Positions 1 to 64,000 of a DNA stretch of 64,000 nt are shown piece after piece; the first letter of the stretch is position 1; every line of letters starts with the position of its first letter. This stretch comes from Eikenella corrodens (GTDB lineage: Bacteria; Pseudomonadota; Gammaproteobacteria; Burkholderiales; Neisseriaceae). Made by a program: the position numbers and the translations under genes. Location of the stretch: contig NZ_LT906482.1 of assembly GCF_900187105.1 (NCBI RefSeq), forward strand, positions 434,001 to 498,000. The letters are read 5' to 3'. The notes below the pieces were generated by a model. The model saw only the letters and a program-made list of their open reading frames with translations, was not told where the DNA came from and made no database searches.

Positions 1-26
1 TCAGGTAGCCCCAAAGGCTACCTGAA
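1..26. terminator. Inverted DUS pair at the window edge
   Basis: TCAGGTAGCC at 1-10 faces AGGCTACCTGAA at 15-26, giving a short hairpin. This arrangement recurs after many genes in the window and probably terminates a gene lying to the left. Confidence 0.5.
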
Positions 27-36
27 ACCCACCGCC

Positions 37-705
37 ATGCTCCGCCACGCCCTCATCGCCCTGCAAACCCTCTTCGCTACCCCGCTGCATGCCCGCCATG
101 CCGCCAAAACCGATGCCGCCCTCGCTGCCGCCCTGCAACACAACGGCAGCCAACCAGCCAGCCTCTTCGCCGAGCAGCTAGAAGGCTACCTGAAAACCGC
201 CGAATCCTGGGCCTGCCGTTTCAGCCAAACCCGCGCTGCAGGCCTGATTATCCACAGCAGCGCCGACGGCCGCGTGCGCAGTCTCACCCCGCCGCACAGC
301 CACACCAGCCTGCTCCAAGCCCGCAGCCCAAGCGGCCACACCAGCGTGCAAACCCTGCCCGGCCACATCGAACGCCTGCACACCCTCCGCCTCAACGGCT
401 ACGGCCACGCCTACCTCCTGTTCACCGAGCAGACCAATGGCGACCACACCGAAAAATCCCTCGTCCTCCTCCACTTCGCCGCAGAGCAGCTCCAAGCCCT
501 GCCCATCATCCAAACCGCCCCCGCCGCCGACCCCACCCACCACCTCAACATCGCCTACAGCGGCCAACACACCAACAACTACTTCTTCTATGAGCCCGGC
601 AGCCACACCATCAGCCAGCCGCAAATCAGCAGCCATACCCACACCCCCACCAACCGCCGCCTCAAATACCGCTTCAACGGCCAACTATTCGTGCCGCACA
701 GTTAA
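37..705 (+). CDS. Hypothetical protein, 222 aa
   Basis: I do not recognise this protein. It is Ala- and His-rich, has a weakly hydrophobic N-terminus that might be a poor signal sequence, and shows no catalytic motif. One DUS lies in frame at 183-194 and encodes GYLK near residue 49. The ATG at 37 has no clear Shine-Dalgarno sequence, so the start is uncertain. The gene ends 10 bp before an inverted DUS pair, which supports its being a real transcription unit. The strongly C-biased third positions match those of neighbouring genes. Confidence 0.6.
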   Translation: MLRHALIALQTLFATPLHARHAAKTDAALAAALQHNGSQPASLFAEQLEGYLKTAESWACRFSQTRAAGLIIHSSADGRVRSLTPPHSHTSLLQARSPSGHTSVQTLPGHIERLHTLRLNGYGHAYLLFTEQTNGDHTEKSLVLLHFAAEQLQALPIIQTAPAADPTHHLNIAYSGQHTNNYFFYEPGSHTISQPQISSHTHTPTNRRLKYRFNGQLFVPHS

Positions 706-715
706 ACCAACAATG

Positions 716-753
716 AGGCTACCTGAAAACCGTTCTTCATTTTCAGGTAGCCT
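716..753. terminator. Inverted DUS pair terminator
   Basis: AGGCTACCTGAAAA at 716 pairs with TTTTCAGGTAGCCT ending at 753, and a few T-rich bases follow. It separates the 222-aa gene from tonB. Confidence 0.7.
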
Positions 754-852
754 TAAATCTAGCATTTAAATTCCCCACCCTCTCACATCATTCCGGCCAA
801 GCATTCTTTCGCCTGAAGTACCTGCCACTTTCAGCAAGCAAATAAAAACCAC

Positions 853-881
853 TTGCAAACAAAAATGGTTCGCACTAATAT
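853..881 (+). promoter_or_regulatory. Candidate sigma70 promoter of tonB-exbBD
   Basis: TTGCAA at 853-858 and TAATAT at 876-881 are separated by 17 bp. Transcription would begin about 5 nt before the tonB ATG at 893, so the mRNA would be nearly leaderless. No Shine-Dalgarno sequence precedes that ATG. I could not make out a convincing Fur box, although the system is usually iron-regulated. Confidence 0.4.
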
Positions 882-892
882 GCCGCCCTATC

Positions 893-1849
893 ATGCAAAA
901 CGAAAACCGTCTTTTATCCCCGATTGCGCTCTTATTCGTGATCGCTGCCCATGCCCTGCTGTATTGGCTGTTGATCTCGATTAAGCCGCCGCAACTGCCG
1001 CCCGAACCGCCCGGGCTGAGCTTTGTTGATCTCGGCGAGATTGGCGGCGGGGGCGGGGGCGGCGGTACGGGTGGCGACACCATATCCGAAGACGAGCCAC
1101 CTGCCGGGCCGCCGGAGCAAACCCCGCCCGAAGCGCCCAAACCTGAACAGCCCAAACCGCAGCCGGCCAAGCCCGTGCCGGAACAGCGCGCGCAAATCAA
1201 ACCGGTGGAACGGCAAGACAAACCCGCCGATATCGTTCAGCCCAAACCTGCCGAGCCGAAACCCGAGCCCAAACCGCAGCCTCAAGCGCAACCCCGCCCC
1301 GAACCCCAGCCGCAGGCGCAGCCTGAGCGGTCTATTGCCCCTGCCAACCCCGGTGCAGGCCATAGCGCCAACGCAGGCGGTGGCGGTGGCGGCAAAGGTA
1401 CGCCTTCCGCCGGAGAAGGTGGTGGCAGCGGTGGCGGCAAAGGCACCGGTGTCGGCTCCGGCGAAGGCAGCGGACGCGGCCCCGGTTCCGGCTCCGGCGA
1501 AGGCGGCGGCCACGGCAGCGGGCGTGGTACGGGTAATGGTTCCGGTACCGGCCAAGGAGGTGGCGGCGACAGCGCGCCCACCCACCTTGGCGGCTACCTG
1601 AATAACCCGAAACCGCCCTATCCGAAGCAACTGGAAGAAGAAGGCATCAGCGGCACGGTAAAACTGCGCGTGATGGTGGAAGCCAACGGCAAGCCTTCCA
1701 GCGTGGAAATCGTTTCCGCCTCCCATCCGCTGTTCGGCAGATCAGCAGCCGACACCGTGCGCCAGAGCTATACCTTCGTTCCGGCCAAACGCAACGGCCA
1801 GCCGGTGCGCCAGAGCTATACTTTTACCTTGCGTTTTAAAGCCCCTTAA
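893..1849 (+). CDS. tonB: TonB energy transducer
   Basis: TonB spans the periplasm and passes proton-motive force from ExbB-ExbD in the inner membrane to TonB-dependent outer-membrane receptors for iron and haem. The N-terminal anchor lies at about residues 10-30. A Pro/Glu/Lys-rich spacer covers about 65-150. A glycine-rich spacer covers about 155-225. The C-terminal TonB domain runs from about 232 to 318, with the usual YP....G..G.V.....V...G arrangement. The long Gly/Ser spacer after the Pro-rich one is unusual. A DUS-like sequence encodes GGYLN at the start of the TonB domain. The gene heads a tonB-exbB-exbD operon. Confidence 0.95.
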   Translation: MQNENRLLSPIALLFVIAAHALLYWLLISIKPPQLPPEPPGLSFVDLGEIGGGGGGGGTGGDTISEDEPPAGPPEQTPPEAPKPEQPKPQPAKPVPEQRAQIKPVERQDKPADIVQPKPAEPKPEPKPQPQAQPRPEPQPQAQPERSIAPANPGAGHSANAGGGGGGKGTPSAGEGGGSGGGKGTGVGSGEGSGRGPGSGSGEGGGHGSGRGTGNGSGTGQGGGGDSAPTHLGGYLNNPKPPYPKQLEEEGISGTVKLRVMVEANGKPSSVEIVSASHPLFGRSAADTVRQSYTFVPAKRNGQPVRQSYTFTLRFKAP

Positions 1850-1900
1850 AAACCCAACTAAACTAATTACCCAATCTCATTACCTTATATTAGGAATATC

Positions 1901-2557
1901 ATGAATCTAGGACACGTTTTCGCCCAAGGCGACATTGTATTGATTACCGTATTTCTGCTGCTGTTGCTGATGAGCGTCCTCACCTGGTGGATCATCATCA
2001 TGCGCAGCTTCCGCCTGCACCAAGTGCGCCACGCCAATCGGGGCACGATTGAGTCTGTAGCCACCGTAGCCTCGCTCGATGATATGCTGCGCCTGGCCAA
2101 AGCCCACCCCTCCCCGCTGGCCGACCTCACCGAAGCTGCCATTCAGGCCGCGCGCCAATACCGCGCCAACCCCGCCAGCCAGCTCACCAGCATTCCCTTG
2201 GGCGACTATCTGGTGCAACACATCCGCCATAAAATGGACATTGCCAAACGCGGCCTCAACGGCGGCCTAACCATCCTCGCCTCCGTAGGCGCCACCGCCC
2301 CGTTTATCGGTCTGTTCGGCACGGTGTGGGGCATTTACCACGCGCTGGAAAATATCAGCCAGCAAGGCCAGGTAAACATCGCCACCGTGGCCGGCCCCAT
2401 CGGCGAAGCACTGGTGGCCACCGCCGTCGGCCTGTTTGCCGCCATCCCCGCCGTGCTGGCCTACAACTTCATCGTGTTCGGCAATAAGCAAGTGGTGCAG
2501 GATATGGATGCCTACGCCTACGATTTGCACGTTAAGATTATGAACAATAAGGAGTAA
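1901..2557 (+). CDS. exbB: ExbB proton-channel subunit
   Basis: ExbB is the pentameric scaffold of the TonB motor in the inner membrane (MotA/TolQ/ExbB family). The 218-aa length is typical of neisserial ExbB. Three hydrophobic segments appear near residues 10-35, 120-145 and 165-195. The last two hold the conserved small-residue and Thr-rich pore motifs (GLFGTVWGI and ATAVGLFAAIPAVLAYN). A Shine-Dalgarno sequence (AGGAATATC) precedes the ATG. exbD follows 4 bp downstream, so the two are translated from one message. Confidence 0.95.
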   Translation: MNLGHVFAQGDIVLITVFLLLLLMSVLTWWIIIMRSFRLHQVRHANRGTIESVATVASLDDMLRLAKAHPSPLADLTEAAIQAARQYRANPASQLTSIPLGDYLVQHIRHKMDIAKRGLNGGLTILASVGATAPFIGLFGTVWGIYHALENISQQGQVNIATVAGPIGEALVATAVGLFAAIPAVLAYNFIVFGNKQVVQDMDAYAYDLHVKIMNNKE

Positions 2558-2561
2558 GAGT

Positions 2562-3008
2562 ATGGCCTTCGGTTCGATGAACGGCGGCGACGATTCGCCC
2601 ATGGCCGACATCAACGTTACCCCGCTGGTAGACGTGATGCTCGTGCTGCTGATTGTATTCATGATTACTATGCCGGTGATGACCCACTCCATCCCGCTGG
2701 AACTGCCCACCGCTTCGGCCAAGCAGGTGGCGGAAAACGCCGCCCAGCCCAAAGACCCGCTGCGCATTTCCATTTCTGCCGACGGCAGCTATCACTTGGC
2801 CGAAGGCGAACCGATTACCCTCCAGGCCTTGGAAAGCCAGCTGCAACAGCTGGCCAAAACCAATCCCGATCAAGTGATTGCCATCGCCGCCGATAAAAAC
2901 GCTCAGTTCGACTACGTAGAAAAAGCCCTCAGCGCCGTACGCGACGCCGGCCTGAGCAAAGTTGGCTTCGTTACCGAAGAAAAAGAGCGCACCCAACCAC
3001 AGCAATAA
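2562..3008 (+). CDS. exbD: ExbD proton-channel subunit
   Basis: ExbD is the dimeric partner inside the ExbB pentamer. Its single membrane helix (residues about 20-42) carries the essential aspartate in VTPLVDVMLVLLIVF, Asp24 here. The periplasmic domain follows, and 148 aa is the usual size. AAGGAGTAAGAGT upstream is a good ribosome-binding site. The transcript ends at the hairpin at 3031-3089. Confidence 0.95.
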   Translation: MAFGSMNGGDDSPMADINVTPLVDVMLVLLIVFMITMPVMTHSIPLELPTASAKQVAENAAQPKDPLRISISADGSYHLAEGEPITLQALESQLQQLAKTNPDQVIAIAADKNAQFDYVEKALSAVRDAGLSKVGFVTEEKERTQPQQ

Positions 3009-3030
3009 ACCGCTACCTAGGCCAATAAAA

Positions 3031-3089
3031 AGGCTACCTGAAACTTTAGCCACGCAGAAACTCCGCTGCGTGGCTTTTTCAGGTAGCCT
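3031..3089. terminator. DUS-flanked stem-loop after exbD
   Basis: Inverted DUS copies at 3031 and 3089 enclose a second stem (CCACGCAG with CTGCGTGG). Almost the same 59-bp unit occurs at 54360-54418, so it is a small dispersed repeat as well as a terminator. Confidence 0.75.
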
Positions 3090-3200
3090 TTTGTGCCAAA
3101 TCCTTATAAAATCGGCAACTTGTTTTTTACTTATTCCGGCACGGCAGGCAAGCTGCACACGCCCGCCGCACGGCCGTAATCAAACCATTCCGAGACCAAC

Positions 3201-5984
3201 ATGACCGACTATGCCAAAACCGTAAACCTCTACGAATCCCCCTTCCCCATGCGCGGCAATCTGGCCAAGCGCGAGCCGGCGTGGGTGAAGCAGTGGCAGG
3301 ACGAAAAACGTTATCAGAAGCTGCGCAAAATTGCCGCCGGCCGCCCCAAATTCATCCTGCACGACGGCCCGCCCTATGCCAACGGCGACATCCACATCGG
3401 TCATGCGGTCAATAAAATCCTGAAAGACATTATCATCCGCAGCAAAACGCTGGCGGGCTTCGACGCGCCCTATGTGCCGGGCTGGGACTGCCACGGCCTG
3501 CCGATTGAAGTGATGGTGGAAAAACTGCACGGCAAGGAAATGCCGCCCAGCAAGTTCCGCGAGCTCTGCCGCCAATATGCTGGCGAGCAGATTCTGCGTC
3601 AGAAAAAAGACTTTATCCGCTTGGGCGTGATTGGCGATTGGGAAGACCCCTATCTGACCATGGACTACCAAACCGAAGCCGACACGGTGCGTACGCTGGG
3701 CGAGATTTATAAAGCAGGCTACCTGTATCGCGGCGCCAAGCCCGTGCAGTTCTGCTTGGACTGCGGCTCGTCGCTGGCCGAGGCCGAAGTGGAATACAAA
3801 GACAAAGTATCGCCCGCGATTGATGTGGCGTATCGCTTTAAAGACACCGCCGCGCTGGCCAAAGCTTTCAGGCTACCTGAAATTTCCGGCGAAGCCTTTG
3901 CCGTGATTTGGACCACCACCCCGTGGACCCTGCCCGCCAGCCAAGCCATTTCTGCCGGCGCAGACATCGTGTATCAACTCATCGACACCCCGCGCGGCAA
4001 ACTGGTGCTGGCCAAAGATTTGGCCGAAGCCGCACTGGAGCGCCACGGCTTTTCAGGTAGCCCCGTTCTCGCCGAATGCACCGGCGCGGATTTGGAAAAC
4101 CTGCAAGCCGAACATCCCTTTATCGAACGCGATATCCCCGTTTTAAACGGCGACCACGTCACCACCGAAGCCGGTACCGGCCTCGTGCACACCGCCCCCG
4201 CGCATGGTTTGGAAGACTATTTCGTCTGCAACAAATACGGCATCGAGCTCATCAACCCTGTGAATGCGCAAGGCCGCTATGCCGCCGACACCCCGCGCTT
4301 GGCAGGCATGACCGTGTGGGAAGCCAACCAGCCGATTATCGACTGGCTGCAAGAAAACAACCGCCTGCTCGCCCACAGCAAAATCGAACACAGCTACGCC
4401 CACTGCTGGCGGCACAAAACCCCGCTGATTTACCGTGCCACCGGCCAATGGTTTATCGGCATGGACAAAGCCGGCACAGACGGCAAAACCCTGCGCGACA
4501 AAGCCCTCAAAGCCGTGGACGACACCGAATTCTTCCCCGCCTGGGGACGCGCGCGGCTGGAAGCCATGATTGAAGGCCGCCCCGATTGGGTGGTGAGCCG
4601 CCAGCGTTTCTGGGGCACGCCGATGACCTTCTTCGCCCACAAAGAAACCGGCGAGCTGCACCCCGATTCCGCCGCACTGTTGGAAAAAGTCGCCCTGCTC
4701 ATCGAGAAAAAAGGCATCAACGCCTGGTTTGAGCTGGATAAAGCCGAGCTGCTGTCGCCCGAAGACTGCGAACAATACAACAAACTGCCCGACACCATGG
4801 ACGTGTGGTTCGATTCAGGCAGCACCCACTTCTCCGTGCTGAAACAACGCCCCGAGCTCGCCTGGCCGGCCGATTTGTATTTGGAAGGCAGCGACCAGCA
4901 CCGCGGCTGGTTCCAATCCTCCATGCTCACCGGCTGCGCCACTCTCGGCCGCGCGCCCTACAAACAGCTTCTGACACACGGCTTCGTGGTCGACCAGAAC
5001 GGGCGCAAAATGTCCAAATCCATCGGCAACGTGGTTGCCCCGCAGGAGGTGTATAACGAATTTGGCGCCGACATCCTGCGCCTGTGGGCGGCCGCCACCG
5101 ACTACAGCGGCGAATTGGCGATTTCCAAAGAAATCCTCAAACGCGTAACCGAAAGCTACCGCCGCATCCGCAACACACTGAGCTTCCTGTTTGCCAACCT
5201 CAAAGACTTTAACCCGATTGAAGACGCCGTGCCGCAGGCCGACATGGTGGAAATCGACCGCTACGCCCTCGTGCTGGCGCGCCAGTTGCAGGAAAAAGTT
5301 TCAGGTAGCCACTACCCGCGCTACGCCTTCCACTTCGCCGTGCAGGACATCGTACAGTTCTGCTCCGAAGACCTCGGCGCGTTCTATCTGGATATTCTGA
5401 AAGACCGCCTCTACACCACCAAAAAAGACGGCCACGCCCGCCGCAGCGCGCAAACCGCGCTCTACCACATCACCCGCAGCCTTGTACTCCTGATGTCGCC
5501 CATCCTCTGCTTCACCGCCGAAGAAGCATGGGACATCATCGGCGGCGGCGAAGAAGACAGCGTGCTTTATCACACCATGCACGACTTCCCGCCCATCCCA
5601 GCCGCCGGCGAAGCCGCGCTTGTGGAAAAATGGACACACATCCGCGAAGCCCGCGCTGCCGTTACCGCCGCCATCGAGCCGCTGCGTGCCGACAAAACCG
5701 TTGGTTCCTCATTGCAGGCCGAAGTCGCCCTCACCGCGCCCGAACCGCAATACGGCTACCTGAAAGCGCTCGGCAGCGAACTGCGCTTCGCCATGCTCGT
5801 TTCCAAAATCGAGCTGCAAAAAGGCGATGCGCTCACCGCCGAAGTCCACCCCAGCACCGAGGCCAAATGCGAACGCTGCTGGCACTATGTGGACAGCGTA
5901 GGCAGCGTTGCCGCCCACCCCACACTGTGCGCCCGCTGCGCAGAGAATGTGGACGGCAAAGGTGAAGAGAGGGATTACGCCTAA
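3201..5984 (+). CDS. ileS: Isoleucyl-tRNA synthetase
   Basis: A cytoplasmic class I aminoacyl-tRNA synthetase that charges tRNA-Ile. The HIGH motif is in [14 protein letters not shown] (about residues 53-66), and the KMSKS loop is in [10 protein letters not shown] (about 597-606). The CP1 editing domain lies between them. The C-terminal zinc-binding region has CERCWHY and a second C..C pair, as in bacterial IleS. At 927 aa it is the usual length. At least four DUS copies lie in frame and encode RLPE, SGS or GYLK, at sites outside the catalytic motifs. It stands alone between two terminators. Confidence 0.98.
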
Positions 5985-5992
5985 GCCGGTTG

Positions 5993-6080
5993 AGGCTACC
6001 TGAAAGCGTCAGCTTCAACGAAATTAAACTATCCGCAGCAAAAAGGTGGGCATCGTTGCCCACCTTTTTTCAGGTAGCCT
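5993..6080. terminator. Terminator after ileS: perfect hairpin nested in a DUS pair
   Basis: AAAGGTGGGCA...TGCCCACCTTT followed by a T run (about 6039-6070) is a textbook rho-independent terminator. It is nested between inverted DUS copies at 5993 and 6080. Confidence 0.85.
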
Positions 6081-6100
6081 GAAAGCGCATATAGCCGAAA

Positions 6101-6184
6101 TAATGATTTCTTCATATCGGGCGGCGAGCCACAGACAGTACAACCAGTACGATAAGGCGAGCCAACATAGTAGGAAGAAACAAG
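6101..6184 (+). repeat. Correia-like element 1, diverged ends
   Basis: The centre reads CAGACAGTACAA, CC, then AGTACGATAAGGCGAGCC. This is the core of neisserial Correia elements, with its small GTAC/GTAC hairpin. The outer parts (ATTTCTTC.TA and its inverted counterpart near 6168-6181) do not match the usual TATAGTG termini. It lies directly upstream of the gene at 6211. Confidence 0.6.
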
Positions 6185-6210
6185 GATTTGAACGATCAAG
6201 AATCAAACAC

Positions 6211-6891
6211 ATGACAAGCCACCCCTATTTAGACCTGCAACAGGGCAATGTAGAAAACTATTGCATGATGGTGCCCAAAGCAGAAGTGCCGCAATGGTAC
6301 GAGCAAGGCTGGCTGCCGCATTACGCCGTCGGCCTGTCGCGCCGCGAGGCCAACCGTGCCTCTATGGTTTACGGCTTCATGCGCTTCAAGCGCGATGTGC
6401 TGCTGTTTGGCCGCCCCGAATATTTGGCGGACAAATCCCCTATCGGGCGCAAAATTGTTGGTTTCTGCATCCATCTGGGCACTTACGGCATGGGCGGCCC
6501 CGGCTTTTTCGGCCTGCTGCTGGACACAGACGAATACTTGGTTTACACCGCATGGCACGCGGGATACAGCACGCTGCTGGACAACCGCGCAGTAAAAATG
6601 CCCCCATATGGCAACACCGCTACACGCAGTTGGGTTGGCAATTTGAACGGAGCCGAATGGGACGAACTCTCACCCCTGCTCATCGGCTGCGAAATCACTG
6701 ATTGCTCCCTCGCCGAGCACCGCTGCACCCTGCAGCTGCAAAAAGACGGCCAAACCCATTTATTGGAATTCGTACGCCAAGACAACCGCATCCCGAGCAC
6801 CCCTGATCAAAAACCCCGCCTGGCATACGAAGACGGGAAAATCGCCGACTATCTGATGTATCAGCACAAAAATGCTTGGCTGGTGGCTTAG
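6211..6891 (+). CDS. Hypothetical protein, 226 aa
   Basis: I do not recognise this family. The protein is soluble with no signal peptide. It has many aromatic residues and a Gly-rich stretch (GTYGMGGPGFFG) in the middle. I chose the ATG at 6211 (MTSHPYLDLQQ) because an upstream in-frame start would put the Correia-like element inside the coding sequence. No strong Shine-Dalgarno sequence is visible for either start. The gene ends before an inverted DUS terminator and the tRNA-Lys gene. Confidence 0.6.
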   Translation: MTSHPYLDLQQGNVENYCMMVPKAEVPQWYEQGWLPHYAVGLSRREANRASMVYGFMRFKRDVLLFGRPEYLADKSPIGRKIVGFCIHLGTYGMGGPGFFGLLLDTDEYLVYTAWHAGYSTLLDNRAVKMPPYGNTATRSWVGNLNGAEWDELSPLLIGCEITDCSLAEHRCTLQLQKDGQTHLLEFVRQDNRIPSTPDQKPRLAYEDGKIADYLMYQHKNAWLVA

Positions 6892-6921
6892 ATAAGCAGG
6901 GCACATTACTCGCACAATAAA

Positions 6922-6960
6922 AGGCTACCTGAAAACCATTTTTCAATTTTCAGGTAGCCT
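6922..6960. terminator. Inverted DUS pair terminator
   Basis: AGGCTACCTGAAAA and TTTTCAGGTAGCCT form a stem of about 14 bp, followed by TTCC. Confidence 0.7.
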
Positions 6961-7029
6961 TTCCTCTCCCGCCATGCAAACCATGCTTGACAGTCTGTTA
7001 AAGCATTTTTACAATGCACAACATTACAT

Positions 7030-7105
7030 GGGTCGTTAGCTCAGTTGGTAGAGCAGCGGACTCTTAATCCGTTGGTCGAGCGTTCGAGCCGCTCACGACC
7101 CACCA
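7030..7105 (+). tRNA. tRNA-Lys (anticodon CTT)
   Basis: GGGTCGT at 7030 pairs with ACGACCC ending at 7101. The D arm (GCTCAGTTGGTAGAGC), the anticodon stem GCGGA/TCCGT around loop CTCTTAA, and the T arm with GTTCGAG are all present, and CCA is encoded at 7103-7105. The loop gives anticodon CTT, lysine. The 3' part is the insertion site of the element that follows. The element restores the last 48 bp, so the tRNA stays complete. Confidence 0.95.
7058..7105 (+). repeat. Left attachment repeat inside tRNA-Lys
   Basis: These 48 bp, from the anticodon stem to CCA, recur at 11485-11532 with a single mismatch (CCGTTGG here, CCGTAGG there). This is the usual attL/attR pattern of tyrosine integrases that use a tRNA 3' end. 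Confidence 0.9.
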
Positions 7106-7134
7106 GAATAATCAAATCTAATCAGCAATTTAGA

Positions 7135-8193
7135 CTAGATTATTTTACCCTCCAAGGTTTGCGCGTTTGAGACTTTGACAAAACTTTGGAGTAAACCGAT
7201 TCCGGGGGCAATACCGGAATCAATCAATCGGGCGTGTTGTGATAAGTGTTCCGGTGCGAGGTGGGCATACCTCTGCACCATTTCGACACTTTCCCAACCG
7301 CCCATTTCTTTTAGGGCTGCTAGGGGTGTCCCCTGCTGAACGAGCCAGCTTGCCCATGTGTGCCGCAGGTCGTGCCAGCGAAAATCCGTTATCCCCGCTT
7401 TCTCCAACGCCTCACGCCACACACGGCTGCTGATGGATTTAACCCGTGCGCCTTTGCTATGCGTAAACACATAATCGCTGACGCGCGGCCTGTCCATCAA
7501 TACCTGCATGGCGGTGTGGTTGAGCGGTACGCCTATCGCTTTCCCGGCTTTGGCTTGGTCGGGATATATCCAGGCCACCTGCCGCCGTAGGTCTATCTGC
7601 TCCCATTTGAGATTGAGCACGTTGGCCTGTCTCAACCCGGTGGCGAGTGAGAAGATAACCAAATGCTGCATATACGGCAGGCTGTCTAGGGCATTGACCA
7701 GCCGTTGTGCTTCTTCTGGATACAGCCACCTGATGCGTTTCTTGGGCTCTTTGTGGAGTTTGAGCTTGGGGGCTTTGTCCAGCCAGTCCCATTCATTCAC
7801 GCATTTGTTCAGGATGGCGCGTATCAGGGCGAAGTATCTGTTCTTTGTGCTGCTGGAACAGTTCTTCTGATTCACGACTTGATGGATAAAATCGCGGGTC
7901 AGGTCGCTAAGCAGTACGCCGCGCAATTCTGGCAATAGGCGGATTTTGTCTTTGTCTCCGTCTAAGCTTTTCTTGTCTTGGTTTTCCTGCAACCAGCGGA
8001 CACATGCTTCATCCCACAGGTGCTGCGGCTTCTCCCCTAGGTTCTCATCACGCCAAAGCTCGTGCTTCAGTTTATCGTGCAGCTCTTGCGCTGCCCGTTT
8101 GTCCCTCGTGCCAGTAGTGCGTCTAAGTCTTTTGCCGCCTGCTGAGCATATGGATATTTGCCATATCCCGTAGTCGTTGAGATAGATTGACAT
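7135..8193 (-). CDS. int: Tyrosine recombinase (phage integrase)
   Basis: A site-specific recombinase of 352 aa. The N-terminal part fits the arm- and core-binding domains. The C-terminal catalytic part has the first Arg in TGLRQANVLNLKW, the H..R box in HDLRHTWASWLVQQG, and the active-site Tyr in MVQRYAHL. Trp replaces the second His (GGW), a known variation. The gene ends 30 bp from tRNA-Lys, pointing toward its own attachment site, which is the usual arrangement. Its last codons include a candidate arm site (7172-7188). It overlaps the excisionase-like gene upstream. Confidence 0.93.
   Translation of the reverse strand: MSIYLNDYGIWQISICSAGGKRLRRTTGTRDKRAAQELHDKLKHELWRDENLGEKPQHLWDEACVRWLQENQDKKSLDGDKDKIRLLPELRGVLLSDLTRDFIHQVVNQKNCSSSTKNRYFALIRAILNKCVNEWDWLDKAPKLKLHKEPKKRIRWLYPEEAQRLVNALDSLPYMQHLVIFSLATGLRQANVLNLKWEQIDLRRQVAWIYPDQAKAGKAIGVPLNHTAMQVLMDRPRVSDYVFTHSKGARVKSISSRVWREALEKAGITDFRWHDLRHTWASWLVQQGTPLAALKEMGGWESVEMVQRYAHLAPEHLSQHARLIDSGIAPGIGLLQSFVKVSNAQTLEGKII
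7172..7188 (+). promoter_or_regulatory. Candidate integrase arm site, left
   Basis: ACTTTGACAAAACTTTG lies 66 bp inside the left repeat and within the 3' end of int. It matches 16 of 17 bases at 11382-11398 in the same orientation near the other end. Arm-type binding is inferred only from position and repetition. Confidence 0.4.
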
Positions 8194-8396
8194 TTTTCTT
8201 TACTCCTTCTGCCAATCACCGCTTGCTCGCGTTCATTTTGCTTCGCGGCGATGTAGTTTTCAAGTGCGGATTCGGTAATGACCCATGCCCTGCCCGCTTT
8301 GAATGCCATGATTTCCCCGGCCTTGCACATCTGCCGGATGGAGACGGGGTGGCATTTCAAGATGTCGGCCGCCTCGTGGATGTTGTAGGTTTGCAT
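8067..8396 (-). CDS. Helix-turn-helix protein, excisionase-like
   Basis: The first 55 residues (IHEAADILKCHPVSIRQMCK, then a wing and AWVITESALENY) match the MerR/excisionase-type winged helix used by phage Xis and directionality factors. The rest (to 109 aa) overlaps the start of int by 127 bp in another frame and has no recognisable motif, so the functional part is probably the N-terminus. Such proteins bend att DNA and bias the integrase toward excision. The location directly before int supports that role. Confidence 0.7.
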   Translation of the reverse strand: MQTYNIHEAADILKCHPVSIRQMCKAGEIMAFKAGRAWVITESALENYIAAKQNEREQAVIGRRSKEKCQSISTTTGYGKYPYAQQAAKDLDALLARGTNGQRKSCTIN

Positions 8397-8409
8397 GATG
8401 TTCCCCTGC

Positions 8410-8769
8410 TTAAATAATAATCTTGATGATGGACTGCTCGCCGTCCACTTCTTCCAGCCCGTCTAATTCCTGAAGCCCTTGCATGGCTACCTCGTATAGG
8501 ATCTGGCTAAGGTTCTCACGGGTTACGCCTTCGCTCGTTATCCGTGCTTCGCGGATTTCGTACTCCGGCTTGTCGTGTATCTTCAGCCAAATCTCGAAGC
8601 GGTATTTGCGCGGCTTGTCGAAGATGCGCTTGCGTTTCACGGGGTCGGCGAAGTCGCCGAACATCTCGGCGGTCTCCTGGAATTCGCGGTAGGTATCTGC
8701 ACCCACCAGCGGGAAGGTGCAGTAGCCGCGATAGGGTTTAGACGGTTTCTTTTTCCTGCTACGGCTCAC
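8410..8769 (-). CDS. Hypothetical phage-type protein, 119 aa
   Basis: I do not recognise this. The N-terminus is very basic (SRSRKKKPSKPYRG) and the C-terminus is acidic, ending in IIKIII. It resembles small accessory proteins of prophages without a diagnostic motif. It lies 13 bp upstream of the excisionase-like gene on the same strand and downstream of a rho-independent terminator, so it starts the int transcription unit. Confidence 0.6.
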   Translation of the reverse strand: MSRSRKKKPSKPYRGYCTFPLVGADTYREFQETAEMFGDFADPVKRKRIFDKPRKYRFEIWLKIHDKPEYEIREARITSEGVTRENLSQILYEVAMQGLQELDGLEEVDGEQSIIKIII

Positions 8770-8780
8770 GGCTTAATCTC

Positions 8781-8805
8781 CAAAATCAAAACCGCCCGAA
8801 GGCGG
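8781..8805 (-). terminator. Rho-independent terminator
   Basis: Read on the minus strand, CCGCCTTCGGGCGG is followed by TTTTGATTTT: a 5-bp GC stem, a tetraloop and a T tract. It ends the fragment gene at 8812 before the 119-aa gene. Confidence 0.85.
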
Positions 8806-8811
8806 CCTAGA

Positions 8812-9060
8812 TTACTCTCCAACTGCTTCATAAGTTTGCTCAAAAATATCCGGTTTGCACGGATATAGTTCCCCATGGATTCCGCGAATAATCCAATCTC
8901 CCTGACTGGCTGTCATAACTCCTTCCAGCGTATTGATTTTGGCAAACAACTCTCCTTCTGCAGTTTGCTCAATCATAATCTGCTCAATAAAACCGGGGAT
9001 ATGAGTACGGATATTTTTGTGGGTTAACTGCCATGCTTGGATGACAACTGGTTTTTTGAC
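8812..9060 (-). pseudogene. 5'-truncated phage protein (PGDYI-like)
   Basis: The minus strand reads VKKPVVIQAWQLTHKN at the 5' side and ASQGDWIIRGIHGELYPCKP near the 3' side, ending at a stop at 8812-8814. Small phage proteins with a KKPVVIxA start and a GDWIIRG.GE.YPCKPDIF core are common in prophages. The usual ATG before KKPVVI is missing: the codon is GTC at 9058-9060, and no in-frame start lies just upstream. The 5' end therefore seems to have been lost at a junction with the divergent gene at 9041. Confidence 0.55.
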
Positions 9061-9439
9061 GCGCGGGCGGTACTCACATTGCGAGCTTGCCGTCAGACTG
9101 CCTGAAACGGCAGATGGGCAGGAATATGAGTGCTATTCCGCCAGCATCCGCGACGGCGGGGTGCGCTGGAAACGTATGCCGCTGCCTGCGGATAAGTGGG
9201 ATTTAATCCCACTGGATGATGCCATGCTGCACGCCCACACCGTCGGGCTGTACCTCCGCACGGCAGGCCAAGGCTACGACCTGCCCGGCGCGTTCGGGGT
9301 GGTATTCGGGCTGCCTGAAAACCGCCGCCGTTGGTTTTGCAGTGAGTGGGTGGGCGCGGCTTTGGGGTTGTCCGAGAGCTGGCGTTTTTCGCCGAATGAT
9401 TTGGCGGTAATTGCGAACATGGGAAGGGAGGAGAAATGA
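9041..9439 (+). CDS. Permuted papain-fold (YiiX/NlpC-like) phage protein
   Basis: About 132 aa. RGRYSHCEL near the N-terminus provides a His, and RWFCSEWVGAAL near the C-terminus provides a Cys. His before Cys is the order of circularly permuted NlpC/P60 (YiiX/LRAT-like) hydrolases. SIRDGGVRWK is a segment common in phage members of this group. The first beta-strand usually found before RGRYSH is missing, so the 5' end appears truncated. ATG at 9041 or TTG at 9017 may now serve as start. The gene overlaps the next by ATGA, suggesting coupling into the lysis module. Function is inferred. Confidence 0.6.
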   Translation: MTTGFLTRGRYSHCELAVRLPETADGQEYECYSASIRDGGVRWKRMPLPADKWDLIPLDDAMLHAHTVGLYLRTAGQGYDLPGAFGVVFGLPENRRRWFCSEWVGAALGLSESWRFSPNDLAVIANMGREEK

Positions 9440-9819
9440 CACCGTTGGAAACGTCTAACGTTCCCGGCCATATGCTGAACATGGGCATGATTGGCATTTC
9501 CGGCACGATAGCCGGCATGCCGTTAGAAGCCCTCGTGTTGGGCGCGGTGGCTGGGGCATTGCATCACGGCTTGAAGGAACCGGGCAGCCGTAAGAATGGG
9601 ATGCTGGTCATCATCACTAGTATGCTGCTGGCCGGGTCTTTGTCGCCGATGATTATGGCCTACCTGGCCTTGAGCTTGGGGCTGGAACAGGAAGTATTCA
9701 AGGCCGCCGTGCCGATGCTGATTGGCTTGGGTTGGTCTTGGGCTACCCCGCTCCTGAATGACGGCCTGCGCCGTTTGTGGGCGGGCTGGATTGATAAATG
9801 GGGAGGTAGAAGGAAATGA
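9436..9819 (+). CDS. Holin-like membrane protein, 127 aa
   Basis: Three hydrophobic segments (about residues 15-45, 52-75 and 82-104) are followed by a basic C-terminal tail ending KWGGRRK, which suits a class I holin or related phage membrane protein. It starts at an ATGA overlap with the previous gene and ends at an ATGA overlap with the next. Its position before an endolysin and spanins supports a role in timing lysis. The family assignment rests on topology and context. Confidence 0.65.
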   Translation: MTPLETSNVPGHMLNMGMIGISGTIAGMPLEALVLGAVAGALHHGLKEPGSRKNGMLVIITSMLLAGSLSPMIMAYLALSLGLEQEVFKAAVPMLIGLGWSWATPLLNDGLRRLWAGWIDKWGGRRK

Positions 9820-10139
9820 ACTTGGCAATGATTACCCAATGCTTATTGATGATAAACGTAGCGGCGATGGCGGCGATATTCGTGTATTCCGCCTGTTCGC
9901 TTTCGGTGCGGCAATGGACAGCCAAGCAACCTGACTACTGGATACATAGCCTACTAGTGGGCGGCTCGGTGGCGGTTATCGGCCATTCGCTCGCCAGCGG
10001 GCAGGTGCATCATTGGACAGAAATCATGTTCAACGTAGCGGCAGCGGCCTATTTTATGCTGCGCTCGCACCGTATCCATTTGCTGGCCGGGATATTGCAG
10101 CGCAAAGGAAAATGGAAGCGGTTATCAAAAAATCTTTGA
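9816..10139 (+). CDS. Small phage membrane protein, 107 aa
   Basis: Three likely membrane helices occur at about residues 5-27, 43-62 and 68-90, with a basic C-terminus (LQRKGKWKRLSKNL). The ATG overlaps the stop of the holin-like gene. It could be a second holin or an antiholin. Lysis modules often carry two such proteins. I see no family-specific motif. Confidence 0.6.
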   Translation: MNLAMITQCLLMINVAAMAAIFVYSACSLSVRQWTAKQPDYWIHSLLVGGSVAVIGHSLASGQVHHWTEIMFNVAAAAYFMLRSHRIHLLAGILQRKGKWKRLSKNL

Positions 10140-10151
10140 CAACTCTTAATT

Positions 10152-10167
10152 CCCCCGAATTCGGGGG
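10152..10167. other. GC palindrome before the endolysin gene
   Basis: CCCCCGAATTCGGGGG is a perfect 16-bp palindrome followed by GTTTAGG, then a DUS at 10172-10183 and the endolysin ribosome-binding site. It could attenuate transcription or translation between the holin and endolysin genes. The T tract is too short for a confident terminator. Confidence 0.4.
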
Positions 10168-10201
10168 GTTTAGGCTACCTGAAAGAGAGAAAGGAAACGG
10201 A

Positions 10202-10711
10202 ATGACACCGGAAACCAAAATCACAGAACACTTTACCTACCGCGAGCTGACCAACAGCGCCACCGGCAGGCGGCTCGGGCTGGAGAACAAGCCGAACGAA
10301 CAAGAGCTGGGGAACATCAAAAAGACTGCCGAACGCTTGGAGAAAATCCGTGCTTGGCTGGGCAAGAAGTACGGGCGCGAAGTGAGCATCCACGTTTTAT
10401 CCTGCTTCCGCAGCGCAGCGGTAAACGGCGCGGTGGGCGGCTCGAAAACTTCGGCGCACCGCTTCGGCTCGGCGGCGGATATTGATGCGGCCGGTATCTC
10501 TAATCTGCAATTGGCGCGCGATATTATCCAAATGCGCGATGACGGGGAAATCACGTTTGACCAGCTGATTTACGAATTCCCGGAACGCGGCGAAAGCGGC
10601 TGGGTGCATTTCGGCTGCCGCCACAATTCGGCGGAACGCAATCAGATCCTGACCGCCACCAAGCGCGGCAACGGCGGCAAAACGCAGTATCTGTTTGGGC
10701 TGCATCCGTAG
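10202..10711 (+). CDS. Endolysin, peptidase M15 family
   Basis: A 169-aa zinc D-Ala-D-Ala/L-Ala-D-Glu-type peptidase expected to cleave peptidoglycan cross-links. SCFRSAAVNGAVGG precedes the metal motif SAHRFGSAADID, and WVHFG supplies the third zinc ligand. The N-terminus MTPETKITEHFTYRELTNS is typical of phage M15 endolysins. The ATG at 10202 follows a strong ribosome-binding site (AAAGGAAACGGA). A longer in-frame extension to 10013 would read through the previous gene and the palindrome, so I rejected it. No signal peptide is seen, so a holin is needed for access. Confidence 0.88.
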   Translation: MTPETKITEHFTYRELTNSATGRRLGLENKPNEQELGNIKKTAERLEKIRAWLGKKYGREVSIHVLSCFRSAAVNGAVGGSKTSAHRFGSAADIDAAGISNLQLARDIIQMRDDGEITFDQLIYEFPERGESGWVHFGCRHNSAERNQILTATKRGNGGKTQYLFGLHP

Positions 10712-10720
10712 GGGCTAAAC

Positions 10721-10867
10721 ATGAACACCCCTAAAGAATGGCTGCGGCGCATGATTGCCGAACAGGAAGCAGCCCGGCAGGCTGCCCTTGTTTCTGGCAA
10801 TAAAACAGCGCTGGCAACAGCGGAACGCGAACTAGCGAACTACCGAAGAATGCTCGGTAGTTCGTAG
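10721..10867 (+). CDS. Small phage protein, 48 aa
   Basis: The sequence begins MNTPKEWLRRMIAEQEAARQ and ends NYRRMLGSS, a charged amphipathic peptide. It starts 9 bp after the endolysin stop and ends 11 bp before the spanin gene. The pattern resembles the short gpW-like head-tail joining proteins often encoded near lysis genes, but that is only an impression of sequence style. An assembly gene left behind here would be informative about the ancestor. Confidence 0.5.
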   Translation: MNTPKEWLRRMIAEQEAARQAALVSGNKTALATAERELANYRRMLGSS

Positions 10868-10878
10868 GAGTAATTGAG

Positions 10879-11220
10879 ATGGATTGGATAATCAAGCATT
10901 GGCGATGGTTGGCGATGGCGGCTGCGCTGGCTGCGGTAGTCGGTGGTGAATATTGGTACGGCAGACAGCGCTATCAGGCGGGCTACGATGCGGCCACGGC
11001 GGTCATCACGGCCAAGATGATAGAGCAGCATCAGCAGCAGCAAAAAGCCGCCCGTGCGGCCAGCGTGGAATATCAACAAGGGAAGTCCGAACGGGACGAG
11101 AAAGTGAGAGTAAGACGTGAAGTGGTACAGCAAATTATCAATCGGCCCGTGTTTACTGGCGATTGCGTTGATGCAAGCGGGGTGTCAGTCCTCAACGCCG
11201 CCATTGCCGAACGCCGTTGA
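10879..11220 (+). CDS. i-spanin (Rz-like)
   Basis: The protein has an N-terminal membrane anchor (residues about 5-27, WLAMAAALAAVVGGEYWYG). A Gln/Arg/Glu-rich coiled coil over about 40-85 follows, giving the N-in, C-out topology of Rz. A short C-terminal part contains FTGDCVDASGVSVLN. Inner-membrane spanins join an outer-membrane lipoprotein across the periplasm to fuse the membranes in the last step of lysis. The overlap with a lipoprotein gene in the +2 frame at its 3' end (11117) is the hallmark of the Rz/Rz1 pair. Confidence 0.8.
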   Translation: MDWIIKHWRWLAMAAALAAVVGGEYWYGRQRYQAGYDAATAVITAKMIEQHQQQQKAARAASVEYQQGKSERDEKVRVRREVVQQIINRPVFTGDCVDASGVSVLNAAIAERR

Positions 11221-11374
11221 GCCGCCTGCCGACTTGGCTACACCCTGCCCAAGGCTACCTGAATTATCCGGCACTACGGGCAAGGTCATGCTGCCGTGGG
11301 CGCTGGAGGTGGTGCATCTGTATAACGACTGCGCGGCACGGCATGATGGGTTGATTAAGGCATGGCCAAGGTAG
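11117..11374 (+). CDS. o-spanin lipoprotein (Rz1-like)
   Basis: A GTG start at 11117 lies inside the Rz-like gene. The product has a signal peptide ending in a lipobox, LMQAGC (Cys23), then a Pro-rich segment (STPPLPNAVEPPADLATPCP), as in Rz1 lipoproteins. At 85 aa it is a typical size. An exact DUS at 11252-11263 encodes RLPE within it, so the host uptake signal has entered a phage gene. Confidence 0.78.
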   Translation: MKWYSKLSIGPCLLAIALMQAGCQSSTPPLPNAVEPPADLATPCPRLPELSGTTGKVMLPWALEVVHLYNDCAARHDGLIKAWPR

Positions 11375-11381
11375 CCAAAGC

Positions 11382-11398
11382 ACTTTGACAAAAGTTTG
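11382..11398 (+). promoter_or_regulatory. Candidate integrase arm site, right
   Basis: ACTTTGACAAAAGTTTG is the counterpart of 7172-7188 and lies 86 bp inside the right repeat. Further TTTGACA and TTTGG motifs follow in this AT-rich stretch, which contains no gene. Confidence 0.4.
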
Positions 11399-11484
11399 AC
11401 AGCGTTTGGCTGTTTTAGCCTTTGTTTGGCATAGTTTGAGCAAGCGGAGATTTAGCAAAATCAAATAGTTAATATAAAAATATA

Positions 11485-11532
11485 GGACTCTTAATCCGTA
11501 GGTCGAGCGTTCGAGCCGCTCACGACCCACCA
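11485..11532 (+). repeat. Right attachment repeat
   Basis: This duplicates the 3' part of tRNA-Lys including CCA, with one mismatch from 7058-7105. No tRNA 5' half precedes it, so it is not a second tRNA gene. Confidence 0.9.
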
Positions 11533-11535
11533 AAA

Positions 11536-11578
11536 TAAAAACCAGACTAAGCAATCACTTAGGCTGGTTTTTATTTTT
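11536..11578 (+). terminator. Displaced terminator of tRNA-Lys
   Basis: ACCAGACTAAG and CTTAGGCTGGT form a long stem followed by TTTTATTTTT. It directly follows the right repeat and not the tRNA. That is what is expected if it was the tRNA terminator before the element inserted. Confidence 0.8.
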
Positions 11579-11627
11579 CGCATCACACTGCCAATTAAGT
11601 TAGTCTGGCAAATTCTTGCCCCATCCC

Positions 11628-12272
11628 CTACCCATAAAACAGCATCCAAAGCGCGCGCAACAGGGCAATCAATAGGATTTTTTCGCCCGCCAGCAAACAG
11701 GCTACCTGAAAAAGCAAACTGATCAGCAACACGCCCTGAAGCTGCAAGGGGCTGAACAGCAGCACGTCGTCTCGGCTCAAATAACGCCGGTGCAGCCACA
11801 TCAGCAGCATCAGCAGCGCCTGTCCGGCGATCCATAGCAGCGGTTTAAGGAAATACAGCGTGGCAAGGCCGGTGAGCAGCGGGGCAGACATCCCTTGCGG
11901 ATACTGCCAGCACGCCAGCAAGAGCAAAAACAAAAACGTAATATGCTGCACCGCGCCGGCCACGGCGAAATAGGCCAGAAACACCCCGCCGCCGTCCAAC
12001 CGCCAGCCCATCTGCCGCGCATCGTAACGCCAGCCGTTGGCAAACAGAAACAGGCTGCCCAGCGCAAAATAGCCGTACACCGGATAGAGATTGGCCACAT
12101 GGGTAATCCCCAGTACGCCGGGCATAATCCGCGCGCTGAGGATGCCGAAGCCCAGCCACAGCATCACGCTGCCCCACAGCCAGGAAAACTGCTGCCGCTG
12201 AAAAGCCAAAATCAGAAACACGGCGATATACACCGATAGCGCCCACAAAGTCGGGCTTTGCCAAGCCATCAT
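11628..12272 (-). CDS. Multi-pass membrane protein, unknown
   Basis: About 214 aa with six to seven hydrophobic segments and short polar loops. No transporter signature is recognisable. The ATG at 12272 overlaps the stop of the DUF484 gene (TAATG), so translation is probably coupled. I discarded an upstream GTG two codons earlier because TGGTAATG gives the tight overlap. A DUS in frame encodes part of FQVAC near the C-terminus. It is the last gene of a dapF-DUF484 operon. Confidence 0.65.
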   Translation of the reverse strand: MMAWQSPTLWALSVYIAVFLILAFQRQQFSWLWGSVMLWLGFGILSARIMPGVLGITHVANLYPVYGYFALGSLFLFANGWRYDARQMGWRLDGGGVFLAYFAVAGAVQHITFLFLLLLACWQYPQGMSAPLLTGLATLYFLKPLLWIAGQALLMLLMWLHRRYLSRDDVLLFSPLQLQGVLLISLLFQVACLLAGEKILLIALLRALWMLFYG

Positions 12273-12922
12273 TACCACCCGCCGGCTCTAGCCAGCGCCG
12301 CTGCGGTGCAGGCAGCCAGCTCGCGCATCCAATCCAGCGGCAAATCCGGCGTAAAGCGCGTTTCATCCGCATCGCCCGCCACCATCACCGCCACGGTTTG
12401 TCCGTTCACGCGCAAGGGCAGCAGCAAGAAGCTCTCCAGCCCCCTGCCCTCCTGCGGCAGCGCCTTCATCAGCGCCGGCGCGATGCGGTTGCCGCACAGC
12501 GGCTCTTTCAGGGCAGACAAGGCAGCATGGGCGGCATGGTTTTCAGGTAGCCTGTAGGCGCCGGAAACCGCGCCTTTTTTCGGCGGCTCGGCCAGCAGCC
12601 ACACCCGACCGGACGGCAACGCAAAATCTTCCTGCCAGCCTGCCTCCGCCGCACGCAACACCTGCAACAGCGTATTGGCAGCCAGCAAGCGGCGCACGAA
12701 GCCGAGCATCCGACCAAGCGTTTGATGGTTGCTATCGGCATCCTGCATGATTTGTGCCAACTGCCCGGCCATTTTGGCCGCCTTTTTCTGCTGCGCCAGC
12801 CATTGCGCCTGCGCAAACGACTGCACCCGCCCCTCTGCCGGACGCACGCCCAAATCGGCGGCATGGTTCAACAGAAATTCCGGGTGCTCCTGCAAATAAG
12901 CCAATATTTTCTTTTCGTTCAT
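12272..12922 (-). CDS. DUF484 family protein
   Basis: The start [20 protein letters not shown] is diagnostic for DUF484: an N-terminal helix with YL...P.F, a coiled-coil middle with FAQAQWLAQQKKAAKM, then a GAF-like C-terminal half. The biochemical role of DUF484 is unknown. In many proteobacteria it sits between dapF and xerC, and here it follows dapF with a 1-bp overlap (TGATG). The xerC gene usually found next is replaced by a membrane protein gene. Confidence 0.88.
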   Translation of the reverse strand: MNEKKILAYLQEHPEFLLNHAADLGVRPAEGRVQSFAQAQWLAQQKKAAKMAGQLAQIMQDADSNHQTLGRMLGFVRRLLAANTLLQVLRAAEAGWQEDFALPSGRVWLLAEPPKKGAVSGAYRLPENHAAHAALSALKEPLCGNRIAPALMKALPQEGRGLESFLLLPLRVNGQTVAVMVAGDADETRFTPDLPLDWMRELAACTAAALARAGGW

Positions 12923-13770
12923 CAGTAAGTTACCGTTCCTTCAAACACCGTGGCCGCCGACCCTGACATCAACACATGGTTATCCGCCGCCCACTCAATC
13001 TGCAAATCACCGCCCGGCAGGCTCACGCACACCGCGCCCTGCCGCGCCAGAAGCCCGGCTCGCATACCGGCCACCGCCGCCGCGCACGCGCCCGTGCCGC
13101 AGGCCTGGGTTTCACCCGTGCCGCGCTCAAACACGCGCAACCGGATATGGTGCGTATCCAACACCTGCAGAAAGCCCACGTTCACCCGCTCGGGAAACTG
13201 CGGATGCCGCTCCAGGCGCGCGCCCCACTCGGCCACCGGCGCACAGTGCACATCGTCCACCACCAGCACGGCATGCGGATTGCCCATATTCACACAGGAA
13301 AAACGCGCGCTTGCGCCATCCAAACCAATCTCGTGCCACAAGGCATCGGCAGCCTCGCCCGGCGCGGGCGAAAACGGAATATCCGCCGCCGCCAAACGCG
13401 GCTCGCCCATATCCACCGTAACCAGGCCGTTTTCCTGTAAATTCAACACAATCAGCCCTTTGGCCGTAGCCACCCTGATGCGTCGGTTTCGGCTCAGGCC
13501 TTTTTCGTGCACAAAACGGGCAAAACAGCGCGCACCGTTGCCGCACTGCTCTACCTCGCTGCCGTCTGCATTGAAAATGCGGTAGCCAAACTCGGCTTCG
13601 GGCAGCGGCGGCACCTCCACCAGCAACAGCTGGTCGAAACCAATGCCCCGGTGGCGGTCTGCCCATTCGGCAATCGGCGCTGCCGCCGGATCAAAATGCT
13701 GGCTGATGCCGTCGATAACCATAAAATCGTTACCCAAACCGTGCATTTTGGTAAATTTCAATACAGCCAT
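12922..13770 (-). CDS. dapF: Diaminopimelate epimerase
   Basis: Converts LL- to meso-diaminopimelate for lysine and peptidoglycan synthesis. [16 protein letters not shown] at the N-terminus, the first catalytic Cys in EQCGNGARC and the second in [11 protein letters not shown] are all present. The ATG at 13770 is preceded by GGAGG 8 nt upstream and gives 282 aa. An in-frame ATG eight codons earlier lacks such a site and was rejected. The product feeds MurE, whose meso-DAP motif is seen elsewhere in this window. Confidence 0.96.
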
Positions 13771-14122
13771 CACAGCCTCCACCGACGCTTTCAAAGCGGG
13801 CTATCATACCCAATCCCCGCCGCAAGTTAAAGCCGCGCTTCAACTTTCAGGTAGCCTTCCCGGAATAGGCTACCTGAAAATCAGCATAGCCATGCCATAC
13901 GGCAAGATGCTTGTGTTTCCGACAGACAGCTTGGTTTGAATCGCTCTTTTCAGGTAACCTCCCCCTCCACCCAGGCTACCTGAAACCCATCCTTCCCAAC
14001 AAAACCGCAACACAACCCGGCAAAATCCAACCCAAACCGGGTTTTCTTTACGCCTCTGCCCGTTATCGGCCGATAGCCAGATGCGCTATAATGCGCCCTT
14101 TTGTTTTAGCCGCATTTTCCCT
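13771..14122. other. Divergent intergenic region dapF/lgt with DUS copies
   Basis: No gene is visible. DUS or near-DUS copies lie around 13848, 13869, 13950 and 13974, partly in opposed orientation. The lgt promoter lies at its right end. Confidence 0.7.
14087..14092 (+). promoter_or_regulatory. Candidate -10 element for lgt
   Basis: TATAAT at 14087-14092 is a consensus -10 box about 30 bp before the lgt ATG. The corresponding -35 (TTATCG region) is weak. Confidence 0.45.
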
Positions 14123-14998
14123 ATGTTGATCCATCCCGCTTTCAATCCCGTTATGCTCAAGCTCGGCCCGCTCGCCATCCGCTGGTATGCCGTCAGCTAC
14201 CTCGTCGGCTTCGCCCTGTTTATGTGGCTCGGGCGGCGGCGCATCCGCCAAGGCAACAGCGTGTTCACCACGCAAACCCTAGACGACTTCCTCACCTGGG
14301 GCATCATCGGCGTGATTGTAGGCGGTCGGCTGGGCTATGTGCTGTTTTACCAGCACGCCTACTATTTTGCCAATCCGCTGGAAATTTTCAAAGTATGGCA
14401 GGGAGGCATGTCGTTTCACGGCGGCTTCCTCGGCGTGGTAACCGCCGGCCTCCTGTTTGCCTATAAACATAAAATCAACCCGCTCAAGCTGGCCGATTCT
14501 ATCGCTCCGCTCACGCCCTTAGGCTTTGCCGCCGTGCGCCTGGGCGGTAACTTTGTAAACGGCGAGCTCTGGGGGCGCGTCACCCGGCCGGACGCCTTCT
14601 GGGCCATGGGCTTTCCCCAAGCACACAGCGAAGACTTAAAACTGGCCGCCGAACAGCCGCAGCTGTGGGGCGCGATTTTCCAGCAATACGGCATGTTGCC
14701 GCGCCACCCCTCCCAGCTCTACCAGTTTGCCCTGGAAGGCATTTTGCTGTTTGTACTGCTGTGGTGGTTTTCCAAAAAACCACGCCCGGCCGGACAGGTG
14801 GTCAGCCTGTTTCTGATCGGCTACGGTACCGCCCGCTTCATCGCCGAATTTGCCCGCGAGCCCGACGAATTCCTCGGCCTGCTCTATTTGAACTTCTCCA
14901 TGGGCCAGTGGCTCAGCCTCCCCATGATCGCCTGCGGCCTGATCGGCTTCCTCTACTTCGGCAAGCGCAAGGTCAAACCGGCAGAGGTTGATGTTTGA
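14123..14998 (+). CDS. lgt: Prolipoprotein diacylglyceryl transferase
   Basis: An inner-membrane enzyme that moves a diacylglyceryl group from phosphatidylglycerol to the lipobox Cys of prolipoproteins. [11 protein letters not shown] and [14 protein letters not shown] (the Lgt signature) are present, with seven likely membrane helices. The start [10 protein letters not shown] at 14123 fits other Lgt proteins, while the longer frame from 14081 overlaps the -10 box. It gives 291 aa. Substrates in this window include the lipoproteins at 21407 and 11117. Confidence 0.95.
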
Positions 14999-15020
14999 TA
15001 TCATAGCTTTGAAAACAAAA

Positions 15021-15052
15021 AGGCTACCTGAAAAATAGTTTTCAGGTAGCCT
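15021..15052. terminator. Inverted DUS pair terminator after lgt
   Basis: AGGCTACCTGAAAA and TTTTCAGGTAGCCT form a tight hairpin with a loop of a few bases. Confidence 0.75.
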
Positions 15053-15076
15053 TACATTAATCCAAAGGAAATAAAA

Positions 15077-15622
15077 ATGCGCTACGTGCTTTTACTGCGG
15101 GGCATCAATGTCGGCAAGAATAATAAGGTTGTGATGGCTGACTTAAAGCAAAGTTTAACCGAAATGGGTTTTGAACATCCCGTTTCCTATATCAACAGCG
15201 GCAATCTTTTCTTCAACAGCCCAGCGCCGGAACAGGAAATCAAAGAACTGCTAACCGCCCATTTCAGCAACACCTACGACTTTCCTCTGCCTTTTGCCCT
15301 AATCTGCGCCGATATTTTGCAACAAGAAGCAGACAAACTACCGAACTGGTGGCGAGATGAAACCGCCTATCGGCGCGATGTTCTCTTTTATCTGCCGGAA
15401 GCAAACCGAGAACAAATCAAAGCCGAAACACTTTCGTGGATAGATGAAAAAGAGCATTTGCATTTTGGCGAAACCGCCTTCTTTTACAGCAATCACAACC
15501 AAGCCGACTACCTGCGCTCGAACTACCATAAAAAACTGATAGGCTCTGCCTTCTATAAAAGCCTGACAATACGCAACGGCAGAACCTTTCAGAAAATTAT
15601 CGAACTGGCGAATCAAGCATAA
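15077..15622 (+). CDS. DUF1697 family protein
   Basis: The start MRYVLLLRGINVGKNNKVVM and the YINSGNLFF segment are characteristic of DUF1697, a soluble family of unknown function and about 180 aa. GGAAATAAAA precedes the ATG. The gene is less GC-rich than its neighbours and contains no in-frame DUS, which may mean later acquisition. It is isolated between two terminators. Confidence 0.85.
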   Translation: MRYVLLLRGINVGKNNKVVMADLKQSLTEMGFEHPVSYINSGNLFFNSPAPEQEIKELLTAHFSNTYDFPLPFALICADILQQEADKLPNWWRDETAYRRDVLFYLPEANREQIKAETLSWIDEKEHLHFGETAFFYSNHNQADYLRSNYHKKLIGSAFYKSLTIRNGRTFQKIIELANQA

Positions 15623-15714
15623 AGCAGCCATATTGGCCGGCGTAGCTCGTGGCCAAGTATGATTCCATATATGCAGCCTTCGAATCTTATATCCCATTCA
15701 GGCTACCTGAAAAA

Positions 15715-15763
15715 TAAAAAAGCCGCCTGCACTTTGAACATTAAAGTGCAGGCGGCTTTTTTG
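15715..15763. terminator. Bidirectional rho-independent terminator
   Basis: AGCCGCCTGCACTTT (15721-15735) pairs perfectly with AAAGTGCAGGCGGCT (15743-15757), with A and T runs on each side. It serves both the DUF1697 gene and the convergent adhesin gene. Confidence 0.92.
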
Positions 15764-15787
15764 AGCCTCAGCGAACTGTCTGCGGTA

Positions 15788-18700
15788 TTACCACTGATAC
15801 AACGCGCCAGCGCCAACGCCGGTACGGCCTTGGGAGTTGATGGAGAACGAGCCTTTCATAATCCAGTTACCGCCGTCGCTGATAGACGATACGCCCACGG
15901 CAATAGCAGATTGGCCGCCATAGTAGCCGGTGCCTACGCCGATGCCGGACGCACCTGCGCGGGTTACCTGCGGGATGGAGCTTTGAGCGATGCCGCCGGC
16001 GATACCGGCATTGCTGTTGTCTTCCAGCTTATCGATGCGCTGGTTCAAGTTATTAACGTGGTTGTTCACCTGCTGAATCAGTTGTTGGCCGGCAGCGTTG
16101 CTGCCGGCAGCTACGGCTGCCTGAAGCTGGCGCACGTTCACAGCATCGGTAGGATTATTGCCATCGGCTAGATTACTAATCTGCTTGTTGCCAGCATCAA
16201 TGCCGTTGTTGGTCACGCTCGGGCCGTTGTTGATGGTCAGGCCGTTGTTGTTCACGGTGGTGTTGCCGGTTTTCAGGCTACCTGCATTACCCAAATCCAC
16301 GTTTTGCGCGAGCTTGAGGCGCAATGTGTTGCTGCCGTTATCGGCCACCACGCCGATGTTGTTGTCGGTGAGCGTGCCGGTGGCGCCGCCTTTCACGTTG
16401 AGCGTGGTGCCGAGCTTACGCTCAACGGTGGTGCCGCTGTCGCCGTCAAACTTGAGCGGATTGAAGGCTTGGGCAGCGGTTTGGTTGATGGCGTTATTCA
16501 CGCTGGTTACCGTATTGCCGTTTACCATCATCGGCGTGTTGTCCAGCGTGTTGCTGCCTGCTTTGAAGGTAGGCGCGGTAACTGTGCCAGCGAAAGTGGG
16601 TGCATCGGCAAATTGAATATCCACTTTACCGTCCGTCACTTCGGTGCGGATATTGCTGTTGCTGGCCGCTGCGGTGTTCGCCAAGCCGCCGCCAATGTGC
16701 AGGCTGCTTCCCAGTTTCTGCTGGCTGCCATCGTTGCCGGTATCGCTGTTTTTGTTACCGGTAAATGTGAGCGGGCTGAAGGCTTGGGCAGCGGTTTGGT
16801 TGATGGCATCGTTCACACTGGTCACGGTGTTACCATTAACTGTCATCGAGCTGCCATCCAGCTTGTTGCCACCGGCGGTCACGCTGGTAAACGTTGGGTT
16901 GGCAACGGTTTTGACGGTATAAACAGATTGGTTGTTGTTGCCCAAAGAATGGGTTACCTGAATATTGTCGCCCGCCACCACTTCGGTTTTCGCCGCTTGG
17001 ATGTTGGTGGAAAGTTGATTGGTAATGCGTTTCACATCGCCGATATTGGCGGCGTTACTGTCGGTGTCACCGCCGCTGGCTACGTTGCTGATCTGCTTGT
17101 TGCCTGCATCAATACCGGTGTTGGTCACACTCGGGCCGTTGGCAATGGTCAGGCCGCTGTTGTTCACCGTAGTATTGCCGGTTTTCAGGCTACCTGAACT
17201 GCCCAAATCTACGTTTTGCGCGAGTTTAAGGCGCAATGTGTTGTTGGCCTTGTCGGCCACCACGCCAATGTTGTTTTCGGTGAGCGTGCCGGTGGCACCG
17301 CCTTTTACGTTGAGCGTGGTACCGAGCGGACGCTCAACGGTGGTGCCGCTGTCGCCGTCGAATTTGAGCGGATTGGCGGCTTGGGCGGCAACGTGGTAGA
17401 GCTGGCTGCCGTTGATGGCGTCGGTGGACGTGGATGAAATTTCACCAGGGGCAACGTGTTTGATTTGGCGCTCATAACCTGCCGTTCCGACAGAAACCTG
17501 TGAACCATCCGTAATCTTGGTCGCACCGGCAAAACCGCTGTAGGTAACGCCGTTCACGGTAGCGCTGGTCACTGCTGCTGCATTAGTGCTTGTACGCGAA
17601 CCTGCGCCGATGGCCACGGCTTTTTCTTTGTCGGCTTCTGCACCCACGCCAAGTGCTGCCGCACCCACTTGCGTGGCTTGTGCACCAGAACCAAAGGCCG
17701 TGGCAAGCGCACCTGTAGCCATGGCTTTCACACCCACGGCAACAGCGGCTTCAGCCGTTTCTGTGCCTTGGTAACCGGCGCTCATTGTGCTGCCGGTCAG
17801 GCGTTGGTAATCCGCGCCCACATTAGTTTTGGCAAGATCCCAATCGTCACCGCCGATGGCAACGGAGGAATTGCCTTTGGCGCGGGTGTTGTTACCGATG
17901 GAAGTGGATTGTCCGCCCAATGCCTGTGCATCCGGGCCGATGGCCACCGCTTGGGTAACACCGGTTGCCTGCGCTGTCCAGCCAATCGCCACAGACTGCC
18001 TGCCGGTGGCTTTGGCAATATTGGTGTCGGATTCGTTCGAACCAATCACAACAGATTTCTCACCTGATGCCTCTGCTTTGTTACCGATGGCAATCGCATA
18101 CAATTTCGAAGCCTGCGCCGTGTCACCTACTGCCACAGTACCAATGCCTTTTGCCCCTGCGCTCAAACCCATGGCAATCGATTGTGCGTGTGTTGCTTCC
18201 GCACCGGCGCCGACAGCGATGGAATACGTACCGCCTGCCCGTGCCGACTTATCCGCACTGCGGCCGCCGCCCATGGCAATGGAATTTGCACCGGAGGCTT
18301 GCGAGAAACGGCCCACTGCCACTGAGCTTTCAGTGGCCGCATTGCTGCTGTTGCCCAAAGCCAAAGCACCAATGTTTTTAGCGGAAGCCGCTGTGCCGAC
18401 GGCAACCGATTGCGATGTTACAGCAGAGCTTTTATAGCCGATGGCCACCACTTGATTCACACCGGACACACCTTGGTTGGCATCCGTACCGATGGCAATA
18501 ACGTGCTGACCGTCAATTTTCTGCGCTGCGCCGGTACCGATACCGATCACATTATTGGCCGCCACCGCGTCTTTCACCGCACCCTCACCCACGGCAATAT
18601 TGCGCCCTGTGCTGGTTGCGTTTTCACCCGCCGCTTTGCCGATGGCGATATCCGCCTCACCCAGCGCACTGGCACGCTCACCAATGGCCACAGTTTGATT

Positions 18701-19114
18701 ATGGTGCGCTTTGCTGTTTGAACCAATTGCCAAACCGGAGGTGCTGGAAGCTGACGCACTCGAACCCAAAGCCACATTGCTCTCACCGGCAGCCGTAGAA
18801 GACATACCAATAGCAACAGATTTACCGGGCTTGCTGTCTACAACATCGGCAGCCGTCGTGGTGGCATCACCACAGACCACGTTTTTACTGTTGTCATCGT
18901 AATAGCAAGTTTTATAGTCCGTACCAGCGGGCACAACAGTACCACCAGAAGTGGTTGTACCAGTATTTTGTGCACCCCAAGCTGGGGCTACCGCCAGCAG
19001 CACCAAAGCGGCAGCGGCGCGCGTGGTGTTTTTGCCCTGTGATTTAGCCAGCTCAGAAACAGCTGCCCAAGTGCCGCTCACAGCGTTGTAAACAGTCTTG
19101 TAGGTTTTGTTCAT
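15788..19114 (-). CDS. YadA-like trimeric autotransporter adhesin
   Basis: An 1108-aa surface adhesin of the type Vc secretion family. Residues 1-25 (MNKTYKTVYNAVSGTWAAVSE) are an extended signal peptide region, followed by the hydrophobic core ending APAWG. From about 93 to 505 run 14-residue YadA head repeats (AVGxxSxAxGxxSxALG type). A neck (DAINGSQLYHVA, about 565-577) and Gly/Thr/Asn-rich stalk modules follow. The last 90 residues are a YadA anchor with a coiled coil (QQVNNHVNNLNQRIDKLED) and a beta-barrel ending in aromatic W. Two stalk modules are near-duplicates (about residues 581-676 and 882-981). Binding partner unknown. Confidence 0.93.
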   Translation of the reverse strand: MNKTYKTVYNAVSGTWAAVSELAKSQGKNTTRAAAALVLLAVAPAWGAQNTGTTTSGGTVVPAGTDYKTCYYDDNSKNVVCGDATTTAADVVDSKPGKSVAIGMSSTAAGESNVALGSSASASSTSGLAIGSNSKAHHNQTVAIGERASALGEADIAIGKAAGENATSTGRNIAVGEGAVKDAVAANNVIGIGTGAAQKIDGQHVIAIGTDANQGVSGVNQVVAIGYKSSAVTSQSVAVGTAASAKNIGALALGNSSNAATESSVAVGRFSQASGANSIAMGGGRSADKSARAGGTYSIAVGAGAEATHAQSIAMGLSAGAKGIGTVAVGDTAQASKLYAIAIGNKAEASGEKSVVIGSNESDTNIAKATGRQSVAIGWTAQATGVTQAVAIGPDAQALGGQSTSIGNNTRAKGNSSVAIGGDDWDLAKTNVGADYQRLTGSTMSAGYQGTETAEAAVAVGVKAMATGALATAFGSGAQATQVGAAALGVGAEADKEKAVAIGAGSRTSTNAAAVTSATVNGVTYSGFAGATKITDGSQVSVGTAGYERQIKHVAPGEISSTSTDAINGSQLYHVAAQAANPLKFDGDSGTTVERPLGTTLNVKGGATGTLTENNIGVVADKANNTLRLKLAQNVDLGSSGSLKTGNTTVNNSGLTIANGPSVTNTGIDAGNKQISNVASGGDTDSNAANIGDVKRITNQLSTNIQAAKTEVVAGDNIQVTHSLGNNNQSVYTVKTVANPTFTSVTAGGNKLDGSSMTVNGNTVTSVNDAINQTAAQAFSPLTFTGNKNSDTGNDGSQQKLGSSLHIGGGLANTAAASNSNIRTEVTDGKVDIQFADAPTFAGTVTAPTFKAGSNTLDNTPMMVNGNTVTSVNNAINQTAAQAFNPLKFDGDSGTTVERKLGTTLNVKGGATGTLTDNNIGVVADNGSNTLRLKLAQNVDLGNAGSLKTGNTTVNNNGLTINNGPSVTNNGIDAGNKQISNLADGNNPTDAVNVRQLQAAVAAGSNAAGQQLIQQVNNHVNNLNQRIDKLEDNSNAGIAGGIAQSSIPQVTRAGASGIGVGTGYYGGQSAIAVGVSSISDGGNWIMKGSFSINSQGRTGVGAGALYQW

Positions 19115-19240
19115 TGTGGTATTCCTTATCTGTTGCGGGTTTCACGGATTGTTGCAAAACCAAAAAACTAAATGCCTTACTCCACTGTGCATTCTATTAA
19201 AATCTACACAGCTAGGTTGATACATGGCAAGAAACCGCGC

Positions 19241-19269
19241 ATTATACTCAATACTATCAATATAGTGAA
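19241..19269 (-). promoter_or_regulatory. Candidate adhesin promoter
   Basis: On the minus strand, TTCACT (19264-19269) and TATAAT (19241-19246) are 17 bp apart, leaving a leader of about 120 nt before the adhesin ATG. Confidence 0.45.
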
Positions 19270-19495
19270 TGTAAAAAACTATTCGCCATATAGGCAGAGG
19301 CTACCTGAAAACTTGCCATCTATTTTTTAGCATGATGGCTCTACCACCAACATAGCAAGCTACAAACAGACAAAAATCCACCACTGACGGGCTTCAAGCT
19401 GAAATACTTGCCAAGGTGGGCTTGAGAATAAAACGGTGCATCTAGTATACAAATATATCATTCACAAAAAAACAACAGCCTCCCAGTTATTAATA

Positions 19496-19524
19496 AAGGC
19501 TACCTGAAACTTTTCAGGTAGCCT
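19496..19524. terminator. Inverted DUS pair terminator
   Basis: AGGCTACCTGAAA and TTTCAGGTAGCCT are separated by only a few bases. It lies between the start region of the adhesin and the end of the acyltransferase gene. Confidence 0.7.
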
Positions 19525-19546
19525 CTTTTCATTCCTGCAATAGCAA

Positions 19547-20323
19547 TCAGCCCTTATCCTCACCGTTTACAATCGCGCCAACAAAAGCTTCCGCCTTATC
19601 TTTGAGCAAAAAGCGGGCGGAAGCATCAGCGGCTTCCTCTGCGTTTAGAGTCAGCGGCTCGGAGCAATCGGCACGGACGATGATTTCGGGCATGGATACG
19701 ATGCGCCACAGCGCGGTGAGGAGGCTGGTATTGCCGGCATAGGCGGGAGCGGTGCTACGACGGCCTACGCTGTCACAATAGCGCAGCGCCACGGCCACCA
19801 CAGGCAGGCCACTGTCCAGTGCGGATTGGAACAGTGCGGCTTTAAACGGCAGCAACGCCATCCCATCTGAGGCTTTGGATTCAGGGAAGAACGACACGCT
19901 GTGTCCCGCACTCATCGAGCGCACAATAGCTTCGTTTACCGGCGCCACATCGTTGCGGCTGTTACGATTGATAAACACCGCACCGGTACGCGCCACCACC
20001 GCACCCAACACCGGCCAGGACCGGATTTCGCGCTTGGCGATAAACACGGTGGGATACATGGCCATCAGAATCATCGGATCGAGCCAGGACACATGATTCG
20101 CCGCCCCGAGAAACACGGGCGGAAACGGCGGGTTGTTCGGATTGGCTTCGATTCGGATATGCAACACTTTCAACATACTGCGCGCCAAATCCTGCATCAC
20201 GTCTTTGCTATGCTGGTTGTATTCACTCAGTCGGAACAGGCGGTAGCCAGCGCGGAAGAACCAAAATAGCAGGTGCAGGATGCGGAACAGGCGGGTAAAG
20301 ATTGAAGTGGATTGCGTGCTCAT
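19547..20323 (-). CDS. 1-acylglycerol-3-phosphate acyltransferase-like (NlaA/PlsC)
   Basis: A membrane-associated acyltransferase that probably makes phosphatidic acid. The H(X4)D motif is in NHVSWLD, the second block (FIxRxSRND) is in FINRNSRND, and FFPESKASD corresponds to the FPEGT block. A hydrophobic N-terminal segment anchors it. Length 258 aa. It follows mutM on the same strand 45 bp away, as the nlaA-type gene does in Neisseria (from memory). Note FPES for the common FPEG. Confidence 0.85.
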   Translation of the reverse strand: MSTQSTSIFTRLFRILHLLFWFFRAGYRLFRLSEYNQHSKDVMQDLARSMLKVLHIRIEANPNNPPFPPVFLGAANHVSWLDPMILMAMYPTVFIAKREIRSWPVLGAVVARTGAVFINRNSRNDVAPVNEAIVRSMSAGHSVSFFPESKASDGMALLPFKAALFQSALDSGLPVVAVALRYCDSVGRRSTAPAYAGNTSLLTALWRIVSMPEIIVRADCSEPLTLNAEEAADASARFLLKDKAEAFVGAIVNGEDKG

Positions 20324-20368
20324 TTGTGTTGGTTTAATTATTAGATTGAGAAGGCTGCCTGAACGGCT

Positions 20369-21190
20369 TCAACGCTGGCATTTCGGGCAGTAAAAGCTGC
20401 TGCGCTGGCCGACAATCTGCCGTGCAATCGGCGTACCACAATGGTGGCAAGGTTCTCCCTCGCGGCCATATACATGATATTGCTGCTGAAAATAGCCGCT
20501 TTGCCCGTCGCTGTGCACAAAATCGCGCAAGCTGCTGCCGCCAACTTCTATGGCACAGTGCAGCACGTTACGGATTTCCACCACTAAACGGCGGCACTCT
20601 TCGGCAGACACACGGTCGGCACGGCGGGTGGGCAGGATGCCGGCGGCAAACAGTGCTTCGTTGGCATAAATATTGCCCACCCCCACCACAACTTTATTAT
20701 CCATCAACGCGGTTTTGATGGCGCTTTTGCGGCGTGAAAGCGCATTTTTCAGGTAGCCTGAAGTGAACTCTTCTTGTAGTGGCTCAGGGCCCAAATGTTG
20801 CAATAGCGGATGTTGCTCGGCTGCGCCAGTAAACCACAACACTGAACCGAAGCGGCGCGGATCGCGCAGGCGCAGCACAGTTTGGTCAACAGTAATGATG
20901 TCGATATGATCGTGCTTTTCCGGCGGTGGGGCGCTGTCATTGGGGTACACACGCAGACTGCCCGACATACCCAAATGCAGCAGCATCACGCCATGAGGAA
21001 ACTCAAACAGTAAATACTTGGCACGGCGATGAATATACACAATATGGCTGCTGGCAAGCTGCTGCGCTAAATCAGGCGACACCGGCCAACGCAATTTCGG
21101 CTGGCGCACCACCACTTCGGCCACGGTTTTGCCCTGCATATAGGGCTGGATACCCCGTCGGGTAGTTTCAACTTCTGGTAGTTCGGGCAT
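20369..21190 (-). CDS. mutM: Formamidopyrimidine-DNA glycosylase
   Basis: A base-excision repair enzyme that removes 8-oxoguanine. PELPEVETTRRG gives the N-terminal catalytic Pro and Glu. GVGNIYANEALF is the helix-two-turn-helix. The C-terminal zinc finger has CHHCG and FYCPKCQ. Length 273 aa. An in-frame DUS encodes GYLKNALS in the middle of the protein. Loss of this enzyme in Neisseria raises G-to-T mutation. Confidence 0.97.
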   Translation of the reverse strand: MPELPEVETTRRGIQPYMQGKTVAEVVVRQPKLRWPVSPDLAQQLASSHIVYIHRRAKYLLFEFPHGVMLLHLGMSGSLRVYPNDSAPPPEKHDHIDIITVDQTVLRLRDPRRFGSVLWFTGAAEQHPLLQHLGPEPLQEEFTSGYLKNALSRRKSAIKTALMDNKVVVGVGNIYANEALFAAGILPTRRADRVSAEECRRLVVEIRNVLHCAIEVGGSSLRDFVHSDGQSGYFQQQYHVYGREGEPCHHCGTPIARQIVGQRSSFYCPKCQR

Positions 21191-21342
21191 AGCAAAATTC
21201 AGGGTTGAAGTGAATAAAGCGGGAAGTTTAGACGTTTTATCTAATTTAGGCTACCGGGAAACGTGAGCTTTAACTCAATAAAGTGGATAGATGTTTTTAA
21301 TAAAGCCAAAGCCTAGTTTTGGTAAGCAAAAATACAGTCACT

Positions 21343-21386
21343 ATTTTTCAGGTAGCCTCTTTGTAGTGCGAAGGCTACCTGAAAAA
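21343..21386. terminator. Inverted DUS pair, outward type
   Basis: TTTTTCAGGTAGCCT at 21343 is followed by AGGCTACCTGAAAAAA at 21372 and the intervening bases form the loop. It terminates the lipoprotein gene on the minus strand. Confidence 0.65.
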
Positions 21387-21406
21387 ACCAGCTGAAACCT
21401 GATAGG

Positions 21407-22063
21407 CTATTGCTGCCCCGCCTGCTGTTTAGCGGCCTCCTGCCGCTGCCATTTGGCGCGGTGTTCCGGCTCGTAGGCGAGGTTCATGATAAAGATTCCG
21501 GCCTTGCCATTGTTGACACCCTTAGTCATCACAAAAGCCAGCAGGTTGCCGCGCTTAAACTGCTGTATACCGTTTTCGGCCAAAAACTTTTCCCGCTCTT
21601 CGGCCGTAACGAACATGCCGCTGTTGAGCACGGTAAATTCTTCCGTGCTCAGGTGCGGATAGGGTGCAAACCCGGCGGCTTCCAAATCTTTCACCAAGGG
21701 CGCCACTTCATTATCCGTGCGCGCCAAAATCATCATTTGCAGCAGCTTGCTCTCGCCATCAAACGAAAATATGCGCAACGGAAAGCCGTTCTGAACATTG
21801 CTCTGATACACTTCCACCGCACCGGATTCACTACCAAGCCTCCGGTTGCCGAAAATGATCACACCGTCTTCCATCTTCACCGCATCGGGATACAACGCCC
21901 GTATCTGATCCACTGTGGTCTTGCCCACTTCCACGCTTTGCAAAACAGGCGCAGCGGCAGCGGCCTGGCTGGCAGCCTCGCCATCATGGTAGCCCACATC
22001 CACACGACAGGCACACAAGGCGGCCAACAGCAGCGGCAGAAGGGCTTTAGCATAAACAGACAT
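21407..22063 (-). CDS. Lipoprotein of unknown function, 218 aa
   Basis: The N-terminus MSVYAKALLPLLLAALCAC ends in a lipobox (LCAC). The mature part is mixed alpha/beta with a Gln/Lys-rich C-terminus (RQEAAKQQAGQQ). The ATG at 22063 follows AAGGAAGCTGAG, a good ribosome-binding site. An upstream in-frame ATG would add 17 residues before the signal peptide and was rejected. KTTVDQIRALYPDAVK resembles helix segments of SmpA/OmlA-like small lipoproteins, but I would not assign it. Confidence 0.7.
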   Translation of the reverse strand: MSVYAKALLPLLLAALCACRVDVGYHDGEAASQAAAAAPVLQSVEVGKTTVDQIRALYPDAVKMEDGVIIFGNRRLGSESGAVEVYQSNVQNGFPLRIFSFDGESKLLQMMILARTDNEVAPLVKDLEAAGFAPYPHLSTEEFTVLNSGMFVTAEEREKFLAENGIQQFKRGNLLAFVMTKGVNNGKAGIFIMNLAYEPEHRAKWQRQEAAKQQAGQQ

Positions 22064-22440
22064 CTCAGCTTCCTTAAAACAAAAACAAGATTGCAGGGAG
22101 GCAGCAGAGTACAAGAGAAAGACAAACTGGGCAATGTTTAATCAACAAGAGAGGCTACCTGAAGCGCCGCGATATTTTTCAGGTAGCCTTTGAGTGCGCA
22201 GAAGGCTACCTGAAAAATCGTCTTAATCACGCAACCCCAAATCCTTTCCATCTTAATTAACCCAACTTCACACAAACCACCGCCGGAATCTTTCAAGTAG
22301 CCTTTGCCCACGGAACAAATAGGCAAATCATTGCCATGTTTCTCTTTCCCCACGGCTATTTGGGCAAAAACTGCCAAAACGTGCCAAGCAGCGAGAAGAC
22401 GTTTATAATGTTAACTATCTTTAATTCCGAAAGGCTGTAT
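22064..22440. other. Divergent intergenic region with three DUS copies
   Basis: No gene is supported. An inverted DUS pair lies at 22151-22192, a further copy at 22202, and a degenerate one (CAAGTAGCCTTTG) near 22294. The remainder must hold promoters for both divergent genes, but none is clear. Confidence 0.6.
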
Positions 22441-23334
22441 ATGTCGAGAATGGCCAAGGGGATTATTGCGGCCGTGGTCTCCAATATTCTGTTCGGCTCG
22501 CTGTTTATGTTTGGCCCGTGGATGCGGCCGATGAGCGGCACGGATGTGTTTGCCTGGCGTATCGTGGGCACGTTTGCCTGTGCGCTCTCTATTATGCTGC
22601 TCACTTCGGCCAAACACGATGCGGCCAAATTCCTGCACGAAATCGGCGGCAATGTGCGCCGCTGGGCGTTGGTGCTGCTGCCCGCGCCGATTATGATCGG
22701 GCAGATTTGGCTTTATATGTGGGCGCCGGTAAACGGCAAGGGCGTGGACGTATCGATGGGCTACTTCCTGTTTCCGCTTGCGATGATGCTGGGCGGGGTG
22801 ATGGTGTTCCGCGAGCGGCTCGATCGGCTGCAGCTGGTTGCCGTGCTGCTGGCTTCGGCGGCGGTGGCGCTGGAAATCTGGAACAGCGGCACATTTTCTT
22901 GGGTAACCATTGCCGTGTTCGCCACCTTCCCGATTTATTACATCATGCGCCGCTGGCAAGGCGTACCGCCGCTACTCGGACTCTTGCTGGATTTGATTTT
23001 GGCGCTGCCTTTCGTTATTTGGTATCTGGTGATGTATTCACCCAGCCCGGCCATGATCGAGGCCAAGCCGATTCTGCTTTTATTTGCCGTACTCTTGGGG
23101 CTCAACGGCGCGGTATCAATGCAGGTCAACCTCACAGCCAACGAGCTTTTGCCGGTGGTGCTGTTCGGCATGCTGAGCTATCTGGAGCCGGCGCTGCTGT
23201 TTCTGCTTTCGGTGTTTGTGCTGGGCGAGCATTTAGATTGGGTGGCCATGGTGAGCCACAGCCTGATTTGGGCAAGCATCATCGTGATGCTGTATCACGG
23301 TATCCAAACCATGCGCCGCGAAAAGGCAGAATAG
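22441..23334 (+). CDS. RarD-like EamA permease
   Basis: A 297-aa inner-membrane protein with ten predicted helices, of the drug/metabolite transporter superfamily. GIIAAVVSNILFGSLFMFGPWM at the N-terminus and the ELLPVVLFGMLSYLEPALLF segment near the C-terminus match RarD proteins. Substrate unknown. ATG at 22441 (MSRMAKG) is preferred over longer in-frame starts, which add non-hydrophobic residues not seen in the family. A variant DUS (AGGCTGCCTGAA) follows the stop. Confidence 0.85.
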   Translation: MSRMAKGIIAAVVSNILFGSLFMFGPWMRPMSGTDVFAWRIVGTFACALSIMLLTSAKHDAAKFLHEIGGNVRRWALVLLPAPIMIGQIWLYMWAPVNGKGVDVSMGYFLFPLAMMLGGVMVFRERLDRLQLVAVLLASAAVALEIWNSGTFSWVTIAVFATFPIYYIMRRWQGVPPLLGLLLDLILALPFVIWYLVMYSPSPAMIEAKPILLLFAVLLGLNGAVSMQVNLTANELLPVVLFGMLSYLEPALLFLLSVFVLGEHLDWVAMVSHSLIWASIIVMLYHGIQTMRREKAE

Positions 23335-23501
23335 GCTGCCTGAAATTATCTGCTTTAATGTAATGAAACCAGGCTTCCTAAGCGGAAGCCTGTTCTTTCT
23401 CAGACCAAAACGACTTAGGTAATGTGTTATAATTACACGTTGGGTTTCAAGTAACCTGAAACCCTGAGTCTCAGCACACATCTGTATGATTACCATAGAA
23501 A

Positions 23502-23912
23502 ATGATTACAATAGAAATCCGCTTTAACCACATCACTATCCGTTACAATAACACCGTGGTGGAACATCACGGCATGTTCAGCAACAGCCACCTGATTATT
23601 GCGGACGGCTTCCAATGGATGACCGCTCTAATAGCTGCAGCAGGCAAAGCCGCAGACCAAGGCATTTTTGAACAACAAAACTGGTCCACACACAAACTGA
23701 TAACGTCTGAAAGCGATAACCAACCAAACCGTCCCTGCCTGTATTTTGATGTATGCGAAACACTGGAAGGCGGCTTATCCCTAGTTGAATGGTATATCCT
23801 GATCAATACCTTAGAGTGGATTAACCCTAAAAACACAATGAAACAGCCGGAAATACTGATTCTCTATCAGGGCAAACCGCCCACTTATGAAGAAGCACTC
23901 CACGCAGCGTGA
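23502..23912 (+). CDS. Hypothetical protein, 136 aa
   Basis: Unknown. It is a soluble, AT-richer gene than its neighbours, without DUS, with an N-terminal MITIEIRFNHITIRYNN beta-rich segment and a C-terminal PPTYEEALHAA. A 16-bp near-duplication around the start codon places a second ATGATTAC at 23486 in a different frame. Composition suggests acquisition. No neighbour gives context. Confidence 0.6.
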   Translation: MITIEIRFNHITIRYNNTVVEHHGMFSNSHLIIADGFQWMTALIAAAGKAADQGIFEQQNWSTHKLITSESDNQPNRPCLYFDVCETLEGGLSLVEWYILINTLEWINPKNTMKQPEILILYQGKPPTYEEALHAA

Positions 23913-23994
23913 AGAAACAATCTAACACGCTAAAAAACTAGAAAACCTACCCTGATAAATCAAACCTACTTGTAGCAAACACTATTTCAGGTAG

Positions 23995-26427
<2,433 letters not shown>

Positions 26428-26439
26428 AGCAGCGCAGAT

Positions 26440-26476
26440 TTTTCAGGTAGCCTTCCCTACAAAGGCTACCTGAAAA
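26440..26476. terminator. Inverted DUS pair after gyrB
   Basis: TTTCAGGTAGCCT at 26441 and AGGCTACCTGAAAATTT at 26463 form the hairpin. Confidence 0.7.
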
Positions 26477-26521
26477 TTTACCCCCTTATCCAACCGTTCA
26501 ACCACCACAGAAAGGACACCC

Positions 26522-27043
26522 ATGTTCCGCCGCCTTACCGCCATCGCCGCCCTCCTCATCGCCGGCCAAACCTACGCCCAAAGCTTTATCGCCGACACCA
26601 TCCCCTACGCCCCCGAAGCCAAAGTGGCCGACCGTATCCGCCAAGAATGCACCGATTTAGGCACCAACCTCAGCCGTAAAATCATCGAGCAAGCCAAAGC
26701 CGGCGGCATCGAACTGCAGGCCACCGGCGCCGACAGCCTCGCCGCGCAGCCCAACCGCCTCGAAGTGCAGATTACCGACGCCCGCAGCTACGGCAGCGCC
26801 TTCACCGGCCACTACAAATCCATGCACATCCGCCTCACCCGCTACGAAAACGGCCAACAAACCGCCACCACCGAGCTCTCCCGCCGCTCCCTCGGCGGCA
26901 TGGGCGGCATGTTTAAAAGCTCCTGCTCCGTGCTCGAACGCGTAACCGACACCCTCGCCAAAGACACCGCCGCCTGGCTGAAAAACCCCGCCGACGCCTC
27001 CGCAACCCCGGCCGCCAACGAAGCCTCCGGCGCAGCCCAATAA
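26522..27043 (+). CDS. Exported hypothetical protein, 173 aa
   Basis: A clear signal peptide (MFRRLTAIAALLIAGQTYAQ, cleavage after YA) sends this protein to the periplasm. The mature part has two Cys residues (QECTDLG and SSCSVLERV) that could form a disulfide, and an Ala-rich C-terminal tail. The family is not recognised. AGAAAGGACACCC precedes the ATG. It is bounded by DUS terminators on both sides. Confidence 0.7.
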   Translation: MFRRLTAIAALLIAGQTYAQSFIADTIPYAPEAKVADRIRQECTDLGTNLSRKIIEQAKAGGIELQATGADSLAAQPNRLEVQITDARSYGSAFTGHYKSMHIRLTRYENGQQTATTELSRRSLGGMGGMFKSSCSVLERVTDTLAKDTAAWLKNPADASATPAANEASGAAQ

Positions 27044-27050
27044 ACCCGAA

Positions 27051-27079
27051 AGGCTACCTGAAATATTTTCAGGTAGCCT
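27051..27079. terminator. Inverted DUS pair terminator
   Basis: AGGCTACCTGAAATATTTTCAGGTAGCCT as a compact stem (written as its two halves: AGGCTACCTGAAA and TTTCAGGTAGCCT). Confidence 0.8.
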
Positions 27080-27105
27080 CACATCAAATTAAAAAGAGAC
27101 CCAGC

Positions 27106-27774
27106 ATGAAATACATCCACACCACCGCCGACACCCTCGAACACCTCCGCCAGCAGGCTAAAAAACGCCAAAACAAACAAGGCGGCAAAATCGCCGAACT
27201 GCTCAACCGCGCCGCCCAAGAAGCCAAATACCAAAGCTGGCGCCACGCCGAAATCTGCCACCAGGCCGGCGAACGCTTCGGCCGCACCCCGCTCACCGAA
27301 GAATGCCACACCGTGGTCGAGCACACCCGTGCCGGCCAAGACTACGTAACCGCCACCGGCTTTGAAACCGCCACCCCCAGCGCCTACCTCCTGTTCAACA
27401 CCGACCAAGGCGACGCCTGGCTCTACGACGTATTCAGCCGCCAAGCCCTGTGCCTGATGCACCGCCACAAAGAAGCCGAGCTTACCCCCATCCGCTTTGC
27501 CGACAAACGCTTCACCATCGAATGGGACGGCCAAGTCGACCTCTCCACCCCCATCCCCAGCCTCGACCCCGAAACCGACACTGCCCGCGCCAAACTCGGC
27601 GGCCGCTACCTCTTCCCCGAATACGTCTCCCTCATGATCGAAGACCTCGGCAGCCAGGCCGCCCGCCAAGCGCACCAATTCTTCCAAAACGAACACGGCG
27701 GCGAGAAACAGCCCTCGCCCGAACATGAACACCATGGGCACGAACACGGCCACAACTGCGGCTGTAACCACTAA
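27106..27774 (+). CDS. Hypothetical protein with a His-rich C-terminus
   Basis: This 222-aa soluble protein is of unknown family. The body has no catalytic motif that I recognise. The tail is striking: HEHHGHEHGHNCGCNH, with eight His and two Cys in the last 16 residues, resembling nickel- or zinc-binding tails such as those of SlyD or metallochaperones. The N-terminal LEHLRQQAKKRQNKQGGKIA is basic. It stands alone between DUS hairpins, so context does not help. Confidence 0.65.
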   Translation: MKYIHTTADTLEHLRQQAKKRQNKQGGKIAELLNRAAQEAKYQSWRHAEICHQAGERFGRTPLTEECHTVVEHTRAGQDYVTATGFETATPSAYLLFNTDQGDAWLYDVFSRQALCLMHRHKEAELTPIRFADKRFTIEWDGQVDLSTPIPSLDPETDTARAKLGGRYLFPEYVSLMIEDLGSQAARQAHQFFQNEHGGEKQPSPEHEHHGHEHGHNCGCNH

Positions 27775-28086
27775 CCGAAATATTTTCAGGTAGCATCGAA
27801 AGCTACCTGAAAACATAAGCGGCAACTGATTGCAATGATATCCTCTAGCCGGACTAAGTTTAGATCTTTGCTAGGCTAAATACCCCAATATATAATTTTG
27901 AATGGCTATTCATGATTCGCCGCCAGCAGTCATCAATAGCGTAAGAATGACATTGGAAAGTGCAAGAATGTTCATCAGCTATTCGTCTAACTCAACTAAT
28001 CAGTAACCTTTCACCATTCTATCCAACACACCAAACAAAAACCTGCCTCATAAAGAGGCAGGCTTTACATTGAAAACCAAACTGGC
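27775..28086. other. Intergenic region, convergent gene ends
   Basis: A DUS-like hairpin (27785-27812, one arm degenerate) and the ftsZ terminator (28035-28063) are visible. The 220 bp between them are AT-rich and show no gene, tRNA or repeat. Confidence 0.6.
28035..28063 (-). terminator. Rho-independent terminator after ftsZ
   Basis: On the minus strand, CCTGCCTC TTTAT GAGGCAGG is followed by TTTTTG: an 8-bp stem and T tract 23 bp after the ftsZ stop. Confidence 0.9.
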
Positions 28087-29259
28087 TTAATCAGCCTGGC
28101 GGCGGATCACCGCCGGAATTTCAAAATCGTCCAACACAGATTGGTTGGCAAAATCAGAAGCAGCCAAATTCATGGTGCGGGCAGTGCGACCTGAACGGAT
28201 AACACTGTCGATTTCCGGGAATGCGCCATCTGTGCCGGTAGCTTGGGCAGTTTTCACCATGCGCAAATTGCTGCTCTGGCTGTTGTCGCCTTGCTCTTTC
28301 AGGCCGGTGGCAATAATGGTAACGCGGATTTCGCCTTCCTCCATGGCAGCGTCTTCAGCTGTACCATATTTCAATTCAGCATCAGGGTGAGCATATTCGC
28401 TCACTACTGACATGATTTCTTTATACTCTTTCATGGTCAGACCATCAGGGGCGGTAGTGATGTTCACCAACACACCGCGTGCGCCTTCCAGCGTTACATT
28501 GTCCAGCAGCGGGCTGGCAATTGCCTGCTCGGTAGCCAAACGGGCACGGTCGATACCTTGTGCGAAACCAGAACCCATCATGGCCATGCCCATGATACCC
28601 ATTACGTTGCGTACGTCGGCGAAGTCCAAGTTGATCATGCCGGGGCAGGTAATCACTTCGGCAATACCGGCCACTGCGTTGCGCAACACGTTATCAGCAG
28701 CACGGAATGCCTGGCGCACGGTTACATCTTCGCCCAGGGCGGTCATCAGTTTGTCGTTCGGGATAACGATGAGCGAGTCTACTTGGTTTTTCAGGGTTTC
28801 CAAGCCGTCTTTGGCAATCTGGATGCGTTTGCCTTCATGTTCGAACGGGCGGGTCACCACAGCCACGGTCAGGATACCCAGCTCACGGGCAATCTCGGCC
28901 ACTACCGGAGCAGCGCCGGTACCGGTGCCGCCACCCATACCGGTGGTAATGAACAGCATATTGGCGCCTTGAATGGCGTCGGCGATGGTTTCACGGTCTT
29001 CCAGAGCGGCATTACGGCCGGTTTCCGGATTGGCGCCGGCACCCAAACCTTTGGTCAAATTAGTACCTAGCTGGATGCGCTTGGGCGCTTTGCTGCCCTG
29101 TAAAGATTGGGCATCGGTGTTGGCGCTAATAAATTCAACGCCTTGTACCGTGTTGTCTATCATATTGTTAATAGCATTACAGCCACCGCCACCAATACCG
29201 ATAACTTTAATGACCGCCGGACTGGCTGCGGATTCGACAACATCATAAACCAACTGCAT
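28087..29259 (-). CDS. ftsZ: Cell division GTPase FtsZ
   Basis: A tubulin homologue that forms the Z ring. The GTP-binding signature GGGTGTGAAPV and the T7 loop (NLDFADV) are intact. The C-terminal peptide reads LDDFEIPAVIRRQAD and binds FtsA, with PA conserved. Length 390 aa. It is the last gene of the dcw cluster, 99 bp after ftsA. No in-frame DUS lies in this gene, unlike many neighbours. Confidence 0.98.
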   Translation of the reverse strand: MQLVYDVVESAASPAVIKVIGIGGGGCNAINNMIDNTVQGVEFISANTDAQSLQGSKAPKRIQLGTNLTKGLGAGANPETGRNAALEDRETIADAIQGANMLFITTGMGGGTGTGAAPVVAEIARELGILTVAVVTRPFEHEGKRIQIAKDGLETLKNQVDSLIVIPNDKLMTALGEDVTVRQAFRAADNVLRNAVAGIAEVITCPGMINLDFADVRNVMGIMGMAMMGSGFAQGIDRARLATEQAIASPLLDNVTLEGARGVLVNITTAPDGLTMKEYKEIMSVVSEYAHPDAELKYGTAEDAAMEEGEIRVTIIATGLKEQGDNSQSSNLRMVKTAQATGTDGAFPEIDSVIRSGRTARTMNLAASDFANQSVLDDFEIPAVIRRQAD

Positions 29260-29358
29260 TTAACACTCCTTTTGCGCCCCAGAAGGCTACCTGAAAACTG
29301 AAATCGCCCGTATTATAAAGGTTTGAACAGATTTTGTGTGCAAGAATAAGCAAAAAGC

Positions 29359-30597
29359 TTAGAAATTGTTTTTCAGCCACTCTTTGAGGCGGTAGAAAAC
29401 AGGATCTCCCTCTGCAGCCTGTCGCACGGTGTTATGCGTACCATGCTGGCTGCTGTATTCGGCAGCGGTTTGCAGGAGGCCGATGGCGGTGGCGTAGCGC
29501 GGGTTACGGATGCGTTCCGACAAACCGCCCATTTCCTTCGGCACACCGACACGGGCAGGCAGATTGAACACGTCTTCAGCCAGTTCCACCACACCGGAAA
29601 GCAAAGATGCGCCGCCGGTGAGCACCACTCCGGAAGTGAGCACTTCTTCGGGGAAACCGGAACGGTGCAGTTCATTGCGGGTCAGTTCTAAAATTTCTTC
29701 CACGCGCGGGCCGATAACACTGGCCAACACACGGCGTGAAATCTGGCGCGGGCTGCGGTCGCCCACGCTGGGCACTTCAATCATTTCATCCAAGCCATCG
29801 CCGGTAGCCAAGGCTACGCCATGGTTGATTTTGATGTATTCGGCGGCATTGTAAGGAGTACGCAGGGCTTGCGCCAAATCGCGGGTAATCAAATCGCCGG
29901 CCACCGGAATGACGGCGGTGTGGCGGATTGCACCGTTAGTGTACACGGCGATATCGGTCGTGCCGCCGCCGATATCGATGACGCACACGCCCAGTTCTTT
30001 CTCGTCTTCAGTCAACACAGCACGACCGCTGGCCAAGGGTTGCAGAATCATGTTGTCGATATGCAGGCCGCAACGTTCGATACATTTTTGAATGTTCTGC
30101 ATGGCGGTAACCGCACCGGTTACGATATGAATGCGCGTATCCAGCCGCACGCCGCTCATGCCGATGGGCTCGCGCACACCGGGCTGGTTGTCGATGATGT
30201 ACTCCTGCACCACGGTGTGCAGAATCTGGTGATCAGGCGGGATGTTTACGGCTTTGGCGGTTTCGATAGCGCGGTCGATGTCGGCCTGCGTTACTTCGCC
30301 TTCCTTGATTTTCACCACACCTTGCGAATTCATGCTGCGGATATGGTTGCCGGCAATGCCGGTTACCACGCTGCCGATTTGGCAATCAGCCATCAGCTGG
30401 GCTTCTTCCATAGCTTGGGTAATAGCTTGGGCGGTGGCATCAATATTGGTTACCATGCCGGCTTTCAAGCCGTGTGACGGCGCTTGGCCAAAGCCGATGA
30501 TGTGAATTTCCTTATCGTCTTGCACTTCGCCGATCAAAACGATGGTTTTCGAGGTGCCGATGTCCAGTGCGCCCACCAGTTGTTTGTTGTTTGACAT
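29359..30597 (-). CDS. ftsA: Cell division protein FtsA
   Basis: An actin-like ATPase that tethers FtsZ to the inner membrane. GALDIGTSKT is the phosphate-1 motif, and VIDIGGGTTDIAVY is the phosphate-2 motif. The C-terminal FYRLKEWLKNNF is the amphipathic membrane-targeting helix. Length 412 aa. A Correia-like repeat separates it from ftsQ upstream. Confidence 0.97.
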   Translation of the reverse strand: MSNNKQLVGALDIGTSKTIVLIGEVQDDKEIHIIGFGQAPSHGLKAGMVTNIDATAQAITQAMEEAQLMADCQIGSVVTGIAGNHIRSMNSQGVVKIKEGEVTQADIDRAIETAKAVNIPPDHQILHTVVQEYIIDNQPGVREPIGMSGVRLDTRIHIVTGAVTAMQNIQKCIERCGLHIDNMILQPLASGRAVLTEDEKELGVCVIDIGGGTTDIAVYTNGAIRHTAVIPVAGDLITRDLAQALRTPYNAAEYIKINHGVALATGDGLDEMIEVPSVGDRSPRQISRRVLASVIGPRVEEILELTRNELHRSGFPEEVLTSGVVLTGGASLLSGVVELAEDVFNLPARVGVPKEMGGLSERIRNPRYATAIGLLQTAAEYSSQHGTHNTVRQAAEGDPVFYRLKEWLKNNF

Positions 30598-30644
30598 AAC
30601 TCTGTCTCGCTTATTGTTGAAATGGTTGTTTATCGCTAAAGCAC

Positions 30645-30723
30645 TTATTCATTTTCTACTACGCTAACTCGCTTTGCTGTACTTGTGTACTATGCTACTA
30701 CTCGCCATTTTGTAGAAAAATAA
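30645..30723 (-). repeat. Correia-like element 2, between ftsQ and ftsA
   Basis: The minus strand reads ATAGTACACAAGTAC then AGCAAAGCGAG, matching the GTAC/GTAC core of Correia elements. The ends form an inverted repeat of their own (TTATTCATTTTCTAC against GTAGAAAAATAA), not the TATAGTG type. It lies inside a division operon. Confidence 0.55.
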
Positions 30724-30728
30724 TTGCT

Positions 30729-31484
30729 TCAGTCATACCCGCCTGATGGCGGTTGTTGCTTGTTGTTGTCTTCATCTGCCGCGCCCTGTTTGTAGCGCAC
30801 GGCAAAGCCGTCTTTATAGCGCAAATCCACGTATTGTACGTCAGCTGCGCGTTCTTTCAAGATTTCGTGCCATGCCTGCACAAAGCGGCGCAGACGATCT
30901 TGTTCGTCGACACGACCCAGATGCAGCCGGATGCCGTTTTCCAAAGCCAGCTCCCGCGAGGAACGAGAACTATAATCCATGCGGCTGATTTTCAGATTAG
31001 TCGGCGCCAAGATGGCTTGGAACTCCATAAATTCCTCCACCATAATTTTACGCATTCCCGGCGTGCCTGCAAATACGGGAAAGTTTTCATCGGTGGGGGC
31101 ATCAAAGCCTTTGCCTTCGCTATCCACCAGCCCGCCGCCTTCCCAGCGCGCCACAGGCTGCCGCTCTTCCACCCGGATTTGCACCGTATCCGGCCAGATT
31201 CGGCGCACCTCCGCCTTAGCCACCCAAGGCAGCGTTTCAAACGCCTGCCGCGCTTCGTTCAAATCGGCTTTGAATATATTGCCGCGGATGTGACGATGGG
31301 CGGTTTGTTGCAGCTGGGTGGCACTTAAGCGGTGCAGGTCGCCGTCGATTTTCACCAGTTTCACCGGGAAATACGGCGAATTCATCATCCACATCACCGC
31401 TGCCGAAATCAGGCCGACAGCAGCCAAAAGATAAAGGCTGCTGTTGATGCGTTTGAGTGCGCCGGCGTTATCCCAAAGTCGCAT
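30729..31484 (-). CDS. ftsQ: Cell division protein FtsQ
   Basis: An inner-membrane divisome protein linking the Z ring to septal synthesis. It has a short cytoplasmic N-terminus, one helix (about residues 17-35), a POTRA domain with VKLVKIDGDLHRLSATQ, then the FtsQ beta domain. Length 251 aa. Its start overlaps the end of ddlB by 17 bp, which implies translational coupling. Confidence 0.93.
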   Translation of the reverse strand: MRLWDNAGALKRINSSLYLLAAVGLISAAVMWMMNSPYFPVKLVKIDGDLHRLSATQLQQTAHRHIRGNIFKADLNEARQAFETLPWVAKAEVRRIWPDTVQIRVEERQPVARWEGGGLVDSEGKGFDAPTDENFPVFAGTPGMRKIMVEEFMEFQAILAPTNLKISRMDYSSRSSRELALENGIRLHLGRVDEQDRLRRFVQAWHEILKERAADVQYVDLRYKDGFAVRYKQGAADEDNNKQQPPSGGYD

Positions 31485-32388
31485 GGCTCAATACTTCAAC
31501 GCATAAATCGGCAAAATCCAAGCCGGTTTGCGCGGCGGCTTTCGGCACCAGACTGTGGCTGGTCATACCGGGCACGGTGTTGATTTCCAACAAATAAAGC
31601 TTTCCGCTCTGGCTGCGCAGGAAATCCACCCTGCCCCAGCCGCGCCCGCCGATGGCTTCAAAGCCCGCTTTGGCCAGGCGGCGGATTTCGGCCTCGCCCG
31701 CTGCATCCAAATCGCTGGGGCATTGGTATACCGTATCGTCACGGAAATACTTGGCGTCGTAATCGTAAAACTCGGTGGCCGGGATGATGCGGATGCTGGG
31801 CAGTGCCTGTTGGCCGAGCACGGCGCAAGTGTATTCGCCGCCGTCGACAAAGCGTTCGGCGATGATTTCGCCGTGCAGATGGCGTTCGCGCAGCTCGCGG
31901 TACACTTTCGGCAACTCGCCGGGCTGCTTCACTTTCACCACGCCCACGCTGCTGCCTTCGGCGGCGGGCTTCACAAACATCGGCAGGCCGAGCTCGGCTT
32001 CCACAGCGGCAAAATCAGTATCATCGTGCAATACGGCGAAATCGGGTACGGGCAGGCCGAGCGCCTGCCAAATCAGTTTGCAGCGGTATTTGTCCATACC
32101 CAGCGCAGAGGCGGCCATGCCGCAGCCGGTGTAGGGGATGCCGATGGAATCGAGCAGCGCCTGCACGGTGCCGTCTTCGCCATAGGTGCCGTGCAGCACA
32201 TTGAAGGCTACCTGAAAACCCTGCGCTTTCAGTTGCAGGATGTCTTGTTCTTTCGGGTCGAACCGGTGGGCATCGATGCCCCGGCTCTGCAAGGCGGCCA
32301 ATACGGCCGCGCCGCTGTCGAGCGACACTTCACGCTCGCTGGAAAATCCGCCGTTCAATACGGCCACTTTGCCAAACTGCTTGTTCAT
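31468..32388 (-). CDS. ddlB: D-alanine--D-alanine ligase
   Basis: An ATP-grasp ligase that makes the D-Ala-D-Ala dipeptide for MurF. VAVLNGGFSSEREVSL gives the N-terminal loop. KPAAEGSSVGV and EINTVPGMTSHSL are the ATP and substrate loops. The ATG at 32388 (MNKQFGKVAVL) gives 306 aa, the family size. A long upstream in-frame extension runs through the DUS terminator and was rejected. An in-frame DUS encodes GFQVAFNVLHG, adjacent to the conserved HGxxGE segment. Confidence 0.96.
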   Translation of the reverse strand: MNKQFGKVAVLNGGFSSEREVSLDSGAAVLAALQSRGIDAHRFDPKEQDILQLKAQGFQVAFNVLHGTYGEDGTVQALLDSIGIPYTGCGMAASALGMDKYRCKLIWQALGLPVPDFAVLHDDTDFAAVEAELGLPMFVKPAAEGSSVGVVKVKQPGELPKVYRELRERHLHGEIIAERFVDGGEYTCAVLGQQALPSIRIIPATEFYDYDAKYFRDDTVYQCPSDLDAAGEAEIRRLAKAGFEAIGGRGWGRVDFLRSQSGKLYLLEINTVPGMTSHSLVPKAAAQTGLDFADLCVEVLSHATLG

Positions 32389-32414
32389 TTGCTTTGCTTC
32401 TTTCTTACTTCTAC

Positions 32415-32460
32415 TTTCAGGTAGCCCCATCAAACGCCCGTCTGAAAGGCTACCTGAAAA
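32415..32460. terminator. Inverted DUS pair between unknown paralogue and ddlB
   Basis: TTTCAGGTAGCC at 32415 and AGGCTACCTGAAAA ending at 32460 enclose a 20-base loop. It may separate the murC group from ddlB-ftsQ-ftsA-ftsZ or modulate read-through. Confidence 0.6.
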
Positions 32461-32461
32461 C

Positions 32462-33508
32462 TTAAAACCGGTAATGCCGCCAGCTCGGGTCGTATTCGCA
32501 CGCGGCCTGCGGCTTGAGTTCGGCAAACTGCTCGCACAGTGCCTGCGCTTTTGCCATGAGGCGCTCCGGCTCGCCGGTAGCGGCAAATATGGTGCGCTCA
32601 CCCCGCGTGAGGTTGGTGACGGCAATCGTGCCGATGCCTTGCTGTTGATGGCAGGCCTCGGCGTCGAATTCGTCTTGCAGCCGGTAGGCCGCCATCAGCG
32701 CGTCTTCGCCGTTGATTTCACAGCGCACGGAAACGCACCAGCCCATATCCGCCCGGCCAAGCAGGCCGTTGGCCGACTCATTACGCAGCAGCACCAGGGC
32801 ATCTTGTTCGTTTTCTTCGTCTTCATCGCGCTGATAGGCGGTATATTGCCATTCCGGCTCGGGATAGAGCGCATCGCGCCCCAAGGCTTTCCATACTTCG
32901 TCTAATTTTTCAGGTAGCCTGTGTAGCGGCACGGCTTCCGGCGGCACAGCATCCACAAAATCCAGCGCGCCCACTTTCACCACCGCATCCCACTCGCCCA
33001 ACACATGGTCGAGCATAATCAGCGCCAGCCTCTGCGCGGTTTCCAAATCTTCTGCCTTGGGCGGCTTGGCAAAAGCCACGTCCAGCGCGGGCAGGCCGCG
33101 CCATTCTTCGCAGCGCACCAAAATATCCGTCGCCTGCATTTCCACGCCGCCCATGCGGATGGCAAACTGCTCCGGCGAGCCCAGCCGCTGGCGGAAACAC
33201 AGCACCGAACGCTCAGTGGATTCAGCTGCCGTGGCAATCAGCGCCAGCACTTGCGGGAAGTGTTCCAAATCGCCGTTGGCACTGAACACCAGCGCGCCGT
33301 CGGCCGGCGGCCCTTCCAATTCCACCACCACACCGGGGCAGTATTCGTGCAGCAGGTTGTTGGCCTCTGTAACAAAGGCCACCGGGTCTTCCAGCGCTGC
33401 AAGCCGCGCCTCTTCGCGCCGCCACACTGTCCAGAAACAATGAGCATTATCTTGCCATTCGCTCAGGCTGTGCCGGCCTGCGGCTTCGTTGGTATCTGAT
33501 TTCGTCAT
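32462..33508 (-). CDS. Unknown protein in the dcw cluster, paralogue A
   Basis: A 348-aa soluble acidic protein. It shares its design with the gene upstream (33512): an N-terminal FW..W segment, HEYCPGVVVELEGP near residue 55, RNESANGLLGRADMGWCVSVRC near 245, and a C-terminal [10 protein letters not shown]. The last motif and the overall pattern recall DUF695-type proteins, but I cannot confirm it. Both copies lie between murC and ddlB, where neisserial clusters have no such genes as far as I recall. Start follows 3 bp after the stop of paralogue B. Confidence 0.75.
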   Translation of the reverse strand: MTKSDTNEAAGRHSLSEWQDNAHCFWTVWRREEARLAALEDPVAFVTEANNLLHEYCPGVVVELEGPPADGALVFSANGDLEHFPQVLALIATAAESTERSVLCFRQRLGSPEQFAIRMGGVEMQATDILVRCEEWRGLPALDVAFAKPPKAEDLETAQRLALIMLDHVLGEWDAVVKVGALDFVDAVPPEAVPLHRLPEKLDEVWKALGRDALYPEPEWQYTAYQRDEDEENEQDALVLLRNESANGLLGRADMGWCVSVRCEINGEDALMAAYRLQDEFDAEACHQQQGIGTIAVTNLTRGERTIFAATGEPERLMAKAQALCEQFAELKPQAACEYDPSWRHYRF

Positions 33509-33511
33509 CTT

Positions 33512-34561
33512 TTATCCTTGCAAGCGGTAATGCCGCCATGACGGGTCGAACACACAGTTAACCCGTGCGTCTAGCCGCTCGTAGCGTGCGGTGATTTCCC
33601 GTACCTTCTCCCACAATCCTTCCGGCTCGGCCACCATGGCAAAGGCGGTGTATTCGCCTTTTTCCGCATCGGCCAGCATGGCGGTGAGAATACCCTGCTC
33701 ATGCTGCCCGACGCAGCCGGAAAACTCGTGTGCCAGTTCCTGCGCCAGAGCCTGGCTCATGTCATCGTACACTTCACAGCGCACACTCAAACACCAGGCC
33801 AAATCGGCACGCCCCAGCAGCGAAGCAGCCGATTCGTTGCGCACCAAAATCTTGGCCGGCTCGCCATCATCGTTTTCCGCGCCATACACGCGGAATTCCG
33901 CCTCGCCGCTTGGATACACGCCGTTGTGCCCCAGCTGGGCACGCCACAACTTATCAAAAGCAGCGGGCAGCTCGGCCAACGGCAGCCCACCCCGAGGCGG
34001 CTGCTCCACCAGCTCCACATAGCCGGTTTTCACGTTTAAATCCCACTGCCCCAAGGCCTGCGCCAAAAGCAGCCACACCGCCAACCGGCGGTCGTCGGCA
34101 TCCGTGCCATCAGGATTATCGTTCACAAACACCTGTAAATGCACCAAACCATCGCTGCCCGGCGCACAGGCTACCTGAAATTGGCTGCCGGAAAGCTGCG
34201 TTTTGCCAAAACCAGCCCGGCGATGCGGCAATTCAGCAGCCCGGCAGCGCCGCAGCAAGGCCTGCACACCAAAGGGCAAACCCGGTGGCGCAGCCTCAGC
34301 CAGCAACACTGCATCGGCCATCGGCTCCAACCGGCCGCCGCTACTGAAGGCTACCTGAAATTTAGCGCCGGCATCAACAGCATAATCCGACACGATCTGC
34401 AAAAACACGCCGGGGAAATAGTGGTGCAGCAGATAGTTTCCGCTATTCACCAGCGCCACACAACCGCCGCCGGCCTGCCAGGGCTGCTCCCACTGCCAAC
34501 TCTGCCAAAAAGCGGCGGCACGCTGCCGCGCCTCTTGGCGGCGTTTCAGGAAATCATCCAT
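33512..34561 (-). CDS. Unknown protein in the dcw cluster, paralogue B
   Basis: A 349-aa protein paralogous to 32462-33508: [11 protein letters not shown] near the N-terminus, [36 protein letters not shown] and a C-terminal [12 protein letters not shown]. Identity is high only around these blocks, so the duplication is old. It overlaps the murC stop by 8 bp and so is translated with it. Three in-frame DUS copies encode FQVAF or FQVAC, a heavy load for one gene. Function unknown. Confidence 0.75.
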
Positions 34562-35951
34562 GCGCTGCTAAATCCCGCAAAGCCTGCGGTACTTTATTGA
34601 TGCTGCCTGCGCCCATATTCAGCAGCAGGTCGCCATCTTGCAGCATATTAAGCAAGGTGGCGGGCATATCGGCCACATCAGCGCAGTAAATCGGCTCCAG
34701 CTTGCCGGCCACGCGCAGGGCACGGGTGAGCGCACGGCTGTCGGCGGCCACAATCGGCTCTTCGCCGGCAGCGTATACATCGGTCAGCACCACTGCATCG
34801 GCGGTGTTCAGCACGCGTACGAAGTCTTCAAACAAATCGCGGGTGCGGGTGTAGCGGTGCGGCTGGAATGCCAACACCAGGCGGCTTTCTGGATAAGCAC
34901 CGCGTGCGGCGGAGAGCGTGGCAGCCATTTCCACCGGATGGTGGCCGTAGTCGTCGATCACCAAGGCGCTGCCGCCTTGCGGCAGCTTGATTTCGCCGTA
35001 GCTTTGGAAACGCCGTCCCACGCCGCCGAAACCGGCCAGCCCACGCTGAATGGCTTCCACGTCCGCGCCGCACTCCAGCGCCACGCCGATGGCAGCCAGC
35101 GCGTTGAGCACATTGTGCCGCCCCGGCGCATTCAGCCGCACTTCAAACGGCGCGATTGAGCGTTTGTTCAGGTGCACGGTAAAGCACATCTGCGCACCTT
35201 CGCTGTGCACATTATCAGCATAAATATCGGCGGTTTCGTCTAAGCCATAGGTAGCAAACGGTTTCTGAATCTCCGGCAGGATGGCGCGCACATGTTCGCT
35301 GTCGATACACAAAAATGCCTTTCCGTAGAACGGCATACGATGCACAAATTCCACAAAGGCCTGGTGCAGCTTGTCCACGCTGTGGTCGTAGGTGTCCATG
35401 TGGTCGGTGTCGATATTGGTCACCACGGTAATCACGGGCGTGAGATACAGGAAAGAGGCGTCTGATTCGTCGGCCTCGGCCACAATATACTGCCCGCCGC
35501 CGAGCTTGGCATTGGTGCCCGCAGCGGTGAGCTTGCCGCCGATAACGAAAGTCGGATCGAGGCCGGCGGCGGTGAGAATGGAGGCAGTGAGGCTGGTGGT
35601 GGTGGTTTTACCGTGCGTGCCGGCAATGGCGATGCCCTGGCCGAAGCGCATAATTTCCGCCAGCATCATGGCGCGCGGAATCACCGGAATGCCTGCCTCG
35701 CGGGCGGCCAACACTTCCGGATTATCCGGCTTGATGGCGGTGGAGGTAACCACCACGTCCACGCCTTCGATATGCTCTGCCGCATGGCCGTGGAACACCT
35801 TGATGCCCATATCGGCCAGCTGGCGCGTTACCGCGCTTTGTGCCTGATCCGAGCCGGATACGTCGAATTCTTTATACAGCACCTCGGCCAGGCCGCACAT
35901 GCCAGAGCCGCCGATGCCGACGAAATGGATGCGTTTTACTCGTTGCTTCAT
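34554..35951 (-). CDS. murC: UDP-N-acetylmuramate--L-alanine ligase
   Basis: Adds L-Ala to UDP-MurNAc in the cytoplasm. [15 protein letters not shown] is the N-terminal Rossmann loop. [11 protein letters not shown] is the ATP P-loop. [12 protein letters not shown] is a conserved C-terminal block. The ATG at 35951 ([15 protein letters not shown]) gives 465 aa. Upstream in-frame codons add a non-homologous extension and were rejected. Confidence 0.97.
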
Positions 35952-36118
35952 AGTTATCACTGCTTCCCAAGCAGCCTTTGCAGACAAAACCGCTATTGTA
36001 TAGCGGATAAACATTTTTCGATACAACACAAGCGGGAAAAGCCGATACTGCTATTGAGGCTACCTGAAAACAGCCACTTGGAACGCTACCCAAGCAAGGC
36101 CTTTAAACCATCTGCATG

Positions 36119-36787
36119 CTAATCATCAAGCAGGCTTGCCAACAACGCCGCCGTTTCCCCGCGTGGCGCGGCAAACAGCCTCTCCCGCAACACGGCAGAC
36201 AACTCCGGCGGCACCGCCAGTACCCCGCCCGCATGCCTGCACCAATACAGCGCATCGTCCGCACCCAAGCCCACAAAATCACCATCGGCGGTTTCTTGCA
36301 GCCGCAGATAGGACTGCCCTTTGATTTCCACCTCATTCACCACTGCCGCCGGTATATCTCCGACAAAGCCCAACGCCGCCAGCCGGCGTGCCAAAGCCTG
36401 TTCCGTTACCGATGCCGCCCGGACGGCCATGCCCGTATCCGCAAACAGCGGCTGCGTAAAATCAAACGCCACATTGTCAAACGCAATGCCCGCAGGCAGA
36501 TTGTCGATTACCGTGATTTCCAAACGCGTGTGCTGCCCGGCCGCGTTACGCACCGCAATTTGGCGGAACACAGCGTTTTGCTTCGGCAGCAGGTTTTCAT
36601 ACGCCGCCGCATGGGGAGAGAAAACCACGTCAAAACAATTACCCAAACCGTGTGGAAACCGCGCCACCGCCCCATCTGCCACAGCCTGCCGCAGCCGCTC
36701 TTCGCCAAGCTGTGCGAACACTTCGGCCAGCAGCGCATTCAGCCGCCCGGTTTCACGGCGGCTTTTGCTTTTCAGCCAATCGAACAT
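36119..36787 (-). CDS. Hypothetical protein in the dcw cluster, 222 aa
   Basis: Unknown soluble protein between murC and murG. The ATG at 36787 (MFDWLKSKSRRETGR) has AGGAGAGAGTGCA before it. The longer frame would read through a DUS pair and was rejected. It contains GDFVGLGADDALYWCRHAGGV, with no family that I recognise. Like the paralogue pair, it is an accessory insertion into the cell-wall cluster. Confidence 0.65.
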   Translation of the reverse strand: MFDWLKSKSRRETGRLNALLAEVFAQLGEERLRQAVADGAVARFPHGLGNCFDVVFSPHAAAYENLLPKQNAVFRQIAVRNAAGQHTRLEITVIDNLPAGIAFDNVAFDFTQPLFADTGMAVRAASVTEQALARRLAALGFVGDIPAAVVNEVEIKGQSYLRLQETADGDFVGLGADDALYWCRHAGGVLAVPPELSAVLRERLFAAPRGETAALLASLLDD

Positions 36788-36812
36788 TGCACTCTCTCCT
36801 GCCAAGCCAAGG

Positions 36813-36906
36813 CTACCTGAAATCCCAAACTCCATTTTCAGGTAGCCTTCCAAAACCGCCTCAGACAAGCTACCTGAAACTTCAAAACCGCTTTTCAGGT
36901 AGCCTC
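36813..36906. repeat. Cluster of four DUS copies between murG and the 222-aa gene
   Basis: AGGCTACCTGAAA near 36811, TTTTCAGGTAGCCTT near 36835, a variant AAGCTACCTGAAA near 36868 and TTTTCAGGTAGCCT near 36893 form two successive hairpins. They probably terminate or attenuate the message between the genes. Confidence 0.7.
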
Positions 36907-36913
36907 ACACCAA

Positions 36914-37984
36914 TCATCCGCCCACTGCTGCCAGCGCAGCTTCTGCCACCTTGGCCGCACTATCCGGTTTGGCCATTTGGCGGGCGTTTTGCGCCCATTG
37001 GAGGCAAGTGTCGCGGTTGAGGCCGCCCAGCACCAAAGCCAGTTTCTCCGCCGTCAGCTCGCTCTGCGGCAAAAGCAGCCCGGCCTCGCCGGCGGCCACG
37101 AAACGGGCGTTGGCGGTTTGGTGGTCGTCCACCGCATAGGGGTAGGGCACGAGCAATGCGCCCACGCCAGCCGCGGCCAGCTCGGCAATGGTAAGCGCGC
37201 CGGAGCGGCACACCACCAAATCCGCCGCACCGTAGGCCGCTGCCATATCATCAATAAATTCGCTGCATTCAGCCTGCACACCGGCTTCGGCATAACGCTG
37301 GCGCAAGCCTTCCAGCTTGCCGCGCCCGCTTTGGTGCCGCACTTGGGGGCGTTGCTCGGCAGGCAGCAAGGCCATTGCTTCGGGCAGCAGGCGGTTGAGA
37401 ATATCTGCGCCTAGGCTGCCGCCGGTAACCAACAGCTTCAGGCTACCTGAACGCTCAGCAAACCGCTCTTGCGGCGCGGGCAATGCGGCAATATCAGCGC
37501 GCACGGGGTTGCCCACCAGCCCGTTTTCATCGCTAAACGCCTTGGGGAAGGCATACAGCACCCGGCTGGCCAGCTTGGCCAAAATTCGGTTGGAAAGCCC
37601 GGCCACGGCATTTTGCTCGTGAATCACCAGCGGCACGCCGCACAGCTTGGCTGCCACGCCGCCGGGCACGGTAACGAAGCCGCCGAAGCCGATGGCACCG
37701 TCTACCTGATGCTTGCGGATGATGCTTCGCGCCGCACGGATGGTGTGCCACAGCGTGAACGGCAGCATCAGCTTGCGCTTGAGGCCGTTGCCGCGCACGC
37801 CTTTGATGGCCAGGGTTTCGATTTCGATGCCGTGCTGCGGCACGATACGCGTTTCCATCGCGCCCTCGCTGCCCAGCCACACCACCTTGTGCCCGCGTTC
37901 GCGCAGCGCGGCGGCCACCGCCAGCGCGGGGAAAATATGCCCGCCGGTACCGCCGGCCATCAGCAAAAAGGTTTTCACGCCCAT
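36914..37984 (-). CDS. murG: MurG N-acetylglucosaminyltransferase
   Basis: Adds GlcNAc to lipid I, forming lipid II at the inner face of the membrane. LLMAGGTGGHIFPALAVA holds the first G loop, and VTGGSLGAD the second. Start at 37984 (MGVKTFLLMAGG) gives 356 aa. In-frame upstream codons to 38032 overlap ftsW and were rejected. It begins 10 bp after ftsW. Confidence 0.96.
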   Translation of the reverse strand: MGVKTFLLMAGGTGGHIFPALAVAAALRERGHKVVWLGSEGAMETRIVPQHGIEIETLAIKGVRGNGLKRKLMLPFTLWHTIRAARSIIRKHQVDGAIGFGGFVTVPGGVAAKLCGVPLVIHEQNAVAGLSNRILAKLASRVLYAFPKAFSDENGLVGNPVRADIAALPAPQERFAERSGSLKLLVTGGSLGADILNRLLPEAMALLPAEQRPQVRHQSGRGKLEGLRQRYAEAGVQAECSEFIDDMAAAYGAADLVVCRSGALTIAELAAAGVGALLVPYPYAVDDHQTANARFVAAGEAGLLLPQSELTAEKLALVLGGLNRDTCLQWAQNARQMAKPDSAAKVAEAALAAVGG

Positions 37985-37994
37985 ATTCGGCTCC

Positions 37995-39149
37995 TCACAC
38001 TTCAAAACCGCGCATTTTGCGCCGGTTTTCATAATCCACCCGCAGCAGCAGCGCCACGGCTATCAGCATGGCCACCAGTGCCGAGCCGCCGAAGGAAATC
38101 AGCGGCAGGGTCAGCCCCTTGGTGGGCAACAGGCCGATGTTCACGCCGATATTGAAAAAGCTCTGAATCCCCAGCCAAATGCCCACGCCGCTGGCCACAA
38201 ACGCGCCAAAAAACTGCTCCAAATCGCGCGCCATTTTGCCGATGGAAAACGAACGCCACACCAGCCACAAATAGCAGGCGGTGAGCAGCATCATGCCGAG
38301 AAAGCCGAATTCCTCACCGATCACGGCGGTGATGAAATCGGTATGCGCTTCAGGCAGGTAGAAGCGTTTTTCCAGCCCTGCGCCCAAGCCCACGCCCGTC
38401 CAGCCGCCGCGTCCGATGGCCATCAGCGCGTGAGTGAGCTGGTAGCCGCTGCCCAGCGGGTCGGCCCACGGATCGAGGAAGGCGGTAACACGCGCCATGC
38501 GGTAGGGCGAAATCAACACCAGCGTCACCATGCCGCTCAAACCGGCCAGCACCACCACGATAAACCAGCGAAACGGCAGCCCCACCAAAAACAACAAGCC
38601 CACGCTGATTACCGACACCACCACAAACGAGCCGAAATCCGGCTGCAGCATAATCAGCCCCAGCCCGCAGCCCACCGGCAGCGCCACCCAGCACACTTTC
38701 TTCAAATGCTGCAACACTTCGGCGCGGCGCATGAAAAAGCCGGAAAGATAAAGAATCACCGCCAGCTTGAAAAATTCGCTCGGCTGCAAATTGGCCACGC
38801 CCAAAGGAATCCAACGCCGCGCGCCGTTCACATCGCGCCCTACCAGCAGCACCGCAATCAGCATCAGCAGGCTGATCACCAGCAGCACCATCGAATACTT
38901 CTGCCAAGTGCGCATCGGCACCCGGAACGCCACCCAAGCCGCCCCGCCGCCCACGGCAATATAGGCCGCCTGGCGGATAAGGAATGCCCATTTATTGCCG
39001 CCGCCCTGCCCGGCAAAGGCCACCGAGGCGGAATACACCATCACCAGGCTGAAGCCCAGCATCAGCACCACCAACCACAGCAGCGATTGATCGATGATGT
39101 GGCCGTGGCGCAGGATTTTGCGGTCGAGGAGTTTGGATTCGGTAATCAT
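37995..39149 (-). CDS. ftsW: FtsW septal peptidoglycan polymerase
   Basis: A SEDS-family glycosyltransferase with ten membrane helices that works with PBP2 (penA, in this cluster). The signatures LSGFFMRRAEVLQHLKK, QPDFGSFVVV (the catalytic Asp loop) and LISFGGSALVAMLIAVALLL are present. Length 384 aa. It is preceded by an inverted DUS pair and a hypothetical gene, so there is a possible break in transcription upstream. Confidence 0.95.
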   Translation of the reverse strand: MITESKLLDRKILRHGHIIDQSLLWLVVLMLGFSLVMVYSASVAFAGQGGGNKWAFLIRQAAYIAVGGGAAWVAFRVPMRTWQKYSMVLLVISLLMLIAVLLVGRDVNGARRWIPLGVANLQPSEFFKLAVILYLSGFFMRRAEVLQHLKKVCWVALPVGCGLGLIMLQPDFGSFVVVSVISVGLLFLVGLPFRWFIVVVLAGLSGMVTLVLISPYRMARVTAFLDPWADPLGSGYQLTHALMAIGRGGWTGVGLGAGLEKRFYLPEAHTDFITAVIGEEFGFLGMMLLTACYLWLVWRSFSIGKMARDLEQFFGAFVASGVGIWLGIQSFFNIGVNIGLLPTKGLTLPLISFGGSALVAMLIAVALLLRVDYENRRKMRGFEV

Positions 39150-39189
39150 TCAGGTACTTCAAGTTACTTCAAAAATCAATGGAACAAGG

Positions 39190-39231
39190 TTTCAGGTAGC
39201 CTTTAGGCTTCAACAGAGGCTACCTGAAAAA
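39190..39231. terminator. Inverted DUS pair upstream of ftsW
   Basis: TTTCAGGTAGCCTTT at 39190 and AGGCTACCTGAAAAA at 39217 form an outward hairpin. Confidence 0.6.
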
Positions 39232-39258
39232 TCTGTTGCGGCTCAAATCTGCGGCCGG

Positions 39259-39837
39259 CTAACTGCAAGGATACTGCTTAGGGTTGGCAATCGCCTCCGC
39301 CAACAAAGCCGCCTGCTTGGCGGTTTCTGCATCTGCGGAAGCGGCCAAACCCGCTATCAGGTCGCGGTTTGCCGCAAACAATTCTAAAACAGACACGTGT
39401 AAATAATGCCTGTCTAATGTTTTGCTTATTTTAAGAAACTCGTCGTCCATCCTGCCATCGAAGGCAGGATCGAACAGCTTGGCTTTAAATATGCCGTATT
39501 TCAGCGCCTTGCCCTTGGTTTCTTTAAATGCCTGAGCCTGCGGAGATTGGGCACTATAGTTGGCCGCTTCAAACAGCGTACACATTCCCTTGAGCAACCA
39601 AGCCTTATTCGGCTTCTCTTCCACCAGCAACGCCAGGCAAACCTTCAGCCCCCAAGGCGACAATTTCACCAGCCAAGCCTGCGATTCCAAGTTGTCAATC
39701 AGCCGCTCATAATCTTTTTCTACAGCCGATCCCGCCAATATATTCAAAATGTTCTGCTGCACCCCTTTGGCATGGGTTTCATAAGGCGTGCCAAACCGGC
39801 GCCACGGAAAGTTTTCCAAAAAAGTGTGCAATACCAT
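39259..39837 (-). CDS. Hypothetical protein in the dcw cluster, 192 aa
   Basis: Unknown soluble helical protein between ftsW and murD. The ATG at 39837 (MVLHTFLENFPWRRFG) follows GGGGAAAG. The longer frame would include a DUS hairpin and was rejected. It contains ETHAKGVQQNILNILAGSA and a C-terminal Ala-rich helix. Composition is somewhat less GC-biased than the neighbours. Inverted DUS pairs bracket it, as if it were a cassette inserted in the cluster. Confidence 0.65.
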   Translation of the reverse strand: MVLHTFLENFPWRRFGTPYETHAKGVQQNILNILAGSAVEKDYERLIDNLESQAWLVKLSPWGLKVCLALLVEEKPNKAWLLKGMCTLFEAANYSAQSPQAQAFKETKGKALKYGIFKAKLFDPAFDGRMDDEFLKISKTLDRHYLHVSVLELFAANRDLIAGLAASADAETAKQAALLAEAIANPKQYPCS

Positions 39838-39878
39838 TCGTGCTTTCCCCTTTCGGTTTGCCTGCCGGTGTGGCAGTT

Positions 39879-39918
39879 TCAGGTAGCCTTTCGGCTTTGG
39901 CAAAGGCTACCTGAAAAC
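39879..39918. terminator. Inverted DUS pair after murD
   Basis: TTTCAGGTAGCCTTTCGG and AGGCTACCTGAAAAC surround a short CTTTGGCAA loop. Confidence 0.65.
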
Positions 39919-39919
39919 A

Positions 39920-41263
39920 TCACAAGGCCTCAAACGCCTCAATGAACACCTGCGAGCGGTGGGCATAGCCTTTAAACATATCGAAGCTGGCGCAGGCTGG
40001 GCTGAGCAACACAATGTCGCCGGGTTCCGCCAGGCGGTAGGCAGTTTGCACGGCTTCCTGCAGGCTGGCACAATCCATCATCTCCACGCCGCAGCCGGCC
40101 AGGTCGCGGCGGATTTGCGGTGCGTCTTCGCCGATGAGCAACACAGCGCGGGCTTTGCCGGGCAGCACGTTTTTCAGCGGGGTGAAGTCCTGCCCTTTGC
40201 CCTGCCCGCCGGCAATCAGGAACAGCGGGCTTTGCAGGCCGGCGATGGCGGCTTCGGTGGCGCCCACATTGGTGCCTTTGCTGTCGTCGATAAACACCAC
40301 GCCGTTTTTCTCGCCGATTTTTTCCACGCGGTGCGGCAGGCCTTTGAAGGTGCGCACATGGCGCAGCAGCTGCTCGCGCGGCAGGCCGATTGCTTCGCAC
40401 AAAGCCAGTGCGGCCAGCACGTTGGCGGCGTTGTGCAGGCCTTGCAGCGGAATGTCGGCGGCGGCAATCAGCGTTTCCGCGCCGTGTTTCAGGTAGCCCG
40501 ATGCGGCGTCAAACCAATAATCGGTTTCCTGCTGCAGCGAAAAGCGGCGCACTTCGCGGCCGCTGCGTTTCATGGCGCGGCACAGCGCATCGTCGGCATT
40601 GATCACCTGCACACCGCTGCCGCGGAAGATTTTATCTTTGGCGTGGGCGTAGTCGAGCAGGTCATCGTAGCGGTTGAGGTGGTCTTCGGAAATATTGAGT
40701 ACGGCGGCGGCGGCGGCGTTCAAATGGTCGGTGTTTTCCAGCTGAAAGCTGGAAAGTTCGAGCACCCACACATCGGCGCTCTGCTCCTGCCGGTCTTCAT
40801 AGGCTTCGAGCACGGGCGTGCCGATATTGCCGGCCACCACGGTATCCAGCCCGCATTCGCGGCACAAATGGCCGACCAGGCTGGTTACGGTGGTTTTGCC
40901 GTTGCTGCCGGTGATGGCGATGATTTTGTTGCGCTTGCCGGAAAGCTCGTGCGCCAAGATTTCCACATCGCCCAGCACACGGCCGCCGGCCTGTTTGAAG
41001 GCTTCGATTTCGGGCGTGCGCTCGCTGACGCCGGGGCTAAGGGCAAGAATGTCGAAACCTTCGGCCAATGCGTTTTTCAGGTAGCCTGTGTGGCAGGCCA
41101 GGCCGGGGAAACGCTGTTGCAGTTCGGCCTGTTTGGCGGCGGGGAAGTCGGCATCATAAGCGGCTACCGCCGCGCCTTGGCGGCTCAGGAAATCCAACAT
41201 GGAAATGCCGCTGCCGCCCATCCCGGCCACGAGGATTTTTTGGTTTTGCCATTCGCTTTTCAT
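39920..41263 (-). CDS. murD: UDP-N-acetylmuramoylalanine--D-glutamate ligase
   Basis: Adds D-Glu to UDP-MurNAc-L-Ala. [17 protein letters not shown] opens the protein, and [15 protein letters not shown] is the P-loop. [14 protein letters not shown] and [19 protein letters not shown] are conserved C-terminal blocks. GGAGAAAAGA precedes the ATG at 41263, while an ATG four codons upstream lacks a site. Two in-frame DUS copies encode [10 protein letters not shown] and [10 protein letters not shown]. Confidence 0.97.
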
Positions 41264-41380
41264 TCTTTTCTCCATGCCGCCCGGTTTGCTTTCAGGCGGC
41301 TGCTTTTTCAGTTTTTCACTCCGTTTATTTTGACTGCGTTGCAGCCTGCGTTTTCAGGTAGCCTTTACTGTGCGGCTGTA

Positions 41381-41668
41381 TTAAGCCAGCAGTTTCATCA
41401 GCAGCAGCCACGGCAGCATAATCCCGCCGATGCATACCATCAGCCACAAAATCAAACTGTCTGCCATCTGCCGCAGCATGGCGAAATAGCCCCATGAATA
41501 CAGGCCCCAAATCACAGCGGAAATAGCTGCCGCAATCAGGGGGCCGCCAAACAGGCCGAATAAAAAAGTTACAACGGCAAAAGCCAGCGCCCATTGCCAG
41601 GCATAGGAGTCCTCAGCGAAATCCTGCATTTTGGCAAAGGCCAGCAAAATCAACATGTGTAGCAGCAT
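41381..41668 (-). CDS. Small membrane protein, 95 aa
   Basis: Three hydrophobic segments (about residues 2-12 with 25-45, 48-62 and 70-93), no charged catalytic motif, family unknown. It lies between mraY and murD on the same strand and is bracketed by DUS copies. It could be a minor divisome or lipid II-linked protein only by location, which is weak evidence. Confidence 0.6.
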   Translation of the reverse strand: MLLHMLILLAFAKMQDFAEDSYAWQWALAFAVVTFLFGLFGGPLIAAAISAVIWGLYSWGYFAMLRQMADSLILWLMVCIGGIMLPWLLLMKLLA

Positions 41669-41732
41669 AACCTAGGTTCTTTAAATTGGGTTGCAATGGG
41701 TTTTGGCTTCATAGCAGCCTACCGTATCTGCT

Positions 41733-41773
41733 TTCAGGTAGCCTCTCTTTAACAGATTAGGCTACCTGAAAAC
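41733..41773. terminator. Inverted DUS pair after mraY
   Basis: CTTTCAGGTAGCCTC at 41731 and AGGCTACCTGAAAACC at 41758 form a hairpin just past the mraY stop. Confidence 0.65.
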
Positions 41774-41776
41774 CGT

Positions 41777-42859
41777 TTAACGAATTTTCAATGTACTCAA
41801 GCCCACCAGCACCAGCACGATGGTGATGATCCAAAAGCGCACCACCACCTGCGTTTCCTTCCAGCCCTTCTGCTCGAAATGGTGGTGAATCGGCGCCATC
41901 AGGAAGATGCGTTTTTTGGTTTTCTTATACCAGCCCACCTGCAGCATCACCGACAAAGCTTCCACCACAAACAGCCCGCCCATAATCACCAACACAAATT
42001 CCTGCCGCACAATTACCGCCACCGTGCCCAGCGCCGCGCCCAGCGCCAATGCGCCCACGTCGCCCATAAACACCTGCGCCGGTGCCGCGTTGAACCACAA
42101 AAAGCCCAAGCACGCGCCGCACATGGCCGCGCAGAACACCATCACCTCGTTCGCCCCTGGCACGAAGGGCAACTGCAGATAGCGTGCAAACTGCCAGTGC
42201 CCGGTGGCATAGGCAAACACCGCCATCCCCCCGGCCACCAACACCACCGGGAAAGCCGCCAAGCCGTCCAAGCCGTCGGTCAGGTTTACCGCATTGGACG
42301 TGCCGACAATGGTGAAATACGACAGCACCACAAAGCCCACCACGCCCAAAGGCAGCGCCACCTGCTTAAAAAACGGCACGATTAAAATATTGTTTGCCGA
42401 ATTGCTCGCCACATAAAACAGCAGCAGGCCGGCCGCCAGCGCCACGCTGCTCTGCCACACCATCTTAAATTTGGCCGACACGCCGTGCGGATCTTTATAC
42501 ACTACCTTGCGCCAGTCGTCGTAGAAGCCCAGCGCGCCCGTGCCCAGCAGCACGCCGAGCAGAATCCAGATATACGGGTGCGATACATTGCCCCACAACA
42601 GCGTGGACACCGTAATCGACACCAAAATCAGCACCCCGCCCATGGTGGGCGTGCCTGCCTTGGCCAAATGGGTTTTCGGCCCGTCGCTGCGGATGGCCTG
42701 GCCGGCTTTAAGTTCGGTGAGCTTGCGGATAGTCCACGGCCCCAGCATCAGGCTGAACGCCAAAGCCGTAAGCGCCGCCATCACTGCGCGGAAAGTGGTG
42801 TATTGGAAAATGTTCAGCGCCGAAATCCAGTTGCTGAGTTTGGCCAACCATAAAAGCAT
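41777..42859 (-). CDS. mraY: Phospho-N-acetylmuramoyl-pentapeptide transferase
   Basis: The inner-membrane enzyme making lipid I from UDP-MurNAc-pentapeptide and undecaprenyl phosphate. It has ten membrane helices. GFYDDWRK holds the Asp pair, [10 protein letters not shown] the next Asp box, and [14 protein letters not shown] the His motif. Length 360 aa. It is the first gene of the second half of the dcw cluster. A Correia-like repeat and a plus-strand gene separate it from murF. Confidence 0.97.
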
Positions 42860-42881
42860 AAAACTTCCTTAAATCATTTCT

Positions 42882-42982
42882 CGTAAGTTCAATTTAAACC
42901 GATATTGCATTGTCTCTCCGTACTGTACTACTTTGCATTATCTGCGGCTCGCTGCCTTGTTCTGATTTAAATTGAATTCGCT
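42882..42982 (-). repeat. Correia-like element 3, upstream of mraY
   Basis: The ends are an inverted repeat around AATTTAAA (AGTTCAATTTAAAC and its counterpart TTTAAATTGAATTC). The inside on the minus strand reads CAAGGCAGCGAGCCGCAGA, then AGTAGTACAGTACGG. The order and spacing match a Correia element in which the TATAGTG tips have eroded. It lies 23 bp before the mraY start, where such elements could affect transcription. Confidence 0.65.
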
Positions 42983-43142
42983 TAATTAACCTAGGCAGCC
43001 GGAAATAGAAAAGGCTACCTGAAACATAATTATCTGTATTGCACCACTGTAAAATGGGCAAATGTGGCATTATAAACTAAGCCGCTACCCAAGAGAGGCT
43101 ACCTGAAAACCGAAATTCCCACTGCCATGCGAGGCACAAACT

Positions 43143-43910
43143 ATGCAAACCATGCACTCCCACAGCGCACGCTGCCGCATCCGATTTATGGATCTACCAG
43201 CCCATGCGGGCAGAAACAGCACCCCTTGCTTATTTATCCACGGCCTAGGCTGCGCTGCCAGCTACGAGTACCCCCGCATCGCTGCCAGCCCGGCCTTGGC
43301 AGGCCGCCGCACTATCCTGCTTGACTTGGCAGGTCACGGCTACAGCGAACGCCCACAGGATTTCTCCTATTCCACCAGCGCGCAAGCCGCAATCGTATCC
43401 GAACTGGCCAACCATCTTAACTTGCCGCACTTCTATCTCTATGGGCACAGCATGGGTGGCAGCATCGCTATTGAAGCCGCCGAACAGCTCGGCAGCCGCG
43501 TGCGCGGACTCATGGTAAGCGAATGCAACCTGATTACTGGCGGCGGTATATTCAGCCGCAACATTACCGCACAGGATGAAGCGTATTTCATCCACAATGG
43601 CTATGCCGAATTGCTAAATAACGAACTCTCGCCGTGGGCAGGCAGCCTACAAAGTGTTGCCCCGTGGGCATTGTGGCGTAGTGCATATCATTTAGTGAAC
43701 GGTATATCGCCCGATTGGCTGTACCGCCTCTCCTCCCTGCCCCAACGCAAAATTTATTTAGTTGGAGATCGTTCCCTGCCCAACACAGACTACGACCTTA
43801 TCCTTCAATACGGTATTCCCTGCGCCGTGATTGCCGATGCCGGGCACTCGATGTCTTGGGAAAATCCGGAAGGCTTGGCTACCGCTTTGGCAGAATTTAT
43901 GTGCGCTTGA
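43143..43910 (+). CDS. Alpha/beta hydrolase
   Basis: A 255-aa soluble hydrolase. FIHGLGCAASYEYPR is the oxyanion-hole region, LDLAGHGYSERP follows, and GHSMGGSIAIEAA is the nucleophile elbow with Ser. A C-terminal AGHSMSWENP carries the catalytic His. Substrate unknown. It is on the opposite strand to everything around it and splits the dcw cluster into two halves. The start at 43143 is the first ATG in frame; a later start at RFMDLP is possible. Confidence 0.85.
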   Translation: MQTMHSHSARCRIRFMDLPAHAGRNSTPCLFIHGLGCAASYEYPRIAASPALAGRRTILLDLAGHGYSERPQDFSYSTSAQAAIVSELANHLNLPHFYLYGHSMGGSIAIEAAEQLGSRVRGLMVSECNLITGGGIFSRNITAQDEAYFIHNGYAELLNNELSPWAGSLQSVAPWALWRSAYHLVNGISPDWLYRLSSLPQRKIYLVGDRSLPNTDYDLILQYGIPCAVIADAGHSMSWENPEGLATALAEFMCA

Positions 43911-44003
43911 GCTTGGGTTACCAACATGGCTGTTTGTGTTTCAGCCCACTTTGAACCAGTAAGGCTACCTGAAAGTAAACGAAGCCGAATTTGTCCAAAC
44001 CGC

Positions 44004-45032
44004 TCAAACCTCTTCCCACCACAATTCAGTTTCCGTATCCACATCAAACACCTGCCCGATTAGCGGCGTGAGCACCGGCAGGCCGCGCTCGATGGCCAGC
44101 GGGATGCTGCGGCGCACGGGTTCGTCCCAATCGTGCATGGCCAGGCTGAAGGCGCCCCAGTGAATCGGCATCATGCGGCGCGCGCCCACGTCGATGGCGG
44201 CCTGCACGGTTTGCCCGGGGAACATGTGGTTGTCTGGCCAGCGGCGGTCGTATTGGCCGTTTTCCATAAAGGCCAGGTCGAAGCCGCCGAAGTGCCGGCC
44301 GATGTCGGCGAAGTGGCTGCCGTAGGACGAATCGCCGCTGAAATAAAACCGCTGCCCGCCGCCTTCGACGGCCCAGCCCGCCCACAGCATACGGTTGTGG
44401 TCGGCCAGGTTGCGCGAGCTGTCGTGGCGGGCGGGAGTGGCGGTGAATGTTACGCCGCCGACGGTATGGCTCTGATACCAATCCGCCGCCGAAATGTTTT
44501 CCGCCTTCACGCCCCAGCGGCGCAGCAGCACTTCCATGCCCAGCGGCACCAGGAAATGCACCCCGCTGTCTGCCACGCTGCGTACGAAGGATTCCTCCAA
44601 GTGGTCGTAGTGGTTGTGGCTGTAGAGGATGATGTCGAGCGGCGGCAGTTCGTGCGGCGCGGCGGGCGGCGGCTGGAAGCGGCGAAACATTTTGTTGTTC
44701 GGTGCGGCGCTCATGCCGAACACGGGGTCGGTGATGATGTTCAACCCGGCCACACGCATCAGCAGGGTGGAATGGCCGAACCAGACAAACCGTGCCTTTT
44801 GTTCATTTTCAGGTAGCCCTTCCTGCCGCATGAAGGCAGCAAAATCAGGCTTCTCAAACGGCAGCGGCTGCGCGGGAAAGCGGCCTTGCCAACTGAGCAT
44901 TTTGAACGCTCCGCCAAAATCCAGCGGCTGCAATCGGCGTTTGGGCTCCGGGTTGAAAAAACGGCGGCGGATCGGGTCGTAGTGGTTGCTGGCCGGATAG
45001 AGCGGATAACCGCCGTGCGGCCTACGCTTCAT
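44004..45032 (-). CDS. Metallo-beta-lactamase-fold hydrolase (NAPE-PLD-like)
   Basis: A 342-aa zinc hydrolase. YSHNHYDHLEESF is the HxHxDH metal motif, FSGDSSYGSHF contains a metal Asp, and MPIHWGAF supplies a later His. The N-terminus (PLYPASNHYDPIRRRFFNPEP) resembles NAPE-PLD/RomA-like enzymes. Natural substrate unknown. The start overlaps the murF stop by 11 bp, so it is co-translated with a cell-wall gene. One DUS in frame encodes LPENEQ. Confidence 0.82.
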   Translation of the reverse strand: MKRRPHGGYPLYPASNHYDPIRRRFFNPEPKRRLQPLDFGGAFKMLSWQGRFPAQPLPFEKPDFAAFMRQEGLPENEQKARFVWFGHSTLLMRVAGLNIITDPVFGMSAAPNNKMFRRFQPPPAAPHELPPLDIILYSHNHYDHLEESFVRSVADSGVHFLVPLGMEVLLRRWGVKAENISAADWYQSHTVGGVTFTATPARHDSSRNLADHNRMLWAGWAVEGGGQRFYFSGDSSYGSHFADIGRHFGGFDLAFMENGQYDRRWPDNHMFPGQTVQAAIDVGARRMMPIHWGAFSLAMHDWDEPVRRSIPLAIERGLPVLTPLIGQVFDVDTETELWWEEV

Positions 45033-46404
45033 GGCCCTGCAAGGCGGCCACCACCTCTTCCATCTGCATAAAACGCGAACCCTTTACCAACACCGAAGCC
45101 TGCTCCGGCAATTCGTGCACCAGCACCTGCTGCAACGGGTCTTTGGCAGCAAACCACAGCCCGGCCACACCGAAAGCTTCGGCGGCTTCCACGCTGAAAT
45201 CGCCTACAAAATAAGCGGCTTCGATGCCCTTATCCCGCGCATAGCGGCCGATTTCGGCATGCAGGGCGGGAGCCTCGTCGTCGCCCAATTCGCCCATATC
45301 GCCCATCACGAAAATACGCGGCGCCGGCAGCTCGACCAACACATCCAGCGCAGCCTTCATGCTGTCGGGGTTGGCGTTGTAGGTGTCGTCGATAATCGTG
45401 CTGCCGCGCAGGCCGGCCTTGCGTTGCAAACGGCCTTTGATATTGGCAAACCCGGCCAGCGCGGTGGCGCTTTCAGATAGCCCCACGCCGGCCTGCAAAG
45501 CCAGCGCGGCCGCAGCCACGGCATTGGCCACGTTGTGTTTGCCCGGCACCGGCAGTTCTACCGCCGCGCGTTGGTCTTGCCACACCAAATCGAAGCGGCA
45601 GCCCAAGGGCAGCAGCCGGACGTTTTCGGCATGCACTTCGCCCTTGTCCACACCGAATTCGATTTGGCGCAAATTCAGGGCGCGGCAGGCGGCGCGGAAC
45701 ACTTCGGCGTATTCGTCTTCCGCCGGAATCAGCGCCGTGCCGCTTTCAGGTAGCCCGCGATAGATTTCGCTTTTGGCACGGGCAATATCGCCCACGCCGT
45801 CGAAACCGCAGCCGATATGCGCGCGCAGGGCATTATTAACCAGCGCGGCATCAGGGCAGGCGATGCGGGTGAGCGCGTCGAGCTCGCCAAAGTGGTTCAT
45901 GCCCATTTCGATAACGGCATAGCGCTGCTGCGGCCGCAGGGCAAGCAGAGTGAGCGGCAGGCCGATGTGGTTGTTGAAATTACCGGCGGTAGCCAGTACG
46001 GCCGCTTCACCGAATTGGCGGCGCAGAATGGCGGCCAGCATCTCCTTCACCGTGGTTTTGCCGGAAGAACCGGTAATGCCGAGCACCATCGGGTTCACCG
46101 CTTCGCGCCAAGCGGCAGCCAGGGTTTGCAGCGCCGCCAGCGTGTCGGCCACCGGCAGGCTGCCTGAAAGCGCGATGCAGTCTTGGCGCGATACCAGCGC
46201 CAAAGCGCCCTGCGCCAACACGGCAGGCACAAAATCGTGGGCGTCGTGTTTATCGCCCACCAAAGCGACAAACAAATCCGTGCCGCGCTCGTCGGCAGCG
46301 GCGGCTTGGCGGCTGTCGGTGATGACGCGGCGGATAGGGAGGTTGTGCTGCGGCGCGGGCAGGTTCAGGGCGCGGCAGACAAAAGCTAAATCGAGTGTGG
46401 GCAT
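45022..46404 (-). CDS. murF: UDP-MurNAc-tripeptide--D-Ala-D-Ala ligase
   Basis: Completes the UDP-MurNAc-pentapeptide using the DdlB product. GITGSSGKTTVKEMLA is the P-loop, YAVIEMGMNHFGE the Mg/ATP block, and DDTYNANPDSMKAALD the C-terminal block. Start taken at 46404 (MPTLDLAFV); an ATG four codons upstream is equally possible. A variant DUS (AGGCTGCCTGAA, plus strand 46157-46168) lies inside. It is coupled to the downstream metallo-hydrolase. Confidence 0.96.
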   Translation of the reverse strand: MPTLDLAFVCRALNLPAPQHNLPIRRVITDSRQAAAADERGTDLFVALVGDKHDAHDFVPAVLAQGALALVSRQDCIALSGSLPVADTLAALQTLAAAWREAVNPMVLGITGSSGKTTVKEMLAAILRRQFGEAAVLATAGNFNNHIGLPLTLLALRPQQRYAVIEMGMNHFGELDALTRIACPDAALVNNALRAHIGCGFDGVGDIARAKSEIYRGLPESGTALIPAEDEYAEVFRAACRALNLRQIEFGVDKGEVHAENVRLLPLGCRFDLVWQDQRAAVELPVPGKHNVANAVAAAALALQAGVGLSESATALAGFANIKGRLQRKAGLRGSTIIDDTYNANPDSMKAALDVLVELPAPRIFVMGDMGELGDDEAPALHAEIGRYARDKGIEAAYFVGDFSVEAAEAFGVAGLWFAAKDPLQQVLVHELPEQASVLVKGSRFMQMEEVVAALQGHEA

Positions 46405-46440
46405 GGGGAATTCCATTGAAAATATTACGGGGCGGCAGAC

Positions 46441-46500
46441 TACCTGAAAAAGTATTAACGCTTTCAGGTAGCCTGTATCAAGCTCAAAAGGCTACCTGAA
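46441..46500. terminator. DUS hairpins between murE and murF
   Basis: TACCTGAAAAAGTATTAACG with TTTCAGGTAGCC, then AGGCTACCTGAACG, give two alternative stems. Since murF must still be expressed, this may only attenuate. Confidence 0.55.
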
Positions 46501-46528
46501 CGCACGGGCTCAACCAAATTCAAACCTT

Positions 46529-48010
46529 TCAGCCAGCCTCATCCAACGCGGCTTCGGCTATTTCAAAATCGGAGAAATGGTGTTTTTCGCCCTGTACGTC
46601 TTGATAGGTTTCGTGGCCTTTGCCGGCAATCAGCACGATATCCTGCGGCGCGGCGCGGCGGATGGCAGTTTGGATGGCCACTCGGCGGTCGGCCTCCACC
46701 AGCGCGGGCTGCGGCACGGCAGGCAGGATGTCGGCGATGATGTCTTGCGGCTCTTCCATGCGCGGATTATCGCTGGTAATCACCACTTTATCCGCGCCCT
46801 GCACGGCGGCGCTGCCCATCAGCGGGCGTTTGCCGCGGTCGCGGTTGCCGCCGCAGCCGAACACGCACCAAAGGCTCGCGCCCTGCGGTTTGATTTCGCG
46901 CAGGGTGGCCAGCGCTTTTTCCAGCGCGTCAGGGGTGTGGGCATAGTCCACCACCACCAGCGGGCGGCCTGCGCGGCTGATGCAGTCCATGCGGCCGGTG
47001 GCGGGGCGGATTTGCGCGAGCACGCGCAATACGTCAGGTAGCGAATAGCCTTCGGCGCACAAAAGCCCGACGCAGGCGGCGAGGTTTTGCGCATTGAACC
47101 GCCCTAAGAGCCGACTGTGGATTTCACCGCTGCCCCAAGGCGTATCAAAGGCTACCTGCATGCTTTGGTCGGAAGCGGCAAAGCGGGTAATGCGGATATC
47201 GGCTTGTTCATTGAAGCCGTAGCCGTACACGTTCAGATTTGGGCGGTCGGCACGCAGCCCGGCGGCCAGCTCGCGGCCGAATTCGTCATCCGTATTGATG
47301 ATGGCGTGTTGAAGACTCTGCCAATAGAACAGTTTGGCCTTGCTGGCGCCATAGGCGGCCATGCTGCCGTGGTAATCGAGGTGGTCGCGGGTGAGGTTGG
47401 TGAAGATGGCGGAGGAGAAGGGCGTGCCGACCACGCGGTTTTGGTCGAGGCCGTGGCTGGATACTTCCATCGCCACGGCTTTCGCACCCTGCTGTTTGAA
47501 TTGGTGCAGCAGGGTTTGCACGCGCACAGGATTGGGCGTGGTGTGGGTGGTTTCTTCGAGCCGCCCCCAGAAGCCGTTGCCCACCGTGCCGATGATGGCG
47601 CAGGGCGTATCGAGCAAATCGGCGGCTTGGGCAAGCCATTGCGAAATCGAGGTTTTACCGTTGGTGCCGGTTACTCCCCAGCACGAAAGGCTACCTGAAA
47701 AATTGCCGTAGAGCTTGGCTGCCAGCAGGCCGGCGTTTTGTTTCAGGTGCGGCACGCCGAGATTGGCGATTTGCCACTCCGGCCGCCAGGCGAAACCGTC
47801 GCCGCTGTCCCAAAATACCATCGCCGCGCCGTTGGCAATCGCGGCGGGAATATAGTTGCGGCCGTCGGCATATTCGCCCTGGCAGGCCACGAACACATCG
47901 CCCGGCTGCACCAGGCGGCTGTCCATACGCAAAATGCACCCCGCCGCCACATTGGGCGGCAGGGTGCAGTTGTCGGGCAAGTCAAACTGTTTGTCCTTCA
48001 AGCAATACAT
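46529..48010 (-). CDS. murE: UDP-MurNAc-L-Ala-D-Glu--meso-DAP ligase
   Basis: Adds the third residue of the stem peptide. GVTGTNGKTSISQWLA is the P-loop. SDNPRMEEP carries the DNPR motif that selects meso-diaminopimelate over lysine, in agreement with dapF in this window. The ATG at 48010 follows GGAGCCGACC. An in-frame TTG four codons upstream was rejected. Length 493 aa. In-frame DUS copies encode NFSGSLSCWG and part of VAFDTPWG. Confidence 0.97.
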   Translation of the reverse strand: MYCLKDKQFDLPDNCTLPPNVAAGCILRMDSRLVQPGDVFVACQGEYADGRNYIPAAIANGAAMVFWDSGDGFAWRPEWQIANLGVPHLKQNAGLLAAKLYGNFSGSLSCWGVTGTNGKTSISQWLAQAADLLDTPCAIIGTVGNGFWGRLEETTHTTPNPVRVQTLLHQFKQQGAKAVAMEVSSHGLDQNRVVGTPFSSAIFTNLTRDHLDYHGSMAAYGASKAKLFYWQSLQHAIINTDDEFGRELAAGLRADRPNLNVYGYGFNEQADIRITRFAASDQSMQVAFDTPWGSGEIHSRLLGRFNAQNLAACVGLLCAEGYSLPDVLRVLAQIRPATGRMDCISRAGRPLVVVDYAHTPDALEKALATLREIKPQGASLWCVFGCGGNRDRGKRPLMGSAAVQGADKVVITSDNPRMEEPQDIIADILPAVPQPALVEADRRVAIQTAIRRAAPQDIVLIAGKGHETYQDVQGEKHHFSDFEIAEAALDEAG

Positions 48011-48030
48011 GGTCGGCTCCAAGCACCGAT

Positions 48031-49767
48031 TTATTTGGCAGCGACTTGCTGCACAGGTTTGGTGGGCGTTACGCCCAGAATATTCAGCGAACCGGCCATG
48101 ATGTCTTTAAACACCGGCCCGGCCACCAGGCCGCCGTAATAGCCGTTTTGGGTAGGCTCGTCGATGTTCACCGCCACAATCACGCGCGGATGCTCGGCAG
48201 GGGCGAAACCGATGAAGGTGGCCATGTGCTTGTTGTCGGCATAGCGACCACCCACCAGCTTGCGTGCAGTACCGGTTTTCGCGCCCACGTTGAAGCCAGG
48301 TACAGCGCCCTGCGTGCCGGTACCGCCGGGCTCGGTAACGGATACCATCATGCGGCGGATGGCGCGTGCGGTTTCAGGCTTGATTACCTGCTCGCCCTGC
48401 GGTGCAGTGCTCTGGCGCAGGAAGCTCACCGGCAAAAGTTTGCCGTCGCTGGTGAAGATGGTGTAGCTGTGTGCCAGCTGCAGCAGGCTCATCTGCAGGC
48501 CGTAGCCGAACGACATGGTGGCCTGTTCGATGGGCCGCCAGTTGCGCCAGTCGCGCACCAGGCCGGGTGATTCGCCGGGGAAACCGGAGTGCATGCGGCG
48601 GCCGAAACCGACTGATTTATAAAAATCGTGCATCTCTTCTGGCTTAAACATGGCCGAAAGCTTGCTCACGCCCACGTTAGAAGATTTCTGCATGATGCCG
48701 CGCAGGGTGAGCGAAGGGTAGTTGTGCGTATCGCGCACGGTAGCCGGGCCGATATTATAAGTATTGGTGTTGAACACCATATTCTCGTTCACTTTGCCCG
48801 AATCCAAGGCTTTGGCAATCGGGAAAGGTTTCATGGCCGAGCCGGGCTCGATCATATCGGTCACCGCACGGTTGCGGCGCAGGGCGATTTCGGTGCCGCC
48901 GGGCTGGTTCGGATCAAAATCCGGCAGGTTTACCAAAGCAAGGATTTCGCCGGTTTGCGCATCCAACACCACTGCGGTGCCGGCTTTGGCCTGATGGTAG
49001 TCAATAGCCTGCGCCAATTTATCGTGCGCCAGCGATTGAATACGCTGATCCAGCGAGAGCACCATATTGCGCCCATCCACTGCATCGCGGTTGCGCGGCG
49101 AATCCAATTGATCTACATAATTGCCTTTATTGTCGCGCAGCACCACGCGTGCGCCGTCTTGGCCGCGCAGGTCGTCTTCACGCGAGAGCTCCAAACCTTC
49201 TTGGCCTTTGCCGTCGATATTGGTAAAGCCGATAACGTGTGAGAACAAATTGCCCATCGGATATTGCCGTTTGGGCTCAGTTTGGAAGGCCAAACCCTCA
49301 ATTTTCAAAGCACGTACTTTGGCAGCGGTTTCCGCGCTCATCTGCCGTTTCAAAAACACGAAATCGCTATTGGTACGCGCCAAACGGTCAGCAATGGTTT
49401 CCACCGGCACTTCGATGATTTCAGAAAGCTGCTCCAGCTGCTCTTGGCTGGGCATTTTTTCCATGGCAGAAGGGATGGCATACAGCGAATCGGTGGGCGC
49501 GCTCAAGGCCAGCACCGCACCGTTGCGGTCGGTAATCGTGCCGCGGTTGGCCTGCTGCACCAAAGTGCGCACAAAACGCTTGTTACCCTCGGTTTGCAGG
49601 CGGTCTTGCTCCACCGTATGCAAATGTACGCTCCAGCCCGCCGCTGAGGCGAAAGCCAAAGCAAAAACCAGCAAAACAAAGGCAATCCGGCCATTGGTGC
49701 TAACCGGCTTCTTCTGTTTAACTGGCTTCTGCCGCATCTGCGGCTTGTAATCGCTTTTAATCAGCAT
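48031..49767 (-). CDS. penA: Penicillin-binding protein 2 (FtsI)
   Basis: The septal transpeptidase that works with FtsW. It has a single N-terminal membrane helix (about residues 25-47), a pedestal domain, then a transpeptidase domain. GSAMKPF holds the active-site Ser and Lys (SxxK), KSSNVG is SxN, and GAKTGTARK is KTG. Length 578 aa, as in Neisseria PBP2. Relative to the usual GSAIKPFV of susceptible gonococcal PBP2, this protein reads GSAMKPFP, with Met and Pro at positions matching 312 and 316. Confidence 0.97.
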
Positions 49768-49853
49768 GGTATTTACTCTCTACGCTGCCACCCACACGGC
49801 AGCAAAACTGCTTTTTAATATTATTCAACTACTTTATTAGCTTCATTCGCCTT

Positions 49854-50117
49854 TTAATATTGCAGACGCACGATTTTGGTGTTCTGTATGGTGGGCGGCT
49901 GCAACTGTTGTTGCTCGGCCGCCGCCTTGATGAAACCGTGGTTGGCCAGCTTGGCTTGCTGCCACTGCAAGCGGCGGTATTCCTCTTCCAAATCTGCCTG
50001 CCGCTGGTGCTCTTTTTCCAGCACAATAAACGATTCGCGCGAGCTGTCCTGCACCGACACCACGCCCAATGCGGAGAGCACCGTCAACACAAAAAGTACG
50101 ATATTCAGCTTATTCAT
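49854..50117 (-). CDS. ftsL: Cell division protein FtsL
   Basis: A small bitopic divisome protein. The membrane helix [20 protein letters not shown] is followed by a coiled coil ([20 protein letters not shown]) and a short tail. 87 aa. The ATG at 50117 is preferred over a TTG two codons upstream. It overlaps the end of rsmH by 8 bp. It forms the FtsQBL complex with FtsQ; FtsB is not in this window. Confidence 0.9.
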
Positions 50118-51066
50118 CTGCAAACTCTCCCGCCGTCCGCTCGGCCACGCGCAACACGGCGGAGCGTGCGCGCGGATTGGCCGCGGTTTCTGCTGCCGAA
50201 GCCCGCTGCGCCTTGCCGATTTCCCGCAAGGGCGGCTCGGGGCGCTCGCTTTCGCGCACCATCACCCACTTGGGCAGCGGCGTGGGGCGGCTGTGGCGGC
50301 GGATAAACTGTTTCACTATCCGGTCTTCCAGCGAATGGAAGGCAATCACGGCCAAACGTCCGCCGGTTTTCAGGTAGCCTGCAGCCTGCGGCAGTACCGC
50401 GCTTATTTCTTCAAGCTCACGGTTGATGAAAATCCGAATGGCTTGAAACGTCCGCGTCGCCGGGTCTTGGCCGCGTTCGCGAGTACGGACGGCTTGTGCC
50501 GCCAACTGCGCCAGCTGGCCGGTTGTAAGGATGGGGCGCTCTTGCCGCTGCTGCACAATGGCGCGCGCAATCTGGCTGTTAAACCGCTCTTCACCATAAT
50601 CTCTGATTACCTCGCGAATCTCTTCTTCACCAGCCTCGGCCAGCCATTGCGCGGCGGTTTGGCCACGTGTGGTATCCATCCGCATATCCAGCGGCGCATC
50701 GTAGCGGAAGCTGAAGCCGCGTTCGGCATCGTCGATCTGCGGCGAAGACACGCCCAAATCAAACAGCGCACCGTCCACCGCCTCAATGCCCAATCCTTTT
50801 AAGGCTACCTGAAAGCCGGAAAACCCGCCGTGCACCACTTGCACGCGCTTGTCGACTTCCGCCAGCTGCCGTGCCACGGCAATGGCCTGCGGATCTTTAT
50901 CAAACACCACCAATCGGCCGTTTGCACCCAGCTTCGACAGAATCAGGCGGGAATGCCCGCCGCGGCCGAAAGTGCCGTCCACATACACGCCGCCCGGCTT
51001 TACCTCCAAAGCATCCACCGCCTCATGCAAAAGCACGGTAACGTGCGCCAATTCCTGCGCGCTCAT
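50110..51066 (-). CDS. rsmH: 16S rRNA m4C1402 methyltransferase RsmH
   Basis: Methylates N4 of C1402 in 16S rRNA (MraW family). [12 protein letters not shown] and [14 protein letters not shown] form the SAM site. [20 protein letters not shown] is the family signature. Length 318 aa. It overlaps mraZ by 4 bp (ATGA). In-frame DUS copies encode [10 protein letters not shown] and [10 protein letters not shown]. Confidence 0.96.
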
Positions 51067-51518
51067 AGGCGGAACCCGGCTTTATCGAGCTGTTCGGCCA
51101 ATTCGTCTGGATCCATATCCAGCACTGCGTTCATATTGGCTTCCCAACGTTCGCGGTTCCACAGCTCCAGCCGGTCGGCACGCCCCACCAGCGTTACTTC
51201 TTTATCAAACTGCACGCGGCGGCGCAGGCTCGGCGGCAGCAAAATTCTGCCCGAAGCATCCAAATCCAGCGTTTCAGCGTGGTTCAGCATCAAATCGCGG
51301 AACATCCTGGCCGCCGGATTGCCCGACACATTCATCGCCTGCAAATTTTCCGCCGTTTTCTGCCACTCCGCTTCCGGATACATCACCAGATGCGTGCGCG
51401 CCTCCACGGTAACCACCAAAGACGGCGTGTAGTGGCGCACAAGCAAGTCGCGGAACTTGGCCGGAATCGCCAAGCGCCCCTTGCTGTCGATGCTCAATTC
51501 ATGTACGCCGCCAAACAC
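51063..51518 (-). CDS. mraZ: Transcriptional regulator MraZ
   Basis: A ring-forming SpoVT-AbrB-fold DNA-binding protein and the first gene of the dcw cluster. [20 protein letters not shown] is the first AbrB-like repeat, and [18 protein letters not shown] the second. The start is a GTG at 51518, preceded by AGGTGGGAAAAA and giving 151 aa. Longer frames add residues that do not belong to the family and read through the operator. MraZ represses its own promoter in other bacteria, and boxes for it are visible upstream. Confidence 0.93.
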
Positions 51519-51554
51519 TTTTTCCCACCTTCGGTTGATTTTTGGAACTGAAAA

Positions 51555-51579
51555 GGCACTTCGCCCCACAATTCCCCAC
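51555..51579 (-). promoter_or_regulatory. MraZ box (operator)
   Basis: On the minus strand GTGGG, N5, GTGGG, N5, GTGCC (51575-51579, 51565-51569 and 51555-51559) has the 10-bp period known for MraZ boxes in E. coli and Neisseria. A further GTGGG at 51524-51528 overlaps the ribosome-binding site. It lies just after the predicted transcription start. Confidence 0.75.
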
Positions 51580-51587
51580 GAAGCGAC

Positions 51588-51617
51588 ACTATACGGCAAA
51601 GCAGCGGCATCGGTCAA
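51588..51617 (-). promoter_or_regulatory. Sigma70 promoter of the dcw cluster
   Basis: TTGACC (51612-51617) and TATAGT (51588-51593), 18 bp apart on the minus strand. Both boxes are one mismatch from consensus or close to it. Transcription would begin near 51581, next to the MraZ boxes. Confidence 0.75.
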
Positions 51618-51778
51618 TTGCAAACACAGTAAAAATCCACGATTAACAAACTGTTTTTACATAAGATAGTTAGCCTCAATCATCACGCTTGCCGTTTTCC
51701 GCGCAGCCCTGATTTTGCCTCCCGGCAGCAAGCCTTTATAATTGCGCACGTTTTCCAGATTATTCGCATAATTGCTCT

Positions 51779-52930
51779 ATGAACCGCCCTACCCTGCCCG
51801 CCCCCGGCCCCGAAGCTCTGGCCGCCTCACAGGCACTGTGTGGCCTGATACAACAACGCATTCAGGCCAACCACGGCTTCCTGCCCTTTGCCGACTTCAT
51901 GCAGCTCGCGCTCTACCAGCCGCAATATGGCTACTACACCGGTGGTGCACACAAAATCGGCGCGGCTGGCGACTTCATCACCGCCCCCGCGCTCACCCCG
52001 CTGTTCGGGCAAACCCTCGCCATCCAGCTGCAATCCCTGCTGCCGCAAACCGCCGGCAATATCTACGAATTCGGCGCAGGCACCGGCGAACTGGCTGCCC
52101 AGCTGATCGGCAAGCTTTCAGGTAGCCTCCGGCACTACTACATCATTGAAGTCTCCCCCGACCTAGCCGAACGCCAACGCCGCCACCTTGCCGCCGCCCT
52201 GCCCCAACACCAGCACCAAATCACGTGGCTCACCGAACTACCTGCCGAATTCGACGGCATCGTCATCGGCAACGAAGTGCTCGATGCCATGCCCTGCGAT
52301 ATCGTGCGCTATCAAAGCGGCCAATGGCAGCTGATGGGCGTAGGGCTGGATGCAAACCAACAATTCCAATGGCAAAGCGCCCCCCTGCCGGCCGAACTGC
52401 TGCCAGCCGCCCAAGCGCTGCTGCCCGCCATCGACGGCTACACCAGCGAACTGCACCTGCGCCAGCAAGCCTTTATCCGCACCCTCGCCCAGCGCCTCAC
52501 GCGCGGCGCCCTGCTCTTTATCGACTACGGCTTCGACGCCGCCCAGTATTACCACCCCCAGCGCAGCGGCGGCACCCTCATCGGCCACTACCGCCACCAC
52601 GCCGTACACAACCCCTTCGAACACGTCGGCCTCACCGACCTTACCTGCCATGTAAATTTCACCGCCATCGCCGAAGCCGCCTGCCAAGCCGGGCTCGACC
52701 TCATCGGCTACACCACCCAGGCCGCTTTCCTGCTCAACCTCGGCCTCACCGACCTGCTGGCCGCCCAAGGCGAACCGGAAAGCCAAGCCTACATCCGCGC
52801 TGCTACTGCCTGCCAAACCCTCCTCGCCCCGCAAGAAATGGGCGAACTCTTCAAAGTTATCGCCTTCGGCCGCAATATCGATCCCGACTGGCCAGGCTTC
52901 GCCCTCGGCGATTTGTGCCACAAGCTGTAA
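51779..52930 (+). CDS. MidA/NDUFAF7-like SAM methyltransferase
   Basis: A 383-aa protein of the COG1565 family, whose mitochondrial member NDUFAF7 methylates an arginine of complex I. FMQLALYQPQYGYYT near the N-terminus, IYEFGAGTGELAAQL (SAM loop) and GNEVLDAMPCDIV are diagnostic. The bacterial substrate is unknown. It is divergent from mraZ. An in-frame DUS encodes part of KLSGSLRHYY. Confidence 0.9.
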   Translation: MNRPTLPAPGPEALAASQALCGLIQQRIQANHGFLPFADFMQLALYQPQYGYYTGGAHKIGAAGDFITAPALTPLFGQTLAIQLQSLLPQTAGNIYEFGAGTGELAAQLIGKLSGSLRHYYIIEVSPDLAERQRRHLAAALPQHQHQITWLTELPAEFDGIVIGNEVLDAMPCDIVRYQSGQWQLMGVGLDANQQFQWQSAPLPAELLPAAQALLPAIDGYTSELHLRQQAFIRTLAQRLTRGALLFIDYGFDAAQYYHPQRSGGTLIGHYRHHAVHNPFEHVGLTDLTCHVNFTAIAEAACQAGLDLIGYTTQAAFLLNLGLTDLLAAQGEPESQAYIRAATACQTLLAPQEMGELFKVIAFGRNIDPDWPGFALGDLCHKL

Positions 52931-52990
52931 CCGCCAACTGCCGGTTTGAAGCCGACACTTTCAGGTAGCCCCAGCCCGCGCCTTCCAATA

Positions 52991-53031
52991 ACAAAACGCT
53001 TGCAGAATCATGCTCCGCAAGCGTTTTGTTT
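52991..53031. terminator. Bidirectional hairpin terminator
   Basis: CAAAACGCTTGC and GCAAGCGTTTTG form a perfect 12-bp stem with a loop of 12 bases, then TTTG. A DUS near 52962 precedes it and an inverted DUS pair follows at 53104-53142. Confidence 0.85.
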
Positions 53032-53254
53032 GCTTTGATGGTATTACCGAAAGCCTGAAGTCTACCTGAAGGCTGCACGGCGGGCATTTATGTCCACTTA
53101 GGTTTTCAGGTAGCCTCTGCCTATGTTGAGGCTACCTGAAAATCAAAATATCGGCTGCAACAATCCAACCCACAGCAACTGCCCCGCCTTCTAAAACAAA
53201 AACAGCCAGAAACTACTTTCAGGCTGCCTCCGCATCTTATCCTTAATATTCTGT

Positions 53255-53614
53255 TCATTGCTCCTGTCTGCCATGTTCCCAATACAACCAAGCCAAACCA
53301 AGCGGCGCGATGATTGGGGCGCCAAACCAGCACAGAATCACGGCAAGAATCCGCACAACCGACATGATATGCGAAACAAAATAAGACCCGCGATCGCCCG
53401 AAATATAATCTGCGATAAGGTCATACACAAAATACGCATACGGATACAGCAACTGGCATGCGGTAAACGTCATCATGATCGACCAATAATTCGGATTTTC
53501 TTTACTACCGCTGAAATCGAATATGATGAAAATATAGAAAATCAGGCCGATAAGAAAGTGGCGGATATAGTATGTGGCAGACAACCCGCCAAATGTTTTT
53601 CCAATAAAAGACAT
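53255..53614 (-). CDS. Hypothetical membrane protein, 119 aa
   Basis: Three likely membrane segments (about residues 15-35, 43-68 and 82-108) in a protein rich in Ile, Phe and Tyr. The gene is clearly more AT-rich than its neighbours and has no Shine-Dalgarno sequence or DUS, suggesting foreign origin. Family unknown. Confidence 0.55.
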   Translation of the reverse strand: MSFIGKTFGGLSATYYIRHFLIGLIFYIFIIFDFSGSKENPNYWSIMMTFTACQLLYPYAYFVYDLIADYISGDRGSYFVSHIMSVVRILAVILCWFGAPIIAPLGLAWLYWEHGRQEQ

Positions 53615-53783
53615 ATCCGGATATTAAACAGATAAAAGCAGCCATTTTATCCAAAAAGCAGCAAGTATCAAACGGGCAATATGCAGCCACGATAACCGCA
53701 CCGGCAGGGCAAAAAATCAAAGATAGATAGCATTGAACACAAAACATTGCGCACCTTATTTGTTGGCGCGCATAATGATGAAG

Positions 53784-53890
53784 TATAGTGAATTAAATTT
53801 AAATCAGGACAAGGCGACGAGCCGCAGACAATACAATATAGTACGGCAAGGCGAGCCAACGCTGTACTGGTTTAAATTTAATTCACTATA
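53784..53890. mobile_element. Correia-type element (CREE), complete 107 bp
   Basis: It begins TATAGTGAATTAAATTTAAA and ends with its exact inverse, a perfect 20-bp terminal inverted repeat. The inside carries CAGGACAAGGCGACGAGCC, GCAGACAATACAA, then AGTACGGCAAGGCGAGCC. This is the arrangement of the short (about 105-bp) Correia repeat enclosed elements of Neisseria, whose termini are TATAGTGGATTAA. Such elements transpose passively, duplicate TA, and can carry promoters, IHF sites and RNase III cleavage sites. Confidence 0.9.
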
Positions 53891-53931
53891 CAAGGGCTTT
53901 AGTTATATTTCCCCCTTGATAGGAGATGAAA

Positions 53932-54054
53932 ATGTGCCGCAATTGTTCGCCATCCAACCCACTGGTCGACGGCCTGATGTTGGCTTGGACCGTCTTTGGC
54001 TTTCTATTGCTAATTGGGCTGGTGGCGATTGCCGCTATGTTGCTGTTGCAATAA
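53932..54054 (+). CDS. Small membrane protein with N-terminal CxxC, 40 aa
   Basis: MCRNCSPSNPLVDGLMLAW is followed by a single hydrophobic helix (FGFLLLIGLVAIAAMLLLQ) to the stop. AGGAGATGAAA sits before the ATG, and a rho-independent terminator follows 20 bp after the stop. These signs make a 40-codon gene credible. It starts 41 bp after a Correia element, whose outward promoter might drive it. Cys2 and Cys5 could bind metal or form a disulfide. Function unknown. Confidence 0.65.
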   Translation: MCRNCSPSNPLVDGLMLAWTVFGFLLLIGLVAIAAMLLLQ

Positions 54055-54071
54055 GCTTTGCAGCATTGACC

Positions 54072-54098
54072 ACGTCCGCTTCGGCGGGCGTTTTTCTT
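54072..54098 (+). terminator. Rho-independent terminator after the 40-aa gene
   Basis: CGTCCGC TTCG GCGGGCG then TTTTTCTTT: a 7-bp stem with a UUCG-type tetraloop and T tract. Confidence 0.88.
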
Positions 54099-54254
54099 TA
54101 TCTTTTTCTACCGGATAGGCAGCGCGGCAAGCTCTGTAGGCTCGGGTTAGATAACGACTCCTTAGTTATGCACCGATCGCAACAGTTCCGAGTCGTGCGG
54201 CGGCAAAAAAGGCTACCTGAAAAATGAATTTCAGGTAGCCTACTCATTTGTGGG

Positions 54255-54338
54255 TGTAGGGTGTGCACGGTACGCACGCACACGGCTTTGGAGTAACGGA
54301 CAACGGCATGCGTGCCTGTGGCACGCACCCTACACACC
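54255..54338. repeat. Imperfect inverted repeat, GTAGGGTG type
   Basis: GTGTAGGGTGTGCACGGTAC faces GGCACGCACCCTACACACCG across about 45 bp. Such GGTGCGTGCC/GTAGGGTG palindromes occur as dispersed repeats in several proteobacteria. Here only one copy is seen. Confidence 0.5.
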
Positions 54339-54359
54339 GTGCAAGCTTTTCTGCAATAA

Positions 54360-54418
54360 AGGCTACCTGAAACTTTAGCTACGCAGAAACTTCGCTGCGC
54401 TACGTTTTCAGGTAGCCT
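54360..54418. terminator. DUS-flanked stem-loop, second copy
   Basis: Nearly the same as 3031-3089: inverted DUS copies around ACGCAGAAACTTCGCTGCG. It lies after the sirB-like gene. Confidence 0.75.
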
Positions 54419-54442
54419 TTTCAATCAGCCAAACAGCCGGTG

Positions 54443-54814
54443 TTAAAACATTGGCTTATACGTGGCCAGCCAATAAATGGTGCAGAGGCAGCCGATCGAT
54501 AGGGCATAGCCGATCCACCATTTGGCCGAGCGTGGCGGGCTTTTCAGGCAAAACATGCCCACCAGCACATACAGCACCACCAAAATCAGTTTCACGCCCA
54601 GCCAATCGGCATTGCCGAAAGGCACGTAGCGGGTGATGGTCATCAGCATCATGCCGGTGAAGAGCAGCAGGGTGTCGTTGATGTGCGGCACAAAGCGCAG
54701 CACTTTGGGCACGGGGCTGCTCGGCAGGATGGTGCGCATCCAAAAGCGCAGGTTGAACAGAACCACGGTAATCACAACAAATACCAGATGGCTGTGTTTA
54801 ACGATAAGGTACAT
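54443..54814 (-). CDS. SirB2-family membrane protein
   Basis: A 123-aa inner-membrane protein with four helices. MYLIVKHSHLVFVVITVVLF at the N-terminus and the H.NDT.LL..G segment (VPHINDTLLLFTGMML) are features of SirB2 (named for an invasion-gene effect in Salmonella; biochemical role unknown). The ATG at 54814 follows GGAGCACCC. A longer frame reads through a DUS and was rejected. Confidence 0.83.
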   Translation of the reverse strand: MYLIVKHSHLVFVVITVVLFNLRFWMRTILPSSPVPKVLRFVPHINDTLLLFTGMMLMTITRYVPFGNADWLGVKLILVVLYVLVGMFCLKSPPRSAKWWIGYALSIGCLCTIYWLATYKPMF

Positions 54815-54988
54815 GGGTGCTCCGAATGTTTTTATTGAGTGTGTGATGGGCGGCAGGCTACCTGAAAGTTGCGCGGCCGCCAATAGCCCGTTCGTGGGAT
54901 ATCGTGAATTTAAATAAAAATGCTGCAGTATTAGCTAGCCGCCCTGCCCTATTCCGATTTTAAGCCACGATAGTTTTCAGGTAGCCTT

Positions 54989-55426
54989 TTACCAATCGTG
55001 GTCGATACAGCCATGTTCGTCGGCTAGCTGGTAGGCGGCATCGAGCTGCGCCTGCATGGTGGGCGGCAGGGCGCTCCGTTCGCCGTTGCGGTAGCGTTGC
55101 CAGTAGGCCGAAAGATTGAAGCGGCAGGTTTCGGCCAGCTCGCTTTGAATCATGATGAGATGGCAGATGGTGTAGCCGAAAGCATCCTGCACATCGAAGG
55201 CCGCCAGTTCGATCACATCGCCCGGGTAGAAGGCTTGCCCCAAACCGGCGCTCACGTAGCCGTTTTGTTCGTGCACGATTTGCTTGAGCGCGGCAACGTG
55301 GCGTTCGGCCTCCATGCTGTAATCGAAGCGGCTGATGCGGTGCAGGGTATCGTCGCTGGCCTGTTGGATATAGGGAAACAGGGCGGGCGGGAAGGCGGAG
55401 GTGCTGGGTTTGCGCTTTTTAGCCAT
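54989..55426 (-). CDS. Hypothetical protein, 145 aa
   Basis: Unknown soluble protein with a basic start (MAKKRKPSTSAFPPALFPYI) and a C-terminal acidic DEHGCIDHDW. DAFGYTICHLIMIQSELAET looks like a buried helix. It is 5 bp from the methyltransferase gene upstream on the same strand, so the two form an operon. Confidence 0.65.
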   Translation of the reverse strand: MAKKRKPSTSAFPPALFPYIQQASDDTLHRISRFDYSMEAERHVAALKQIVHEQNGYVSAGLGQAFYPGDVIELAAFDVQDAFGYTICHLIMIQSELAETCRFNLSAYWQRYRNGERSALPPTMQAQLDAAYQLADEHGCIDHDW

Positions 55427-55431
55427 TGGTT

Positions 55432-56016
55432 TCAGGTAGCCTTTGGGCTGGCAGAGGCATTGTGCTTTTCAATCGCCAGTAAATAAGGCGGGCGGTTGCG
55501 GCGGTTGGTAAAGCCGTAGTGCAGCACGGCAAACTGTTGCTGCGGTAAGGCAGCCGCCCATTCGGATACGGCTTGGGCTTCGAGCGCACCCGCCTCGTGG
55601 CCGGGATAAAGCACCACGGCCAACAGCCCGCCGGGGCGCAGTATGTGCACCGCTTGCGCCAGGGCGGAAAGGGTGCTGCCGGTTTCGGTGGTGAGTGCTT
55701 TATTGCCGCCTGGCAGGTAGCCGCAGTTGAACACAATGCTGTGTACGGGTTCGTTTACATAGTGCGTCAAATCGGCGTGGCTGGCAGAAATCAGGCGCAC
55801 TTGCCTTTCTTCTCTGGCTGCCTGCAACCGCGCCTGCGTGGCAGCCAAAGCCTGCGGCTGGATATCGAAGGCATACACACGCCCGCCGCTGCCCACGCAT
55901 TGCGCCAAAAACAGCGTGTCGTGGCCGTTGCCGGCGGTAGCGTCCACTGCAATGCCGCCTTCAGGTGTGGCTTGGGCGAGCAGGCGGTGGGCGAAAAGAA
56001 GGATGTTGTCGAGCAT
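55432..56016 (-). CDS. Class I SAM methyltransferase, MnmM/YtqB-like
   Basis: A 194-aa enzyme. VDATAGNGHDTLFLAQ is the SAM loop, FDIQPQALAATQARL holds the acidic motif, and FNCGYLPGGNKALTTE is the block typical of the rRNA_methylase (YtqB/MnmM) family. MnmM methylates nm5s2U34 of tRNA in Bacillus and relatives. The ATG at 56016 (MLDNILLFAHRLL) matches the family; longer frames run into the gshA promoter region. Confidence 0.85.
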   Translation of the reverse strand: MLDNILLFAHRLLAQATPEGGIAVDATAGNGHDTLFLAQCVGSGGRVYAFDIQPQALAATQARLQAAREERQVRLISASHADLTHYVNEPVHSIVFNCGYLPGGNKALTTETGSTLSALAQAVHILRPGGLLAVVLYPGHEAGALEAQAVSEWAAALPQQQFAVLHYGFTNRRNRPPYLLAIEKHNASASPKAT

Positions 56017-56124
56017 AGAATAAAACGGGATAGCCTGATGGTATGTAGGGAAATTCGCTGTAGCGGCACGGGCTTGGAGTATAATGCCCGCCATCTGCAC
56101 ACACTTTTTTGAAAGGAGCTCAGC

Positions 56125-57468
56125 ATGGGTATTCCGGTTATTTCCCCGCAATACGCGCAATATCTGCTGGATTTTGAAACACTCATCCTGCAAAAGCAAG
56201 CCGAAATCGAGGCCTGGTTCCGCAGCCAGTGGAAACGGCACAAGCCGCCGTTTTACGGCTCGGTCGACATCCGCAACAGCGGCTACAAAATGGCCAGCAT
56301 CGATATGAACCTCTTCCCCGGCGGCTTCAACAACCTAAACACCCAATTCAGCCCGCTGGCCGCCGCTGCCGCCACCGATGCGGTAGAACGCTACTGCGAA
56401 ACGGCCAAATCCGTGCTGATTGTGCCGGAAAACCACACGCGCAATACGTTCTATTTGGAAAACGTGTATGCCCTGAGCAATATCCTGCAACAGGCCGGCT
56501 TTGCCGTGCGCCTGGGCAGCCTGAACCCCGAAATCACCGAGCCGTCCGAATTCAAAACCGCGCTGGGGCACACCATTTTGCTCGAGCCCCTGCTGCGCAC
56601 CCGCGAGCGCGTGCATCTGGCCGACGGCTTCTCGCCCTGCCTCGTGTTGTTGAACAACGACCTCTCCGGCGGCGTGCCCGAAATCCTGCAAGGCATCCGC
56701 CACACCGTGCTGCCGCCCCTGCACGGCGGCTGGACCACGCGCCGCAAAACCGCCCACTTTGCTGCCTACAATCAAGTGGCCGCCGAATTTGCCGAGCTCA
56801 TCGGCATCGACCAATGGCAGATTAACCCCTATTTCGAGAAAGTGTCCGGCCTCAACTTCCACGAACGCGAAGGCGAAGACGCCCTGGCCGCCGCCGTGGA
56901 ACGCGTGCTGGCTAAAATCCAGGCCAAGTACGACGAAAAAGGCATCACCGACAAACCCTTCGTCATCGTCAAAGCCGACGCCGGCACCTACGGCATGGGC
57001 GTGATGAGTGTGAAATCCGCCGACGAAGTGCGCGCGCTCAACCGCAAAAACCGCAACAAAATGGCCACCGTGAAAGAAGGTCTAGCCGTAACCGAAGTGA
57101 TTGTTCAGGAAGGCATCTACACCTACGAAACCCTCAACGGCGCCGTGGCCGAGCCGGTGGTGTATATGATCGACCGCTTCGTGGTGGGCGGCTTCTTCCG
57201 CGTGCACGAAGGGCGCGGTGCCGACGAAAACCTCAACGCCAGCGGCATGCACTTCGTGCCATTGAACTGCAACGTACCGCAAACCGACAGCAGCGGCGAC
57301 GACCCGGAATTCCTCGCCGGCAGCAAGCGCGTGTTCGAACAATGGCAAACCCTCGGCCAGCCCGACCGTAGCCAAACCTGCGACTGCGCCGGCAACCGCC
57401 TGTATGTGTACGGCGTGATGGCCCGCCTCTCACTCTTGGCGGCTTCGATTGAGTTGGATAACTACTGA
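56125..57468 (+). CDS. gshA: Glutamate--cysteine ligase, thiobacillus-type
   Basis: Makes gamma-glutamylcysteine, the first step of glutathione synthesis. At 447 aa, it matches the ATP-dependent GshA found in Acidithiobacillus and many betaproteobacteria and not the E. coli type. SVDIRNSGYKMASIDMNLFP, LNNDLSGG and VKADAGTYGMGVMSVK are conserved blocks. AAAGGAGCTCAGC precedes the ATG. The partner gshB is not in the window. Confidence 0.93.
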   Translation: MGIPVISPQYAQYLLDFETLILQKQAEIEAWFRSQWKRHKPPFYGSVDIRNSGYKMASIDMNLFPGGFNNLNTQFSPLAAAAATDAVERYCETAKSVLIVPENHTRNTFYLENVYALSNILQQAGFAVRLGSLNPEITEPSEFKTALGHTILLEPLLRTRERVHLADGFSPCLVLLNNDLSGGVPEILQGIRHTVLPPLHGGWTTRRKTAHFAAYNQVAAEFAELIGIDQWQINPYFEKVSGLNFHEREGEDALAAAVERVLAKIQAKYDEKGITDKPFVIVKADAGTYGMGVMSVKSADEVRALNRKNRNKMATVKEGLAVTEVIVQEGIYTYETLNGAVAEPVVYMIDRFVVGGFFRVHEGRGADENLNASGMHFVPLNCNVPQTDSSGDDPEFLAGSKRVFEQWQTLGQPDRSQTCDCAGNRLYVYGVMARLSLLAASIELDNY

Positions 57469-57479
57469 TATCGCCAGCA

Positions 57480-57546
57480 AAGGCTACCTGAAACTTTCGC
57501 TATGCAGCGTTTTAACTGCATTGAAGCCTACGCTTTCAGGTAGCCT
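57480..57546. terminator. DUS-flanked stem-loop after gshA
   Basis: AGGCTACCTGAAA and TTTCAGGTAGCCT enclose CGCTATGCAG...CTGCATTGAAGC, which pairs partly. Confidence 0.65.
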
Positions 57547-57586
57547 CATGTTGCAGCCATGAGTAGCTGATAAACCAGTTCGCATA

Positions 57587-57630
57587 AACAAGCCGGCAAA
57601 CCGTTCTTTAATACGGTTTGCCGGCTTGTT
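57587..57630. terminator. Strong bidirectional terminator
   Basis: AACAAGCCGGCAAACCGT and ACGGTTTGCCGGCTTGTT form a perfect 18-bp stem. It closes both gshA and the convergent symporter gene. Confidence 0.93.
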
Positions 57631-57652
57631 TATTCTTTTCAGGTAACCTGAG

Positions 57653-58990
57653 TTAAATCCAACCCAACGTATTGGCAAACACCAGCAAAATCGCCACCGG
57701 CGCGAGGAAACGCAGCGCATTGAGCCACAGCGCAATCACAGCCTGCGGCACGCTGCTGCCTTCGCGCATGTGCTCGAACACATCGCTCTTCTGCCGTATC
57801 CAGCCTACAAACACCGCCACCAAGAGCGAGCTGATCGGCATAATCAGCGCAGTAATCATGTAGTCCCATAAGTCAAACAGCGTTTTGCCAAACAGCTTCC
57901 ATTCGGAGAGTACGCCAAACGAGAGCGCGGAGGGAATACCGACAATAAAAATCGCCGTGCCGATCAGCCAAGTAGTTTTACTGCGTTTGCTTTCATCTTC
58001 GCGGATGGCGGCGGCAATCACGGTTTCCAGCATGGAGAAGGCGGAAGTGAGCGTGGCAAATACCACCAGCAGCATAAACACGGCAAACAGGATTTGCCCC
58101 AGCGGCAGTTTCATAAACACGGCAGGCAACACCACGAAAATCAGCCCCGGCCCCTGCCCCGGCTCAAAGTTGAAGGCGAACACAGCGGGGAAAATCACCA
58201 AACCGGCCAACAAAGACACCAGCAAATTCATCCACATAATGCTGTTGCCAGAGCGGAACAAATCCTGTTTTTTGTCCAAATAAGCGGCATAAGTAATCAT
58301 GGTGGACACGCCCAGGCTCAGCGCAAAAAAGGCCTGCCCCAGCGCGGTGAGCATGGTTTGCGGCGTGAAGTGCGACCAATCAGGCTTGAGCAGGAAAGAG
58401 ATGCCCACCGTCGCACCATCCAGCGTGAGCGAGCGCACCGCCAGCAATAACAGCAACACAAACAGCGCGGGCATCATGTATTTGTTTGCCCGTTCGATGC
58501 CTGCCGCAATGCCGCTTTTCACCACCCACACCGTCATCAGCATAAACAGCCCCTGATAGGCGATTGAGCCGGCCGGGCTGGAAATCGTGCTGCCGAACAG
58601 CGCGCCGAAATCTGCATTTTGGTGGATGCTGCCGTCAAACGCATGCACCACATAATTCAATACCCAACCGCCCACTACGCTGTAGAACGACAGCAAAATA
58701 AAGCAGGCAAACACGCCCATACGCCCGATCCACGGCCACAGGCTGTTTGGCGCGAGCGTTTTAAACGCATCCACCGCGTTTTTGCCGCTCTTACGGCCGA
58801 TATAAAACTCGGCCAGCTGCACCGGCAGCGCCACCAAAACGGTAAACACCAAAAACATCAGCACAAACACCGCACCGCCGTTGGTGCCGGCGGTGTAGGG
58901 GAATTTCCAAATTGCGCCCAAGCCGATGGCAGAGCCAGCAGCAGACAAAATAAAGCCGATTTTAGACGACCAGGAAGCAGGGGATTTCAT
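57653..58990 (-). CDS. Sodium-dependent symporter (NSS/SNF family)
   Basis: An inner-membrane sodium-coupled amino-acid transporter of 445 aa with about 11 to 12 helices. GFILSAAGSAIGLGAIWKFPY is the helix 1 signature holding substrate and sodium contacts, and AFFALSLGVSTMITYAAYL is the helix 6 region. The ATG at 58990 (MKSPASWSSK) is preferred over a TTG six codons earlier. Substrate cannot be told from sequence. Confidence 0.92.
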   Translation of the reverse strand: MKSPASWSSKIGFILSAAGSAIGLGAIWKFPYTAGTNGGAVFVLMFLVFTVLVALPVQLAEFYIGRKSGKNAVDAFKTLAPNSLWPWIGRMGVFACFILLSFYSVVGGWVLNYVVHAFDGSIHQNADFGALFGSTISSPAGSIAYQGLFMLMTVWVVKSGIAAGIERANKYMMPALFVLLLLLAVRSLTLDGATVGISFLLKPDWSHFTPQTMLTALGQAFFALSLGVSTMITYAAYLDKKQDLFRSGNSIMWMNLLVSLLAGLVIFPAVFAFNFEPGQGPGLIFVVLPAVFMKLPLGQILFAVFMLLVVFATLTSAFSMLETVIAAAIREDESKRSKTTWLIGTAIFIVGIPSALSFGVLSEWKLFGKTLFDLWDYMITALIMPISSLLVAVFVGWIRQKSDVFEHMREGSSVPQAVIALWLNALRFLAPVAILLVFANTLGWI

Positions 58991-59008
58991 AAAACTGCAA
59001 TAATCCAA

Positions 59009-59330
59009 AACGATTCAGAATGGCGCGATTTTAACAAAAACAAACATCCCAACCGCCGCCAGAACTGTGCTGCTGCCGCATTACGCAGTTTTACTGCCCA
59101 AATCGGCCGGCATACAAGCTCGGCTGACAGATGTTTTCTATATTTATAGCATTTTATGCCATATAAAATTATAAATAGCAAGTTAATTGCTTAAATAATA
59201 TGTTCTAGATTATCAAACAGACAGTTATACCAATATCTCTAGTTTTGGCTGACTATAAAACAAGCAAGACAAAAGCTACCTGAAAGTTCAGGTAGCCTTT
59301 ATTTCGCTCACCGTAGCAAGCTGCGTGTGT
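59009..59330. other. AT-rich intergenic region
   Basis: About 320 bp, with no gene visible. A compact DUS hairpin (GCTACCTGAAAGTTCAGGTAGC region, 59274-59299, read as two arms) terminates the AhpD-like gene. Confidence 0.65.
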
Positions 59331-59879
59331 TTAAGCGTAATCGCGCAATTCGGGGTTGATGTCGGTTTGCGCCAGGTTGTTGGTGTAGTTGCACAGGGTG
59401 GCCAGCGCCACGCCCATCACCACTTCCACCGATTGCTGTTTGTTGTAGCCCGCGTCTAGAAAGGCTTGCAGCTCGGCATCGGACACCGCGCCTTTTTTCG
59501 CCATCACGGCTTGGGTGAAGGCGGCCAGAGCGGCCAGTTTGGCATCGTCGAATTCGGCGGGGTTCAAATTGCGCGAAGCTTGAACAGCTTTTTCGGAGAG
59601 CAGTTTTTTCAGCGTGGCGATTTTGGTGTGGCCGGCCACGCAGAAGCCGCACTCATTGGTTTTGGCGGCAATAATCTGCACCACTTCCACCTCGCCCGGG
59701 GTGAGGCTGTTGGCGGCGTTGAGCTTACCCACTTCCTGATAAAACGCCAGGGCTTCGGGCGCATTGGCCAGCACGCCGATGAGATTGGGGATAAAGCCGT
59801 TGGCCTTCAGCACCGCCTCCACGCGCGGCTTGGCGGCTTCGGGAGCGGTTTCTACGGTGTGGACGGGAAGACGTGCCAT
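59331..59879 (-). CDS. AhpD-like carboxymuconolactone decarboxylase family protein
   Basis: A 182-aa alpha-helical protein. CGFCVAGHTKIA holds the CxxC with a following His, as in AhpD-type alkylhydroperoxidases, where the two Cys cycle between thiol and disulfide. An upstream Glu (PGEVEVVQIIAAKTNECGF) fits the proton relay. Partner reductase unknown. No operon neighbour. Confidence 0.87.
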   Translation of the reverse strand: MARLPVHTVETAPEAAKPRVEAVLKANGFIPNLIGVLANAPEALAFYQEVGKLNAANSLTPGEVEVVQIIAAKTNECGFCVAGHTKIATLKKLLSEKAVQASRNLNPAEFDDAKLAALAAFTQAVMAKKGAVSDAELQAFLDAGYNKQQSVEVVMGVALATLCNYTNNLAQTDINPELRDYA

Positions 59880-59982
59880 GATTGGGTTCCTTTATGCTGT
59901 GTTGTGGGGAAAGCAGCATTGTAGCGGAAAGCGCGCCGGCGGCTAAATAACGGTTTGTGCGGATCGATAGAACTCAGAGGCA

Positions 59983-60049
59983 TAAAGGCTACCTGAAAGC
60001 CGAAACCAACGCCATATCTGCGTTGATGCTTCGCTTTCAGGTAGCCTTT
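59983..60049. terminator. DUS-flanked stem-loop
   Basis: AGGCTACCTGAAAGC and GCTTTCAGGTAGCCT enclose CAACGCC...GCGTTG, so a two-part stem is possible. It sits upstream of the AhpD-like gene. Confidence 0.6.
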
Positions 60050-60154
60050 GGCATACTTGCTAAGACTTAAAACGAATACAGGTGCGGTAAGCCAAATATA
60101 TGAATGGCAACAGAACCCGCCTGCGGCAACATAAAAGGCTACCAGAAAATATAT

Positions 60155-60872
60155 GGGGCTGTCCTAGATAACCAGGAATATTCAAAATTGATTAAAATAT
60201 TCCTATGAGAAAAAGTCGCCTCAGCCAGCCCGTTCAAAACAAACTGATCGAATTGTTCGTTGCAGGAGCAACCGCCCGTACTGCCGCCGAATTAGCCGGA
60301 GTCAATAAAAACACCGCTGCCTACTACTTTCACCGTTTACGCTTGCTTATCTTTAATCGTTGCGAACACTTGGAAATGTTTGATGGCGAAGTAGAAGCAG
60401 ATGAAAGCTATTTTGGCGGCTGCCGCAAAGGCAAACGCGGTCGCGGAGCAGCCGGAAAAGTGGTGGTATTCGGACTGTTGAAGCGTAACGGTAAGGTTTA
60501 CACCGTTACCGTAGCCAATACGCAGTCGGCTACCCTGCTGCCGATTATCCGGGAGAAGGTAAGGCCGGACAGCGTGGTTTATACTGATTGCCACAGTGCC
60601 TACAATGTATTGGATGTTAGCGAGTTTAACCACTTGCGCATCAATCACCGTACCTGTTTTGCAGACAGGCAAAACCACATTAACGGGATTGAGAACTTCT
60701 GGAGTCAGGCCAAACGCCATTTGCGTAAATTCAACGGCATTCCGAAAAAGCATTTCGAGCTGTATTTGAAAGAGTGCGAATGGCGATTTAACAACAATGA
60801 AATAAAATCTCAAATTACCATGTTAAAACAAATGGTAAAAGATAGTCTAACCTAGTTATATAGGACAGCCCC
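60155..60872 (+). mobile_element. IS1016-type insertion sequence (IS1595 family), complete
   Basis: 718 bp with terminal inverted repeats GGGGCTGTCCTAGATAACC and, inverted, GGGGCTGTCCTATATAACTAGG. Both flanks show the 8-bp direct repeat AAATATAT (60147-60154 and 60873-60880), the target duplication size of the IS1595 family. The copy looks intact. It has split a DUS hairpin. Confidence 0.95.
60205..60855 (+). CDS. IS1016-type transposase
   Basis: A 216-aa DDE-type transposase with an N-terminal helix-turn-helix (ARTAAELAGVNKNTAAYYFH). The catalytic residues lie in EADESYFGG, VVYTDCHSAY and NGIENFWSQAKRHL, followed by the YLKECEWRFN block of the ISXO2-like domain. It has no frameshift, so it could be active. 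Confidence 0.95.
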   Translation: MRKSRLSQPVQNKLIELFVAGATARTAAELAGVNKNTAAYYFHRLRLLIFNRCEHLEMFDGEVEADESYFGGCRKGKRGRGAAGKVVVFGLLKRNGKVYTVTVANTQSATLLPIIREKVRPDSVVYTDCHSAYNVLDVSEFNHLRINHRTCFADRQNHINGIENFWSQAKRHLRKFNGIPKKHFELYLKECEWRFNNNEIKSQITMLKQMVKDSLT

Positions 60873-60907
60873 AAATATATTCAGGTAGCCTTCCCTCGCA
60901 TAAGCCT

Positions 60908-62620
60908 TTAAGCCAACAAACCTTTCAGCTTGGCAGCAATCTCGCCTGCTGCTACCAATTCGGTTTCGCCGCTGCGCCGCTCGGTGTATTCCACTTTGCC
61001 TTCTTTCAGGCCGCGGTCGCCGATGGCGATGCGGTGCGGGATGCCCAACAGTTCGCTGTCGGCCAGCAGCACGCCGGCGCGTTCGTCGCGGTCGTCGAGC
61101 AGCACGTCCACTCCAGCGGCGGTGAGTTCGGCGTAGATTTTATCGGCGGCCTCGCGCACGGCTTCAGATTTTTTGTAGTTCATCGGCACGATCACAGCTT
61201 GGAACGGCGCCATGGCGTTGGTCCAGATGATGCCGCGCTCGTCGTTGTTCTGCTCGATGGCGGCGGCCACGATGCGGGTGATGCCGATGCCGTAGCAGCC
61301 CATTTCCATGATTTGCGATTTGCCGTTGTTATCTAAGAACGAGGCGTTCAGGGCGGCGGAATATTTGTCTCGCAACTGGAACACGTGGCCGACTTCGATA
61401 CCGCGTGCAAGTTTTAGGTAGCCTTTGCCGTCGGGGCTGGGGTCGCCGGCGATCACGTTACGGATGTCGGCAAATTCGGGCTCGGGGCTGTCGCGGCCGA
61501 AGTTGAAGCCGGTGTAGTGGTGGTCGTCTTCATTGGCGCCGATTACGGTGTCGGCCAGTTTTTCCACGGCGAAGTCGGCATACACTTTGCCTTTGAAGCC
61601 CACCGGGCCGAGCGAGCCGCCGGCGGCACCGAATTTGGCTTGGATGGCTTCGGGCGAAGCCATGGCCAGCGGGCTTCTCACGCCGGGCAGTTTCTCGGCT
61701 TTGATGTCGTTGAATTCGTGGTCGCCGCGCAGCAGCAGCAACACGAGTTCGCCCTCTTCTTCGCCTTCCAACACGATGGATTTGAGGGTGCGCTCAATCG
61801 GAATTTGCAAAAATTCCACCAGTTCGGGAATGGTTTTCACGCCCGGGGTGTGCACTTTGGCAAGCGCGGCTTGCGCAGGGGCGCGTTCGCCGCTTTGACG
61901 CAGAGTGGGGGCGAGCTCGATATTGGCGGCGAAATCGGATTCGCTGCTATAGGCGATGACATCTTCGCCGCTTTCGGCCAACACTTGGAATTCATGCGAG
62001 CCGGTGCCGCCGATGCTGCCGGTGTCGGCGGCCACCGGGCGGTAGTCGAGGCCTAGGCGGTCGAACACGCGGCAGTAGGCGTTATACATGGGCTGGTAGC
62101 CCTCGCGCACCAGGGATTCGTAATCGGCGTGGAAGGAATAGGCATCTTTCATCACAAACTCGCGCGCGCGCATCACGCCGAAGCGGGGGCGGCGTTCGTC
62201 GCGGAATTTGGTTTGGATGTGGTAGAAATTCTTGGGCAGCTGTTTGTAGCTGGTGATTTCTTTGCGCACGATGTCGGTAATCAGCTCTTCGCAGGTGGGG
62301 CTGAAGCAGAAGGTGTTGTCGTGGCGGTCGGTGATGCGCAGCAGCTCGTCGCCGTAGAAATCCCAACGGCCGGATTCTTTCCACAAGTCGGCCGGCTGGA
62401 TAACGGGCATCAAAAGCTCGATGGCACCGGCGCGGTTCATCTCTTCACGCACCACGGCCTCCACTTTGCGCAGCACGCGCAAGCCCATAGGCATCCAAGT
62501 GTAGAGGCCGGAGGCGTTGGCTTTAATCAGCCCGGCACGCAACATGAGCTTATGGCTGGCCAGCGCGGCTTCGGCGGGGGCTTCTTTGAGGGTGGAAATA
62601 AAGAACTGGGAGGCTTTCAT
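60908..62620 (-). CDS. proS: Prolyl-tRNA synthetase
   Basis: A class II synthetase charging tRNA-Pro, of 570 aa, which is the long bacterial type. [16 protein letters not shown] contains motif 1. [21 protein letters not shown] is motif 2. [13 protein letters not shown] is motif 3. Between motifs 2 and 3 is the YbaK-like editing insert (about residues 230-390), which removes mischarged alanine. The C-terminal anticodon-binding domain carries [22 protein letters not shown]. Confidence 0.98.
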
Positions 62621-62689
62621 GACGGGCTTTCTGCGGGATTAAGAACTAAGCGAAGAATTGTATCAATGTTTCAGGCGGGCTGCAGCATG

Positions 62690-62751
62690 AGGCTACCTGA
62701 AAGCTGCGGTTTGGTTTTTCAGGTAGCCCGCAACACGGGCTACCTGAAAAA
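62690..62751. repeat. Three DUS copies upstream of proS
   Basis: AGGCTACCTGAAA (62691), TTTTCAGGTAGCC (62716) and GGCTACCTGAAAAA (62738) can form alternative hairpins between rpe and proS. This helps separate their transcription. Confidence 0.7.
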
Positions 62752-62756
62752 GCTTG

Positions 62757-62855
62757 AGTGGAAGCACTCAATTTCCCCTGCCCAGCTGCCAGACACAAGC
62801 CATACCAAGTATGCCAAGGCAGCTCACGCAGCAGGAAGAAATGAAGCGCTTCCGC
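62757..62855 (+). repeat. Correia-like element 5, GGAAGC ends
   Basis: The ends form an inverted repeat: AGTGGAAGC.ACTCAATTTC against (inverted) AGCGGAAGCGCTTCATTTC, about 16 of 20 matching. The centre AGACACAAGCCATACC, AAGTATGCCAAGGCAGC has the layout of the Correia core, with ATAC/GTAT replacing GTAC/GTAC. Similarity to the other copies is weaker here. Confidence 0.45.
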
Positions 62856-62889
62856 TGTATTTGAGAATTTCAGGTAGCCTTTTGCCGTA

Positions 62890-63573
62890 TCAACCGCCGG
62901 CCTTTTCCAGCTGCCGACGCATTTCGGTAATCACCGCGGCGTAGTCGGGCTGATTGAAAATGGCGGAACCGGCCACGAAGGTGTCAGCACCGGCGGCAGC
63001 GACTTCGGCAATATTGTCGGCCTTGATGCCGCCGTCCACCTCAATCAGGATGCGGCGGCCGCTTTCGGCGGCGTAGAGGTCGGTGAGCGAGCGTACCTGT
63101 TCGATTTTCTCCAGTGTGTGCGGAATAAATTTCTGCCCGCCAAAACCGGGGTTCACCGACATCAGCAGCACTACATCGAGCTTGTCTAAAACGTGCTCCA
63201 ACACATACACCGGCGTAGCAGGGTTGAGCACCAGCCCGGCGCGGCAGCCGCTGTCGCGGATCAGGCTCAGGCTGCGGTCGATATGGCGGCTGGCTTCGAG
63301 GTGGAAGGTGATGATGTCGGCACCGGCCTTGGCAAAGGCCTGAATCATTTCATCCACCGGCTCCACCATCAAATGCACATCCAGCGGCACGGTGGCATAA
63401 GGCTTGAGCGCGGCGCACACCATCGGCCCGAAAGTAAGGTTGGGCACGTAGTGGTTGTCCATCACATCAAAATGGATCCAATCGGCCCCGGCGGCAATCA
63501 CGCGCTGCACTTCTTCACCCAAACGGGCGAAATCGGCAGATAAAATGCTCGGAGCGATACGGTAGTGGGTCAT
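62890..63573 (-). CDS. rpe: Ribulose-phosphate 3-epimerase
   Basis: A TIM-barrel enzyme that interconverts ribulose-5-phosphate and xylulose-5-phosphate in the pentose phosphate pathway. [42 protein letters not shown] and [14 protein letters not shown] are all diagnostic, including the metal-binding His and Asp. Length 227 aa. It stands alone, with a DUS at its 3' side (about 62869). Confidence 0.98.
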
Positions 63574-63756
63574 GTTGGTGCTTTCTTCTATAAATGGGAC
63601 TATAATTCATCGCACATCGTGCCAAAAACGTAGTGATTTCCACTACATTGTTGTTTACACAGGTTTACCAAGATTATACCGTGTTTCACGCCGTCATTCG
63701 TATACTGGCAGCAATAAATTTACTTGGTTCGATACTGAATCTAAAGAGTTAACCCC

Positions 63757-64000
63757 ATGACTCCCCTCCCCCGCCGCCAAACCCTTTGCCGGATTGTGTT
63801 TTCCACCGTCCTGCTCACTGCCGGCAGCCTTGCCTTGGCCGACAGTCCCAACTGCGATATGCGCCAGCTTGCGCTCAGCAGCAGCCAACAGGAGCAGCTG
63901 CGCCAAGTACGCGCCGAATACCGCCAACGGATGGACAACCTTGTGGCACAATCGCGCAACCTGCGCCAATACACCACACAGGCTTCCAATTTGGTGCTAT
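63757..64000 (+). CDS. Spy/CpxP-like periplasmic protein, 5' part only
   Basis: The gene runs off the window after 81 codons. The N-terminus has a signal peptide (TLCRIVFSTVLLTAGSLALA), then a helical, Gln/Arg-rich part with LALSSSQQEQLRQVRAEYRQ. That pattern, LxLSxxQxxQLxxVRxxYRxxM, recalls the LTxxQ-type repeats of Spy/CpxP stress chaperones. The remainder is needed to confirm. It diverges from rpe. Confidence 0.55.
   Translation, partial: MTPLPRRQTLCRIVFSTVLLTAGSLALADSPNCDMRQLALSSSQQEQLRQVRAEYRQRMDNLVAQSRNLRQYTTQASNLVL

What the first reader, a model, noticed from the sequence alone, without database searches (positions are those of the whole stretch)
7058..11532. A tRNA-Lys-integrated element that carries integration and lysis genes but nothing else of a phage
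The sequence shows 48-bp att-like repeats, an intact integrase, an HTH excisionase-like gene and a lysis series (permuted papain-fold protein, holin-like protein, second membrane protein, M15 endolysin, Rz/Rz1 spanins) in 4.4 kb, without packaging, head, tail, repressor or replication genes. Most remnants keep random pieces. Here a working lysis set survives. It could be a decayed prophage, a phage satellite that hijacks a helper, or a retained lysis cassette used to release DNA or protein. Release of DNA would be notable in a naturally competent genus.
Basis: partly seen in the sequence, partly recalled or inferred. Interest (0 to 1): 0.75.

Follow-up and report, generated by a model that had tools for sequence, protein, structure and literature searches.

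The report
Prophage remnant from one large deletion
A dormant bacterial virus of about 44-48 kb, inserted at a tRNA gene of what looks like an Eikenella bacterium, lost its whole middle in a single deletion, leaving only its two ends (integration genes and lysis genes); such defective prophages are ordinary.

Summary
In detail: a 4.4-kb element lies between 54-bp direct repeats (52/54 identical) at tRNA-Lys(CTT), with an intact integrase and excisionase, then holin-like protein, a second membrane protein, M15 endolysin and Rz/Rz1. Two corrections. The 'permuted papain-fold' gene is not intact: its first ~34 codons, start codon and ribosome-binding site are gone. A second cut gene (PGDYG family) lies head-to-head against it. 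Both end at one breakpoint, window ~9048-9054.

Public 43-49 kb phage contigs carry the same genes at their two ends, with terminase, portal, tape-measure, repressor and replication genes between. Homology to the intact papain gene rises from 3-6/15 to 14-15/15 matches at the breakpoint.

So this is a tRNA-integrated temperate prophage that lost about 38-40 kb in one internal deletion. 'Only integration and lysis genes' simply means the two arms of the provirus. The unit was found in none of 82 other Neisseriaceae genomes, and no terminase of the two families searched occurs in the genome. No promoter-like site precedes the lysis genes. Domestication of the lysis genes is possible (E. coli DLP12 is a precedent) but unsupported. 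Ordinary.

The parts
7030..7105 (+). tRNA-Lys(CTT), integration target; its 3' part is the left att copy
   Evidence: ARAGORN
7058..7111 (+). attL-like direct repeat (54 nt)
   Evidence: 52/54 identical to 11485-11538
7135..8193 (-). tyrosine integrase, 352 aa
   Evidence: Pfam PF00589 1.9e-34; 81-85% aa identity to integrases at one end of phage contigs G083-G086
8067..8396 (-). excisionase-like HTH protein, 109 aa
   Evidence: HTH_17 1.7e-11, PHROG excisionase 2.8e-15; 72-82% aa identity in G083-G086
8410..8769 (-). 119-aa left-arm phage gene, function unknown
   Evidence: 93-95% aa identity to a gene next to int/xis in phage contigs G090 and G091
8812..9056 (-). PGDYG-family early gene, 5' end (start codon and first few residues) lost at the breakpoint
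   Evidence: PHROG 419 1.7e-23; relatives begin M-x-YR-KKPVVIEA; here the frame runs on past KKPVVI into the papain gene with no start codon
9048..9054 (.). deletion breakpoint in a run of T
   Evidence: identity to the intact papain gene of G087 rises from 3-6/15 to 14-15/15 around here
9050..9439 (+). papain-fold (PHROG 1128) gene fragment, first ~34 codons missing
   Evidence: intact homologues start 34 residues earlier in G087; no ribosome-binding site at the TTG at 9017
9436..9819 (+). holin-like membrane protein, 127 aa
   Evidence: 100% aa identity to G087, 99% G091, 95% G090
9816..10139 (+). second membrane protein, 107 aa
   Evidence: 94% aa identity to G087/G091, 86% to G090 over residues 1-99
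10202..10711 (+). M15 peptidase endolysin, 169 aa
   Evidence: Peptidase_M15_3 1.8e-13; 97% aa identity to G090; expected metal-site residues H86, D94, H136 present (their role is from general knowledge of M15 peptidases)
10721..10867 (+). small ORF, 48 aa
   Evidence: 42% aa identity to a G091 ORF in the same place
10879..11220 (+). Rz inner-membrane spanin, 113 aa
   Evidence: PHROG Rz-like 1.3e-17; 72-81% aa identity in five phage contigs
11117..11374 (+). Rz1 spanin lipoprotein overlapping Rz, 85 aa
   Evidence: Pfam LysC 9.9e-7, PHROG 456 2.2e-7; lipobox LMQAGC
11485..11538 (+). attR-like direct repeat (3' part of tRNA-Lys)
   Evidence: followed by the hairpin 11532-11577, probably the original tRNA terminator

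Best explanation
This is a defective prophage. A temperate tailed phage of about 44-48 kb integrated by its tyrosine integrase into the 3' end of tRNA-Lys(CTT). A single internal deletion of roughly 38-40 kb then joined a left-arm early gene (PGDYG family) to the papain-fold gene that starts the lysis cluster, cutting both. Shown: the att repeats, the gene content, the two truncated genes meeting at one breakpoint, and 43-49 kb relatives with the same arms at their ends and a full phage in between. Inferred: that the ancestor sat at this site as a full prophage, that the deletion was one event through a short T-run microhomology, and that the lysis genes are now silent because their upstream late promoter and activator were deleted. 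The int/xis pair and the att sites look intact, so the 4.4-kb remainder might still excise, but it cannot make particles.
For: Contig G090 (43,699 bp) has the 119-aa gene at 1254-1662 (93% DNA) and the lysis cluster at 41667-43699 (84-85%), 40 kb apart; G091 (44,776 bp) has them at 4154-4562 and 42708-44776. G085 and G086 (47-48 kb) have int/xis at base 47-1276 (81%) and Rz at the opposite end. Between the arms lie terminase, portal, head protease, tail sheath, tape measure, baseplate, CI-like repressor and replication initiator. Holin is 100% identical to G087, endolysin 97% to G090. The breakpoint is sharp; the papain gene lacks ~34 N-terminal residues present in G087, G090 and G091; the PGDYG gene lacks its start. 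The chromosome has no match to the structural block of G090 beyond ~40-bp stretches at one query site and no phrog_2 or PF06056 terminase. The joint is absent from IMG/VR.
Against: No full prophage at this tRNA-Lys(CTT) was seen in a close relative; only one other genome of the genus is held and it has no matching integrase. No single contig carries close relatives of all the genes; the arms match different mosaic phages (G083-G086 for int/xis, G090/G091 for the 119-aa gene, G087/G090/G091 on the right). The PGDYG gene is not in those contigs. The surviving lysis genes are all open, which does not by itself look like decay.
Confidence: 0.93

Rival explanations
1. Domesticated lysis cassette: after the deletion the host kept holin, endolysin and spanins for its own use (release of DNA or protein, vesicle formation, cell-wall upkeep), as proposed for the lysis genes of the E. 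coli DLP12 prophage.
For: All lysis genes after the truncated papain fragment are open and in order, and holin, second membrane protein, endolysin and Rz have plausible ribosome-binding sites. DLP12 is a published precedent (PMC7918800).
Against: The first gene of the cluster is cut and no sigma-70-like site was found on the + strand from 8700 to 11600. The low dN/dS is seen equally between phages, so it reflects phage selection before the deletion. The window-only codon changes (holin 4 synonymous/0 nonsynonymous, second membrane protein 13/6, papain 12/8, Rz 2/4) cannot be dated to after the deletion. The arrangement was not found in any other genome searched.
Confidence: 0.04
2. Phage satellite: a small autonomous element that integrates, is packaged by a helper phage and uses its own lysis genes.
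For: Intact integrase, excisionase-like gene and att sites.
Against: No packaging, capsid-remodelling, replication or regulatory gene in 4.4 kb. No terminase of the two families searched in the genome. No second copy of the element found. The internal joint is between truncated phage genes, not satellite modules.
Confidence: 0.02
3. Assembly artefact: the middle of a full prophage was lost in assembly, not in the cell.
For: The joint lies in a short T run; one assembly only.
Against: The genome is a single contig estimated 99.99% complete. The joint is not a long repeat that would collapse, and the structural genes sought are nowhere else in the assembly.
Confidence: 0.01

Closest known systems
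41-49 kb IMG/VR phage contigs G084-G087, G090, G091 (e.g. IMGVR_UViG_2838825438_000003, _2690315926_000004, _2894585576_000003)
   Same: Same left-arm genes (int/xis or the 119-aa gene) and the same right-arm lysis genes at about 80-93% DNA identity, at opposite ends of the contig; they carry the eikDUS 12-mer (3-12 copies in the four largest read in full), which suggests Eikenella-type hosts.
   Different: They have the whole middle of a temperate tailed phage; here it is deleted.
E. coli K-12 cryptic prophage DLP12 (integrase overlapping tRNA argU; lysis operon kept)
   Same: Defective prophage at a tRNA gene that keeps a holin/endolysin/Rz/Rz1 lysis cluster (PMC7918800).
   Different: [quoted passage not shown] its lysis operon is shown to be transcribed and to affect vesicles and cell wall, which is untested here.
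Prophage in the other genome of the same genus (G003 contig 36, from about 25.4 kb on)
   Same: M15 endolysin 81% and Rz1 63% identical.
   Different: Different integrase (27% identity), with its tape-measure gene and other phage genes still present.

Membership tests
Defective (cryptic) prophage | Integrase and att repeats at a tRNA gene | tested here: met
Defective (cryptic) prophage | Genes homologous to those of complete temperate phages, in collinear order | tested here: met
   Arms match opposite ends of 43-49 kb contigs
Defective (cryptic) prophage | Loss of essential virion genes by deletion, with a recognisable scar | tested here: met
   Two truncated genes meet at about 9048-9054
Defective (cryptic) prophage | Full-length version at the same site in a related strain | tested here: inconclusive
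   Only one other genome of the genus held; it lacks this integrase and no tRNA was found at the syntenic flank
Phage satellite (PICI, PLE, P4-like) | Own regulation, replication and packaging-interference genes | tested here: not met
   None found by Pfam or PHROGs in the genes of the element
Phage satellite (PICI, PLE, P4-like) | Helper phage in the host or recurrent copies of the unit | tested here: not met
   No phrog_2 or PF06056 terminase in the genome; no second unit in 83 family genomes. Other terminase families were not tested.
Domesticated lysis cassette (DLP12-like) | Lysis operon complete and transcribed | not testable with these tools
   First gene truncated, no + strand promoter-like site found; transcription unknown
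Domesticated lysis cassette (DLP12-like) | Conserved in the lineage under purifying selection after loss of the phage | tested here: inconclusive
   dN/dS low but the same between intact phages; not enough strains

The most novel reading that the evidence does not exclude
After the deletion the bacterium kept the holin-endolysin-spanin genes in use, under a host promoter, to lyse a fraction of cells or shed vesicles, thereby supplying DNA to a naturally competent population.
Probability: 0.03. Interest if true: 0.6.

Novelty: new member of a known kind. Interest (0 to 1): 0.1.

Why it matters
It matters little: it is a clear example of how one internal deletion leaves a deceptively neat 'integration plus lysis' element, because those modules sit at the two ends of an integrated phage. 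It warns against reading such remnants as mini-elements or release cassettes without comparing them with intact relatives.

Tried and rejected
Satellite: no satellite genes, no terminase of the two families tested. Conserved 4-5 kb unit: endolysin and integrase searches over 83 Neisseriaceae genomes found no second genome with the two together; among the fetched loci the only other close pairings are a different integrase beside the lysis genes of a larger prophage in G003 and a 27%-identical integrase in one phage contig, L045. Translocation of the missing phage block elsewhere in the chromosome: only ~40-bp stretches at one query site matched. Joint present in other phages: 0 exact matches in IMG/VR. 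dN/dS as a test of retention: uninformative, since nearly all divergence predates the deletion. Empty-site comparison: not possible, the sister genome has the right flank (68%) but no tRNA-Lys there. No structure was predicted: the family and homologue evidence was enough.

Full report
What is there. tRNA-Lys(CTT) lies at 7030-7105. Its 3' part, 7058-7111, is repeated at 11485-11538 with 2 mismatches in 54. Between the copies, on the minus strand, are a 352-aa tyrosine integrase, a 109-aa excisionase-like protein, a 119-aa unknown and a PGDYG-family gene. On the plus strand are a papain-fold (PHROG 1128) fragment, a 127-aa holin-like protein, a 107-aa membrane protein, a 169-aa M15 endolysin, a 48-aa ORF and overlapping Rz and Rz1.

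The scar. The papain-fold frame has no credible start. Intact homologues in phage contigs begin earlier (34 residues earlier in G087), and the TTG at 9017 has no ribosome-binding site. Compared base by base with G087, identity is 3-6 of 15 up to 9044, 10 of 15 at 9045-9059, and 13-15 of 15 from 9060 to 9149. Read on the other strand, the same place is the start of the PGDYG gene: relatives read M-x-YR-KKPVVIEA, while here the frame runs from KKPVVIQAWQ upstream straight into papain-gene sequence without a start codon. Two genes that point away from each other are thus both cut at their 5' ends at one point, in a short run of T. That is the signature of a deletion joint.

The intact relatives. 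Searches of IMG/VR with the integrase, papain fragment, endolysin and 119-aa protein returned 41-49 kb contigs. Searching the whole contigs with the element showed the 119-aa gene at one end and the lysis cluster at the other end of G090 (1.3 and 41.7-43.7 kb) and G091 (4.2 and 42.7-44.8 kb), and int/xis and Rz at opposite ends of G085 and G086. The middle encodes terminase, portal, head protease, tail sheath, tape measure, baseplate, repressor, antirepressor and replication initiator. Protein identities reach 100% for holin and 97% for endolysin. From the spacing in G090 and G091 the deletion would be about 38-40 kb (inference). The four contigs read in full carry 3-12 copies of AGGCTACCTGAA, the Eikenella uptake sequence (PMC3630211, PMC12061091), against none of AT-DUS, so their hosts are probably Eikenella-like. 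The window itself has 81 copies, which supports the same for this genome.

How it works now. With int, xis and both att copies apparently intact, excision may be possible, but nothing remains to replicate, package or build a particle. No sigma-70-like site was found on the + strand between 8700 and 11600. In the intact phages the lysis genes follow the tail genes on the same strand, so the upstream promoter was very likely deleted and the cluster is probably silent (inference).

Rivals. A satellite would need regulatory or packaging-interference genes and a helper. None was found in the element, and the genome has no phrog_2 or PF06056 terminase, although positive controls were detected. A domesticated lysis cassette has a good precedent in DLP12 (PMC7918800), but here there is no evidence of expression or recurrence. 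Low dN/dS is shared with the intact phages and so does not bear on the time after the deletion. In 83 Neisseriaceae genomes no second integrase-lysis unit was found. The only close neighbour, in the other genome of the genus, is a larger prophage with a different integrase.

Integration site. Relatives of this integrase in other Neisseriaceae genomes lie beside tRNA-Lys genes, mostly TTT and once CTT, so the site is typical for the integrase family.

Verdict. A defective prophage produced by one internal deletion; ordinary. What remains unshown is a full prophage at this very site in a sister strain and the expression state of the surviving lysis genes.

Noticed in passing
window 7172-7188 and 11382-11398: A 17-nt direct repeat ACTTTGACAAAA[C/G]TTTG lies inside each att end; a similar motif (CACTTTGGACAAATTTTGGAC) lies at the integrase end of G085/G086. 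It may be the integrase arm-type binding site.
   Followed up: partly
window 11532-11577: A 20-bp near-perfect hairpin directly after the right att copy looks like the original tRNA-Lys terminator, now 4.4 kb away from the tRNA.
   Followed up: no
L417 and L437-L438 (G003 contig 36): The other genome of the genus has a larger prophage whose integrase lies directly beside the same kind of lysis cluster, so int and lysis genes are neighbours there without any deletion.
   Followed up: partly
L139 (BK070131.1 39907-40324): A prophage deposited as from Helicobacter pametensis has a stretch 85.6% identical to the Rz/Rz1 region over 418 bp, which is odd for that host and may reflect a mislabelled genome.
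   Followed up: no
G000:C1 1939632-1941399, 931567-931860 and others: Seven further Phage_integrase-family matches in the genome; two at 1.94 Mb lie close together. Not examined.
   Followed up: no
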